A DNA stretch of 64,000 nucleotides, from contig CAJVGD010000042.1 of the NCBI GenBank assembly GCA_910890315.1, positions 1,922,001 to 1,986,000 on the forward strand. The letters run 5' to 3'. The position numbers and the translations under genes are program-made. The stretch is from Serendipita indica DSM 11827 (taxonomy: Eukaryota; Basidiomycota; Agaricomycetes; Sebacinales; Serendipitaceae). Below the pieces are notes generated by a model. It was not told the origin of the DNA. It was given only the letters and a program-made list of their open reading frames with translations, and did no database searches. The first letter of the stretch is position 1; each line of letters starts with the position of its first letter. Shown one piece after another: positions 1 to 64,000 of this stretch.

Positions 1-1740
1 CCAATGGAGGGATGCCCTCAATCGTCTGTTGCTTACAAACAACTTCCCCGAATTCACTGGTCGTGTTTGTCCTGCACCTTGTGAAGGTGCTTGCGTTCTT
101 GGAATCAATGAGGCGGCAGTGGGAATCAAGAGTATCGAGTGTGCCATCATTGACAAGGTATATTTCCACCATTAATGAGGGGTCTACTTCTGACTGGCTC
201 TTTAGGGTTTCGAGATGGGCTGGATGGTCCCAAATCCACCTCACGTCCGCACCGGCAAGAAGGTCGCTATCGTCGGCTCTGGCCCAGCAGGCCTCGCTGC
301 AGCAGACCAGTTGAATAAAGCTGGTCACCTTGTTACCGTCTATGATCGCAACGACCGCATGGGTGGATTGCTCATGTATGGCATCCCGAAGTGAGTTACG
401 AAGTTACGGTATCAGAGCATTCATTCATCGAATTCTCTTGCAGCATGAAGCTCGACAAGGCAATTGTTCAACGACGTCTGGATTTGATGGAGGCAGAGGG
501 CGTTGTAAGCCAATTATTTATTCATCGTAGCACGGTCTCACAGCATCCCAGCGATTTGTCCCGAATGCAAACGTTGGCGTTGATGTCGACGTCTCAACGA
601 TCAAGTCTGAAAACGACGCACTCATCTTGGCCACTGGAGCGACATGGCCTCGCGATTTGAAGATCCCAGGCAGGAGCGCTGGCGGTATTCATTTTGCTAT
701 GGAGTACCTGCAGCTGAACACCCAGTCGCTCCTCAACTCCAAGCTTCAAGATGGCAATTTCATCGACGCGAGGGGTAAGGACGTCATTGTCATCGGAGGA
801 GGAGACACCGGTAATGACTGTATCGGAACCGCCATGCGACATGGTGCAAGGAGCGTTGTCAACTTTGAGTTGCTCCCCAAACCGCCCGCAAAGCGCGGCA
901 GAGACAACCCATGGCCGCAATGGCCTCGGTAAGTGGGTGACCATACCTCAAAGCTCCAGACTTATTCTCTCTAGGATCTTCCGTACCGATTATGGTCACG
1001 CAGAGGTCGCAGCACACTTCGGAAACGGCAGGTAGTTCAATACACAGGTAGCCAACAGCTAATTCTTCTCTAGACCCTCGCGAGTTCTGCATCTCTACCA
1101 AGGAGTTCTTGACCGACGAGGACGGCAACGTAAAGGGTCTCAACACTGGTGAGCTCTGGGCCGATTTGCGTGTTATCTGCGTCTAAACATGGGTAGTTCG
1201 TGTCGAGTGGACCAAGGACAGTGGTGGCCGATGGAAGATGGAAGAAGTTCCTGGTTCTGAAAAGTTCTTCCCAGCCCAACTTGTCTTCCTGGCTCTCGGG
1301 TTCTTGGGTCCGGAGAGCGAGGTCATCAAAGCCTTGCAAGTCAAACAAGATGGACGCTCCAACGTTGAAACGGCCCCAAAGGTCTGTTCCCGGCCCAAAG
1401 TCTGTTGTTTTCTCAACGTCTTTGTAGAAATACTCCACAAACGTTCCCGGAGTCTTCGCAGCTGGTGATTGTCGACGTGGCCAGTCTTTGATTGTGTGGG
1501 GTATCAAGTGGGTTCATCTCTACGAAGCAATGTCTGGTACTCACCATCTCGTAGTGAGGGCCGAGCCGCGGCTGCCGAAGTCGATCTCTACCTTACTCAC
1601 AGCACACGACTGCCGATTGCTGGCGGTATTAGAGGACGCGTAAGCCACCTCATTGATCTCTACTGACCACTTATTAAATACATGTATAGATTCATACTGC
1701 TCCTCAGGAATCCGCAGCGGAGATCAAGGTATCTGCATAA
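1..1740 (+). CDS. GLT1: NAD(P)H glutamate synthase, C-terminal part (partial at window start)
   Basis: Seen: a multi-exon gene already open at base 1. It encodes the beta-subunit-like (GltD) end of glutamate synthase. A cysteine cluster (CPAPCEGAC) belongs to the Fe-S binding N-part of this module. It is followed by a first nucleotide-binding fold ([14 protein letters not shown], near 255-300) and a second one ([13 protein letters not shown], near 785-825). The late motif [13 protein letters not shown] is typical of the FAD-binding tail. The last exon ends in [15 protein letters not shown] and a stop at 1738-1740. Introns are short, for example at 159-207 and 1382-1426. Known of the family: the enzyme makes two glutamates from glutamine and 2-oxoglutarate, and this module passes electrons from NAD(P)H. 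The amidotransferase and FMN parts lie upstream, outside the window. The exact position of the middle introns (940-1070) is less sure. Confidence 0.93.
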
Positions 1741-1846
1741 ATTTCGACATTAGTTCTGTCTGCATTTCTGTATATTATCCCTTCTTAAAAGAACATACGT
1801 GTTTCCATAACGTGGCGCGCGACTAAGTGGTGACTCCAACTTGGAC

Positions 1847-4003
1847 ATGGCCAACTTTTCGAGTTACGCCTCGAAGTTTTTAAACCAGTCATTGCTGCCC
1901 AACGCGTCTACGGTAGCGAATGAACCTCTTTTCTACTCGATAGCAGAAGCGTCTCATGAGGGCCTGGACGACGAAGACGTCCATCTCAGACGCAGTGGGC
2001 ACGATAACGGACGCGACTATGACCCGTTCAACCTCGAGGACATTCCTGACGACGAGAGAGAACAAGTGGCGGATTTAGAGCCCTCGTTGGGCGACGTCCA
2101 AGACTCCCTGCCGCTGCTTCTGCAGTCCAATTGGCGCCAGGCCCACAGTTCGCCACAACGGCGACCGCAGTCGCCTTCTTCAGAGTCATCCGCGACATCA
2201 TCAGATGGGTCAATGCCATTGGGGCTAGGAATGTTTGACGATGACCGACCTCAAGCCGCACCGCTGACGCAGTCTCTGCTCCCTCGCAACACCAATGCGC
2301 AATTTACGTTCAGCTTGCCGAAACCGGGCAGGATACCCCGGAGAAAGTACAATGATTGGGGTTGGGCACTCTTTTGGTACACCTGCCTTGCTATCTGTGG
2401 GGTGGGGTCCATTCTCACCTTGTTCTTGACTTCTGTATGTTGAGATGTCTGCTTTTAAATGGGATGAATCGCTGATACGACCATATTAGGTGCCTACCGG
2501 CACCTCTAGACCCATTCTTTACACCACATTGACACACACCATTCCATTGATAACTCTTTTCACTATAATCGCAGCGGGTATCTCATATCTGATCATCGCC
2601 TTGCTTCGTGTCGCAGTCAAACCGGTTCTGATGGGTACCTCTATTGCGGTACCCTCGGTCATGATCCTTGCAGCTGCGTGGGCCTTTGCCGGAAGCTTTT
2701 ATTGGACAGGGCGGACGGGTGGATGGGCAGAAACTGTAGGGTGGGTGAAATATACAACGGAGGTTGCCATGTCTGACGCTCCGATAGCCTCCGACTGTTT
2801 GCACTCGTCCCCCTTGTCCTCGCTGGTCTATCAGCTCGGAGCCTGTATAGAAGGCGCCTTCGTCTTCACGAAACAATCTCCGTAGTCACACTCTCCACAA
2901 AATTACTGCTCGAACCTGGGCAATTGCCTCTTCTTGCATTGTCTCCAGCAATCCTCCTAGGAACGGTCATCGCCTCGTTACCCTTCCTATCGCTCGCCTT
3001 TCATCTACTCTTAATAGGGTATTTTGGTACGGGATCAGACTCTGGAAACTGGCATTTAAAGCCGTATGCCGGCTGGCTCTTTGTCGGCACAATCTTTGTC
3101 TGGATTTGGAGTTGGTTTATCGCACGGGATATCCTTAGGATGTCGGTTTCGGCTGTCATTGGGTGCTGGTATTTCCTAGAGCGACGGTCGGAACCCACGG
3201 ACGAATTGCATGCTGCCGTCTACAGAGCAACCTCTCCATCACTCGGAACGAACTGCCTGTCTGCACTCGTGATGGCAGGAGTTCATTCACTTACGTTTCT
3301 TATTCATAACTTGTCACGGGTACGAGCGCCATTATTTTCTGATCACGTTGCTGACTACTCTTTAGCTTACCGTTCCACCTACTCTACTTCCGTTCGTCTT
3401 GCCGTTAGCAGGTCCTACCACATTTGTGTCCACCATCATGGCATCGCTCAGCAATTACGCGCTTGTCTACGTTGGCATTACAGGGGATGCGTTCTTCCCC
3501 GCCGCAAGGAGAGCAAAAGCGCTCACTTCGTCGCGGGGGTTACGATCGAAAGCAGGATGTAAGTGCTCCTAAAAAGTGATAATCAGTTTCTCACTGAGGC
3601 GCAGATACCCTATTGACGATCCTCTTGCTTTTAACCGCATTCTCTATGGGACTACTCGCTGCAATGGCTACTTATTTGTTCACAACATTCACCCTCAAGA
3701 ATCCGTCTGCCGCACCGTTGGCCAGCTTTATCGGCGGAATGGTCACATTCCTTGTGGGTTGGTTCTGTATGAGTCTTATCGACGATGTGTACGTACATAC
3801 TTTTCTGGAGAATTACGTCATTTACAAACCACAGCGCCGACTCACTATATATGTGCTACTGTATCGACGTGGACATTGGGGCCACACACAAGCCTCAAGT
3901 CTTTGATGCCGTACGTATAGATTTGTTACGATCAAATCGACATTTCTGACAGACTCAGTTTGAAGGCAGGCAACATCCACCATCAAATCGTTCGCGAGCA
4001 TAG
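1847..4003 (+). CDS. Choline-transporter-like (CTL/PNS1 family) membrane protein
   Basis: Seen: about six exons. The first gives a hydrophilic N-terminus of roughly 170 residues, rich in acidic and Ser/Pro stretches, then a series of hydrophobic segments. The later part carries the CTL family signature: YALVYVGITGDAFFPAARRA, then a membrane segment and ADSLYMCYCIDVDIG close to the C-terminus. The ATG at 1847 opens MANFSSYASKF. All introns checked keep frame (for example 2434-2489 and 2742-2789). The last exon ends SNRSRA, stop 4001-4003. Known of the family: CTL proteins are multipass membrane proteins. Some animal members carry choline, but yeast Pns1 is not needed for choline uptake, so the substrate here is open. 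The N-terminal tail length differs from yeast Pns1. Confidence 0.85.
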
Positions 4004-4185
4004 AGTTCTTTCTGTTGGATTCGACCATTTGCACAATTGGCCATGTAGCATAAGAGATACATGCATAGTTATATATAACGGTTTCTATTCGATTTTCTCC
4101 GCTTGGCCTCGGTGCCGAGTGGGGTTTGTTTCTGAACCGAACCGCATCATGAAATATGTTGTGACAGGTAAAGCGAGCCTTCCAA

Positions 4186-5630
4186 ATGAGCTCAGACCTG
4201 ATACATAGACCAGTTGACGATGTGAGCCCCATGATTAGCTATTCAGGAGTGTGGATGGACGCGCTATCCACGGGCGAGAGCACAAATTACAAGGTAACCT
4301 GTCCCGAAGGCAATGTTCTGTCGTATAACAATGGCTTGTAGGACAAGTCGTATCATGCATCTCGCAGCAACGTGAGAAATTCACTTCGTCCTCTCAAGTA
4401 ATATGCTCATAGTTTCTAGACTTCAACCGCCACACTCTCGTTCATAGGAACTGCAATTTCTATCTATGGATCGAAAGCCTCGGATCATGGTACATTTTCA
4501 GTGACTCTGGATGGCACTACGCAGACGCTCGACGGTCACAATCCGACCAACGTATATCAGACCCTGTTATTTTCGCAGACAGGACTACCCTATGGATCGC
4601 ATACTCTTCAGGTCCAGAATTTAGCGCTGGATAGTGCACAACCGTGGCTCTATCTTGACTATTTTGAATTCGAAACAGGTCTCGACGACAACATGTAGGC
4701 AGTTCCTGAGTCCTGTTGGACATGGACTTACAACGCTGCAGAAGGAATGCAGATTATAATATGGATGATAATAATTCGACGATAAGCTATCTACCGCCAG
4801 ACGCATGGGGACCACAGACGACAACATATCTCAATACTACGGAAAGACGTTACAGTGGGTGTGTTTGTTGCGCGGGATAGCTTGCTTAATCTTTTGTAGC
4901 ACGTCATCAACACCCAGCTCTCAAGTCTCGACAGCCTTTGACGGGAATGCCATTTCTGTGTTCGGCTCGGTTGGCCCCAGTTACGGCCTTGTGGACGTCA
5001 CGATAGATAGTCTGACCACCGTTCTCAACTGCTCTGCCTCGACATTTCGGCCACAAACCCTACTGGTACGAGGATAAAGCTGACATGCACCAAGACTTAT
5101 GGTGTGACAGTTTTACGCCGTCGGACTCCCTTCGGAACGACACTCTCTCAAGATGCAGATCCCTTCAAATTCATCTCAGCGGTTCGATCTTGACTTTCTC
5201 ACCATCACACGGTGGTCGGACAATAATGGGTATGTATCAGAGGCAACACTGGGCCCTTTGCTCATGTATCATTCAGGCTCGGAAGGTACATCGCGTCATT
5301 ATTCTCAAGGGTATTGGATTTGAACCTCGTCCCCAGGAGCAAGGCAAAAACGCCCATCATCGCCGGATCGGTAAAGAAAGCTCTTACTTAATTGAAGACA
5401 CTAACGCCGACTAGATCTGTGGTGCTCTGATTCTACTTGCGTGGGCCACCTATCTGGGTCACTGGACCTGGACTCAGCATCAGAAGAGAAAGAGGACGCC
5501 TCCGGCGGAGAGAAAAGTCTCCGATGCGATTGCCCTCCGGGAAGATAAGAAAAAAGGTTCGCAAGGGACCAATGGCGGAGCGAGTCCCAAAGATCGTCAG
5601 GCGTCTCGAGGCGAGGAGGGACAGGGCTAG
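4186..5630 (+). CDS. Single-pass membrane protein with two beta-rich extracellular modules
   Basis: Seen: the gene opens MSSDLIHRPVDDVSPMISY and continues through several short exons. Two related modules follow each other. The first contains TATLSFIGTAISIYGSK and a closing LYLDYFEFE. The second contains FDGNAISVFGSVGPSYG. Near the C-terminus a hydrophobic helix (ICGALILLAWATYLGHW) is followed by a basic, Lys/Arg-rich tail ending at a stop at 5628-5630. Inference: this is the common agaricomycete type of membrane protein in which repeated galactose-binding-like or Ig-like folds precede one transmembrane helix and a cytoplasmic tail. No enzyme motif is visible. A classical signal peptide is not evident at the chosen start, so the true first exon may lie further upstream (4003-4186). 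Function unknown. Confidence 0.6.
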
Positions 5631-5778
5631 AATGCAAAAGGAATGCGTTGTCCATATAAATTACATTATCTATGGTGTATATATGCTGTTCCATGTTTTG
5701 TTTGGGCGTTGCGAAGTTTGACCTAGAGTCTGCCACCTTACGCGACGGCCGAGGCTTGGAGTCAACGAAGGCTAGCAT

Positions 5779-7664
5779 TTGATGCTCGAATACGCATCGG
5801 ACGCACCAGCACCTCTTCCGGGTGCATATCCCAGATTGGCATCGCACTTTTTGCTCCAGGATGGGACACCAGATTACCTCCGGCTGATTCTAAACGCAAA
5901 AGTATACGACTTGATTCGAGAGACGCCACTAGTACGAGCCACAAACCTAAGCACGAGGCTGGGAAATGAAATCTGGCTCAAGCGAGAGGATCTCCAAGAA
6001 GTTTTCAGTTTCAAAATCCGGGGGGCCTACAACTTTATGGCCCATCTCCGAGATGAGGAGCGATGGAAAGGTGTTGTCACTTGTAGTGCGGGTTAGTACG
6101 CTGCCATGTTGTAGCATTTGGACAGTATTCATGGAATCGACAGGGAATCATGCCCAAGGTGTGGCACTCTCTGGGGCCCGACTCAACATTCCGTGTACCA
6201 TCGTGATGCCTAAAGCGACACCTTCTATCAAAGTGAGAAATGTGGAGCGATTAGGTGCCAAGGTTGTTCTTCATGGCGAGGATTTCGACGAGGCAAAGGA
6301 AGAGTGTGCGCGGCTGGCGTCGACACATGGGCTCATCTTTGTGCCACCCTATGATGACCCACTCGTAATTGCTGGTCAAGGAACAGTAGGACTCGAGATT
6401 CTCAAGCAGATCAATAGCGCAGACACGCTCGACGGGATTTTTGGTGCAGTCGGTGGAGGCGGGCTGGTAGCAGGGATTGCCGAGTATGTCAAGCGTATCG
6501 GAGATCCGAGGGTCAAGGTCATTGGCGTGGAGACGCTGGATGGCGATGCTATGGCGCGGAGCATGCAAGCAGGTCAACGGGTCACTCTCAAGGACGTTGG
6601 GCCATTCAGCGACGGAACTGCAGTCAAAATTGTTGGTGAAGAGCCGTTTAGACTTTGCAAAAAGTGGGTGGATGGCGTTGTCACGGTGGATAACGACGCC
6701 ATTTGTGCGGCGATCAAGGATATCTTTGAAGGTGTGTCATGTCCATGTATAACCTAATTATATGCTCAGCTGGCTATAGATACCAGATCAATCACTGAAC
6801 CTGCCGGCGCATTGGCTCTGGCGGGGCTGAAGCAGTATATTACTGAAAATGGTCTCATTGGTGCTGGGAAACGGTTCGTTGCAGTCGTCAGCGGAGCGAA
6901 TATGAATTTTGGTCGACTACGATTCGTGGCTGAACGAGCAGAACTGGGCGAGGGTCGCGAAGTCTTGTTCACGGTCGATATTCCCGAGACACCGGGTGAG
7001 ATGTTCAGACAGTTGGATTCATTTCACTGACGACATGTCTAGGAAGTTTTGTTCGACTTCATAATATCATACATCCTCGCGCCGTGACGGAATTTATCTA
7101 TCGGTATAATCGACCCGATATGGCGCACGTCTTTATCTCGTTCATCCTCAGTTCTGCCGACCGGGAAAAGGAAGTGCGCGACATTTTGGGAGAGCTGGCG
7201 CGGGGTGGAATGACGGGGACGGATATCAGTGACGACGAGCTCGCAAAGGCCCACGGGCGTTATATGGTCGGGGGCTGCCAGGATGTGCAAGACGAGCGAG
7301 TGTTCCGTTTCGGTGAGCGGGGGAGAAAGCGAGGGCGTTGTTCATTGTCGGCTTATCGATTCCATACAGAGTTTCCGGAGCGGCCTGGTGCACTTCGGCG
7401 ATTTCTACACGGGCTTCGCTCAGATTGGAACATTTCACTTTTCCATTATCGCAACCATGGCGCAGGTATGGAGTGGTATAGACGTGCGTGGTGACGTATA
7501 GACTGAGGGAAATTACAGATGTCGGAAAAGTGCTGGCAGGTGTGCAGGTGCCCGAAGGCGATCGAGAGGCGTTTGGGCAATTTTTGAGTAATCTTGGGTA
7601 CCAGTATATTGAGGAGACGGAGAACAAGGTATACAGGCAATATCTTCGAGCCAGCGCCCGGTAG
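5779..7664 (+). CDS. ILV1: Threonine dehydratase (biosynthetic, PLP-dependent)
   Basis: Seen: the N-terminal catalytic domain carries the PLP-lysine motif [10 protein letters not shown], the [11 protein letters not shown] substrate loop and the glycine-rich phosphate loop [15 protein letters not shown]. The C-terminal third holds two ACT-like regulatory modules: one begins [11 protein letters not shown], the second holds [12 protein letters not shown], and the protein ends [20 protein letters not shown]. Introns fall at about 6091-6143, 6732-6776, 6994-7041 and in the ACT region. Known: the enzyme deaminates L-threonine to 2-oxobutyrate, the first step to isoleucine in mitochondria, and isoleucine binding to the ACT domains inhibits it. 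A second branched-chain enzyme subunit, ILV6, lies at 53352 in the same window. The next in-frame ATG at 5782 is an equally possible start. A clear mitochondrial presequence is not obvious. Confidence 0.93.
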
Positions 7665-7750
7665 TCTCCGGCCACTATGACGAGCCGCGGTGTCTTGGAC
7701 TCCAACCACTGTAGATAAAAACAGGATTATAAAAAATTGTGGAGACGGCA

Positions 7751-9645
7751 ATGTCGCATCCTACGACACCGACTGTCCATCATCATCCAGGACTTGTCGA
7801 CGACGCAGACCTGCATGAATCTGCGCGCATCCAGGTCCGTGGTGGTCGTGGGCGAGGCGGCGTCTGTTGCTAATCCTCTTAATCCTGTTCTAGGTCGACT
7901 ATCTTAGCCACAAGTCGGTATCGCTTACTCCAATGTCCAGCGTATGCCTAATCGCCCTGCAGATGGCAAGAGGCCGACGTCTGGCACACGTGGAGGAACA
8001 TGACCCGTCAGAAGAACGACATCGCTAACGGTGTTCGTCTTGAAAACGCAAGCTGGCGGACCTGGTGGCAGAAGCGTCTCAAGCTCAAGACGGTCAATCC
8101 GCAAAAGCTCAACTGGTCAGTCTTAAAAAGGAGTCGAGTATTATTCTGACTTTGCTATCCAGGCTAAAGGATAGCGATGTCACCTGGCTTTATGGTCCTT
8201 TACACCAAGCCCCGACCCCGATCCCGCCGCCCAAGAATGCGACATTCGAGGAAAAGCTCAGCAGCATTCCTCCTCTGCCCAAAGGCCGGAAACCGATCCT
8301 CAAGAAGAGGACGCTCGCAGAAGTCCTCGTCCTTGGGCTCGCAAAGACGAACAATCTCACAAACGAGCCACCGCCTGCAGACGAACTCAAAGAGCTCGAT
8401 ATCGACAGCAGAGGTACCAAGGGTCCTGAAGAGCGAGATAGGATAATGCTGTTGCACACCAAATCCGACACCAATTTGCTTAGGCCAGCCCTCCAGCAAC
8501 CAAGTCTTCCTTCGGACAGCGAGACTGCGTCGCGACGTCGTCCAGGAAGAATGGCGCTTGACCGTTCGTCCTTTTCCATGTCGAACAAGGCCTCTCCCTC
8601 TCCCCCGCCCCACGAACACGAAGGCGCGACCAAAAAACGCGTCGGGTTCAACACTTTTGTCGCTCAGTGTATCGCAATCGCGCCTGGTGAACGAAACTCG
8701 TCCGACGATGACTCCGGGGATGATGCGCTCAGCATGAAGTCGGGAGGCTCAACCTCACACGGCTCCCACCATGGCTCCCATAGGCCGTCAATGTCCCGCT
8801 CCAATTCTCACTCATCAGCTAGGTCCGAACCGTTGATCATCGCTCCTATGGCGCCCACGCTTCTCAAAGAGACGATCGGAGACGAGTCTTGCATGAGCCC
8901 GCTCATCTACCAGCCTACAAAGACCCCATTTGACGACTCGGAGAGCAGCGATGATTCCGACTTTGATACTCCGCCAGTGCCTCCACCGAAGATTGTCACC
9001 CTCCCCGCTTCTACGCCAGATGTTGCAACCACAGCCACTGCTCAGGGAGACCTCGGGGGTGACGAGTACAACGTCTCTAGCAAGAAGCGTAAGCTCTCTG
9101 CTGGTGAGACCCCACCTGCTCGTCGCCAGTTCAAAGAGTCACAAGAGGCCCCAGCAACTGTCTCAACAAACATGCCCACAGAATCGACAAAAGACAGTCT
9201 ACTTGCTGTCGCGTCCACCGAGGAGGACACACGAGGTCGCACGCTCCATCGCACCTCGTCATCGTCCTCGCTCAATGAGCGATCACGCAGTCGTAATGGG
9301 AACAGCCCACTAGGTGGACACTCGCCAGAAAGTTCGCGTGCGTCGAGTAACAGCACCCGGGTTTCCTCTGCAGAAGTCAGTCTCACCGTGCACTCTGGAC
9401 GCGCTGTAACTATGACGGATCCGAGACCAGCAGCGATTCCAGAAGAGACAACCACTACTATACAGGACGTGGACACACCCATGACGGATGGACAAAAGCC
9501 GGCGCCAAAGGCGGAGCTGCAGGCCAAGTCGTCACCCAAGTTGGAACCGTCTGGGTTTGTGGACAAAGCGGTAGCCAATGCCAAAGGACTGATAGGGTCT
9601 CTACTACCTTCAGGATCGGGTGCAAGCAAGCGAGGGACGCTTTGA
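7751..9645 (+). CDS. Reg1-like regulatory subunit of protein phosphatase 1
   Basis: Seen: four exons (7751-7834, 7894-7913, 7963-8115, 8163-9645) give 579 residues. Residues 29-75 form a short tryptophan-rich module (ANGVRLENASWRTWWQK) like the DUF1752/GATA-N-terminal motif shared by AreA-type and Reg1-type proteins. Residues 243-258 read KKRVGFNTFVAQCIAI and contain an RVxF-type PP1 docking site (RVGF). The acidic stretch FDDSESSDDSDFDTPPVPPP follows. The rest is Ser/Thr-rich and probably disordered. Known of the family: yeast Reg1 brings PP1 (Glc7) to targets in glucose repression, among them Snf1 kinase. Inference: this protein plays the same targeting role. The four-exon model keeps frame at every junction. 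Large antisense open frames over 8190-8654 and 9042-9707 are shadows. Confidence 0.75.
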
Positions 9646-9847
9646 AAGAGAGCCAAGTGGAGCAGGGTTTTTGATCTCTTGTGGAAGTATATGCGTGTAT
9701 TGTACATGATAGAGAAAACACGTCTGGAATTGTCTGCACAAGCGCCCTGTTGCTATTTTCGACAAACGTGCCCCAGCTAAATGGCAGTTGCCTATTTGGT
9801 CGGTGGCAGCGTCTGCCCTTAGTCCTGACCGCTACGGGCTTTGCGAG

Positions 9848-11656
9848 ATGGCTGGTCAAGTGCAAGATATCGCCGACGCACCCAGGGTTTGGCGAGGTGC
9901 TGTAGAAGATTTGTGGAGCATGTACTCGTGAGTTTGGTCTCTCGTGCGCTCAGGCTGGCACTCAACTTTCCACAGCGGCAACCCAGAGGACTATATCATC
10001 GGTCCTCCTATCGGGTTTGGCGCCTCTTCTATTGTATACAGTGCGCAATTCAAAGTTCCTGGAACGCAGAAACTCTGGCCGGTCGCCGTCAAGGTCATCG
10101 ACCTGGAGAGGCTGGCACCTTCTGCGCTGCGCTTACTCACCCGGGAGACGCAACTAATGTCGCTCTCGAAGCATCCAAACGTGCTCAGAGTGCGTGGAAG
10201 CTGGGTCGTCAACCGCAAGCTGCATATTGCCTTGCGTCTCATGCGCACTGGCTCTGTCAGCGATGTCATGCGCTATAAATTTGCTGCCGGGGTCGAGGAA
10301 GAAGTAGCTCGCTGCATTCTCAAGCAAGCGCTCGAGGGCCTCAAGTCGGTGCACCTCTCACACGCTGTCGTGACCGTCACTGACACCCGCTAGTTATCTA
10401 CACATCAATGGTCTTATTCACCGCGATATCAAGGCGGCCAATCTCCTACTCGACGACGACGGAACCGTCCTCGTTGGAGATTTGGGAGTTGCAGCCTCTC
10501 TCGATGACGAGGACGCTCACAAGCATGCTGCAAACAAACCGGTTGTCAGAACGACGGAACACGACATGGATAATCTCCCCTCTCTACGAACAGGAGGTAA
10601 ATCTCTCGGAAAACGCAAGAGCTTTGTCGGAACCCCATGCTGGATGGCACCAGAAGTTATTGCACAAAAGCAATATGACGCTTCGGCAGACATATGGTCC
10701 CTTGGCATCACCGCGCTGGAGCTTTGCAATGGGAGAGCGCCGTACTCGCGAGACCCCTCGTCACGAGTGCTTCAGAAGATTCTCTACAATGACCCTCCGA
10801 CACTAGACCGCAAAGCCGGGAAGCACAAATACTCTCAAGAATTCAAGGAGATTATCGAGAGCTGTCTCGTCAAGGACCCAACCAAGCGACCCACAGCGGC
10901 ACAATTGCTGGAGACACCCTTTTTCCGAGGTGCAAAAAAGAAGGATTACCTCGTGTCGACGCTAATCGGTAGGCTATTCCATCTTCTTCGAGGCTTCGCT
11001 TACCGTCGACAGCTGGGCTGCCTCCACTTGTAGATCGCCAAGAGAGACGCAAGCAGCCATCCCTTGCCTCGATGCCATCAGCAGACTCTTGGGATTTCTC
11101 TTCCACTGTCCATCTCACGCCTTCTGCTTCGCCAACAAGCTCTATGTATTCGAAATCCACCTCGCCGACGCGTGCACAGATCCGTGGACCAACACTGCCA
11201 CCGCTGGGCGTATTCGACATGGATGACGAGCCTGGAGAAGAGGGAATCGACAAGAGGCTAGAAAGACTTCATATACCCTCTGAGCACCCGCGGTCTAGCT
11301 CGTACGCCCCAACTTCGTCCGTGGACATGTCCTCCCGGACGACTTCAATCAGCGCAGAAATTCAGCCACAAAAGGATGAAGGTCATATTGAACAAGCGCC
11401 TGTCAGCCAGTCACTCTCTTCGTCATCATCAGAATCCAATCCAGTGGATCCATTGACACCTCCAACCGCTCACGCGGCACCAGGCATGACTATACGCAGC
11501 TCCAGCTCGTCCAAACCGAGTATGAGGATATGGAGAAAGTTTACAGGGAGAACAAAGGGGGCCGAAGAGGAAAAGCCAACCAAAGAGGAGAAGCGTCGAG
11601 GGAGCATTGTCGGACTCTTCCTTGAGCGCACATCTAGCCGTACTAGTCGCAAGTGA
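9848..11656 (+). CDS. Ste20-family protein kinase (FRAY/OSR1-like)
   Basis: Seen: the protein starts MAGQVQDIADAP and, after one intron (about 9929-9975), enters a kinase domain. The glycine loop is GFGASSIVYSA, the ATP-binding lysine lies in VAVKVID, the catalytic loop is HRDIKAANLL, the magnesium loop is GDLGVAA (DLG in place of DFG), and the activation segment carries GTPCWMAPEV. An insert of about 35 residues lies between the DLG motif and that segment. The C-terminal third is Ser/Pro-rich and ends in a basic stretch, stop 11654-11656. Known of the family: germinal-centre Ste20 kinases of this group act in polarity, septation and stress signalling. The substrate cannot be read here. The small intron near 10345-10393 restores the join to YLHINGLIHRD. 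Confidence 0.85.
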
Positions 11657-11761
11657 TTCGCACATATAGTCCGTACCTTACAACTTGTATATACAACCAT
11701 ATCATGTAGACAATTCGTGTGGCGACTTGACGGGTTTCATGCCTTGAGCTTGACCTCTTCC

Positions 11762-13928
11762 ATGATTTTTACTGGCCGGCGCCTCCAGGTCCTCGTTGGC
11801 TCTGTAATTGTTTCACTAGGATCGGGTACAAACTATGTGAGTTCATTTGAGAGTTTGTCGCAGCAGCGCTAACGGAACACTGTCACTATGCAGGCATATT
11901 CCGGTACTGTAGCATGGGTTTGGGCGCATCAATAAATGTTCATCGGATTGAACTAGCCTATGCTCCCCAACTGGGGGATGCTCTTCACATCAGTCACACC
12001 CTTGTCAACGTAGTCGGGCTCGCGGGGAACAGTAAGTCGACGAGAGCACGATTTCGCAATCTAAACAAGGAGGCAGTGGGTGTTTATTTTACATCTCCTC
12101 TCGTTGGACGACTAGTCGACTTGCGTGGACCGAGAATGTCAGTTACCGTTTTACGCTCAGCGACGGCAGCATGCTCATCGTTTCAGCCTGCTAATATCAG
12201 CCTTTTTTCTCCTTCTAACTGGATACTATGGGATCAAGTACTACTTTGACCAGGCGGTGACGCCTTCGACCATCGAATTCTTATTGCTTTGCCTCGCGTC
12301 TTTTGCGACGGGTGTAGGAGGAAATGCGGGTTTTACAGCGGCAATGAATACCACCGCAAAGTCGTTTCCGGACCGGATGGTAATCGCGCTTCACGGCCTG
12401 CGAAAGTGCAGCTGACTTGGGACTGTAGCGAGCGACGACGACAAGCATCGTGGCGAGTGGATTCGGACTGTCCGCTTTCTTCTTCTCCACACTAGCACAC
12501 ACCATGTTCCCCGGTAAAACCTCTGGTTTCCTCCTCGTTCTCTCGATCGGGACATCGATACCAATGCTCATCGGACTCGCTACGGTGCGAGTCGTACAAC
12601 ACCCTGAAGGAATCACCATACAGTCACATACACAGCCGCGACACAGTATTGAAGTCGTGCCGGAGCGCGATGAGCGGCGACACTCGCAAACATGGGAAGT
12701 ATACACGCCCGTAGTCGGATTGGGCGGCTATGAAAGACTCGAACAGAGTGAAATCGACGACGAGTTACTCGAGGCGTCTGTATCGCAACCGTTTCTCTCT
12801 CGTGGGGCGTCGTCGACTGAACAGCTGGTGCGAGGGGGATCCGCAGAACCCGACGTCGAGCTCTCTCCTGGTCGTAGAGTGCACGCCCATACACCAGATA
12901 TCCAGGAGCGTGTACGACACTCGCGAAGTCGCTCGCACAGCGGCGCTCGTCCGCATGAGCATCCAGACGTTCATGGTTGGGCACTGCTCCGCAACTCGAA
13001 TTTCTGGGTACTGTTCTGTATTATGTGCTGCTGTAAGGACTACACTCATTGGGTTGGATAACTGCTAATTTGCTATCTGGGTAGTGAGCGGGACAGGGTT
13101 GATGTGTATGTTGTGCTTTCCGTAGACATCAGATTCTGACGGCTTTGCAGATATTAATAATGTAGGGTTGATGGCTCAGGCGCTGTTCGCGCGAGGAGAT
13201 CCCAAGTTTGATACCGTGGAATCAGCACAGTGGCAAGCGGCTCAGGTATCGATTACGAGTATTGCAAACTGTCTTGGACGTGTGATATTCGGTTAGCCTA
13301 CGCTTGCTATGATTTCACTACAAAAGCTCATTGCCCATAGGGTCCAGCGCCGATGTGGGCAAGAATCGTTATGGACTGCGGCGGTCATACTTTATTAGTG
13401 GAATCAGCTTTACGTTTATTGTGTCCCAAATTGCGCTGTACAATGTCGAGAGCGTACAGACGCTCTGGATTGCGTCTGCGCTGCTCGGATTGGGCTATGG
13501 GGGAATGTTTGGGCTGTTTCCGACGATAATGATCGAGTTTTTCGGACTAGGTGAGTAATGTTTGAAAGGTCACATGGCAGAGATGATTGACACAGTCGGT
13601 AGGGCACTTTTCTCAGAATTGGGGGTTTCTGTGCCTATCGCCGATTATCGCGAGCAACCTGTTCAACCTTGCGTTTGGGCGAAACTTGGATGCGCACTCG
13701 AAACCAATTGAAGATGTGCACGTGCGACGAGGGGGGATGCCAGATGCGACACACTTGTGCCTCGAGGGGCGACTTTGTTATGTCGACAGCGTCAAGATGA
13801 CGCTTGTTGCATGCGTGGTTGCACTTGGACTGAGCATCTATGGTGCGCTACAAGATAGGAAGCGAGGAGAAGTAGAGGTTGCGAGTCGAGAAGTTGTGTG
13901 GGCTGGGGAAGGTGAAGAGGATGGTTAA
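11762..13928 (+). CDS. MFS transporter, MCH1/nodulin-like family
   Basis: Seen: the ATG at 11762 begins MIFTGRRLQVLVGSVIVSLG, giving a first membrane helix and the YAYSAWAPQL motif of this family after an intron. Further helices follow (SLLISAFFLLLTGYYGI region, GVGGNAGFTAAMNTTAKSF). A long Ser/Arg-rich cytoplasmic loop (about 12600-12980) separates the two halves. The second half holds CCLSGTGLMYINNVG-like and GLGYGGMFGLFPTIMIEFFG segments. The stop is at 13926-13928. Known of the family: yeast Mch1 resembles monocarboxylate permeases, but transport of monocarboxylates was not shown for it. Inference: a vacuolar or plasma-membrane solute carrier of unknown substrate. All introns I followed are 45-60 bases and keep frame. 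Confidence 0.8.
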
Positions 13929-15093
13929 CTTATCTAGAATTTATGGGTGACGAATAGTACCCGAGCGAATGGACCCGCGGGTGACAAGGGTGATGACAGG
14001 CTATCGGGCTTGGGGGGTGGTGGCGGGGGGCGTAAGTGGCAGAGGCAAACATTGGAGATGGCAGGCTCTGAAGGGGATAGGGGCTCGGGCGTCGGACAGG
14101 GGAAAGAGCTAGCCTGCAACGGGAAATGATCACGATAAACCATTTCGGTAGAGACGGGCAAGTCTGCCGACAAGTAAAAACCCTCGACCCAGCGCAATAA
14201 TCTCCATGGGGCGAGCGGCCGCACGACCCGGAATCACGGAAAGGATGGCAGGGTGAACAGACGAGTAATATACGCTCGGAGTTGAGCGTGAAATTTGATG
14301 GAATGCTGGCGGCTCAAGGCATCCCGGGCCCGTCTGCAGGTCACGTAGACGCGGCGGTCGAGTCCAAAGAGAACACGTGAGGGGTAAGAAATTTCAAGTC
14401 GTTGGATGCGGAGAGAGAGAGAAGGGGGGAGGGGTGGCCGTGATCCGTTGTGGCTGGCGTTGGTTATGACCAGTTGTTTAATCCCGCCGAACTGGGTATT
14501 CGATGGTTTGTTTCACGCGACTCACCTGGTGGCCGGTCGACTCCGCCTGAAACTAGCACGACTGCGAATAGAATCGCGTGACGAGCAAAAGTTAAGAAGG
14601 AAAAGTCTGCATTTGGAAGACTGGCTGTCCATATCCGGCCAGCCCATTCAACTCGGGCCCTCCTCTGCGCCCTTGCTGCTCCTCGTCGTCGCTGTCGTGC
14701 GCATCGTCGTCGCCGCCTCCAAGTGGGCTCACAATATTCTCAGATATTCCCTGGCCAAAAAAAAAAAAAAAACACACACATACACACACACGGCCAGGAA
14801 GAACAAGCCGAGCTAGTAGTTTACAAAGGTGGTAAGCTTGAGTTGCACCCTACCTGCTTCTGCCCCCTCTTGGGTCCCCGACGGCCTCGAGCGCGGTTCA
14901 GCGACGGAGAGCACGACGTCGGGCCCACGGAAACATTGAGATTGACGACGCTTCCGCTCTCGAGACAGCAACGAGAAGACCGATTGAGGCCGCCCAGAGT
15001 CCTGTACGTCCTTGTATCCCCCTCCGCTCATCCTTTTCATCCTTTGCAACTTTGTCTCTCGTTTTCTGATAATTATCTGCTATTTTACGCGCC
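13929..15093. other. Gene-free interval upstream of the HMG-box gene
   Basis: No coding sequence is convincing here. The interval holds the 3' flank of the MFS gene and the 5' flank of the HMG-box gene. It contains G-rich (14010-14040) and GA-rich (14406-14440) runs, an A-run joined to CA repeats (14757-14792) and pyrimidine-rich sequence just before the ATG at 15094, as is common in basidiomycete 5' untranslated regions. Confidence 0.6.
14757..14792 (+). repeat. A-run and CA-type microsatellite
   Basis: An uninterrupted A-run of about 15 bases is followed directly by alternating CA/TA units. It lies in the upstream region of the HMG-box gene, about 300 bases before its start codon. No target-site duplication or element body is seen next to it, so it looks like a simple repeat and not the tail of a transposed copy. 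Confidence 0.85.
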
Positions 15094-17446
15094 ATGCAAC
15101 ATGCAGCCAGGAGCCGCAAGCGCACCCACAGCGACAGGATGCCATTGGCATATCTTGGTTCGACCATGATCCACGACCCATCCACGGTCGCTGCTGCCTC
15201 CCAGACGGGCCCAGAGGACTTTGAAGACGCTTTGATTGCACCTCCCGCGCTCGACAACCATGTCCTGGATGTGCCCCATCCCTCGACGGCGCCCAAGACT
15301 CCCCCCGCACTCCTCTCGCCCGCCGACTTGCCCGCAGATCCAAAGCAAGCTGTCTGGGCAATTGCTGCAAACGCAAAACAACAGTCCTCGAAGCGTGCCC
15401 AGTCGTCCAAGCAAAAGCCCGGCCAGGCGACCCAGCAGCCCACCATTTCCACTTTTTCCACCTTTAATCACATTCACATTGTCCAGCCATATGTTCACAA
15501 TGGTGGCAATAGCAACACCAACACCCACCCCAACGCGGCGGCGGCGGCGGCGGCGGCATCGTCGAACAAGGAAGAGACTGCCAACGGCTGTAGCACGTCG
15601 ACGTTTAGCATCAATGCCTCGACCCCTTATACGTTTGCAAATCCATTCTGCACCAATGCCCTGCACACAATGCTCCCAGGCCCAGGCGGCAAGCCAAAGG
15701 ATTCCGCCACCAACATTGCCGGTCAGCCACCCCGACCTGCAAACGCCTGGATCTTGTATCGCTCGGACAAGATGAAGAATCTCGCCCCCGAACCAGGCAA
15801 ACCACGCCGTCCGCAGGCCGACATTTCAAAGCTCATCGCCGAAATGTGGAAAAACGAAAAACCAGAAATTCGTCAGCAGTACGAGGCTCTCAGCGACCTC
15901 AAAAAGGCAGAGCATCTCGCCATGTACCCTGGCTATCGTTTCCAACCGATGAAAAAGGCCGACAAGGAAAAGGTCCGCGCCGAGCGCAAGGCGGAAAAGG
16001 AAAAAGAGAAAATGGCCGCGAGTCTGTCGATGAAGAGCTATCGCCGACCTCCAAAGTCGAAACGTGGCGCGACCGAAGAAGGAGACGACCACGACACCGC
16101 CGCCGACGATTCGACACCTACCCCTTCGCTCGGTCCGACGTCCCCGACCAGCACTGCGCCAGGAACGGCCATGTTTGTCTGGACGCAGCCACAGACGGTC
16201 CCAGAGACCAGCGTCGAACCTTCGACGGGCCCCATGTCCCCGACCGCGCGCCAACACACGGCCTCGTATCAACCATATGCCAGAGCGCCAGCAGGTGCTT
16301 CGACATCGGCGGTTGCTGCTACTGCGAAGCGCAAACGCGCTCGGACAAAGGTCGAGGTTTCCGCTCCTGCCATTCCCTCGGGAGAACCGAACCAGGTGCG
16401 TGTCTCTCTGTCCTCGTCGTTCATTATGACTGTACCCGGTCCCTGTCTGGTTGCCTGCATTCGGTTTGCACATTCCCTCCGCCATCTTCCACCCCGTCAT
16501 TTCTCACGCTATTCATTATCGACTAACGAGCCTTTTTGTATAGGCTCATGGGTTTGACTATACTGGCCCTGTACCCAACACGTCGTTTTCGTTTTACGAA
16601 GCTGCTCAACAGCCACAAGAGTCTCCCGGTCTCATCGACTTTGCGGCCTATAGCGCTCAGTTTATGCCCGGATACCATCCAGCGATTCCTCAGCCGTCGA
16701 GTGGTGCGAATCCTGATCATAATTCTCATCCGACGCCGCCATACAATGCCACCATTGAGCACGAGATGCAGTCCACCGCTGGCTTTGCCCTTGAGCCGAT
16801 CAGAGGTCACAATGAAATCTTCGAGTTTACCAATCTCGATCTCTCCCTCCTCGACAACCAAGAAATTGCCGTCACGCTTCCAGACGATTTGCAGTTTGAC
16901 CTTGGGCTTGGACTTGGACTCGGAACCGATGCCTTTGGCCTCGACGGTGGAGGATTTGCCGAATTTGGAAGTTTGGCGATGGATTCTGGAGGTAGCTTGG
17001 GCTTTGGCACCAACAAGGTGTCGGCAGACATGGTTCAGTTTGACGCACCCCCGTATAACGCTCATCCAAACCTCTCCATATCCACCCAGATTCTTCAACA
17101 GCAACCAGGGCACCACTCGGATCCGTACAATGTCACTTCGCCAATGGAAACACCCCAAGCTGCCACCAACTTCTACGGCTTTCCGATGCATCAGCCGCAG
17201 GAGCAGCAACCAGCACTGTATCATACGGCTCAGCACAGCTTTGGCCAGCACGACTTTGCTTCGTCGTCGTTTGGGGCCTATACGTCTCCCAACCAACCCT
17301 TCCTCTCGCCGACCTATGCGAGCCCACCGCCCTTGTCAGTCATTGACGAATCGTCGACCATTGGTTCACCCACGAGCGAGACCTTTGGCTCCTCTCAGCA
17401 AACTGCCAGGACCGGCCGAAAGGCTACCATGAACAGCTGGCGATAG
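15094..17446 (+). CDS. HMG-box transcription factor (MATA_HMG/Rox1-Ste11 type)
   Basis: Seen: two exons (15094-16395 and 16544-17446) joined at a GTGCGT..TATAG intron of 148 bases give 734 residues. The HMG box spans about residues 214-283. It has PRPANAWILYRSDK at its start, a middle WKNEKPEIRQQYEALSD and an end MYPGYRFQP, then a highly charged Lys/Glu stretch. Eight consecutive alanines from a GCG repeat lie near residue 150. The C-terminal half is Gln/Pro/Ser-rich with an LGLGLGLG repeat and looks like an activation region. Known of the family: fungal proteins with this box bind the minor groove of AT-rich DNA and control mating, filamentous growth or stress genes. Inference: sequence-specific regulator, target unknown. 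No homeodomain or pheromone genes sit beside it, so it need not belong to a mating-type locus. Confidence 0.85.
15535..15558 (+). repeat. GCG trinucleotide repeat coding for eight alanines
   Basis: Seven GCG codons and one GCA encode eight alanines inside the HMG-box protein, before the DNA-binding domain. Length is likely to vary between strains because such runs slip. It stays in frame. Confidence 0.9.
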
Positions 17447-18360
17447 TAACATGGAGGTGGCCAACTCTTTGTGCCTCTGTTGCCCCCCGCTGCGTCAACG
17501 CACGAAGCTCGTACATACCCACACCGCGATAGCCAACCCGCGTGTCACTATTCGTTACTTTTGCCAAGTTTCGGCCAACTCTAATCATTCCTGGGTCGCC
17601 ATCCGACGTTGCACATGTTTTTGAACACTGCGCGTCGCTCAAATCACATATTTTTTCTTCCCTTTTGTATTTTGGACCAACGGACACTAAAGCGTGGGGT
17701 GCCACCGACGCTCTCAAGGATTCGATACCCCTGAGCGCGCGTCGATGTGCGCCCTCTCGCTCTCTCAGCTCGCACTTCAGACAGGGCACAAAGGGACGCT
17801 TCTCCACGCCAATGCCAGGTGCACACCTCTCCCTCCGCCAACTTTTCATTCGTTCCAGCTCAGCCTTGTGCATCTTCATCTCTCGATACCGGAAGGCCAC
17901 TCCTATCTTTCTTGGTCGTTCACACATCTCTTGCTCTCGCGTACTCGCATTCACCTGCGCTGCGCTGCTGCTGCCGCCACATCCCGGATCAACCACTCCA
18001 CTCCTACGCCCTCTCGACGCCCACCTTACGACTTCTCATCTTCTTGAAGGAGATTACGACCACTGCATGTGAAACCTTGTACACCAGCAATCCTCACTCG
18101 CCACGAAACCGACCCGATGACCTCATTTTCGCGCGTCTTCTAGCTCGCGCTTTCCTCAATCTTTCCTCACACCTTCTCTTCATCCCCATGTTGTTGTTGT
18201 TGTCGTCACCCATCACTGTCTGTTGTTCTTACTGTTTTTCTTCTTCCCCCCCCCATCCAAACCGCGCAAGCCGACAACGAGCTCGGTCGCAACTCCCTGA
18301 AGCGTCTTCTACTGCCCATCTTCGACCGTGCCGTACTCTCTTCTTTAAGTGGATCTCGTT
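17447..18360. other. Gene-free interval after the HMG-box gene
   Basis: A pyrimidine-rich stretch with many TCTC and CCCC runs. Open frames exist (longest about 17747-18487, plus), but they are Ser/Pro/Arg-rich by composition, have no recognisable domain, and run into the duplicated flank of the next locus. I treat it as 3' flank without a supported gene. Confidence 0.5.
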
Positions 18361-18586
18361 ATCGCCCCGTCCGACTCTGTGGCGGGGCGCCTGTCATTCG
18401 TCTATATCTCGTCGAGCCGTGCATGCATCTTTCTTCGATATCAAAATGCAACTCATTTACTCGTTGACTTTTTCCGTGCCATTGTGAGTAGGGACCATGC
18501 ATTGGCTATATCTTCCTAAGCAATGGTGTCCATATGTCAAACCGTTCCTTATATTAAAAGTTTATTGTACGGGATTGGAAGCTAGA

Positions 18587-19801
18587 TCATGGGGCTGCAC
18601 TGCGCTGAGCGTCGACGCGCCGCCACTTCTTCTCTACGGCCGCATTTGCACTCTCGACCTCTTCTCGAAGATAGTATAGCACCGTTTGGTAATTTACGGC
18701 ATCTTTCGATGGATATTTGACCATCTTCACGTGATCTGCAGCGAGGGAGACTTCCAATGCATTAGGATCTCCTGAGACGACTGCCGAATGATGTGGCACA
18801 ATCTGAATCAAAAAGTTAATCCACCCATAGAAAACAAAGCTAGTTGGAAATACTCACTACTCGACGTTGGCCTCCAATGAGTGGTGTGGCGTACTCTTCA
18901 TAAAAGTATACAATGTGAAGCCCAGCGCTTGCCTGGGTAAACGTTGCCTGTATGTTCTCGAGTGCCTCAGAGTTCTCTCTGAGATGTTGAAGGACTCGAT
19001 TATTGGTCTGCATGTAGACCGATAGGAGTTGATTGAGGACCTGAAGGAACGGGACACCCTCAGAGCCCGAATGCGGCGTCCCAAAGAAGAGGACTGCATG
19101 TGTCGACGTGAGTATTCCGCGTAGTGGACGGCCTTCGGGTTGGATTTGGCAAAGGACGAGGGCCTATCAACATCGTCAGGTTAGTGCTGGCGAATTCTCG
19201 TTGACGGACCTGTTTGAGGATGATACCGAGACTGTGTGCGAGAAAGATGATGGGTCGCTGAAACGATGTGAATCGAGGCAGTAGGGAAAACCCCTCTGGA
19301 ACGCACGCGCTCGACGCCCTTTCGAGCTCGTTCAACAGCTTGCATAAATCCCATAGCATGGCGTTGAATGGTATTTGTCGACGTGAATTCCGAGCTGCGA
19401 GTGTCGGCATCGTACCCATATGTCAAGATTCGTGCACGAGGAATGTCCTCGGGCAGAAATTCCCGGAGCCACATAGCCTTGCTTTCAGTCTCTGTCCATG
19501 CATCTAATCGGTGGCCGTCAAGACCATGAATAGCGATGATGCTGCCACGGATAGTCAGAGTTCCGAGATCCAAACATGAGTTTTACCCACTCAACGATAG
19601 GATTGTCTCCTTCTGCGAGATTCAGCAAGCCATAATCGACTACTTTTGATTTCGGCTTCTGCTTAGCCTGCTCGGTTCGCGGGGTTTGCTCAGTCTGCGA
19701 CAACATCAGGCGAGGGCAGGGGTCGCATCTGCTGGGCTCACCTGAGGTTTATCTGACTTGAAGAGATGATACAAGCGCTTGTAGAAAGGAACATCTGACA
19801 T
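18587..19801 (-). CDS. SesB-like alpha/beta hydrolase, copy 1
   Basis: Seen: about six exons on the minus strand give roughly 345 residues, from MSDVPFYKRLYHLFK to a stop at 18587-18589. The core is IIAIHGLDGH (oxyanion-type HG), then RPIIFLAHSLG at the nucleophile elbow, then LFFGTPHSGSEGVP, and late IVPHHSAVVSG with ADHVKMVKY, whose His fits the catalytic histidine. At the elbow the family pattern HSLGG is HSLG here: the serine is kept but one glycine codon is absent. Known: SesB-like lipase domains are found alone or at the N-terminus of fungal NLR-type receptors. No NACHT or repeat domain is attached here. Substrate unknown. A downstream paralogue lies at 20302-21535. Confidence 0.75.
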
Positions 19802-20049
19802 TGCTTTACTCCGTGAGGGTGAGAATGGAGGCCAAAAAGGTGGGCGTCTGTTTGTTCTAGGCCTAACTCGCTTTTCAGTACAAATGAAGCAATTCTCCCC
19901 AATGCTAGCATACATCTCTTACTAATCATTCGTTTACCTCAACTCGGTCCTAGCATCCGACACGTGCTTCATTCAAAAGATCGTGGTCGTTTACATATCT
20001 CTCAGCTTTGGAGCCCTTCTACTGCTCACCTTCGAGCGGGCTGTTCTCG
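19802..20049. other. Spacer between duplicated hydrolase units
   Basis: About 250 bases that serve as the upstream region of hydrolase copy 1 and lead into the 3' flank of copy 2. No gene is seen. The right half has no counterpart upstream of copy 2, so the two copies probably have different promoters. Confidence 0.55.
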
Positions 20050-20301
20050 CCCTGTCCGACTCTGTGGCATGGCGCCTGTCATTCGTCTGTAACTCATCAA
20101 GCGGTGCATGCATCTTTCTTCGATATCATAATACAAGTTATTTACTAATAGACTTTTCTGTATTTCTGTGAGCATTTGAAGCTAGGGGACTACAACTGTC
20201 CGTTGCATTGGCTTATCCCTAAGCATGGCCTCCATACGTCGGGCTAGATGCATAAGAGTATCCCTATATTAGAGTTTACTTGTACAAGATTGGAATCTCG
20301 G

Positions 20302-21535
20302 TCATGGAGATGCTCTGATTTGAGCGTCGACGCGTTGCCACTTCTTCTCCACAGCCCCAGTTGCACTCTCGACCTCTTCTCGAAGATAGTATAGCACTGT
20401 TTGGTAATTTCCGGTTTCTCTCGTTAGGAATTTGACCATATTCACATGGTCTGCAAAAAGGGAGACTCCCAATGCATTAGGATCTCCTGAGACGACTGCC
20501 GAATGATGTGGCACAATCTGAATCAAAAAGTTAATCCACCCATAGAAAAACAAAGCTAGTTGGAAATACTCACTACTCGATGTCGGCCTCCAACGAGTGG
20601 TGTGGCGTACTCTTCATAAAAGTATACAATGTGAAGCCCAGCGCTTGCCTGGGTAAACGTTGCCTGTATGTCCTCGAGTGCCTCAGAGTTCTCTCTGAGA
20701 TGTTGAAGGACTCGATTATTGGTCTGCATGTAGACCGATAGGAGTTGATTGAGGACCTGGAGGAACGGGACACCCTCAGAGCCCGAATGTGGCGTCCCAA
20801 AGAAGAGGACTGCATGTGTCGACGTGAGTATTCCGTGTAATGGGCGGCCTTGTGGCTGGTTTTGGCAAAGGACGAGGGCCTATCAACACCGTCAGGTTAG
20901 TGCTGGTAGATTCTCGTTGACGAACCTGTTTGAGGATGATACCACCGAGACAGTGTGCGAGAAAGATGATGGGTCGCTGAAACGATATGAGTCGAGGCAG
21001 TAGGGAAAACCCCTCTGGAACGCACGCGCTCGACGCCCTTTCGAGCTCGTTCAACAGCTTGCATAAATCCCATAGCATGGCGTTGAATGGTATTTGTCGA
21101 CGTGAATTCCGAGCTGCGAGTGTCGGCATCGTACCCATATGTCAAGATTCGTGCATGAGGAATGTCACTGGGCAAAAATTCCTGGAGCCACATAACCCTC
21201 TCACTCTGTGCCGTCTCAGCTATCCATGTATATAATCGGTGGCCGTCAAGACCATGAATCGCGATGATGCTGCCACGGACAGTCAGAGTTCCGAGATCCG
21301 AACATGAGTTTTACCCACTCAACGATAGGGTCCTGTCCTGATGCGAGTTCCAGCAAGCCATGATCGTCTAATCTTAATATCGGCTTCTTCTGCTGAATCT
21401 GCTCGGTTTGCGGGTTTGCGTTGCCAAAACATTATTTAATAGCCAGGGTAGGGTCGTATCTCTTTACGCGCTCACCTGATGTCTACTTGGCTTGAAAAAG
21501 TGATGCAAACGGTCGTAGAATGTACTATCTGACAT
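20302..21535 (-). CDS. SesB-like alpha/beta hydrolase, copy 2
   Basis: Seen: same exon plan as copy 1, from MSDSTFYDRLHHFFK to a stop at 20302-20304. Motifs are IIAIHGLDGH, then RPIIFLAHCLGGIILKQ, then LFFGTPHSGSEGVP and ADHVNMVKF. Here both glycines of the elbow are kept but the nucleophile position is Cys (TGT) where copy 1 has Ser (AGT). The second exon boundary is less clear than in copy 1 because the acceptor region has changed (about 21408-21425). Inference: either a cysteine-nucleophile hydrolase, as known for dienelactone hydrolase, or a protein that has lost esterase activity. Frame is open throughout in my model. Confidence 0.7.
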
Positions 21536-21863
21536 TTATCTACCGTGGTGAGGGAGAGTATGGAGGTCAAAAGGCGAACGCGTGTTTGTTCTAGACCTGT
21601 CTGGACAGAACCCCCAGATATCCACAGCGTTTATCATTCCCTTTTGTGTAACTTGTCTAGATGCTGAAAGGTCCCAACTGAGCTGACGACCAAAGGACGG
21701 TCTCGCCGATGAAGTCCGCAGTATGTATTGTTTAACAAGTCCAGTCCTCCTACACGATATATACCCGTCTGTATTAACCGGGAATTCTAATGTACTTTGT
21801 GCAAAACGACTGGTTGCGACCGGCTCCAAGCTGTAGATTCTTTGGACTCTGCCACTGCCCGCC
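21536..21863. other. Divergent intergenic region, hydrolase copy 2 and myosin-I
   Basis: About 330 bases between two head-to-head genes. No gene or clear repeat is seen. It must hold the promoters of both genes. Confidence 0.5.
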
Positions 21864-24800
21864 ATGGTTAGTGATGTCTGCCAACGCGAGATCAACGCGC
21901 CGATATATGATAAACGTAGGCTCCTACCAAGAAAGCTGGCAAGAAGACTGCCACGCCGCAAGAAAAGAAGCGAGGAGGTGCGACCAAAGTGGCAAAGGTA
22001 AGCGTTGCAGCGCTGAGCGCATTCAAGATGGACAACGCTGACGCATACTAGGCAGATTGGAAGGAGGATTCAAGAAGAAACAAGTTGGCGTGTCTGATAT
22101 GACGTTGCTCACGACCATCAGCAACGAGGCCATCAACGACAATCTCCAGAAACGCTGGACCAATGGCGAGATCTACACGTATATTGGCGCGGTGTTGATC
22201 TCCGTGAATCCATTCCGAGGTTTGTACACCCAGATAGCTGTTCACAGACGCGATGGCTGACAGAACCCAGACCTCGGCATTTACACAGATGAGATTGTCA
22301 ACCGGTACAAGGGCAAGAATCGCCTGGAGATGCCTCCACACGTCTTTGCGATTGCAGAAGGCGCCTACTACAACATGCAGGCCTATAAGGAGAATCAGTG
22401 CGTGATCATTTCCGGCGAGTCTGGCGCTGGAAAGACAGAAGCCGCGAAACGGATCATGCAATATATTGCTGCAGTATCCGGAGGCCAGGATAGTTCTATC
22501 CAGGAAATCAAGGACATGGTGCTGGCGACCAATCCTCTCCTCGAAAGCTTTGGATGCGCAAAGACATTGAGGAACAACAACTCTAGTCGACACGGAAAAT
22601 ATCTAGAGCTCATGTTCAACGATCGAGGAGAACCCGTCGGCGCCCAAATCACCAACTATCTCCTCGAGAAGGGCGCGTCGTCGGTCAGGTGGACAATGAA
22701 CGCGACTTTCACATCTTCTACCAGTTCACAAAGGCTGCCAGTGATGAGCAACGTGACATGTTTGGCTTGCAAGGACCCGAATCCTACGCCTATACCAGCC
22801 GCAGCAATTGCCTTTCTGTACCCGGTATCGACGATACCGTTGATTTCAAAGAAACTCTCAAAGCAATGCAAGTCATTGGACTCTCAAACGCCGAACAGCA
22901 GGAAATATTCAGGATGCTGGCGATCATCCTATGGCTCGGGAATGTCCAGTACGACGAGATGGACGATGGAAACGCCAAGATTTCGGATACAGGTGTGACA
23001 GATTTTATTGCATATCTAATGGAGACGGACGCCGCAGCCGTGGAGAAGTGTATGACTACAAGAGTGATGGAGACTACTCGAGGGGGACGTCGAGGTCAGT
23101 ATCCTTGGACAGCTACTTGAATCGCTTCTGAGTTTCCCTAGGATCCGTGTACGATGTACCTCTTAACCCTGCACAAGCTTCGTCAGGTCGTGACGCCCTT
23201 GCAAAGGCCATCTACAACAATCTTTTGAGTGGATAGTGTCTCGTGTCAATGTTTCAATGAAGCCTAGGACTGCCCACACTCAGGTTATTGGCGTCTTGGA
23301 CATCTACGGCTTCGAGATCTTCCAGGTATATTCATCAACCTCGCTTTCGGTGGCTAACCCCGCATAGGACAATAGTTTCGAGCAACTTTGCATCAACTAC
23401 GTCAACGAGAAGCTTCAACAAATCTTTATAGAGCTCACCCTCAAGGCGGAACAGGAGGAATATGTTCGAGAGCAAATCAAATGGACCCCAATCAAATATT
23501 TCAACAACAAGATTGTATGCGACCTGATCGAGGAACGAAAGCCTCCAGGAATCTTCGCCGCTCTCAACGACGCTACAGCCATCGCCCACGCCGATCCTAC
23601 AGCAGCAGACGATTCGTTCATCCAGCGTTCAGCCGCTCTATCCTCGAATCCACACTTCGAGTCACGAGGTGCTCAATTCCTCGTGAAACATTATGCAGGT
23701 GACGTAATGTACAACGTCTCTGGAATGACGGACAAGAACAAGGACGCCTTGATCAAGGACCTCTTGGATCTCGTCGCTGGTAGTAGCAATAAGTTCCTCA
23801 ACGAGCTCTTCCCTGATAGACCGGATCCAAACAGTAAGAAGAGACCACCAACCGCAGGTGACAAGATCAAGGTACGAAAAGCATTTCCTCCGGGCACGAA
23901 TGGACTTGACCTCGTTTACTAGACATCAGCTGGCGCACTAGTTGATAATCTCATGCGTGCACAACCCTCGTACATTCGTACAATCAAGTCCAACGAAAAT
24001 CGAAGCCCAACCGAATACGATTCCAAGGCCATTCTACACCAAATCAAGTATCTTGGGTTGCAAGAGAACATTCGCGTCAGACGAGCCGGATTTGCGTACC
24101 GTAATACATTTGAGAAGATGATAGAGCGCTTCTACCTCCTCTCTCCTGCTACATCCTACGCTGGTGACTATATTTGGCAAGGGGATGCTAGGTCAGGATG
24201 TGAGCGTATCCTGAAGGACACTGGCATCGCGAAGGAAGAATGGCAAATGGGCGTCACCAAGGCATTCATAAAAACCCAGAAACAGTGCGTATAGAGCTCT
24301 CATACATTACCCAGCTCACTCGTTAAAGCTATTCGCGCTCGAGACTATGCGAGACCGATATTGGCACAACATGGCATCTCGCATCCAGCGCGCTTGGAGA
24401 AATTATTGGCGGTATAAAAACGAGTGCGCGACGCGCATCCAACGGTTCTGGAAGAATAATAAGGAGGGTCTGGCGTACGCTGAAGTTCGTGATTACGGAC
24501 ACACCATCCTCGGCGGACGCAAAGAGCGCAGGCGCTATAGCTTGCTAAGTTATCGTCGCTTCATGGGTGACTATCTTGACGTCGGAAAGGCGAAGAGCCC
24601 GCTTGGGGAGACAATTCGCAACGCATGTGGTCTCTCCAATGAGACTGTACTTTTCAGCGCGCGATCACAGCTGCTAGTATCCAAACTTGGAAGATCTAGC
24701 AAGCCAAGTCCTCGCTATCTTGTCCTGGTATGTGGCCGCACTCTCTGGACTGTTCAATATTCAGCATTCTTTAGACGGATAAGGCTGTCTATATTGCCGT

Positions 24801-26178
24801 CACGAACAACAAAGATGGACGAATACTCACAACATTAGACCGGAAGATCAATTTAGTCGCCATTCGAGCGATAGCCATGACGAATTTGCGTGATGATTGG
24901 ATGGTAAATTAGCTCTCTTTCATCATCTAATCAACCACTGATCACCTGGATAGGCCATCCGGGGTCCGATTTGTGAAGAGGGCGATCCAGTGATATCATG
25001 CGTATTCAAGACAGAGTTCTGCACCCACTTAATGCAAGCGACACGTGGTCAAACTACGATCGATATTGGCCCTACGTACGCCTCCATTTATTTGAGGGAC
25101 AGCCGCTGATTTTGCATATCAGGATCGAGTACAATAAGAAGAAGGACAAGGTTGCTATCATCAAGGCTGTCAAGGATGAGACCGTGCAAAAAGATGACGT
25201 ATACAAAAGTCATGCCATTCACGTAGGAAGCGGTGAACCACCCAACAGCGTTTCTCGTCCTCCAGCAAAGAGAAAGGCTGGCGTCGTCCGTCCAATCACC
25301 AAAGGCAAACTCTTGCGGAAAGGAGGACCATCGACAGATGTACGTCACTTCTATTCTCCCGAATGCCAAAGCTTATCATAGGTGACAGAACAAACCAAAG
25401 CCAGTCGCCAAGCCCAAACCCGCAGCACAAGCCCTACCCGGGCAAGCAAATACAGCGCCGACACAAAAGTATACACCAGTTGCAACGTCAACATCCTCTT
25501 CAGCCGCTCCTCCACCGCCACCTCCGCCTGCACGAGCCCCCGTGGCCCCACCGTCCGCAAAGCCTATGTACAAGGCAAAGTATCCATTCCAAGGTCAAGA
25601 TGGAGAGCTTTCCTTAGAGAAGGACGAGATTGTTGAGCTCGTCAAGAAAGACGACAATGGTGCGTTGCTCTTCGACCATCGATGACCACTGCTCAGTTTT
25701 CTACAGGCTGGTGGCTGATGAAGCGGGGCAACGAAGAAGGTTGGGCGCCGTACAACTATCTCGAACTGGTGCCTCCTGCAGCTGCCCCAGCACCTCCGCC
25801 TCCGCCTGCTCGTCGACCTGTCCCTACACCGACTGCACCGAAACCTGCACCAACAGCATCTTCAAATGGAACACCGAAGAAGGCAGTCGCACCTGTTGCA
25901 TCCTCGAGTTCCAACGTGAACAAACCACAGCCCAAACCACCGGTAACTGCGCCGAAACCGAGCGCTTCTACATCTTCAAAGATAGGAGGCAAGCCACCTA
26001 TTCCGTCTGCACCCCGACCGCCTGTCGGAGCATCGAAGCCGGCAACTGGAAGCGTCAGGCCTCAGGCAGCCCCACCCGGTCAGATGGGTCTTGCTGAAAT
26101 GGTGGGTACCCTCATATTCTGTGAGCGTGCAATGTTAATGCTTTGTAGTTGGCGAAACGCGCACAGCAGATGAACTAG
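21864..26178 (+). CDS. MYO1: Class I myosin heavy chain
   Basis: Seen: motor domain with the P-loop [13 protein letters not shown], switch [11 protein letters not shown], switch [11 protein letters not shown] and the TEDS region [14 protein letters not shown] (Ser at the regulated site). Next comes a neck with IQ-like sequence ([15 protein letters not shown] and a second, [10 protein letters not shown]), then a TH1 tail with basic residues, a Pro/Ala-rich stretch, an SH3 domain ([20 protein letters not shown] to [12 protein letters not shown]) and a Pro-rich end, stop 26176-26178. Known: this motor drives actin patch movement and endocytosis together with WASP/Arp2/3. Neighbour Ede1 acts in the same process. 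Odd: in three places (near 22062, 22672 and 23230) the frame of the conserved protein needs one more base than is present, each time in a run of G or T. This looks like sequence error more than decay, since the rest is intact. The first exon may be only the ATG. Confidence 0.9.
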
Positions 26179-26309
26179 AGCGCTACGATTTCGGCGTTCG
26201 AGAAAGAAATTTGGCTCTCTTTAGATGTCATGTCTCCTCTTTTGAGCCCGGTACCATAATATATTGACTCGTTTCATGTGGAAAAGGTGACTCTGCTATT
26301 GTGCCCGAC

Positions 26310-27154
26310 ATGACTTGGACCCGGATAATAAAAACTGCATCTCAAGCAGCGCGCCTATTTTCACTGCATCCGACTCTCCGCCAGTCCATGGCATCCTCTA
26401 GCTTTGCCAGTACCAGTAATGCCCGACGAAGCCATCGAAGGAGAGACAATCCGCCCGAGAATGTCGTCTGGCCCACGGAGTCGTCACTACTCATCGTAGA
26501 TCTCGAGGCTACTTGTTGGGAGACCAATCCACCACCAAATCAGTTCCATGAGATCATTGAAATCGGTTGGGCGCTTGTCGACCTAGAGAGCGTCCCACCG
26601 CGCCATGTTCGTAGCGGGACGGTGCTCGTCAAGCCCGTTCGCTCCGAGGTGTCACCATTCTGTACGAAATTGACGACAATAACGGCCGAACTGTTGGATT
26701 CAGAGGGTGTTTCGCTTAAGGAGGCATTCGAGACGCTCGTGAGCGACGTCGGTTCAAAAGAGTACTCGTGGTCAAGGTGAGCATATAATTATAATCATAT
26801 ATACCGAGTTTCAGTTAATATATGGACCAGCTGGGGTGCTTATGACCGAAATATGATCAAACGCCAATGCAAAGTATTTGGATTGGAATCGCCATTCTCT
26901 CCTATTCATTACAATATCAAGGATCTTTTCAAGGAGCTGTATCCAAACTTGAACGGAGGGTATGGCATGACAAACGCATTTGCGGCTGTCTGCGATGGTC
27001 CCATCGAGGGGACTCATCACAGAGGTGGTGATGATGCTAAAAACATTGGGCAAGTATCTTTCTCTTTGTCGGGATGAGTTCCTGATAAATCCGTAGGACA
27101 ATACTCGGTAAACTTATTGTCAAAAAGAGAGCACTCGAGGCGTCGAATCCGTAG
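26310..27154 (+). CDS. DEDDh 3'-5' exonuclease, ERI1-like
   Basis: Seen: ATG at 26310, an N-terminus rich in Arg/Ser that could be a mitochondrial presequence (alternative start MASSSF at 26388), then the exonuclease I motif LLIVDLEATCWE and HEIIEIGWALVD. After an intron (about 26778-26840, acceptor before TGGGGTGCTTATGACC) comes SSWGAYDRNMIKRQ, and finally the third motif HHRGGDDAKNIG (His and Asp). The stop is at 27152-27154. Known of the family: ERI1-type enzymes trim 3' ends of histone mRNA, 5.8S rRNA or small RNAs. No SAP domain is seen, so the exact subgroup is open. The gene is convergent with the BNR gene, with 52 bases between the two stops. Confidence 0.8.
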
Positions 27155-27206
27155 CTTAATAGCTTTGCAAATCTGATCACTACTCAATACATTACAGTTA
27201 GGGAAA

Positions 27207-28737
27207 CTATGCATTGAGCAGAAACTCAACGACCCTTAGCTCGGACGGCGTCGAGCCGCTGGACGATTTCTGATACATGACGCTGAGAACGTCTTGACCA
27301 GCCTGCATCCTTATTCTGTCCACGACAACCTCTCCGAATCCACTCAGCCCTGTTGTCGTCCCATCATAAACCAAGTTCCAATCTTTCCAACCCCCCTGCC
27401 TTGGTTGCGACAGCTACTCTTACGAAGGGTAGCACAGCCCATGCATTATCCCTACTGTCCATGACCAGTTGTGTGCACCCGACAGAATTGAGGGCATACG
27501 GAAGCTCAGACTTTGTCCAGAGCCCTGTCGAGTTTTTATAAACGTGGAATACACGACCATTTTCTGACGATCAGTGACATAGTTGGATACGCATTGCCCA
27601 AAACGACCAGGGACATAGCTGATCATGACATGAGGCAAGCCAGTAGTGTCGACGTCCTGGCTTTCTTGATTCATGAGCCCGTGGTTCGGGTCGAGCGGAT
27701 ACACAATGATCCCTGTAGAGGCAATGCCAACAAGAGAGGAGGTTCCAGTCGTGCCAACAGTTGTACTGACTGAATTCTTCCACGTTCACCCACTATCGTC
27801 GGAATAGACGTAGATCGTATCGTGATTGGTCAAACCACCACTGCTACACAAGAATCCCGTGTTTTGTTCACGCCACGTTCCAGAAGAGTGGAGGCGACCG
27901 CTCTTATAGGTAAAACCGTGAATGTAAAGGTTGCGTGCCGTGCTGGCCACATCGTTTGTCGACGTGTATGTTCCAGTTGGGGAAGACCACTGCCCGAGGA
28001 TTGACCAAGTAGATTCGTTGTATTCGGCGATGCTAGCCTGGCCATTGCCAGAAATGCCGACTCGATACGACAGCTGCAGCCTTCCATTTGCAGCCAGGAC
28101 AAATTGAGGATATGTAATCGAGCTAAAATTTTAGTGCATTGCATTGATAGAATAAGAGCGTACCTTCCCAGATTTACTCCGTTGAGCGTTGTCTGTAGGG
28201 ACCCAAACTGACTCGCCGTCCAGCTCATGCTGCCCGGATTCGTTGCCAAGTTTGCAACAGACATAATATAGCACATCTTCGTGGAGTGACAATCCATTGC
28301 GATGTGAACCCTGCAATTTTTAACGGCTTCCTTTTCCGCCTGAGAGCACACGCACCGACCATCTTGGGGAGAACACCAACAACCACAACATCGTGCGAGT
28401 CATTTGTGGACAATTGATGTGGTAATTGTATTGTGGACCAGCTATTTGCACCCAACTGGCGACGTCCAATCATAGCATAACGGCTCGAGGTGTACCATGT
28501 GGCGTATTGATATCCATTGTGTGTGATTATACCGGATATCTCAAATGAGTTCAGATTGACAAGGCCTGCGTAGCGTCAAGTGTGAATCGTTATGCGGCAA
28601 TAACACATACCATCATAGGAAACGAAGTATATCCAGCTCGAATCAAGAAGAGTATTGGACTGTACCGTCACACTGGCTGCGTAAGCGACAAGAGAACACG
28701 AGAGCACTTCCATTATCCATCTCGGGCTGAGTCGCAT
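27207..28737 (-). CDS. Secreted BNR-repeat (BNR_4-type) protein
   Basis: Seen: start MRLSPRWIMEVLSCSLVAYA, a hydrophobic N-terminus fitting a signal peptide, then about five exons. The body is beta-rich with motifs such as THNGYQYATWYTSSRYAMIG, SHDVVVVGVLP, VHIAMDCHSTKMCYI and an SDDSGWTWKNSV-like Asp-box. The protein ends SELRVVEFLLNA, stop 27207-27209. Inference: it fits the BNR repeat-containing family PF15892, a predicted beta-propeller; known relatives are often next to polysaccharide-degrading enzymes, though enzyme activity is unproven for most. No catalytic residues can be named from the sequence alone. Likely acts outside the cell. The 5' end faces the MFS gene at 29170. Confidence 0.7.
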
Positions 28738-29169
28738 AGTGGTCGCTGAGGGGAAGGGGTTGAATTTCCGTTGCATGAAAGAGCATGCTCTTTTATCATC
28801 TCCTTGATGGCATCTGGAGAAGCCGAATTCTCGTTGTTCTCGACCAGTAGGAAAAGTCTGCGGCGCATGGATCCGGGGATGCTCCTCGGGTCGATTCTGC
28901 CCACCACCAGAGATACTTTTGAGTGGTGTTGTCGGCAGCAAAGGAGGAAATCCCTGTCGGCGATCCTCCGTGTTTCTTCGGAGGACTCTTGGGAGAGGCC
29001 TATGATGCGTAGTTTTTATTCTGAATTATTTCTCTATTGCATTTAGCTGCGCCTTGTGCTGTGTTGAAGAGCTGCGGTGAGTTGGTAGAGAACAACTTGG
29101 AGACCACCAAGTCGCCGGTCCAGTCACTGACAGCTTTGTCAACGCAGCACGAGCAACTTGTACGGAAAT
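28738..29169. promoter_or_regulatory. Shared divergent promoter region (BNR protein and MFS transporter)
   Basis: Some 430 bases between two head-to-head starts. It contains a perfect 7-base inverted repeat with an 8-base loop (TCCTCCG at 28964-28970 and CGGAGGA at 28979-28985). No open frame with support. Since one gene encodes a secreted sugar-type protein and the other a sugar-type transporter, shared control is plausible but not shown. Confidence 0.45.
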
Positions 29170-30854
29170 ATGGCCTCTTTCAGCTCGTATACAATATTCG
29201 GAGTCCTTCCTTGGCTCTGCCTTGCGCCCTTTCAATACGGCTTTGCCATTTCGCAATTAAACCAGGTTCAGACAGCTTTAACATGCAAATCTGATGCCGT
29301 CGGGAGTTATGGCTTCCCTCTCTGCGTCCCAATGGACGACACTCAGTTTGGTGTGGTAAGTTGCTTCTTGGTCTTCGCACGCAGTTTGTCCTGCTAGGCC
29401 TACTGCTTAATTGTCAACTTGAGACTGAAGCCCTTTTTCAGATTACGAGCATATTTACCGTCGGGGGATTCATAGCGAGCTTATTCGCGAACCGAGTTAC
29501 CGACCCGTACGGTCGTCGACCCGCGGTTCAGCTAAATGCTATCCTTGTGATGTTAGGATCACTCATAGCGGCCACTGCCTCCTCTGTCCTTATGCTGTCG
29601 ATTGGCCGGTCAGTCCTGTCGCCCTCTGGAAACAAACTGCATACTCATAATCCAATAGTTTTTTCATAGGTCTCGCGGCAGGACTTGGCTTATGTGTCAT
29701 CCCGGCGTTCCTCTCTGAAATCTCCCCTCCCAAGATCCGGGACGCCGTGGGCGTATTCAACCAACTCTCCGTTGTCTTTGGCATTCTCACCACCCAAATT
29801 CTCGGATTTTATTTTGCACACCCGGGCTCTTGGCGGACTGTTTTCGTCGTGTCCTTTGGGCTTGCAGTACTGCAGTTTCTCCTCGGCTTACGCTCCATTG
29901 AATCCCCTGCATGGCTCTCTGCAAACAGTCGAAAACCCGAGGCCCGTGCGGTGACTGCGAGATTGTGGAAGGCGGACGGGCTTCTTGCCGAAGGTAGGCC
30001 GTACGACGAGGACGACGTCGAAGAGGCATTGCTTCGCCAGACCGAGCCAGTTCCGACACAAGAACATCCAGCTGCAACCATCCTGCAGTGCTTCAAGATT
30101 CCAGAACTTCGAGTGCCACTGCTCATTGTTTCATTGGGCATGCTTGCACAGCAGTTGTCTGGTAAGCGATATCAAACATAGGGTGACGTACCTGACAGTC
30201 TCGAGGTATAAACGCTGTCATGTACTACAGTACTGGCATTCTGTCTCGCGCGCTACCTGACGCTGCTTCGTACGTCTCGCTTGGCGTAGCGGTTATTAAC
30301 GTCATCATGACCTTCCCTCCTATTTTCTTGATCGAGGTGCGTCTATTACCGATGATAAACATATCATCCTTCATAAAGTGGACAGCGATACGGCCAAAGA
30401 CGATTGCTGCTCTGGTCTGTGATCGGTAGCATCTTCTCCGTCTTCATACTGGGTATTTCTCTCAATTATAATCTCAATACGGCGTCCGCGGTCGGCACTC
30501 TCGTGTTTGTGAGGTGTGTCCGTTTCTTCGTTGACCAGATAACTTGCTGAAATGTTTCCAGCTGCTTCGCGTTTGGCATGGGCCCAATTCCATTCATCAT
30601 TATTCCAGACGTCTCACCACTCTATGTAAGCCAGCAACGATTATTTAGGTCGTCCTGACGCCTTGCAGGCGGTATCCGCACTTTCATCCATCTCACTATC
30701 GATAAACTGGAGCACAAACTTTGTCATCAGCCTTGCCTTCCTCCCATTACGAAATTGGCTCGCGGGCCCAGATGGTGAATGGGCAGGAAACGTCTTTTTC
30801 GTATTCGCATTTCTCCTCACGGCGTCATCCATCGCATTCTTCAGATACTTTTAA
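29170..30854 (+). CDS. MFS sugar-type transporter
   Basis: Seen: start MASSFSSY-like (ATG 29170) and a first helix FGVLPWLCLAPFQYGFAIS. The sugar-porter loop is NRVTDPYGRRPAVQL, and after the intron near 29610-29668 comes GLAAGLGLCVIPAFLSEISP with a PPKIRDAVGVFNQL family motif. Helix 7 holds GINAVMYYSTGIL. A second RYGQRRLLLWS loop follows the intron near 30334-30387. The last helices end FFRYF, stop 30852-30854. Known: this pattern is that of the yeast Ybr241c/Vps73 branch of hexose-type transporters, which sit on the vacuole. Substrate unknown. The long central loop after helix 6 is acidic. Introns checked keep frame. Confidence 0.85.
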
Positions 30855-31134
30855 CTAGCTGGAAACAAGGCTACTTCATTGAAAACCGGCTTCCTTTCAC
30901 TAGACAATTTTCCGAATTGTAGGAATCGGACTGACGGTAGTCATGTCAAAATGATGTCGAATTCAACGAAACTATTACAGAGCACAGCATAGCGATAAAG
31001 AATGTCGAGCAGCAAAAGGCCACAGCGGGCCGAAGCCAGAGAGGAAAACAGAGGGTTAAAGGAGCGTATGAGAGAAGATATCCTTCCGATATAGCGTAGC
31101 GAGGTCCATAATAAGAGAGATGCGATTCTTGTTT

Positions 31135-34100
31135 TCAAGGCGTCGAGAGGAGCTTGTTTAAGGCTCGTTGGAAGCTGTATCCAGTCGCTTCGAGGGCTTC
31201 GATAGCTTGTTCCCGGTTGAAGCCATACTCCATCAATTGTTTCAATGCAGGAACGTCGCCGTCTTCAGCAACAGTTCCCAGCTCCCCCGTCTCCAGACGC
31301 TCCATCGAGTAGCCCGTGGGGATACTTGGGACAGGCGGTGGCATGACCCCGCCATGTTCTTCACGCCCCTGATGTTCCTTGGCATGTTTATCCTTCTTCT
31401 CCTTATCCTTCTTCTCCTTGGAGCTCTTGGATCTTCCAAAGGGGAAATGAATGCTCAGTCGTGAGCTACGAGACGGGCCAGCAGAGTCGGGTGTAAGCGT
31501 GCTACCGGGGCGGGCCGAAGCCGATTCCTTTGCAGGACGAGGTCGAGCGGCGGGGATCTTTGGAGAGGATGTTCGTGGAGGAGGAGACGTCGCACGTGCA
31601 GACGATGACGACCCTCGCACGGCGGTAGGTGATTCGCTTCGAATCGATGATCCATTCTGGCCGACACCATTGCTCGTCTGAGCAGTGTTGTGGGTATGTG
31701 TTGTCGTGGTCGGCGATTCAGGGGCCACAGCCGGGGCTGAGGCTGCAATCGGCATTGTGGGTGCTGGCTGGGGAAACGATGGAGCCGCAGTGGGCTCAGT
31801 TGTTTCGACGTCAAAGGCGTCATCAAAGGAGAGCGGTGTGGCGGCTACGGCTGGGGCTGGGGCGGTATTTCCTCCCACGGGAGCAGCAGCAGGGGAGAGA
31901 CCAAAGGCCTCGTCAAAGGCCGCAGAGGGTGGTACGGAGGTATTGGGCATTGGCATGGTAATCTCGTTCGATTTGTTTCGAGCATGCGTAAACGACGAGT
32001 CACCAAAGTCAAATGTGTCGTCAAAATTGTCAAACTTGAAAGATTGTTCAGCAGTCGCCGCTGCTGTTGGCTGTTGAGGCTGAGTAGGAAGAACGCCCAT
32101 CGCTTCATCAAAAGCGCTCGCCGCCGAAATCCCTGGAAGGAATGTGAGTTTTACGGATAGCATGCAACAAGGGTACATACCAGTGGCGTGTCCATTGACT
32201 GTCGGTTGAATAGGTTCAGTGGAGACCGACGGCGAGCTCAGGACCTTGTCGGAGCCAATAGTGCTAAAGTGAGAGCTCGGTCCTGTGGTTGGTGCCGAGG
32301 CGTCTACGGCCGGAAAGCCAAAGGCATCCGCAAAGGACGTATCGGTTCTTGGTGCTGCTGCTAGTTGAGATGTAGATGCAGCGGCCGCAGCCTTGATATC
32401 CTCTTTGACCTGTCCAAGCGGCTTCTCGTCTTCATCGGACGAGCTATCATCGGCGTCCTTTTCCATTTCCATAGGCGGCAGTTCGTCCGCTGTGCCCTTT
32501 CTGGCGGCTGGCACATCAGACAATGCCGGGAACCTGCTGGTGGAGGAATCTTCCTTCTCCACAAAGAGTGATTCCATGGGCTGGTAGCGAGTTGTTTCCG
32601 CGGCAGACGTCCCTGGAGGAGTGAAGAATGTTTCCGAGGGAGATGCCGCTGTTTCTGGAACCGTCGACGTCGGGGAAGCGACATTATCTTCAAACAGGGC
32701 GTCAAAGCCTAGAGACGTCTGCTTAGCCGTCTCGGTAACCGGAGGTTTTGTCGGAGTCGCGTCCGCAGCATGACTATCCATCTCGTTGAATCCAAACGGA
32801 TCGTCCTCGTCGACCGACTTTGCCTCGGCTACTAGAGCCTGCGGTGCGAACGGAGACGCTGTCCTCTGAGGAATCGATGTGTCAGAGGCAACGCTGCCCT
32901 TCCTGAGACGATCGAATGGGTTGTTACTCTTTGACGAAAGCGCTGGGCTAGCGACACCGGATACATCTGCGAATGGAAGCGCGGGACTTGCAGCAGGAAT
33001 GGGTGGCGAGATCGCCCTACTGCTAGGCTCTACAGGTGCCGGGCTGGTTGAGACGCCCGCTGGAGCGCCATTTGCCAATGTCGCAGGTTTAGTTTCGGGT
33101 GACTTTAGATATGCAAGCTCCGACTCCGCTTGAGCAACTTCTTCCTCTGCTTTGGTGGCCTCCTCCCTAGCTTCGGCCAACTCGTTTGAGGCTGCCTCCT
33201 TCTCAGCTTCGGCAGTCTGGAGCTGTTTCTTGGCAATCGCAAGTAGTCCCTTCTGCATCCTCGCGTCCTTTTTCGCCTGTTCAATCTCCTTTTTGATCGC
33301 TGCCGTCTCCTCGATGACCTCCGCCAGACGACGCTTGAGTTCGCGAACGTCGTCCTTCTCACGGAGAAGATTCCCACCAATTTCGGCCTTTTCAAGCTTG
33401 ACTGCGCTGAGGTCGCTCTCCGCAGTGATGAGTTGCTCGCGGGTAGTTTGAATCTCTTTCGCCTGCGTTTGATATCGTTCTCGTAGACCGGCCAGCAATT
33501 TGGTCTCGGTATCAAAGCCGACTTTTGCGGAGGCGAGCTGAGTTTGCAATTGGGAGAGCGTCGCAGCCGACGTTGCAAGGTCGGATTCCAGCTTGGCCCT
33601 TTCATCCTCTGCACTTGCTTGTGCGGCAGCAGTCGACGCGAGTTGGTTTCGTACATTGGCAATCTCCACGCTGTTCTGTGCGAGCTGCTTTTGTTGACGC
33701 TCTTCTGCTTCTTCGTCATCAAGGAGATCCCGTCTGACTGAAGGTCGGATAGTGGAGGAAGGAGCGGGAACTAGTTTGGTAAGTCGAGTGAATAGGGTGC
33801 CAACGGAGAAACATACCAGGAGGAGTCTGAACATTGGGATTGAGCGCACTCGCCGAGATCTGCGAAATGACCGGGACAGGAGGTGGAGATGCTACCTTTT
33901 GCGGCGGAGTTTGCACAGGAGCTTGTACTGCGACATCGTCGTCTAGTGAGAGCAAGTCACGATGGGTCTCTGACAGGACAGGCATCGATGAAGCGGCTTG
34001 GAATTGAGACGCGCTAAGTCTCATGGACGGAGGAATCAATGTCGGTGGTAAAAATTCTGGGAGCTCTTTGCCTTCGAGCACCTTGTTAATGAGATGCATT

Positions 34101-35461
34101 GCGACAGCAAAGGTGTCTTTCGTGAGTCGACCGTCATTTTTCATGTCAGCAAGATCCCTGTTTCTCGTAATTAGAACAAGAGTCGAAGTTTGAAAGGTAG
34201 TCGTTACCAAACGCGGGCGAGAACATCTTCGGGTAGGTTTGATAAGAGCATAAATGGCACCGCAGCAGCCCCTTCAACGTAGCCAAGGTGCTCCGTGTCC
34301 AGGTTATCGAAGAACCCGTCTGATCGCAGCTTGTCCTCTGCAGTAACATCCCAAGGGAGCGTAGCGCTAGGTGGCGGCCGAGCAAGAGGGAAAGGCGATG
34401 CCAATTGCCCGGTCATTTGAGGAGCGATCGAGAGATTCGAGGGACGAGACGGAATTGACGGCGGCATACGACTGCCCGTCATCTGCGGAGCAAGCGGGAT
34501 GGTGCTTCCAGTCATTTGCGCCTGTATACCAGTGTACTGGGGCATGAAGGCCTTTGGAGCCATGGTAGAATGAAGTGATGGAGATGGGAGACTACCACCT
34601 GTTGAATGCGACTGGACGCTTGGAGGTCGGCCGCCAGCTTGGTCCCACAAAAATGGAGGAATGGATGGTGGGAGGACGGGAATCGTTTGCGGGGTCGACA
34701 TGCTGCCCTGTATAAAATACATGGCGAGTATGAACTGCGTGGCATCGAGTGCGCCGCGGTTTGTCGTGTCGACGAGTGACCTTGGAGATCGACGTCAGCC
34801 TACGTTGGAACAATTCCGGTGGCATACCATATCGCATTTAGTCGCTCTACGGAAAGTTTGGACCGTACGAATATATTTTTGGCCTGTTCGCCTGTCGGAA
34901 GAGGTCAAGTTTCAGGACGGCGTTTACGCTTGTGAACTCTCCAGAGGGATTACTGACCATTGAGGAGACCGCCGCCTGGGTTTGCCTTGTTGAAGAGGGT
35001 CAGAAATTTTGTTCTGTCCGTTGGAAGAAGGGGTGGGAGGGCGCTTGGGAGCGTGGATATAGGAGCTGGTGCTCTGGCGGGGAGGGACGAGACGGCGGGC
35101 ACTTGGAGGCCGTCGATAGTTGGTAAAGGACCGGCTACAATCACACCAGTAAGCGTTTATGATCTCTACAAGGTCTGGAGAGCGTTATACCTTTGTCAAT
35201 GAGCTCTGCCGTGGGCAACTCGCCCGCCTGAGCCCAGCCGATGAGACGAACGGCGACGGCAACGCCCTTTCTTGTGAGTGCGCCGTTGTTTTCTGGATCT
35301 GCAAGCGACCAAATGTCGCCAAGCGTGGCTGGCGGGAGATGTGCACCAGCAAAGACCCTGACGCCTTGCTCGCCCGTGACGAGACCGAGTTTCTGTGGGT
35401 CTGCTTGTGTAAATATCGCGTTTACAACGGCGACTTCTGCTGGGCTGGGAACGAACGGCAT
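31135..35461 (-). CDS. EDE1: Ede1-like endocytic scaffold (three EH domains, coiled coil, UBA)
   Basis: Seen: the start [17 protein letters not shown] opens a first EH domain ([20 protein letters not shown]). A second EH domain lies in the exons around 34700-35000 ([18 protein letters not shown]) and a third around 34040-34360 ([17 protein letters not shown]). A long coiled coil follows (about 33100-33730, [20 protein letters not shown]). Then comes a Pro/Ser/Ala-rich region with NPFDRLRK and [10 protein letters not shown] motifs and repeated AFDEAFG units, and a C-terminal UBA domain ([20 protein letters not shown]) ends at 31135. Known: Ede1/Eps15 proteins mark early endocytic sites, bind NPF proteins through EH domains and ubiquitin through UBA. 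A 48-base intron at 32133-32180 has no stop in frame, so its retention would add 16 residues. The start lies 44 bases from that of TRAPPC13. Confidence 0.9.
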
Positions 35462-35505
35462 CCCTTGGTGGACGAAGTCGGGTTCAAGCTTTGGACTCTA
35501 CAATC

Positions 35506-37547
35506 ATGGACAGCTCTTCCCACTTGCTCGCCCTCAAGGTCATGCGCGTATCAGTTCGTACACTATTATTGGTTATAAAACATTACTTACATCCACCAGC
35601 GACCCAGTCTACTCGGCCAATGGCAGCCATTTGCAGAAGCCTCTACGCATTTCGACGCACACAATGCATCTTCTATCACATCAATACAGCCGCACATTCC
35701 AAACAAGCAACACGTTCCTACCACCATTCGCGACCTCTCTGCGCTCTCCCAGAATCTATCGCTCCCATCGAGCTTTGGGTCCATTTCGCTAGGAGAAACA
35801 TTCTCCAGCTGTTTCTGTGTCGCAAACATGACAAATTATGACATTGAAGGTGTCCATATCCGTGTCGAAATGCAATCCGCGTCTGCAAAGTCCCTCCTCC
35901 TTGAGCTCGGTGGGCCAGAACATCGATTAGGACCACTGGGAACACTGGAGGGCGTCGTCCAGTCGGAGATCAAGGAACTCGGTCAACATACACTCAGCTG
36001 CATCGTACACTATCGAGTGCCGCCTGGACTGCGGCCACCAGCTCCTTCCGACGATCCGTCAGACCCGCGAGCACAACTATTCAGGAAGCATTATCGATTT
36101 CCTGTGTCAAATCCATTCTCCGTAAAGACCAAGGTTCACACACCAAAATCGCCTTCTGCCCTCATGTCCAGAGTTGAACGCGAGAAACTCTTCTTACAGA
36201 TCGACGTTCAGAACCTCACACAGGAATCGATGTGGTTTGAGAGATTAGAATTCAAGCCGGTGGATGGCTGGACCTTTACGGATGCTAACGAGTCGAGCAT
36301 CGAAGCTCGTCAGGCCTTTACGGGTCCCAAGACCCTCGTCCAGCCACAGGATACATTCCAGTATATATACACCTTGATACCTGCGGTTATTCCCCGGTTT
36401 CTCATCAAACCAGCTCCCGGTGCGGTCATTCCTCTGGGTCGACTAGACATTGCCTGGCGAACAACGTTTGGAGAGCCAGGAAGACTCCTTACATCGGTGG
36501 GTGTTCTGTATAGTCTTTTGCGTCTCTGAAAATTATCAGATGCTATCCAGGCGTGTTCCCCAAGCACCCCCTCCTCCCATCCAGTCGGCGCTTCCTCCAC
36601 ATGTCCAAAGGGTCATTGGCCAAATTCAGCGGCCGCAGTCCCCTGCCAATGTGCCACAGTCGCCTTCGTCCTTGAGCCGGCCTTCATCTCCTGTCCCCTA
36701 CAAGTCGCGTCAACCCAACCGACCGCAAACCCCTGTCCAACAAGTCCCAACACCACAACCAATTGCACCTCTGACCGACATCGAGGTGGACCTAGTCGTC
36801 GAAACCATTCCAAATGTGCATACTATTACCCTCGACCAGCCGTTTGCCATCCATTTTGAGCTCACGACAGCCGCATTTGTGCCGTCAAACAAGCAGAGGA
36901 TTATTCGTCTTGCAGCTCAACATACGATCCGATCACGTCGGAAGCCTGGACAAAATGCGAAACCGACTGCCAAATCAAACGTCCACGAGTCGAAGGTCAT
37001 GGCGGCTCATTCTCCAACACCGTCCACGACCTCAACTCCCCGGGTATTGTCCCTAGATTTTCACCCAAAGGTGGTAGAGTCGCCACGGAAGCACTCCAAA
37101 TTTGACCATTCACTCGACCGCACGTGCATTTCATTTCCTTCTCCCTATGTCAACGACTTGAGCACTCCAATAGATGCCGATGCGACTCCTGGAACGGGTC
37201 TGATTGAATTTGTCGGGTCTTCTCTCGTCAAGTTGCAGCCCGTCACCTTGACGGCGGATTGTGACACCATTGGCGCGCAAGTTGCGGGGGAAGACAAAAG
37301 AATCTCGTCACAGAAGTTCCGACTTGACTTTCTACCGCACCGTGTGGGCCATGCCAATGTCGGCGGGGTGCGGATTCTTTTGCTGGGGGATGAGGAGCGG
37401 GAGATTGATGGCGAGCACCAGCACGAGGTCGCTGACAGAGATCGGAAAGAAGGTCAGCGCTTACTCGACCGAGGTGGAGACCGACAAACGGCAAAGATAT
37501 TGCAGGAATGGTCGGTCGTGGCAGAGCTGCTCGTCGGGATTACCTAG
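35506..37547 (+). CDS. TRAPP complex subunit, TRAPPC13 (DUF974) family
   Basis: Seen: the ATG at 35506 opens MDSSSHLLALKVMR, matching the usual family start. After an intron (about 35554-35624) the text runs RPSLLGQWQPF, then NYDIEGVHIRVEMQ, LFRKHYRFPVSNPFSVKTK, FLQIDVQNLTQESMWFE and PLGRLDIAWRTTFGEPGRL. After a second intron (about 36496-36538) a Pro/Gln-rich insert of about 90 residues follows, then VETIPNVHTITLDQPFAIHF and a second beta-rich half ending at 37545-37547. Known: TRAPPC13 is a peripheral subunit of metazoan and fungal TRAPP III-type complexes in ER-Golgi traffic and autophagy. The insert makes this protein longer than the human one. Shares a very short divergent spacer with the Ede1 gene. 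Confidence 0.85.
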
Positions 37548-38428
37548 AGTCGCACACATGTTGCCTTCACTTGATTTTCAAGCGCATCTAGAACTCTGTT
37601 CGCGCGTACACCCTTCTTGGAGAGTAGCCTCGCCAAACCCATTATCGCGCCTCGACGTTATATAACGAGTGAATTGTACGATAATCCGTTGTTTATCGAG
37701 ATTTCTCTCCCACTGAGCAACCAATTGTTTTCGACGAGCGCAATCGAGGCTGCCTGAACTCTTGCGTGCCTCCTACCCCGCGCACCAGTGGATCAGCCGC
37801 AACTTCGCCAAAGTGCAGACCTAACAATTCCCGGAAAGTCTAGTTTTGCATTGCCTTGGGAAGTCGCCGGCAAGGAGGACGTATACAATTAATGGCCAGT
37901 CCAGATAAGACATATTATCAGGTTTGCATCCGAAGGATATAAGGCCTTGGGATACTCCATCGTCGGGCTGAAGCAGTCTCTCAAAGTTTGTAGGCTTGGT
38001 TTTTTTTATCTTCGCAGTTGTAAGCACTGTCTATAACGTGGACTGAAATCTCTCAATCGCTCCAAGAGTGCCAACGACTCTCGATACGCGGAGTCTTTGC
38101 TTTCTCGTGGGACCAGGACCTTGATTGATTGAACGAGTCACAACAACTTGATATTCACCAAAGGGCCAGACCAGTTGCCGAGAATCGAACTTCATTGAGC
38201 GACAGAATAGGTAGCTGAAGGTCGTTACACAATATCGAGACAGGATTTTTGAAGACGAACGAAGTGGAATGAATGCGAGGAGCTGCAGGATGGAGAAAAA
38301 CCGATCTTGGAGAGCAATCTGTGAGCACGCAGGGTGCACATGACGTGACGGAGTGTTTGAGAGCCCAAGCTACGTAAATGTATGTCATTAGTAGTTTTTT
38401 AAGAAAGAGGTGACAACTGACCAAACTA
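37548..38428. other. Convergent interval without a supported gene
   Basis: About 880 bases between the 3' ends of TRAPPC13 and the minus-strand gene that follows. Small open frames exist on both strands (for example 38031-38424, minus), but none has a recognisable domain or family-like sequence. No repeat shared with other parts of the window was noted. Confidence 0.5.
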
Positions 38429-39876
38429 TCATCGTTTTAAGCCACTCTTTGACTTTACAGGTGTCTCTGCCACGACGTCAGTCGATCGTCTGCTTCCAAG
38501 ATAAACCAGCTCGGGTGAGTCTGGTACAATATCATCATCGGATTCGGCACCAGTCCATTCTCGTCTCGTCAATGAGCGTGGAGGAGTCTCCGCAACGAGA
38601 GTGGTCGATACTCGTCGCGCTTTGACCGCCTTCGACTTGACCTCTGACCTCCCTACCGAACGGTCAGATGAAATTCATTTCCCTGGTTTGAAAAACCTAC
38701 TGGGCTCTGCATCGAGGCCAGGGTGACTTGGTCCACTCACAACTCGCTTAGTACCCACAGGCGCTTGCCGCCGCATTTCCACTTCGCTAGCGAACAGCCT
38801 TGAATTTCCTACGATTCCTCCTCTTTTCCCTCCAACCACTTTGATTTCCTCGGCTGCGAGGGAAACACTCCGGCTGCGACTTCGTCTGTCCACCGGTTCG
38901 ACTGACATTGACCGGGCACGCGAGCTCGATCTTGACGTAGATTTTTGCTGATTCGTGTTCCTTGGAAGGTCGTCGAGATCCGCCGCTGTAAGCATGGGCT
39001 TTTGACGTAGTGCTTTTGATCTGGGCTTCATCCCCACCTTGGGAACGAGCTCATCGCTGTCTTCACTGCTTTCCTCGGCTTTGGGTGGGATAATCTTGGC
39101 TTCAAATTGCTTGATGAGATCTGGGAGTTGCTCGCGAAATCTAGTCAAATGTCAGCTGCCTCTCGACTCAGAGAGGATTACACATACAAAGGCTACATCG
39201 TCCTCAAAAAACGCTCTCATCCAGTCTCTGCCATTATCACCTGGCCGTTTGAGATACTTTTCCGAGTCCTCCTCGATCGCTTGCCACAGAGCAAGACGGT
39301 CAGTCAACGTGTCCAGGTTATCTTGAGCAGAAAGAGGTGGCGGTGATGGCGATCGGTCGTCCTTTCCAGGCTTTCGTCGCTTGGCCGGCGAGTTATGGAG
39401 CGACTTGCGGTTACGCTTCCGCGAGCGATCAGGAGAGATACCAGACTCGGCCGGGGAAGGACAGAGTGATAGATATATAAAATGTAAGAGGATTTGCACA
39501 AGAACTCTCCTCCGTGATAAGTAAGGATAAGACAAAGTAAGGACTGGGCTTACTCGCGCCTCTCCATATCAATCATCCACTGCTTCTTCCACTTTTCCTC
39601 ATCGACGTTGTCCGGATCTGGAAAATGACGAACTGGGGGTCGTCCGTGATGCCATGCATACCACATCGCACTCTCTTCTGCCTCAATAGTCTCCCGTTCC
39701 ATCGCAGCTTGAGGGTCCCGAAGAAGTGTGGGGAGTATTTCTTGATATTTTTTCTCGACAGATTGTAATGAGAGAAGCAAAGGTTTGAGTAACTCTCGTA
39801 GAGGCTCTGCGGGGGCTTGTTGTCTTGTTGAGTCTCTGATGCGTCGTATAGACTGAACGAGGTGACTTAATGGCAT
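38429..39876 (-). CDS. Unrecognised basic, Ser/Arg-rich protein (probably nuclear)
   Basis: Seen: four to five exons. The first (39550-39876) reads MPLSHLVQSIRRIRDSTRQQ and contains MWYAWHHGRPPVRHFPDPD. Next is a basic stretch with SRKRNRKSLHNSPAKRRKPG, then a helical part (DRLALWQAIEEDSEKYLKRP, FREQLPDLIKQFEAK), an acidic patch and an SR-like part (KSTSRSSSRARSMSVEP). A GTAGGT donor at about 38693 followed by an acceptor near 38648 extends the protein past the first stop at 38675. The added C-terminus holds two AETP motifs and DIVPDSPELVYLG and ends at 38429. The pattern of two AETP motifs supports this longer model. I do not recognise the family. Basic signals suggest the nucleus. The boundary of the intron near 39140-39180 is unsure. 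Confidence 0.55.
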
Positions 39877-40218
39877 GACCGACTGTGTATTAAATGAGAT
39901 GGTGAGTGTTCAGGTGACTAAATGCGTACCTCTGGTAGCCACAACGCTTCTATATATACTCGGTGGACGAAGGCGCTTGATATTTCTGTCTCTTGTGGAA
40001 TCAAAGGGTAGTCCAGCATCAAGGGAGTTGCACTGGGCCACGATATCGGACAACGGTTGCTCAGAACATATGCCGGTGGTTGCAATGTGGACATGGATAA
40101 GGCCTAAGTTTGCTCATCCACAGTCATTCGATGAAACGCTTTCAAGATAACAGGTGTCTATTCTGAATAAGGGTGATATAACTTATTTTATAATAGTCCA
40201 GTGCGCATCTATCAAGCT

Positions 40219-41594
40219 CTATGCTGAAGGCTTGTCACGGAAACGGCGATAGAGTGCAATAATTAGCTCCTACAATGGAGTCAAAAGCAGTCTCAAGACA
40301 ACGATATCAGCTTACATTTGCAGTGAGTGTGATGATCGTATGCGGCGCTATCCTCAGGAAGTGAGCAGTGGATCCTAGCAGGCATGTCTCAGCGTATCGA
40401 TGCAGACAGAAACGAGGTTATTACCCTTATAGAGGCCATAGACCCCTTCCATCGAGACAGTCTTCCAGAGGCAATCGATAGGGTTCCGGTATAATAACCC
40501 AACAGTTCTAAATCCGCCACGTCCGTCAGGCCTTCGTTCGGTCGGCTGGTTGTATACGCGAGTAAGCGCTGTATCAAATGGCTGCATAACAAGGCACTGA
40601 AGGAGATGAACTCGTACTACCATCCCGAAAGGTGAGGAAGGCACTGACCACGCAAGCCCCGGAGACAGTACTGCTGGCCAGGAATGTCCATGTTGAGTCA
40701 GCCGGCAGTATACCGCGAGTAACAAGCTGATTTTTCGTCCAATTATATGAAGGAAGTTGTACCGAGGACCCGGCAGCTGTCCTGAGAATGGCAGCGTCCA
40801 TACCTCGAATGAGCCCGTGGGCCCCATCCTTCTTGTAGATCGATGATAGAGCATCAAAAGAGGACTTGTAATAATGCTGGGCGCCGATGGGTAGAGCGGG
40901 AGAATAGGCCTAGGACTGACAAATGAGTCATGCCAATTACAAAGAATGGACCTGCTTGCCTGCATACGTGCTTTGATCAAAAAAAGCGGGTTTCCAAGAG
41001 ATGCTACAGGCTGATTAGGACATTAAGGGTCGGAGGTCGAATGCTCCCTACCTCCAACGACACCGCTCGCAGCTCCGGCAAGGACGGACGTGCCCACAAT
41101 TTGCTCCTTCGGCTTGAAACCCAAAATAGAGTTGACTGTAGTTCGTATTGGCTCGTAGAATCCTAGGCGCGAGCCGTTTAGCAGGATCTACGACAAAGTT
41201 AGTAACACATCGGTCAACGCTCGGAGAGTCAAACTCACCTGATAGACATATCCAGGTGGAAGCCCTCGTTGTATTCCTCTTATTCCTTCATTGCGCCATG
41301 TTTTCCGAAGGACGTCGATAGCACTATGGTAGACTCGTTGACCGCCGTCCTTGGCCAGTTCGCCTTGGAGTTGCAAGCGTGTTTTGGCAACCTCGGCGCT
41401 GTTTTAATCGAGTTGAGATAAAAATTTGAGAGAAAAATACGTTACTGACGGGTTTGAGATTGTCACCTATAAAATGTGGGGTAAATGCTTGTTGAGGACA
41501 TAAAATCAGATCATATGAGACCCACAGCGACACATGCAGCTAAACCGCCGCAGAAGAATGACTCTGTTGTCGAAAGCGGCGACGGCGAAGACAT
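40219..41594 (-). CDS. Mitochondrial oxaloacetate-carrier-like protein (OAC1 type), copy 1
   Basis: Seen: about eight exons. Start MSSPSPLSTTESFFCGGLAA, then VTISNPAEVAKTRLQLQGEL (first carrier signature PxExxK), RGLPPGYVYQ, NGSRLGFYEPIRTT, LGNPLFLIKARMQ, RGMDAAILRTAAGSSVQLPS, MQPFDTALTRVYNQPT (third signature) and a C-terminal APHTIITLTANELI, stop 40219-40221. The order, the atypical PLFLIK second signature and AAILRTAAGSSVQLP match yeast Oac1 closely. Known: Oac1 imports oxaloacetate, sulfate and isopropylmalate into mitochondria, the last linking it to leucine synthesis. The first intron splits the NP of the first signature (donor GTCAGT). A longer start at 41639 is possible. Its start codon overlaps that of the sorting nexin on the other strand. 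Confidence 0.88.
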
Positions 41595-41637
41595 GGCGAG
41601 GACCAGAGAGCCGAACAAACAAGCCATAAACTTGGCC

Positions 41638-44600
41638 ATGGCCAGCTCGAGCTACCGCCAATGGTTTACAACGCAGCATGTTCTTGTCGGACTGGTAGCT
41701 GCTGCAGTCATTTTCCCTGCGATTTCACATTCGATACGCGTCTTGTCCTCGCCTGTGACGCTCTTCTTCCTTTCGCCTTTCATTGTTCTCAGCGTCCTAC
41801 TTGCGTTTGTGGCGTCAAACGTCGGGTTGGGACTTGTCCTGGATGCGTACCGAGACTCGAGTGCAGTTAGAGCACCCACACGTCTGCGGGCGGCAGCGCG
41901 TCCGTTGGCGTTTACAACTCCAGCGGCATGGCAGGCAGTACTAATTCGGTCGCAATGGTCTGCGAAAGGACCATTGGACCTCCCACCTCTGATTCCACAA
42001 CACCAAACCCTGTCCAGCTCGATCAACCAAGTCATTAATCTCATTGTGCGCGACTTCGTGCTCGTTTGGTACCAGCAAATCTCATCTTCTCCGACATTCC
42101 CAGGAGCAGTTTCGAAGACGATACATGCTGCTCTCGACAATATCCTCCATCGCCTCACCCGGATTGACCTTCCAACGCTTATCGTCAATCGCATATTGCC
42201 AAGGGTCACGGCCCACATCGAACAATTCAGACAATCAGAAATGGCCGTAAGAGGAGCCGGTTTGGAGCGGCATCTGACTCAGTCCGACGAGCTCGACATG
42301 CTCCTTGCAAGTCGCTATGCCGCGCACGAGCCAACCAACCGTCTGCACCCCGCAGTATCAAACCTCTCAACCATGTCGACTAAACAGACTGAAGAAGCTC
42401 ATTTGCGCTCAATTGTCGATGGAATCCTACCATTGATTTTGCCCGAGAAAGAGGCCAACAGCAAGGCTGTTCATATTGTCGCGCGCGAGGTTGTCTCCTG
42501 CATCGTCCTATGGGAAGTCATGGAACTATTGTCGGATCCAGACGTCTGGAACCGTGCAATTGACGAGGCAGCTGGTGCTGCCATTCGCCAGCAGTAAGCT
42601 TATTCGTGTCACAGTCCACATCCACTCATTGCCTCAGGAAGCTTATTTCGAAGGTTCGATCCATATTAGATACGGAGCCGACTGGTCCTCAGCCCTCAAG
42701 CCCACCCGCATCGCAAACTGAACACATTAACTCTCGCACTGGCATTCGCCATTTCGAGTCTTTTCTTAAGAGTATTAGTAGAACAGACTCTTTGCTCGAT
42801 GCCAGGAGACTCAAGAACGACATCACCAACGAGATCCGGAAGACGCGCCTCCTCCTTGCAAATCATGAGAATGAGGAGCTAATCAATGGAGAAAAGACAG
42901 AGGATATTGTGGCATACCTCGACCGCCTCTATACAGCCAAGAAGAAAGTGGAAAAGCGTATTGAATTGCTCGGTGGCGCAGCCGATGATTCTGTGAGTGA
43001 TTTTGAGACCGCTAAGCCACTCTAAACCCGTAACAGAGGCAATCGGTTATGATGGACTCTCCGAGTGTTTCGCAAGCTCGACATTCCCTTCGCGAGATTC
43101 TGGCCAACCCCAACGCGTTGTCATACTTCATGGAGTTTATGGACCGCCGGAATCGTTCTTCGATGGTTCAATTCTGGCTTCACGTAGAGAGTTTCAAGAA
43201 TCCACTCGAGTCAGTCGAGTCTGGGGATGAAAGCGGGGATGAAGGTGCGCTGAAAGCCCCGGGTATCTCGTCAGTTTCCGGCACGGTCAAGGACGACATA
43301 AAAGGAATCTATGAGATGTACTTCGCCAATCCAATCCCTGGATCACCTCTCGTGAAGATCATCAACCCGAGGCGTGTTGCTCGTATTCGAGAGTTCGCCG
43401 AATCGAATGGGACGCCCACCTTACCTCAGGAGAGACGCGTGAGGCGGAGTGTGCTATTGGCACAACGCCAGGTGGAAAAGGAGATGGACGAGGACTTCTC
43501 AGATTTTGAGCGAAGTGATCTGTGGTTCCGTGCTGTGCACGACATGGAACCCAAGCGTAGCTCTGCTCCTCTTCCACCAGCTCAAGGTCAGAAGTCTCCG
43601 GAAATACCGACCTCTTCTCCGATTCAAGAGCTTGTTACCAGTCCAGTGTCAATTCTTCGTTCGAAACCAAAGTCGGCACATCGCCCTACCTTCCTTGTAC
43701 CGGCACCTGGCATTCGACGAGCGGAGACAGCACCCGTATTATCGGGAGGTACCGAAGAACCAGACGAGTTGCCACATCTTCGCGCTTCCAAGACGCCGAC
43801 TAATCTGGACCTTCTATTTGGTGCGACCGAGGCAGGCAGTCAAGATGACCGATCGCCTCTCTTTGCCGAGAAACCGATCACGGAGGAAGAAGAACAGTCC
43901 CAGCGCATGGAGGCTATCCAAGCAGCTCTGACGGATATCATTGCCGATGAACGCCGGCAATCAGAACGACCTTTGAGCATGGCGTCTTCAGACGGCACAC
44001 TGAACCAGCTCGGTGCTCTGGAACGAACCTCGGTGGAGGATGAACAGCCGGGGAGGCGTAAGCGCATGTTCGATGACGTTGACGATCACGATGAAGAGGA
44101 GGAGGCGGACGAGGAAGAGGAGAGTTCGCGTGCCAACGCGTCGTTCGAACCGGCTCTACCAGGAGACCTTCAGCTTTCGTATGATATTGCAAAATTGACG
44201 GAGAAAATCCTCAAACTTCAGTCACAGGAGACAATCTTGGAAACGCTGATACGCAAGGCCGAGTTGACAGGAGATGGACAAGAGCTACGCCTGTTGAACA
44301 AGTCTAAATCGGCAATGGGCCGGGAATTGCGAGCACTTACGTTCCAACGAGCACAATACGAAGAACAAGAGGCGGAGAATAGGCTAGTTCCCGACCGCAC
44401 AAGAGTTGCTATCAGAAACACATCTTCGACAGAGGAAGATGGGAAGTCTGTCACACGATACCTCATAGAGGTTCAACAACTTGCGGTCGATGGAACCTTT
44501 GCTTCCGGCTGGATTGTTGCCAGACGATACAATGAATTTTTTGCCATGCATCAACGCCTCAAGGAGAAGTATGTGGCTGTTAGGGCCCTGGAGTTTCCTG

Positions 44601-45708
44601 GAAAGCGTCTGGTTACCTCCATGTCAAATTCCTTCGTCGACTCTCGAAGAGTAGGGCTTGAGAAGTATATGCAGGTTAGCGACCTCCAAGTTATTCAAAT
44701 TCGATATGTTCTGACAGCTGTTTAGCATCTCATCAGTATTCGCCTGGTTTGCGAAAGCGAAGAACTCCGTGCATTCCTCTCACGCAAGTCGCCAATGGTT
44801 GCCTCTCAACCTGTCACAAATGTGAAGACTTCCGTCTTCTCTGATGGTGGGATCGTGCGAACAATGTATCGGTCCGTGACCGAGAGCATCGACGACATTT
44901 TCTTTGGGCCATCCATGTTGGACGTCATGATCCAGCGTCTCAGCCGTCAGGTGGCCGACTTTGCGGGTATCGCGGGGCCTGGCGTAAACGACGAAGATCT
45001 GATCGCACAAGCTATTGCCTCGAGCAAGGATGCACCGGAGATCACTCTTTCTAAACTTCCCGGAGATCTCAAGCCCCTCGAAGGCGAAAGTGCAGTATCA
45101 TCCTTTACTGCTCCTATCTGCGACTTGATCCTTGCCGTATTTGAGCTCGACAAGAAGAACAACTGGCTCCGACGTCAAGCTATTGTGATAATCCTGCAGC
45201 AGGTCCTTGGCGGTACAATCGAGAGGTCTGTCTACTTCCTTTGGTTGCCTGTCGCTCATCAATTGTCTAGGAAACTTAGAGAGGTGGTTAAAGGCAATAC
45301 GGATGAGGCCCATCTCTTACAGTATATTGGCCACTTCAACCAAGCATTATGGCCTGGAGGGAAGCTCAAGCCTCCTGGGATACCGCGGACCAAGGATGAG
45401 AAGACAAAAACGCGAGACGAGGCAAATCGCAAACTCACAACGCTTATGCCAGGTATGTGTCCACACCGACACTAAGGAGCATTTCTAACGTGATTAAGAT
45501 TTGGCCGCTAACATGATTGGGCGCTCCAATGCTCGACGAGGCGCAAGGCGAATGTTTGCTGTCCTGCAGAATAAACGTCTCAATCAACATTTAGTGTATA
45601 CCGTGTTTGACGAGGTATGAATTGTTGCATGATGCGCTTTGGCTGTAACTCATGTCTCTCAAGGTTATCGCCGCTCTCTTTCCTGAGGCAGTCTTTTCGC
45701 CGTCATAA
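41638..45708 (+). CDS. MDM1/SNX-PXA-RGS type sorting nexin
   Basis: Seen: start MASSSYRQWFTTQHVLVGL with two N-terminal membrane segments (about residues 12-65). A PXA domain lies in the first exon (VIRDFVLVWYQQISSS-like region to LWEVMELLSDPDVWNRAID). An RGS domain follows (SLREILANPNALSYFMEFMD), then a long acidic linker with EDDDHDEEEEADEEEE-like composition and a coiled coil. The PX domain has WIVARRYNEFFAMHQRLKEK and FPGKRLV. After an intron at 44675-44725 comes a Nexin-C domain ending IAALFPEAVFSPS, stop 45706-45708. Known: Mdm1/SNX13-type proteins anchor in the ER and tether it to vacuole or lipid droplets. An in-frame ATG at 41485 would add 51 residues antisense to the carrier gene; I prefer 41638, which starts just before the membrane segment. 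Confidence 0.88.
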
Positions 45709-45729
45709 CATACTGGATCTCAATTCGTC

Positions 45730-48130
45730 TATGTTTATGCCCTCTATCCTATCTTGGTGTACATGAGTTCGAATTCTGGAGGCTTACTTTTGGCAAGGCC
45801 GTTGCTTGGCCGCTTAGCTAGTCTGTGCGTTGGTCAATTCATCCGGAGTAGATATTCTGGTGGGTAACAGACAGTTCCCAATCCCGTCTGACGATGAGGT
45901 CGGTCCGAGAGGCCAGCGGTTCGAATCTCAGGCTGCTCAGTTCTCGCTGCACATGACTAGATCTTACGATATCTAGTGGTCTATCACAGAGAGGAGAGTG
46001 GACTTTTTCATTTTCAAATAATTTTTCTCTGTATGGGTAGATCACTCATCTCTGAGAGACCTCGACGCAACATGGATGTCTTGGAGTCCCTAAGGACGCG
46101 GTAGCTATGGGGAACAGACCTCCACAGTATAATAAGAAATTCAAGCTCTCCTCAAAAGAAGTCACAAGCTCCGGGGCCGGGTGTGACGTGACCCTCGTTG
46201 GATCCGTGCTGCGACTGTTTATTAGCGATCCAATTGCTCTGCCGTCTCTCTCCAGTCCCTAGTTTCGATCTTAGGCTCTATCCTTGATCAACTTTCAGTG
46301 ACTGGAAACGCGACAACTGCGCTCAGTGCTCACAGGATTTTGGGCGTGTTATACACATCTTTTCTCCGATTTAAATATTGGATAATAGATATTCAAGGCA
46401 AATAATCTCAAATTTTGACTTATTTGATTGTCATTGTGTCATATAGCGGCCTCAGAGACCGCAGAAGCTACTCTCCAGCCAGGCTGCCATATCCACCGAG
46501 CAGCCCGGCGTCCTTTTGCGCATTTCGAATATCGTGTCCTTTCTTCGATATAATGTGTGTATTTCAAATGTCGCGTCTTTCCTTCGACGATACACTGGAC
46601 GCCCGCCTTTTTGCCTCCGTTTCGCGGCCTATTGAAGACTTGTGACCCTCAGGTCGATTATGAATGACAGAGACTCTCCCAAAAATCTTTGGCCTTTCGC
46701 TAGAGTTCTCAAAAGGTACCCATGACTCCACGCCCTGCTCGAAGGCGAAGAAAATTCGATTGATGCTGGTGGCAAAAGGCCAGACAAGCTGCTTAAGCAG
46801 GCCCAAAACTCGTGAAATTTAGTTTCTAGGATCTCAATCTATCCTGTCATGATGTGTATGGGTTTGAATTTTCGAAGCTTCTCGCGGCGGTTGGTGGCAG
46901 CTCAATTTTATTGTTTGCATCGGCCACCTCATTATGAATCAGATGCCTGGTGTCGCACAGGTAGTTTCCAATCCCCTCCATACGAAGTCGACTCGAGAGT
47001 CCAACGGTTCGAATATCAGGCTGCTCGTTTCTCGCCGCGGGCAACTCGATTTTACGGGATCTAGTGGTCCGCTACAGGGATAAGAGTAGATTCTTGTCCT
47101 CAAATAATTCACTCTGAGGGTGAATTCTTCATCTCTGAGGGACGTCGACGTCCTACCGCCCGTAAGGACGCGGGTAGCTATGGGCAGGAGAGTTTCAGGG
47201 TCAAATAAGAAATTAGAGCAATTCCCAGAAGTCACTGATATTGAAATGATGAATCTCGTTCGATTAGCTGTCACTATCGGTCCAGGTTTACTAACAATCA
47301 CTGACTGAAATGGGAGATCAGCTAGGCGGGTTCATCCTAATAACTGTTGACAGATTAGAGTTACTGGGTTTGGAGCTGAGTGACCAATGGTCAACCGCCA
47401 AACCGAACTGGGATGAACCTAAATCTGCTGAAACCTGTATATGAGATCCCAGATTCACTCATATCCCCGCTCAGAGGTGCGTCTAAGATGCGTCAGCCGG
47501 GCGTAGAATCAGTGAGCTTCTAGCCACCCGTGTCATACATTGTGTCGTGATTGGCTAAGTCTACTTGGTGAGCTTTGGAGATAAAAAGGATATTTTCGAT
47601 AATTTTCGCTATTTAGAGGTGTTAAACTCATCAGAAGAGACTTCCTCGAATGTCGTCCGCCAGCCCGGATAAGCTGGGTCGTCGAGATCATTCGATACAT
47701 CTCTTGTGCTCTTTTCAAGCCTCGCTTGATGCTAATGTGTCGTTAAAATGGCCGCGCTAGAGGTTAGCCAGCCGCCCCAGCCGAGAGCCTATCGACTGGC
47801 CGCAGTCTCTGTCCAAGGGCAGTCTCATAATGTGTTGCATCTCAATAAGCTTGTGTTCCTGTTCACTATCTTATCATTCGATGTTCTGACGTATCTGAAT
47901 TTCGAATTGTAGAACTTGATTTTTGGCAAGGTCTTTGTTGGGCCAGTTGATGTAATTTTTTGCATAGATCGCCCGATTATGGAGGATCTATTCTGGTGGC
48001 GAACAGCCAGATCTCCGCATAGAGAATTAGTCGTTCGGTATGGTTGACCGTTTGATTCTCCAGTTGCTCAGTTTCTCGGGATTACTCGAACAAGGAAGCA
48101 GCAGCGCTCCATAGTCGAAGTAGAAATCCT
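45730..48130 (+). repeat. Three degenerate copies of an intergenic repeat unit
   Basis: Copies at about 45730-46180, 46830-47240 and 47850-48130, all in the same direction. The first two align over some 430 bases, with shared words such as GATCTAGTGGTC-like text, CAAATAATT and CATCTCTGAG followed by a GTAGCTATGG stretch. The third shares the left part (TTTTTGGCAAGGTC-like text, TTCTGGTGG, GTTGCTCAGTTTCTCG). Copies 1 and 2 contain GGTTCGAAT followed by CAGGCTGCTC, which resembles the B box of RNA polymerase III promoters. The flanking bases do not form a T-arm, so this is not a tRNA gene. A SINE-like origin is possible but unproven. Confidence 0.65.
46187..46640 (+). repeat. Duplicated promoter and start region of carrier copy 2
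   Basis: About 420 bases match the sequence just upstream of the carrier gene at 48491 (48165-48530), offset about 1923 bases. The match runs through TCCCTAGTTTCGA-like text, GACTGGAAACG, ATATCCACCGAG and TTTTGCGCATTTCGAA, then over the start codon: ATGTCGCG at 46568 against ATGTCGCG at 48491. Past the start only some 15 codons resemble the carrier, then a stop is reached. The copy also carries a short tandem doubling around the start, with an ATA in the place of the first ATG. It is a non-functional gene fragment with promoter. Confidence 0.8.
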
Positions 48131-48490
48131 AGTATCTTCGCTACGATACAAAACTTGGAAAACACTGATGGGAGTCAGGTCGAACCTGGTTTGATCTTTG
48201 CCGCGACTGTCTAGTGAAGCAACTGCTCTCCTGTCTCTCTCCAAACCCTTGGTTTCGACCTCAAGGCACTATTACTGATCAAACTATCTTTGACTGGAAA
48301 CGTGACGACCGCCGCTCTCAGGATTTGCGACGTGTCGTACACATCTTTTTCTCCCATTCAAATATTGGATAGCCGAGACAAATATTCTCAAGTTTAACTT
48401 ATCCATCAGTCATTGTAACCCCAGAGGCCGCACTCTCCACTCAGGCCGCTATATCCACCGAGTAACCCGATCCCTTTTTGCGCATTTCGA

Positions 48491-49764
48491 ATGTCGCGTC
48501 CTTCCTTCGATACACTGGCAACTGCCGCACTCGCCGCATGCACTGCTGTACGCCCTCTTCAGCGTAGAGCCGTAATGTCGATCTAAAGCCATGTTCGACA
48601 GACCACATTCTCAAATCCAGCAGAGGTCGCCAAAACCCGGTTGCAACTGCAAGGCGAGCTGGTCAAAAAGGGAACATACCAGCCCGTGTATTTGGGACCG
48701 ACGGACGTACTCCGAAAGGCATGGCGTTCAGAAGGGATTCAGGGGATTCAACGTGGGCTTACGGGGGCCCTTGCGTATTCGGTATGCTAATCATGTATCG
48801 GGGTACTGTCTACACGATGGCTTATGCAGCAAAAACAGGCCCTTCTCCAAACCTGCATCCTTGGTTGGTCCACTAATTGTACAGAGCTCAAGTCTGAAAC
48901 CGAGCTAGCTCTTTACGAACCATTCCGTGGCGCTCTCAACGTTCTCGCTGGAAAGACGCCATCTGATAGGTATCTCGCCAGCACGATCGGTGGCGGCACA
49001 TGTACCGGGATTGTCGGAGGTGAGGCACAGTATTAACGATATGCATTCTTATCCTATCGTCAGCATTTCTAGGGAACCCACTGTTTCTCATCAAAGCTCG
49101 CATGCAAGCGTATTCTCCAGCGTTTCCCGTCGGGGCTCAACGATACTACAAATCTGCTTGGGACGCTCTGAGGAGTATCTATATCTCGGATGGTTTTACT
49201 GGTCTCTTTCGTGGTTCGAGTGCGGCTATGTTTCGAACATCACTTGGCACGTCTGTTCAAATGCCTACATACTTCTTTGCCAAATCTCGGCTGGTTGAGT
49301 ATGGCATTTTGCGGGCGGAAGCCCCTTTGACCGTGATAACGAGCAGTGCGGCCGCTGGTGGCATGGTGGTGGGTTAAGTCAAGTCGCGAATATCTATGAC
49401 TAAATAGCATACCCAGTGTCTACTGATGTCACCGGCTGACACTACTCTCACTAGACTGTAGGCCAATAAATACCTGGTGGATTGTCCTCACACTTTCTCC
49501 ACAGTTACAACCAACCTACGCTGAAATTATCAGATGGAAGCGTTAGAGGCATGCTCTACCGAGGTCCATTTGATTGCCTGTTTCAAACAGTCAGGCAGGA
49601 AGGAATCACGGCATTATACAGAGGTATTGTCTCTGTTCGTGCATTCCGGTGATCATTGACTCGTTCAAGGAGCATTCGCGCACTTTCTTAGAATCACGCC
49701 TCATATCACGATACTGCTTACGGCTAACGAGTACTTTGCTCGATGGTACAGACGTGGGATATGA
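48491..49764 (+). CDS. Mitochondrial oxaloacetate-carrier-like protein (OAC1 type), copy 2
   Basis: Seen: start MSRPSFDTLATAALAACTA (exon 1 48491-48547), exon 2 from 48602 with TTFSNPAEVAKTRLQLQGEL and GIQGIQRGLTGALAYS. Later exons give LALYEPFRGALNVLAGK, GNPLFLIKARMQAYSPAF, RGSSAAMFRTSLGTSVQMPT, CLLMSPADTTLTRLYNQPT, FDCLFQTVRQEGITALYRG and ITPHITILLTANEYFARW, stop 49762-49764. It is a paralogue of the carrier at 40219-41594, on the other side of the sorting-nexin gene. Differences: AILRTAAGSS is AMFRTSLGTS, and the third signature reads PADTTLTR. Inference: transport of a related anion with changed specificity. The exon after the intron at 48781-48829 reads QKQALLQTC before rejoining the family pattern, so its start is uncertain. 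Confidence 0.8.
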
Positions 49765-49999
49765 ATGATCAGAGAGCTTCCTCTGGCTTCCATTGCAAGA
49801 TCCTTTTAAAGAATTACCGACGATCACATCATTCCTCCGCTGCGAGACCGCGTCACCAAGTTCTCACAGAGACCACAGTTGAAATTCGACGCCACCATGT
49901 AGGTCGACTGCTAAGACGGCCGTGTATCAACTGTAGACTGCAGAAGCTCGAACAGAGGTGCTATGTCTCTCGATATTCTAGATTTATGCTTATACAGAT

Positions 50000-52900
50000 C
50001 TAAATACCGGGCCTAACTCGTCCCGTTCGTGCGTTTTGGAGGACTTTTGTGGCCAAACGGACATATGCATCTCCGGCTGCGAGCTCTTTTTCCTTTTCCT
50101 GCTTCTTCGCCAGTCCAGCAGGACCGGCATCCTCTGCATCTTCAATGTCGGAGAGGATTGTGGTTCGCCAATGTTTAAGTCCCTGCTCGAGGACACTCCA
50201 AATCTCCTCGCTGGTGTGTTCTTCGATAAATCTCACATATTGCGTCTCCTGCCAGCCGTGCAGCTTGTGAGGTAACGGTAAGGGAGATCGAACAAGAATG
50301 TGATGGAGAACGATCAGGGGTGGGGAGTCTCCCGTTCGTTCGGGCTTCGCGAGGTCATTGTCATCGAGGAAGATCAACTGACTGAACGAGGTCAACACAA
50401 CTCAGAAGAGCGAGCCCACCGTACTTACCGTAAAGAGCGAAGTGCATAATAATCGTGGCCCAACACATCCAATCGCCACTTAGGCTTTGTCGTACCCTGA
50501 GCCACACCTTCGAATAGAAGCGTATTGAGAGCAAATTCGAGCCCCGTCATATCCGGGATGAGCTGGAGTTTTCCGGCCTCTCCCAGAGGCTTGATGATGG
50601 ATAAATGCAGAATGAAAGTTTTGAGGATGTGTCTTGCGATTTCTAGGGTCCTAGGGAATTCCGTCAGCAAGTTCAACGTATCGTAATATGTACTACCATT
50701 CTTGTCCCAGTTCGCCGACATTGTACTTGGACAGAACTTCTAGTCGTATAAACATTAATTTCTCGGCGAGCTCTTTGAGGTATGGACTTGAACCCTCGCC
50801 ACCTCGGGATATCGGGTCCACACCGTCGTCTGCAAAGCTCAATCGATGTACGCGAGCGAGGATGGCGCTTGTGTCCAGCCGTATAGCGTTCATGAGAGGG
50901 TCGGTAATCTTGAGATATGTAGCCTGGAGGGCAGACACCGCAGGCTCGAGAATCTTGAGCACCGCGTCTGAATAGCTGTCTGGAATCTTGGAGAGTTGCA
51001 ACCAACAATGATAGACCGAGTTGACAAGGGCAGCGTTCAGCATTTGTTGTATCGTGGAGTTTGGACCTATCAGCGTCACAGCATTGCGATCCTTTGCAGC
51101 CTGTCATTTCGTCAGTCAACCGATACAATGGAAGAGGAAACGGTACCAAGTTTTCTACTCTGGTACACATCATGTCCAAACTGGTCACGACACCGCGTGC
51201 ACACGCTTTGACCAAGAGCGGATCAAACTTTGCAGTATCCAGCTCGTTCGCAACGACTCGGGCAATGGCAACACCCTCCTTCTCATTCGGTGGCGGACGA
51301 CTGCTAGACTGCGACGAGGCCATATAGCCTCCACCCGTAACGTATGTTCCTACCAGCTTGTCAGATTGTACCGGGAGCGCCGACATCAGTACCTCCACCG
51401 TAGTAGGCAGATGCGGAAGTCGCAAAGGTCGAGCTGATGAGCTCATTGAGGCGGTTTGTGGAACGCTGGAGATATGCGGCTTCAAAGGTTGATACGGCTC
51501 GTAGTGTCAACACCGTTTCGGGAGACTGGTAGGACTGCGTATACGTGGTATCGGTGTGGACCGATATTCGCGAGAAGAAATCCTGGAACAAACGGAGAAG
51601 CTTAGGGTACTGGCTCGTTAAAGTCTGCGTCAGGAAAGAGGAGCCTAAACCCGGGTCAACTCTTAGAACGAGGGAAAAGGGTCTGCGACCGACCTTTGGC
51701 ACCGTCTCGACAACTCCTCTCGAGCATCCTGGCAACAGTACTCCAGTATATTGAGCTCGGCTTGTTCTCCAAAACAGTCATAGCAGCATCGAGAAAAGTT
51801 CTCTCCGATGCAGCTTCTCGTTGTAGACTGAGAACCTTTTCGAGTGTATACACTTTGATGCATGCCTCGCTTAGGTGTGATATCATGTTCTCAAGTCGAG
51901 TCCAGAAAGCATTCGTCCACTGTGGAGCTGTCAAATTTGTGGGCTCCGTCCGCACTCGTGATTTGTAGAGAAGGTTAGATGCTGCAGAGGTAACGGCCGA
52001 GGTTTCTTTGCAACTTGGTGAGATTCCGGGATCAGGTGAACAGGAGGTGCATACCTTTGAGACCCTTTTCACGTCCAAGTGCAGCCATATCAAAGGCTTC
52101 TTTGATTCTGTTTTCTGCGACCTCTACAAGGTCTGTTACAATGCTTTGCACTGTCTCAGGTAGTACTCGAAGGTTAGACGCAGTCAGAAGAGCAGAAGAC
52201 AAAAGCGGTCGGTTCTACAAGCTTTGAGCATCACAAATATCGAGATGACAGGAACTCACGAGCTCCTGGACGCCTGTGACTAACATGGCCTCCATCTCAT
52301 TCATGATCCTTTCGCGTGCTGTTTGAACATTCGACAGGTGGGACGAGACAGCAGTGATAGATCGCAACGATATGGACGGTAAGTCATCGTTGGTTGCCTC
52401 CGGATTGTCAGACTGTTTACTTTGTTGAGACTCTGCGTCTATCAACGCATCTACCACGGAGTAAGGACCGTTTCCAATAGGGTTTAATGAACCTACAAAT
52501 CTCGGCAATACTGAGAGCCGCCTTTATAATGGTACGCTCTCTCTCCTTGTCCACCGCTTCATTGCCTTCTATCACGCCTGAGATGGAAGCAGTAGTTGGG
52601 GTGCTAGACCCATTAGTCGGTGACGCTGGGGTGGTGGGTTTCGATACATTCATGTTTGAAGTTGAAGCCTGCTCCAATGCCGCCATTTGTGCTTCGAGAC
52701 GGCGGCTAATCATGAAAAACCGGGACACCCGTCGTAATACATCTGAGGCAACCTGGAGCTTTTGCAACCGAGCGACATGAGCTTGCAGGGCGCCATATGG
52801 TATTGATAGTTTACTCCTTAGCCTAAAATGATCTAGATCAAGTCTTAAATGGACCCGTGAGGCTCATACCTGTTGACACTACCCGAAATATCCTTCAGAC

Positions 52901-53265
52901 CAGCATTCACTTGAAGTAGATTGCCTTCAAGTTGGTTGACAGAGGCTGCCCGCGACAATAACCCTTCGTGATGTGCGTTGATGACATTCTTCAACTGTCG
53001 GTTCACATCATCGATTCCAAAGCTGAGTTTGGCAAGCGCCACAGATATTTCTTCCTTGTTACCGCCCTCTATAAGTCCTGTGGTCTTGAAACCTGACTCT
53101 AGTTGATTTGATGTGTTCGGGATCCTATACGGCTGGGCTGCGAGGATAGCGTTTGCATACTCGTTTGCATCAAAGGCTGGATGTGCAAACGTAGCATAAT
53201 CTGTTAGAGCAATGAGAATGAGAAGCACATGAATCCGGTTATATCCGCGCACCGAGCGAGCCCAT
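50000..53265 (-). CDS. COG5: Conserved oligomeric Golgi complex subunit 5
   Basis: Seen: a many-exon minus-strand gene. A short first exon gives MGSL (ATG 53265) and splices to DYATFAHPAFDANEYANAIL, the usual COG5 start. Next come SFGIDDVNRQLKNVINAHHE, a coiled coil RLQKLQVASDVLRRVSRFF and FMISRRLEAQMAALEQAS. The middle and C-terminal parts include VARMLERSC-like, SFADDGVDPISRGGEGSSPY and LLFEGVAQGTTKPKWRLDVL segments. The end ARTGRVRPGI is followed by a stop at 50000-50002. Known: COG5 belongs to lobe B of the COG tether for retrograde transport within the Golgi. The exact exon set between 50700 and 52500 was followed only in part. It shares an 86-base divergent spacer with ILV6. Confidence 0.85.
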
Positions 53266-53351
53266 GAACGACGCGGGGGCGAGTCAAGTCATTTCGACGT
53301 TGGACACCACCGCTACCATCTCGCTCGCCGTTTGCGGCAAAGTTCTCCAAA

Positions 53352-54633
53352 ATGTCCTCAATATTTCTCTCCCGTGTTTTGCGCGGAAGAGCTGCAAGAC
53401 TAAAATCCATCAACGCTGCTCGTCCGACGCTTCCGAAGACTTTGCCGGCCAGGAGCTACACCAGCTCGTCGCCTACAAATGCCTCTGAAGGCTCATCGAG
53501 ACCTCCACGACCTATTGAAGACTCTACGTCCGCCTTGGACTACAAATCCGCGCACAGAAGGGCCAGACCGCCGCCTCTACCAAAGACAGGTGCGATGACT
53601 CCTTCGCATCGAGTGTGCGCCGCTGAACCTGCTCTTTTCTTTGTCCATAGACCAACCACGCTTAAGAAGTGCCGAAGAGGCGGTTACAAACATTTTGTAC
53701 AATACTCCTCCCCCAAGCACCGAGCCATTCAAAAAGTTAGTTACTGCCCAACAATGCACTTTTGGGGATACTTTTCTAACACCATTCAATAGACACATTC
53801 TAAACTGTCTCGTCCAAAACGAGCCTGGTGTCCTTTCGCGTGTATCTGGCATTTTGGCCGCACGCGGGTTCAATATCGACTCTTTGGTGGTATGCAAGAC
53901 GGAAATCTCGGATTTGTCGCGTATGTGCATTGTTCTGAGTGGTCAAGATGGCGTTGTCGAGCAGGCCCGACGGCAGTTGGAGGATCTTGTCCCTGTCTGG
54001 GCGGTATTAGACTATACCGAGACGCGCACAATCAATCGCGAGCTTCTCTTGGTCAAGGTGTCTACCCTTGGACCGGAATATCTTGAGGACCAGCTTGTTG
54101 GCGGGCCGTCTCATGATCCTCGCGCTCACGGCTCTGCTCTCTATCCTCCCGAGTCTGCAATCTGGGAAGGGTCCGAGGGAGAAATACCACATCATCACAA
54201 CGCAAAAATGGAACGAGAGATCTCTATGGCCACTTCGTTTGAGCAAAGCGGGAAATCTACTCATTATCCATCACCCCCAGCACCACCCCCGCTCTCGCAT
54301 GATGGCCAGCAAGAAGTGAATATTCCACCCGCTTTGACACCCCATCAGCTTCTCACCCTCAAGTCGACGAATTTGCAAGCATTGACGACCCTTGCTTCCC
54401 ACTTTGGTGCAAAGGTCGTCGACATTTCGGAGAATAGCGTGATTATCGAGCTCTCCGCGAAAAGCGATCGCATTGACGCATTCCTCGGCTTGGTCAAAGG
54501 CTGGGGGATCTTAGAGAGTGCGAGAACAGGCGTCATGGTCATGGCGAGGACGCCTATAGCGAGTTTGGAAAGCGAAGAAGAGGCTGTCGCGGTCGGTGGG
54601 CCAATCGATGCTAGCTTGCTCCCTCCTGGCTAG
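53352..54633 (+). CDS. ILV6: Acetolactate synthase regulatory (small) subunit
   Basis: Seen: start MSSIFLSRVLRGRAARLKS, an Arg/Ser-rich mitochondrial presequence. After one intron comes DQPRLRSAEEAVTNILYNTP, then after a 57-base intron (53736-53792) HILNCLVQNEPGVLSRVSGI, the first ACT domain, with RGFNIDSLVV and ELLLVKVSTLGPEY. A linker of about 80 residues rich in Ser/Pro/His follows. The C-terminal domain has LTLKSTNLQALTTLASHF and FLGLVKGWGILESARTGVM. The stop is at 54631-54633. Known: this subunit activates acetolactate synthase (ILV2) and gives valine feedback control in mitochondria. The 57-base intron has no stop in frame. The linker is longer than in bacterial IlvH. Confidence 0.93.
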
Positions 54634-54773
54634 GAGCACGCCATGCGGGTAAAGCACAAAAGGTCTAGTTCTCGTGGACGGAGCTAACCACTGGTATATA
54701 CACATGTTTTAAAAACAAAATTAGCCCAGAGACGCTTGAGATCAGTCCATACATATGTCGAAAGACATTGCTA

Positions 54774-57697
54774 TCAGGGAGAAGGCACAAGATTTAGGTT
54801 TTGCATCGCTCGGCTTAGGTCCCATTCTCTTGATGACCACTTCTCCTGAGCCTCCTTTGGCGTATTGCCTTGCCGTACCAACTCCTCCATTCCACTGACC
54901 GCCGCGTCAAAATCGCATCCCAATGCACGAAGTGCCAGAATTGTGTAGTGGAAGAAGTCTGGCTCGTGTCCGTGTGTGCTACGAAGCATCTCTAAGCCGC
55001 TAATCACAGCGGTGAAGTCATATTCTTTGCTCTCTAATGCCTGCAGCGCTGCGCGGAACGTCTTGTTGACCCTGCTCCTGTCTCCCAACTCGCGATCCAC
55101 GCTCGCGATGATATCTTTGATCCTCTGCGCACCATCGAGCACAGCCTCGACGTCAAAGTCCAACTTTTCCACCAATGACCAGGCGTACTCGTAGAAAGCA
55201 GGTGCCTGCCACGGTGCGCGTCCAAAGAGCTCAGAATATCTCTTACACGCTCTCTCTGTGCGTTCTGAGTTGAAGCCATATTTGGCAAGGACCTGGAGGA
55301 CGATCCCGAACGCTTTGGGACCTACCACGCTCGCTTTGAGCGCGGCTATTCGCTGCGTAGTCGTGCGCAGGTCGTACGAACGGTTCTTCAGGAAAAGATC
55401 TGCAATGACCCAGTCCGCAGGACTGACGTCCGTGCCCATGGCGTTGCCCATAGCTTCAAGCAGCTCTCGTATTCCCTCCTCTTGTTGGTCACGCACTTGA
55501 GACTTGAGCAGTGCAAAGGCTCCCGCACGCTCTCGAACCGTTGAGCCCAGCAACTGCCACATCCTATCTCTGCTCGACCCTTTGGCGACGAAAATCTCGA
55601 CAAGGAACTCAAAATCGGTGTCAAGAGGGTGAATGCTCTTTAGCCACTTGAGTTGGTCGGCCGCGGTGACGAAGCTGAAGTCACAGCCAACAACGAGACC
55701 TGGTATCAGGTAGTAATAGTCTTCCTTGACCATCGTCGTCATCTCCGCCAGGGCGATGAAGATGTCATCTATGCTGAATTGGTTCGAGATGAGCGTCACT
55801 AGGACAGCGCGAATGTCTTGGAAGATAGTCCGTAGGAGTTGAATACCCCTTATTGTCTTCTGAAAGTCGCACATGGATCGGCGGAGTGTCTTCAGGAGAA
55901 TACCTTGGTTGACGGTCGACTCTGCTACGTCGCAGAGGAATTGAATCTCCGTGACTGTTTGTTGATAGTTGTATTCATTCACTTCAAGCAGTTGAAGTGA
56001 GACCGAAAACTGGAGGGATACGGCCTCTGGGTCCGGCTGTGCGATTTGGAGACCCGGAATGTTGATGCTGAGAGTGTTTGCTTTGTAGCCTTTGAGCTGG
56101 CTGAGTTGTGACTTTGCCATTTGGATGCTGTAATCGTGACGCTCCAACACAGATAGAAGCCTCGTGTAGTCGCGCTCACCGACACCCAGGTCTTTGTACG
56201 CCTTGAGGTCAATAAGGGCAGATTCGCTGTATCCCTGCTTCTCGAAGTATTTCATCGAGCGCGAGAAGTCTTGTGGCACGCTACAGATCTCCTTGATATC
56301 TTTGACCAGTTGCTCCGTCTTGGCCATGTCGTATCGATTGGCTTTGAGAAGAGCGAGGATATGGTCGTAGTTCTCCTCTGATGCAACGTCATGAAGAGCA
56401 GTGAGCTTTTCTATTGTTTGTGTGATGTTGTAGCCGAGTTCTGCTAGGACTACAAGAGCCGTTTTGTATTGCTCTTCCGAGCCCAATGCTCGGAGTTTGC
56501 GGAGCTGATCAGCGACAACGGAGATATCATTCCCGTTGCGGACGATGGCTGAGTATGCAACAGGATAGTTCTCCGGTCCGCCAAGCTCCTCCAGCATTTT
56601 GAGCAGCGCCATGACTTCGCCACGGGTTATTCCGCTCGTAGCAGCCATGCGCAGAATTTCATGCTCTGGGATGATGAGGTTGGAGATGAGAGCTGATGGA
56701 GGTTGTGGCGTCGCGGATGTTCCAGTAGGGATAGGTTGAAGTGGTTGCATCGGTTGCAGGGGCTGTAACGTGGAATGCAGGGATTGCATTGACTGCATAG
56801 CTTGCAACTGGAGCCCTTGGGTCCCAAATGGCGCCAATTGAACAGGAACTTGATACACGCCGTCGGCGATTTGTACGAGCTGTGGTTGTATAGGTGCAGC
56901 TCTGGAGGGCGTCCGGGCACGAGGCCGTCTGCTGGAATGAGCCGCCGCATCTTCTTCGAGGTAGCGTCGATATACGTCCGATTGAAGAATCTCGTCCTCA
57001 AAGTTGTGGTTCGAAACAAATGAGCGATCGTCGTCTCCAAAGATGCTCCTCGTATAGCAATTGGTAGGTTCTATCCGGCGAGTTGAGGCCCGGGTGTTGG
57101 AACGTGCCAGGTTGGCACGAACAGTCATGGCGTCTGAGTTGATCTTCATCATTCGTTTTCGGTTCTGCTTTAGGAGAGTGTGGATCTCCTCCATGGAATC
57201 ACTTTTGACTACGTTAGTCGTGAGGAGCACCGGGACGATACGACTCACAGAGTAAATGCGTGCAAGAGTAATTGAAGTGCTTGGTGTTGACCCCTGAGCT
57301 GCCCAAGATAGTTGTTCATCTCTCCTTCGTTCCAGAGAAACCGAACTCTTTCGGCCTTGGACATATTGGCGGTCACTGCACCGTTTATCGGACCGGAGAT
57401 GTTGGAATCCAGCTTCTCTATCTCTGCTGTAACGGCTTCGAGGGTCACAGCGCAGCCTTGAAGCGCGCACTCGAGACCCTTCTGAAGCGCCGACCCTTGT
57501 ACTATTCTGGATCGCCTGTCATCCGTACCTAAGGACTTGACGTGGTTTAAAGCCACGGATAGGACATTGCACTCGTTGATCATAGACGAAAGTGTTTGGT
57601 TGGCGCCGATATAGTTTAGTCGGAGCTCATTGAGCTTTACACCAGCCTTTGCGGCACCCGCGACGAGCGATACGATCGTGAATGGATCCGCAACCAT
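54774..57697 (-). CDS. Protein with NLR-type fungal N-terminal domain and about 16 repeats of 33 residues
   Basis: Seen: two exons (57697-57249 and 57201-54774, 47-base intron) give 958 residues. Residues 1-125 (MVADPFTIVSLVAGAAKAGV to about FLWNEGEMNNYLGQLRGQH) resemble the fungal N-terminal domain of STAND proteins (PF17111 type). Residues 150-330 hold basic helices and a Gln/Pro/Met-rich linker with repeated MQPLQPIP-like words. From about 357 to 955 a helical repeat recurs, of the type xxxYxxALxxLxxxGYDIxx followed by TxxxLxxLxxx; examples are LAELGYNITQTIEKLTAL, LLKANRYDMAKTEQLVKD, LESKEYDFTAVISGLEML and LRALGCDFDAAVSGMEEL. The usual spacing is 33 residues. No NACHT/NB-ARC, WD, ANK or TPR motif is visible. 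Inference: a repeat-based sensor or scaffold without a nucleotide switch. Function unknown. Confidence 0.75.
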
Positions 57698-58257
57698 TAT
57701 TGACGCCGGGAGATGGTACGTCTAGAGAGGCGATGGATTTCTGAGTGGCGCAGCAGCAGATTCCGCAACAATGGCTTGCTCGTCGAGTGGCAAACGAGTA
57801 GAGCGAGTTTCTACAAGGTTGCATTAGTAACTTCACAATTATTCTTTGGTTAATCTCGACTGACCTAGACTGCTCGAGGATGCAGGAGACGACGAAGATG
57901 CGTCCCGTCCGCTTTGGCGCTGGCCGATGCCAGCAGTCATACAGCATTGACTATTCAGGCCATTTGCATCAAGATCAGCTTTAGAATGCTTCTGCTTATA
58001 TTTATCAAGAATATCAAGCGACTTCATGTGGATACTGGCCTTGAACAACTTGGCCTCCACTCTCATGACGCCTTTGGTCCCCCTAAGTGTGTATTTCGAG
58101 TTGATTCAAGGTTTAAACACCTGGTTCTATAATGAGTCTATTTCGTTGTGGTCGCGATGGATGCAAGGACTGCCGAGAGATAAAGTGTTCCACCTCGGGC
58201 CACGCTAATCTCGCGCTAGGACCTCTCTAAGGTCCAAGGTTTCCCATTGTTCTCAGT
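57698..58257. other. Divergent intergenic region
   Basis: About 560 bases between the repeat-protein gene and the membrane-protein gene. Short open frames occur, among them a cysteine-containing plus-strand frame near 58133-58231 (MSLFRCGRDGCKDC start), but without domain support. Probably promoter sequence for both genes. Confidence 0.45.
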
Positions 58258-59825
58258 ATGTCATGTTTGAGAATGCTAGTCATCCTTGTGGCCTCATTCG
58301 CAGGGGCTGTCCGTACACGTCAAGACCTTCCTGGACTGTATACTCTCGAATCGTACGTACTCTTGTCCGTTGTCTACACCTTGGCGTCCGGTATGGAAAC
58401 TGATGTGAACAGCCCCTCTGCGGCGCACCTGCGCCCTCAGCACGAGAGCGACCATTTGTTGTTCTTTTGCATATAAAGTCCTGGATGATCATTTAGATTC
58501 GTGATTTCGACTCTGCGGTGGCTATTTCAGCGGGAGAAAGTGGGTATATTTCGTCATTACGAGTCGTACTCCTTCAGATGGCTTCAAGTTTATATATACG
58601 GGTAAGGAATCTATGGAAATACTCGTCGAATCCTGATATATATTCGTAGAATATCGAGCCAACATCGAGTAGGACACTTTCGACCCGCAGTGCGGACTCA
58701 AGAGAGACAAATGTCGGTCTGTTGATATCTGCCGCGGTAATACTTCTACTATTGGGCCTGTTATTGTATTTCACGCGGCAGACCGAGGGGAGGAGGGCGT
58801 CAGTGGCACATCTACAGCGATTTCTCTACTTTATCATCTCTCGGCTGGGCCGAGCCCGATCCAATATCTCTACCAGGATAAGACGATCGTCCGTATTTCG
58901 TTCTTATTCTGTTCAAGGACTTCCTTCCGTCGTTACGCCTTGGATGCCGAGGGGGATCGAGGTCTCCCAAACAAGAGCTGCGATTTGCCCCAATGGAACC
59001 GCTGATAGAGTCACTTTGACCGCAGCACGTACATCAGCAAAACTCTATCAACGTGCTGCATACCCAGCACCTTCGACACCCAACCCCGACGTTATGGGAT
59101 CGCGGAACTCTATGGTATTACCAAGACGTGGCTCTGGCCCAATGCCATCACTCCTTCAGGGCGCAACTGGGACCATGAATCCCCAGCAGCGTCGGACTTC
59201 GTATGTCAACTCGAACCAGGAGGCATCTACTGCTAGTTCCAGTAGACAATTGGAAGAAGTGTCTACCCCCCAAGCCGGTCCTATCCCCAACGTGTCGGGT
59301 AGCAGATCGCAAGCACCATCATTTCATCATTTGATCACTCTCACTGATACCGTTCATTCATTGAATAATGATGCTCCTATGGCTGTGCGACCGCCGTCTG
59401 GAGAACCTCAAGCCTCCATGTCGAATACGAGATCGTCAGACATCCAGGGAAAGCAGAGGAGAATACGAGCTGGTCTCAGTATATTCATTCCTCCTCGTCT
59501 CGCCTCCCCGCCGCCTCCATATACGCCCGAAGATACAAGTCCCTTTCGGTTCTCACCTTATGAGTATTCTCCGTCGGAATATAGAGTCGATACAAGGGTA
59601 ATGGGTGACTCTTTCATCACTGCTCCAAGTCCAATCGCGCTTCCGGCTCGGCGTGGTTCACGACCTCTTCCGGCCGTTCATCGTCCATCAATTCTGGGCG
59701 AGCGAAATCATTCTAGATGGTTCTCGACATCGAGGCTACTCGACGACCACGTTATATGTCACCAATCAACCTCAGGATTCATCTCTCGACCGCGGGGTCA
59801 CAGTCTTAGCGCTGGACAATACTGA
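58258..59825 (+). CDS. Predicted type-I membrane protein with long disordered tail
   Basis: Seen: an ATG at 58258 opens a signal-peptide-like start, MSCLRMLVILVASFAGAV. The last large exon (from about 58652) begins NIEPTSSRTLSTRSAD and carries one strong transmembrane helix, LLISAAVILLLLGLLLYF, then a basic stretch RIRRSSVFRSYS. A tail of about 300 residues, rich in Ser/Pro/Thr/Arg with PPPPYTPEDTSPFRFSPYEY, ends with a stop at 59823-59825. The exon holding the helix has no ATG of its own before the membrane segment, so it must be joined to an upstream exon; the exons between 58360 and 58650 are not settled. Inference: a cell-surface protein with short outside part and long cytoplasmic tail. 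No enzyme domain seen. Confidence 0.45.
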
Positions 59826-59897
59826 AAGGTGTTGGCCAACCCTCCGTATCTTTGTTAGAGACAATATATTTCGGGTGTAGAACACAGTCATTTTCAT

Positions 59898-61138
59898 CTA
59901 TACAGTCCAGCCCAGACGCACGGCTTGAGCAACGAGAGCATGGATCGTTTCCTCCCTTGAATGAGGCGTAATTCCAAATATTCTCTTTGCCTTGGCATCC
60001 GAAACGATATGAGTCGCAGAAGCGCCGTCACCAGACCCGGGGGTGCCCACAGGAAGGCTTAATCCATCAATAGGCTTTGCGTTAAGAATGTCAACTGTAA
60101 AAAGATGAGCAAATCGATCTTCGTACGAGGGGAAAAGGGTGCATACGGGCTTCCTGCCAGCTAACGACGCCACTCATTATAAAGATACGCTCCCCAGCTG
60201 CCTCTGGTGTGACGAGAGCTCTCGTATGGGCAGCAGCGACATCTCGACAGTCGGCATAGGTGGTCGCTTCGAGGTATTCTTCTTTCTTCATTTCCCCAGA
60301 TTTCGCCCTGGAGAGCGCAGATAAAATGACAAAGTTGGATGACTCAGGACGGATATGGTCTCGGCTATTGTAGCGAGATTCCTGGTGTAATGTTAACTAT
60401 GCTCAAAGAAGAAGCAAAAGATGACATACACCCCATACCCAAGGTGGCAGGACCGTCACCAAATCGAACGCTGGTTGGTTCTCTTTCATGTATGCCCATG
60501 CCGCCTTTTCCGCAAGGACCTTGGATGCCATATATTTGACGAATGACGGGGTTTTGGAACCATACTGGGCTATGATTGCTGGTGCCTTGTCGAACCAGTC
60601 ATTCTGGAAGCAAGTCAGAGATAGACAAACAGTATTCAGAGACGCACTTCGGTATAGACATAGCCCTTGTCATGCGGTTCAAGAAGTGTTACGATGGAGC
60701 TCGTCACAACAACGCGCTTGATATCCGTCCCATACTTTTGCGCAGCCTCGAGGACACTTGTCGTGCCTTTGACGGCGGGGACTACAAGCTCCTGGGGATC
60801 GGCCTCTGGATTCGAGGACATCATTGGAGATGCAGAGTGAACAATGGCGTCCACCCCTTTGACGGCGTCCTCGAATGCCTTTGAATCAGTGATATCTGCG
60901 ACGGTAGTGAAAGTGAGTTTGCCGGTGTCAACGTATGACTTGAATGCAGAGATTAAGAGGGACGACTTTGAAGCAGAACGAACGGCTGCTCGAACGTTGA
61001 AGCCGGCTTGGAGTAAGTTGTCGAGAATTGCTCCCCCGACGAAACCAGTGCCACCTGATACGTTATTAGTACACGGCATATTACAGCTGTAAACACACCT
61101 GTGAGCAGGACGGTAGAGCTAGGTGTGACGGCTGGCAT
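59898..61138 (-). CDS. NAD(P)-dependent reductase, extended SDR family, copy 1
   Basis: Seen: start MPAVTPSSTVLLTG, an intron, then GTGFVGGAILDNLLQAGF, the Rossmann TGxxGxxG motif, followed by RAAVRSASK. Then come AVKGVDAIVHSASP, RVVVTSSIVTLLEP (catalytic-region Ser) and the active-site KYMASKVLAEKAAW (YxxxK). After further exons VTVLPPWVWG and AHTRALVTPEAAGERI lead to a C-terminus LVAQAVRLGWTV, stop 59898-59900. Known: this is the dihydroflavonol-reductase/cinnamoyl-CoA-reductase/Gre2 group, which reduces aldehydes or ketones. Substrate unknown. A divergent relative follows directly upstream at 61498-62698 in the same direction. Convergent with the membrane-protein gene before it. Confidence 0.85.
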
Positions 61139-61497
61139 AATCGATAGACGAGGAAGTGCGTGACTGGCGTGACTGGTGATGAGGACTGCTGGAGACCTTC
61201 TTATATCGACCCAGATATCCGATTCGGATAAGTGGCAGAGATAGGGCTTACTTAATGTTCTTCTTTGTGAATAAATTGTTGCTCCGAATCCTTCGGAGCA
61301 GTACACAGGTGGCGACACGCGTACCATTCCAGTTAGAGGCTGTGGCAGATTCTTCCAATGTGATTAGCTAGATGGGCTGTCAGAACGCTCCGTATCTCGC
61401 GGAGTCTCACAGAGAGCGCCCAGTTCTGCCTAAGCTTCCGGAGTGAACGCAAATTTGCTTGATTCTCGGTGAATAAACACTGTGATTGGAGGGAAAT

Positions 61498-62698
61498 CTA
61501 TGGAGACCATCCGAAGTCGCGCGCTTGTGTGATGAAATCGAGAATCGTCACTTCCTTTGGCCGATAAACCATCTTCAGAATCCTTTCAGCTTTCTCTGCA
61601 GAGACATGTTGATCCGGAGTAATGCCTTTGCCGCTTCCAGGATTGCCTACGGGCGCAGCGAGACCGTCAAGCTTTGCCTGGTTGATGATGTCGACTAACC
61701 CAGCCGCTGTCAGTATGAACAATAAAAGAAGAAGAACTGAGCACTGACAGACTTCTTGCCACGTGACTGTGGCACCTTTGAGAACGATGCGTTCCCCTCC
61801 TGCCTCGGGGGTAGTGAGAGCGCGCACATGTCCCTCTGCAATATCGCGAACGTCGGTGATCTCGACAGCTGTCAAATAGTCTGATTCATTGAGCTGTCCG
61901 GATAGACCGCTAGAAATCTTGTTCAGTATCTCAAAGTGTGCTGTCCCTTCACGTATAGAGTCTGGGTTGCCTAGGATGTCCTTTCCCCATACGCGTGACG
62001 GGAGGATGGCGGTATAGTCGAAAGCGGGTTTATTTTCCTCGACCCATTTCCATGCAGCACGCTCGGACACGACCTTGGCCGCAATATAGATGAGCCCGCC
62101 TGTGGCCTTGACACCTTGCTCTTGTACAAGTTTTGGAGCAGTGTCAAACCAGTCTTTCTGTATGATTTTTCGGCATAATTAGGTGATATAACGGAGCGTA
62201 CATACCTCGGTCTGCATGTACTTTCCCTCTCGTGGCTCCCAGAGCGTCACATAGGAACTAGTGGTGATCACGCGCTTAACGGTGCTACTCTTGGACGCAG
62301 CTTCGAGAATCTCGATCGTTGACCCAACGGTGGGAGTGATAATAACATCTGGATGTACTCCTGTGTTGTTCGTAGGCGATGGAGCTGCGCAATGGATGAT
62401 ACCCTCGACGCCTTCAATGGCCTCAGCAAATGCAGCAGGGTGCGCGAGATCTGGGATAACAACAAAGGTCAAGCGCTTTTCCTTGACGGCAGAGGCGAAT
62501 GTCGCGGAAAGGCGAAGGCTTTTTTCCTCTGATCTGGCCACTGCGCGAACAGAGAACCCTTTGGCAAGGAGGTTTTCGATAATGGCAGCTCCGATAAATC
62601 CGGTACTACCTATGCTGATTTTCAGTCGATTGAGAGAACTCTGCGTTCATGTGCATACCGGTGACAAGGATGAGAGCTGGTGGAGTGACGACCGTCAT
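61498..62698 (-). CDS. NAD(P)-dependent reductase, extended SDR family, copy 2
   Basis: Seen: start MTVVTPPALILVTG, an intron, then STGFIGAAIIENLLAKGFSV (TGxxGxxG), EGVEGIIHCAAPSP, RVITTSSYVTLWEP, and the active-site IYIAAKVVSERAAW (YxxxK). Next are AILPSRVWGKDILG, VRDIAEGHVRALTTPEAGGE and, after a 54-base intron (61695-61748), DIINQAKLDGLAAPVGNPG, ending FITQARDFGWSP with the stop at 61498-61500. Same family and intron plan as the gene at 59898-61138, with clear sequence divergence, so an older tandem duplication. The 54-base intron has no in-frame stop; read through it would insert a short hydrophobic run (SVLLLLLFIL). Substrate unknown. Confidence 0.85.
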
Positions 62699-64000
62699 AG
62701 TCCGCAAGTCGAGTTGTGATTTCAGTTGAATTTGACAATCACATAGATCTGTGGTCTCCTTTTATGTTTCCAGGAGATGCGCTGAGGCGCGTCTGCTGCT
62801 TGATCATGCTGAGCAAGTTTGAGAAAATTTCAGGGCATATAGTTGTCAAGATATTCCACGAACAACTTTGTGCCCGCGCAGTATTTGTGGTATTTTGCGC
62901 ACTAACAGTCAGCATCGGCCCTGGACTGCATTGAGGAACAGGTTCGCTCGCCGGTGAGGGATTTATCAGCGAAGACCTGCACTTGATGCAAGATCCAATA
63001 TTTTGGCTCGAGAGCGTTGGGGAACAAGCCAGGGAACCACCGTCACGCGAGGAGTCGAGCGACGAGCAAGAATCTAGATTCTAGAAGGAAATAATTATTG
63101 ACCAGGTAACTCCTTTACTAGCCATCGATGTCATGCACTGGATCCTGGAGCTGACCTCGCTCGCCGTTACACCCTCTTTGCATTCAACAAACACGCCAAT
63201 AAATGTCAACCTCTTGACAGAAACTAGAAAGTGCTGAGAAGGCTATTACCTTCCATTCATCTTGCGGCTGGGCCCAATCTGCAGTCTACCGACTCCACGA
63301 TTGCGCTCCCACAGAGATCCCTCGCCGAATGAGGATTGCTAGTGGATTGTGTCTTTACGAAGCCTCTTTCCGTTGTCCTATATCTCCTCACTGATATTCC
63401 GACGGCTGGCAACGGAAGATCTGTACGCTCTTACTTCAGAACGTCACTGGACGAGTTAGGATTCATGGCGGTTTTGCGGATGATTCGATCGTCTCAATTT
63501 GCTTTACGGGTTATGGCGCTCCTCTATTCTGCCTTTCAAATATACTGCCGGCGATTATATGGAATCGCAAGGCGTTCTCCGAAGGTAGAGGAGGACCACT
63601 ACCCAAACTACTATTTCTAAACGGTGCTCCAGCTTTGTGTCGCCAAGCCTCGAGCACAGACGCTTTTCACAGTCTGCAATGTGCCGAACAAGTATAAGGC
63701 CGTACCTTGCGGGGGCTGTTAATTCGTGTAAGTGGTGTGGTTGCGCCAGACTCATCCTGCGCGCTTGTTGGTGGCGGTCATAGAGCTCAATCCAGGCGTC
63801 GGATTTCCTTTTTTTGGGTGGTATATCCCGCGCTCTCCGATGGCCTCCTAGACCGTGCTCATATAATTATTTATACCATTCTCTCTGATGGGCGGCGCCT
63901 TGGGCACGGGGAACCCAGTTAATCACTATCTTGCGACTTTGCGCTACTATTAGTGCACTCTTCGTCGCACTGCCCCTCACTCGACAACACTGCATTCTTC
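62699..64000. other. Window end without a supported gene
   Basis: About 1.3 kb upstream of the second reductase. Short open frames on both strands (for example 63336-63620, plus) show no recognisable domain, no signal peptide I would trust and no spliced continuation. No repeat shared with the rest of the window was noted. Confidence 0.45.

Follow-up and report, generated by a model that had tools for sequence, protein, structure and literature searches.

The locus considered here raises the question of what a 958-residue protein with a long, divergent repeat array is built from, and whether it belongs with the NLR-type receptors of fungi. It was found in a window of 64,000 nucleotides of Serendipita indica DNA (the whole stretch that was analysed). 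The gene is predicted to lie on the minus strand (57697..54774) and to consist of two exons, separated by a single 47-nt intron and ending in one terminal stop. The frame of exon 1 starts at the first ATG downstream of an in-frame stop and is adjoined by a GT-AG intron. The predicted parts are as follows.

57249-57697, minus strand: exon 1, encoding the probably helical N-terminal domain (residues 1-149 and two bases of codon 150)
57202-57248, minus strand: intron of 47 nt, GTGAGT..CTAAC..AAAAG
54774-57201, minus strand: exon 2, encoding the remaining N-terminal domain, the linker and every repeat, with the stop at 54774-54776
56697-57125, minus strand: linker, about residues 176-318, recognized by composition (residues 236-318 are 55% P/Q/S/T/N/G)

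The repeats are real, and 15 divergent units of two predicted helices each lie within the last ~600 residues. When residues 321-958 were compared with themselves, as the preliminary description had suggested, a periodicity emerged with peaks at lags 33, 66, and 67 (z of 3.9, 3.7, and 3.7 against 300 shuffles). A search that used no hand-picked cores reached a best anchor sum of 232, whereas 60 ordinary shuffles rose no higher than 53, and another 60 in which the hydrophobic pattern was kept no higher than 96. Fifteen cores were then set by eye. Each unit was scored by a leave-one-out profile against 300 shuffles of itself, and 10 of the 15 exceeded all of them.

56490-56597, minus strand: unit 1, core at residue 374; above all 300 own shuffles
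56391-56498, minus strand: unit 2, core at 407; above all 300
56292-56399, minus strand: unit 3, core at 440; above all 300
56190-56297, minus strand: unit 4, core at 474; weaker, equalled by 4 of 300
56091-56198, minus strand: unit 5, core at 507; above all 300
55932-56039, minus strand: unit 6, core at 560; preceded by an insertion of ~20 residues
55830-55937, minus strand: unit 7, core at 594; above all 300
55737-55844, minus strand: unit 8, core at 625; weak, equalled by 29 of 300
55644-55751, minus strand: unit 9, core at 656; weak, equalled by 12 of 300
55335-55442, minus strand: unit 10, core at 759, 103 residues past the core of unit 9; weaker, equalled by 2 of 300
55233-55340, minus strand: unit 11, core at 793; above all 300
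55116-55223, minus strand: unit 12, core at 832; above all 300
54981-55088, minus strand: unit 13, core at 877; highest score of all units
54876-54983, minus strand: unit 14, core at 912; above all 300
54783-54890, minus strand: unit 15, core at 943; weak, equalled by 35 of 300

Successive cores are 33, 33, 34, 33, 53, 34, 31, 31, 103, 34, 39, 45, 35, and 31 residues apart, and pairwise identity between units averages 14% with a maximum of 27.8%. Further units were sought in residues 515-548 and, between units 9 and 10, in residues 665-712 and 700-745, where none was supported, and in the linker (residues 176-320), where none was found. The array over about 600 residues, its period of 33, and the spacing of 31-35 given in the preliminary description thus stand (the last for 10 of 14 spacings), while its count of some 16 copies becomes 15.

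What the units resemble was examined through family searches. No natural unit or domain rose above a Pfam cut-off; searched one by one, none of the 15 units of 36 residues matched any Pfam family, and NCBIfam gave no match at E<=10. The nearest TPR-type families were Fis1_TPR_N, with 19.5 bits (E 0.00078) where the cut-off is 25, and TPR_14, with E 0.65. A TPR reading built on the former was dropped, as that match is below cut-off, spans 18 residues, and lies outside the units. TPR, PPR, and HEAT showed nothing above their family cut-offs and reached probabilities of 0.3-1.3% when their consensuses were compared with the repeat profile; consensuses of TPR, ankyrin, and PPR scored at or near shuffle level. 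Sel1 was not among the Pfam matches at E<=10. The earlier statement that the units fit neither ankyrin, TPR, PPR, HEAT, nor Sel1 is borne out by these searches. Among PDB sequences, the unit consensus found the designed protein O43_129 (0.00054) and designed ankyrins (best 0.0064) and no UBAs. The unit profile likewise found designed proteins first, with the FAF1 UBA 15th of 18 (E 1.0, weak and not distinctive), and the two-unit profile gave weak, mixed matches in which the NBR1 UBA was 9th of 35 (E 0.97, also not distinctive). Homologues were sought with both exons in viral contigs and with exon 2 in genome contigs, and none was confirmed in these collections, neither of which covers fungi.

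The best-supported likeness, a weak one, is to UBA domains stacked as in the SOUBA of UBAP1. Three copies of one unit consensus matched TAP_C at 1.3e-12 (47.5 bits, cut-off 21.3) in a scan of 24736 Pfam models, with UBA_NBR1_C as the third family, and the best of ten decoys of equal length reached 32.2 bits. Two other unit consensuses did not match TAP_C in the Pfam scan. In the natural sequence the sole TAP_C match falls on unit 15, where it is the best Pfam match of the C-terminal segment (E 0.0048, below cut-off). In profile comparison, the repeats scored 19.3 against a profile of five UBA sequences (probability 67%) and 18.1 against the three UBAs of UBAP1 (49%), and both scores exceeded all of 150 column permutations and all of 150 pattern-keeping permutations. 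The alignment at default settings covers 20 columns, corresponding to helix 2-loop-helix 3; helix 1 was added at a lowered threshold, without confidence. The signal depends mostly on one Ede1-like UBA (76%); the USP5 UBA reached 11% and UBA2 of UBAP1 alone 7%. NXF1 reached 7% (2 of 60 shuffles as good) and a TAP-C profile 4%, a score equalled by one pattern-keeping permutation in 150. When the unit profile was run over the window in all six frames, its highest-scoring match outside the protein itself was the UBA of a protein encoded at 31138-33849 (E 0.41). The (M/L)-G-(F/Y) signature of UBAs was not found in the expected loop (loop 1) of the repeat units; its one instance, LGY at residues 405-407, lies in the other loop. 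In UBA2 of UBAP1, this signature is reported to be replaced by KGF.

Structure prediction points to two helices per unit. An AlphaFold2 model of two units has five helices and loops of 3-4 residues at both sides (pLDDT 84.3, pTM 0.69); its alignment was made of the protein's own other units, and it is a confident model of 2 of the 15 units. Together with Pfam matches below cut-off, it agrees with the regular two-helix repeat lacking a strong Pfam match that the preliminary description had expected. A single-sequence model of residues 318-958 (pLDDT 38) is usable for helix boundaries alone, and in it 12 of 15 cores fall at a helix-loop-helix junction, where 2000 random placements gave a mean of 4.2 and a maximum of 11. 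Fold searches of the two-unit model returned no significant match in PDB or BFVD. The top PDB entry was the TNK1 UBA, with a TM-score of 0.34 at an rmsd of 9.6 and an E of 1.1; the four TNK1 UBA entries took ranks 1, 4, 7, and 8. The UBAP1 SOUBA (4ae4) was absent from the best 50 of 73 PDB matches.

From these data we propose, with a probability of about 45%, that the protein is a non-enzymatic scaffold or sensor. A flexible linker would connect a helical N-terminal domain to a long alpha-solenoid, in which 15 units of two helices each pack as the helix 2-loop-helix 3 portion of a UBA-type domain. The last helix of each unit would double as helix 1 of the following one, as in the SOUBA of human UBAP1. 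Binding of one or several partner proteins along the face of the solenoid would then recruit the N-terminal domain to the partner's location or cluster it there. The suggestion of an undescribed system was too strong, because the units most resemble the UBA corner and an overlapping-UBA solenoid is already described (PMC3314968).

A serious alternative, which we regard as quite possible, is a generic alpha-solenoid of helical hairpins with an origin of its own, used much as HEAT or TPR arrays are, binding partners without any link to ubiquitin and converging on the UBA or Fis corner. The natural sequence has no significant fold or family match, and by TM-score the two-unit model is nearer to 5cwg, a designed helical repeat (0.50), and to a protein of a Tetraselmis virus in BFVD (0.55) than to the UBA entries. 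A Fis-type helix-turn-helix also scores against the repeat profile (35%, 0 of 60 shuffles as good). The HEAT consensus is above shuffles (0 of 60 as good) although its probability is 1.3%, with 6 of 1000 shuffles as good against the two-unit profile and 23 of 1000 against the unit profile; for PPR and the two-unit profile the figure is 10 of 1000. The irregular spacings, up to 53 plus one of 103, also suit such a solenoid. Against it stand the UBA-like family at the top of the consensus scan and the ten decoys, all of which scored below the consensus.

An NLR-like death receptor that lacks the nucleotide switch is unlikely. Here a membrane-attacking N-terminal domain of HeLo/MLKL type would be restrained by the solenoid until a ligand binds. 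The N-terminal domain is probably a helix bundle, and it may resemble HeLo-like and MLKL-type domains in its MVADPFTIVSLVAG start and hydrophobic head. However, the exon 1 portion matched no Pfam family at E<=10, including HeLo/STAND and MLKL types, in a run made without a positive control and with HMMER filters that remove most matches above about 0.1, and nothing relevant was found in PDB; extended to 211 residues, the domain had DUF3334 as its sole Pfam match (E 0.027). The NLR-type assignment made previously is accordingly unconfirmed. The first 22 residues are weakly amphipathic (hydrophobic moments 0.19 and 0.32), and the repeats are not WD, ANK, or TPR. As had been noted before, no nucleotide-binding domain separates the N-terminal domain from the repeats: Pfam gave no match to NACHT or NB-ARC, and neither a Walker A nor even a GK pair occurs in the 958 residues. 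Moreover, the low internal conservation of the repeats (mean identity 14%) differs from the high conservation of many fungal NLR repeats, as reported in a 2014 survey (PMC4986451). The protein may be a protein-binding scaffold in preference to an immune receptor.

It is very improbable that the N-terminal domain and the repeats are separate proteins, through two adjacent genes or a wrong intron. Their joint depends on the single predicted 47-nt intron, but donor, branch-like CTAAC, and acceptor are all present, and of three GT donors paired with the acceptor one leaves the frame open over 958 residues and the other two give 26 stops each. Highly divergent ankyrin repeats, with NG-Y-D-F in place of NG-A-D-V, share the period of 33 and the consensus match to designed ankyrins, but can be dismissed almost outright: ankyrin is absent from the Pfam matches of natural segments and from the best 25 of 32 families for the consensus, the unit profile is at background on E3_5 (216 of 1000 shuffles as good), the test on which this reading was dropped, the two-unit profile has no match there, profile comparison gives 1.3% over 13 columns, and the modelled loops, 3-4 residues long at either side, differ from the long loop of ankyrin repeats.

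If the units of the proposed scaffold are overlapping UBAs, the SOUBA arrangement, with three UBAs in UBAP1, becomes a repeat family that extends to long solenoids, and fungi have a repeat scaffold besides WD, ANK, and TPR. A rigid run of 15 such units behind a HeLo/MLKL-type head could even, improbably, act as a receptor without a switch, recognizing ubiquitin or ubiquitin-like chains, or else FG-type peptides, along the solenoid and gathering a death or signalling domain on them. For tracing the family across fungal proteomes, the unit profile offers a practical handle. Roughly half of fungal NLR N- and C-terminal domains were unannotated according to the 2014 survey (PMC4986451).

Among known systems, the fungal NLRs with WD, ANK, or TPR repeats, as presented in that survey, share with this protein an N-terminal domain followed by C-terminal repeats, whereas the protein described here has no nucleotide-binding domain, another repeat type, and low internal conservation (PMC4986451). 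The TNK1 UBA, for which five-helix models are described (PMC8429728), heads the fold list, but with E of 1.1-2.0, TM-scores <=0.37, and entries that are fusions with another helical domain. TAP_C (PF03943), the UBA-like domain of mRNA export factors, is a lone domain, unlike the present array; against the two-unit profile NXF1 aligns at positions 8-51 with 7.6 bits, which none of 1000 shuffles equalled, and it is weak against the one-unit profile (19 of 1000). A literature search covering the beginnings of abstracts found no long fungal UBA array among the papers listed. Given the weak resemblance, the protein is not classed as a SOUBA: unlike that of UBAP1, it has 15 units rather than three, a different head domain, no (M/L)-G-(F/Y) in the expected loop, and no significant structural match. 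The two are alike in having two helices per unit, predicted ones in this protein, and a spacing near 34, with residues 427, 461, and 495 of UBAP1 lying 34 and 34 apart and 10 of 14 spacings here within 31-35. The UBAP1 report further describes helix 3 of one UBA as doubling as helix 1 of the next, the same sharing between neighbours that is proposed for this protein (PMC3314968).

The interval 54774-57697, in which the preliminary description had placed its repeat array, corresponds to a single minus-strand gene. The predicted gene model encodes 958 residues in total and is made up as follows:

57697..57249, minus strand, exon 1
between exon 1 and exon 2, minus strand, intron of 47 nt
57201..54774, minus strand, exon 2

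An acetolactate synthase small-subunit gene is its tail-to-tail neighbour, and the remaining genes in the window are of ordinary eukaryotic types (COG5, mitochondrial carrier, TRAPPC13, myosin head, PX/RGS). Together with the small size of the intron, they suggest a fungal source. The myosin head fragment at 22330..22995 (+) also gave a sub-threshold nSTAND3 match (25.6 bits against a cut-off of 27.2), presumably through the common P-loop. An HMG-box protein with long, low-complexity flanks lies at 15094..16554 (+; PF00505, E 1.2e-12). Two adjoining NAD-dependent epimerase/reductase-like genes at 60639..62646 (-), where each of the three scanned frames contained PF01370, are perhaps a tandem duplicate. 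An open frame of 391 aa at 58650..59822 (+) has a hydrophobic segment at its N-terminus; Pfam recognised nothing in it at E≤0.01.

The recurring array claimed for this protein is real. Self-comparison of aa 321-958 recovered the period of 33, with mean self-score peaks at lags 33, 66 and 67 (z 3.9, 3.7 and 3.7). A repeat test without hand-picked units, in which motif-choice bias is absent, scored 232, whereas 60 plain shuffles did not exceed 53 and 60 that kept the hydrophobic pattern did not exceed 96. The 15 unit cores were placed by eye, and each unit was scored with a leave-one-out profile made from the other 14. Ten of 15 units scored above all 300 of their own shuffles, and the weaker ones were units 4, 8, 9, 10 and 15 (equalled by 4, 29, 12, 2 and 35 of 300); these numbers are somewhat favourable because the cores were picked by motif. 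The units are divergent, with a mean pairwise identity of 14% and a maximum of 27.8% (105 pairs). Following partly from how the cores were chosen, the shared traits are D/N/S directly after the core position (15/15 units), a hydrophobic residue at +2, L/I/V/M/F at -5 and A/T/S/V at +5 (13/15 each), and Y/F/W at -12 (11/15). The cores of units 9 and 10 are 103 residues apart, about three unit lengths. Between them, aa 670-740 (55431..55643, -) are helical in a poor single-sequence model and received no support from the unit profile.

The repeat is also unlabelled. Pfam scans of both exons found nothing above cut-off, in line with the expectation of no strong match, none of the 15 single units matched any Pfam family at E≤10, and an NCBIfam scan found nothing at E≤10. 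The exon 2 Pfam list was headed by Fis1_TPR_N (E 0.00078, 19.5 bits, cut-off 25), which lies in aa 670-740, outside the units, followed by TAP_C in unit 15 (E 0.0074). A tandem query, one unit consensus repeated three times head to tail at period 34, matched 32 families at E≤10; among the best 25 of 32 were TAP_C (1.3e-12), HHH_9 (4.6e-5), UBA_NBR1_C (1.7e-4) and, further down, the solenoid-related IBN_N (0.03) and PPTA (0.069). Tandem copying inflates such scores; none of ten decoys of equal length, made at period 33, exceeded 32.2 bits (1.4e-7), versus 47.5 bits for TAP_C. The TAP_C result hinges on the choice of consensus, since two alternative consensuses did not bring up this family in Pfam. 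Searched against PDB sequences, the unit consensus that had matched TAP_C hit the designed protein O43_129 (0.00054) and no UBAs. Both positive controls were recognised by Pfam, NXF1 through TAP_C and UBAP1 through UBA families. None of the UBA families listed had the middle UBA of UBAP1 as its best-matching stretch, so a genuine overlapping UBA may go unseen by Pfam.

In profile comparisons the repeat scored 19.3 (67%) against the UBA profile and 18.1 (49%) against the UBAP1 profile, in each case higher than any of 150 plain and 150 pattern-keeping permutations (which peaked at 13.4 and 12.8); TAP-C gave 12.7 (4%), with 1/150 pattern-keeping permutations equally good. The unit profile, and its longer two-unit counterpart, scored UBAP1 at 7.3 bits (0/1000 shuffles equally good) and 5.6 (5/1000), and NXF1 at 3.2 (19/1000) and 7.6 (0/1000). 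Across the window, the best non-self match to the unit profile had an E of 0.41 and was the UBA of a protein that we take to be Ede1-like. This UBA scored 15.3 with the unit profile, as the sum of two overlapping stretches, and 17.9 with the two-unit profile (0/1000 shuffles for both). The protein itself (31138..33849, -) is long, appears coiled-coil-like by reading, and carries the UBA at its C-terminus (PF00627, E 5.6e-07 in a 904-aa frame).

At default settings the UBA alignment spans 20 columns, helix 2-loop-helix 3; alignments of 34-38 columns between real profiles needed a lowered threshold and their helix 1 part is without confidence. A helix shared between neighbouring units is therefore proposed from the spacing and the model, not from sequence. 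The highest UBA score stems from one sequence. Against the UBA reading, a Fis-type helix-turn-helix reached 16.1 (35%; 0/60 shuffles equally good), beside 11% for the USP5 UBA, 7% for UBAP1 UBA2 alone and 7% for NXF1 (2/60), and the corner is therefore not unique to UBAs. We put the link of the units to UBA at about even odds.

Among approximate consensuses of other known repeats, HEAT gave 0.5 bits (23/1000 shuffles) with the unit profile, 0.9 (6/1000) with the two-unit profile and 1.3% (0/60) in profile comparison. PPR gave 2.8 (10/1000) with the two-unit profile, TPR 0.7 (276/1000) with the unit profile, and ankyrin -2.1 (674/1000) with the two-unit profile; the counterpart profile found no match for these three. 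Ankyrin was put to the test because the unit consensus that had matched TAP_C also hit designed ankyrins in PDB sequences (best E 0.0064), but very divergent ankyrin repeats are highly improbable, as the ankyrin E3_5 scored -0.8 bits with the unit profile (216/1000 shuffles), had no match to the two-unit profile and reached 1.3% in profile comparison (1/100 permutations).

A single-sequence model of 641 residues (pLDDT 38.3) was set aside as unusable; its helix ends coincide with cores at 12/15 places. Units 1-2 were modelled with an alignment of the same protein's other units (7 rows, units 12 and 15 excluded), and this model (pLDDT 84.3, range over five models 75.5-84.3; pTM 0.69) reflects the pattern within units, not independent evolution. 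It predicts five helices (6-18, 22-34, 39-50, 55-67, 72-86), and Foldseek gave no significant known-fold match (best E 1.1 in PDB, 0.75 in BFVD). TNK1 UBA entries, which are fusions with a crystallisation domain, held PDB ranks 1, 4, 7 and 8 (TM-score 0.31-0.37), RNF31 held rank 10, and Protein A modules or fusions made up 11 of the top 20 PDB rows. TM-scores were higher for the designed helical repeat 5cwg (0.50, PDB rank 25) and, in BFVD, for a protein of a Tetraselmis virus at rank 21 (0.55). The UBAP1 structure 4ae4 was absent among the best 50 of 73 PDB rows.

The NLR-type N-terminal domain of the preliminary description, a call made on sequence pattern, found no counterpart: at E≤10, Pfam assigned aa 1-175 to none of its families of HeLo, MLKL or NACHT-associated type, their one Pfam match being the unrelated DUF3334 (0.027), and PDB sequences returned nothing but Rho-kinase fragments (E 0.2 and 0.38). 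The assignment may still hold, because MLKL-like basidiomycete domains are reported, in PMC9815663, to score just below threshold. The reported lack of a nucleotide-binding domain was borne out, as the whole 958-aa protein has neither a Walker A motif nor a GK pair. A linker of ~140 residues follows the N-domain, its second part being 55% P, Q, S, T, N and G.

The repeat protein is most likely a scaffold, in which the solenoid would hold a partner protein, the linker would supply reach and the N-domain would act at the partner's location. Ubiquitin is an obvious candidate partner; its binding is not implied, since the (M/L)-G-(F/Y) signature is absent from the expected loop of the units. UBAP1 UBA2 likewise deviates from it (KGF). 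The claim of novelty is limited to the sequence and structure libraries and the literature covered.

Among known systems, a fraction of fungal NLRs shows fast, concerted repeat evolution, according to PMC4986451, whereas the low conservation between units argues against such evolution here. PMC8429728 describes TNK1 UBA models with five helices, with some UBAs fitting the N-terminal three better and others the C-terminal three, and names UBAP1 as the closest match. The solenoid of overlapping UBAs (SOUBA) of UBAP1 is described in PMC3314968 as a right-handed solenoid of seven helices and three UBAs, in which helix 3 of one UBA doubles as helix 1 of the next; its leucine motifs, at 427, 461 and 495, lie 34 residues apart. 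Applied to the unit, this plan would make the previous helix B, helix A and helix B UBA helices 1, 2 and 3. Although not classed as a SOUBA, given the Fis-type score, the one-sequence UBA lead and the missing signature, the array resembles one, and its function may be alike.
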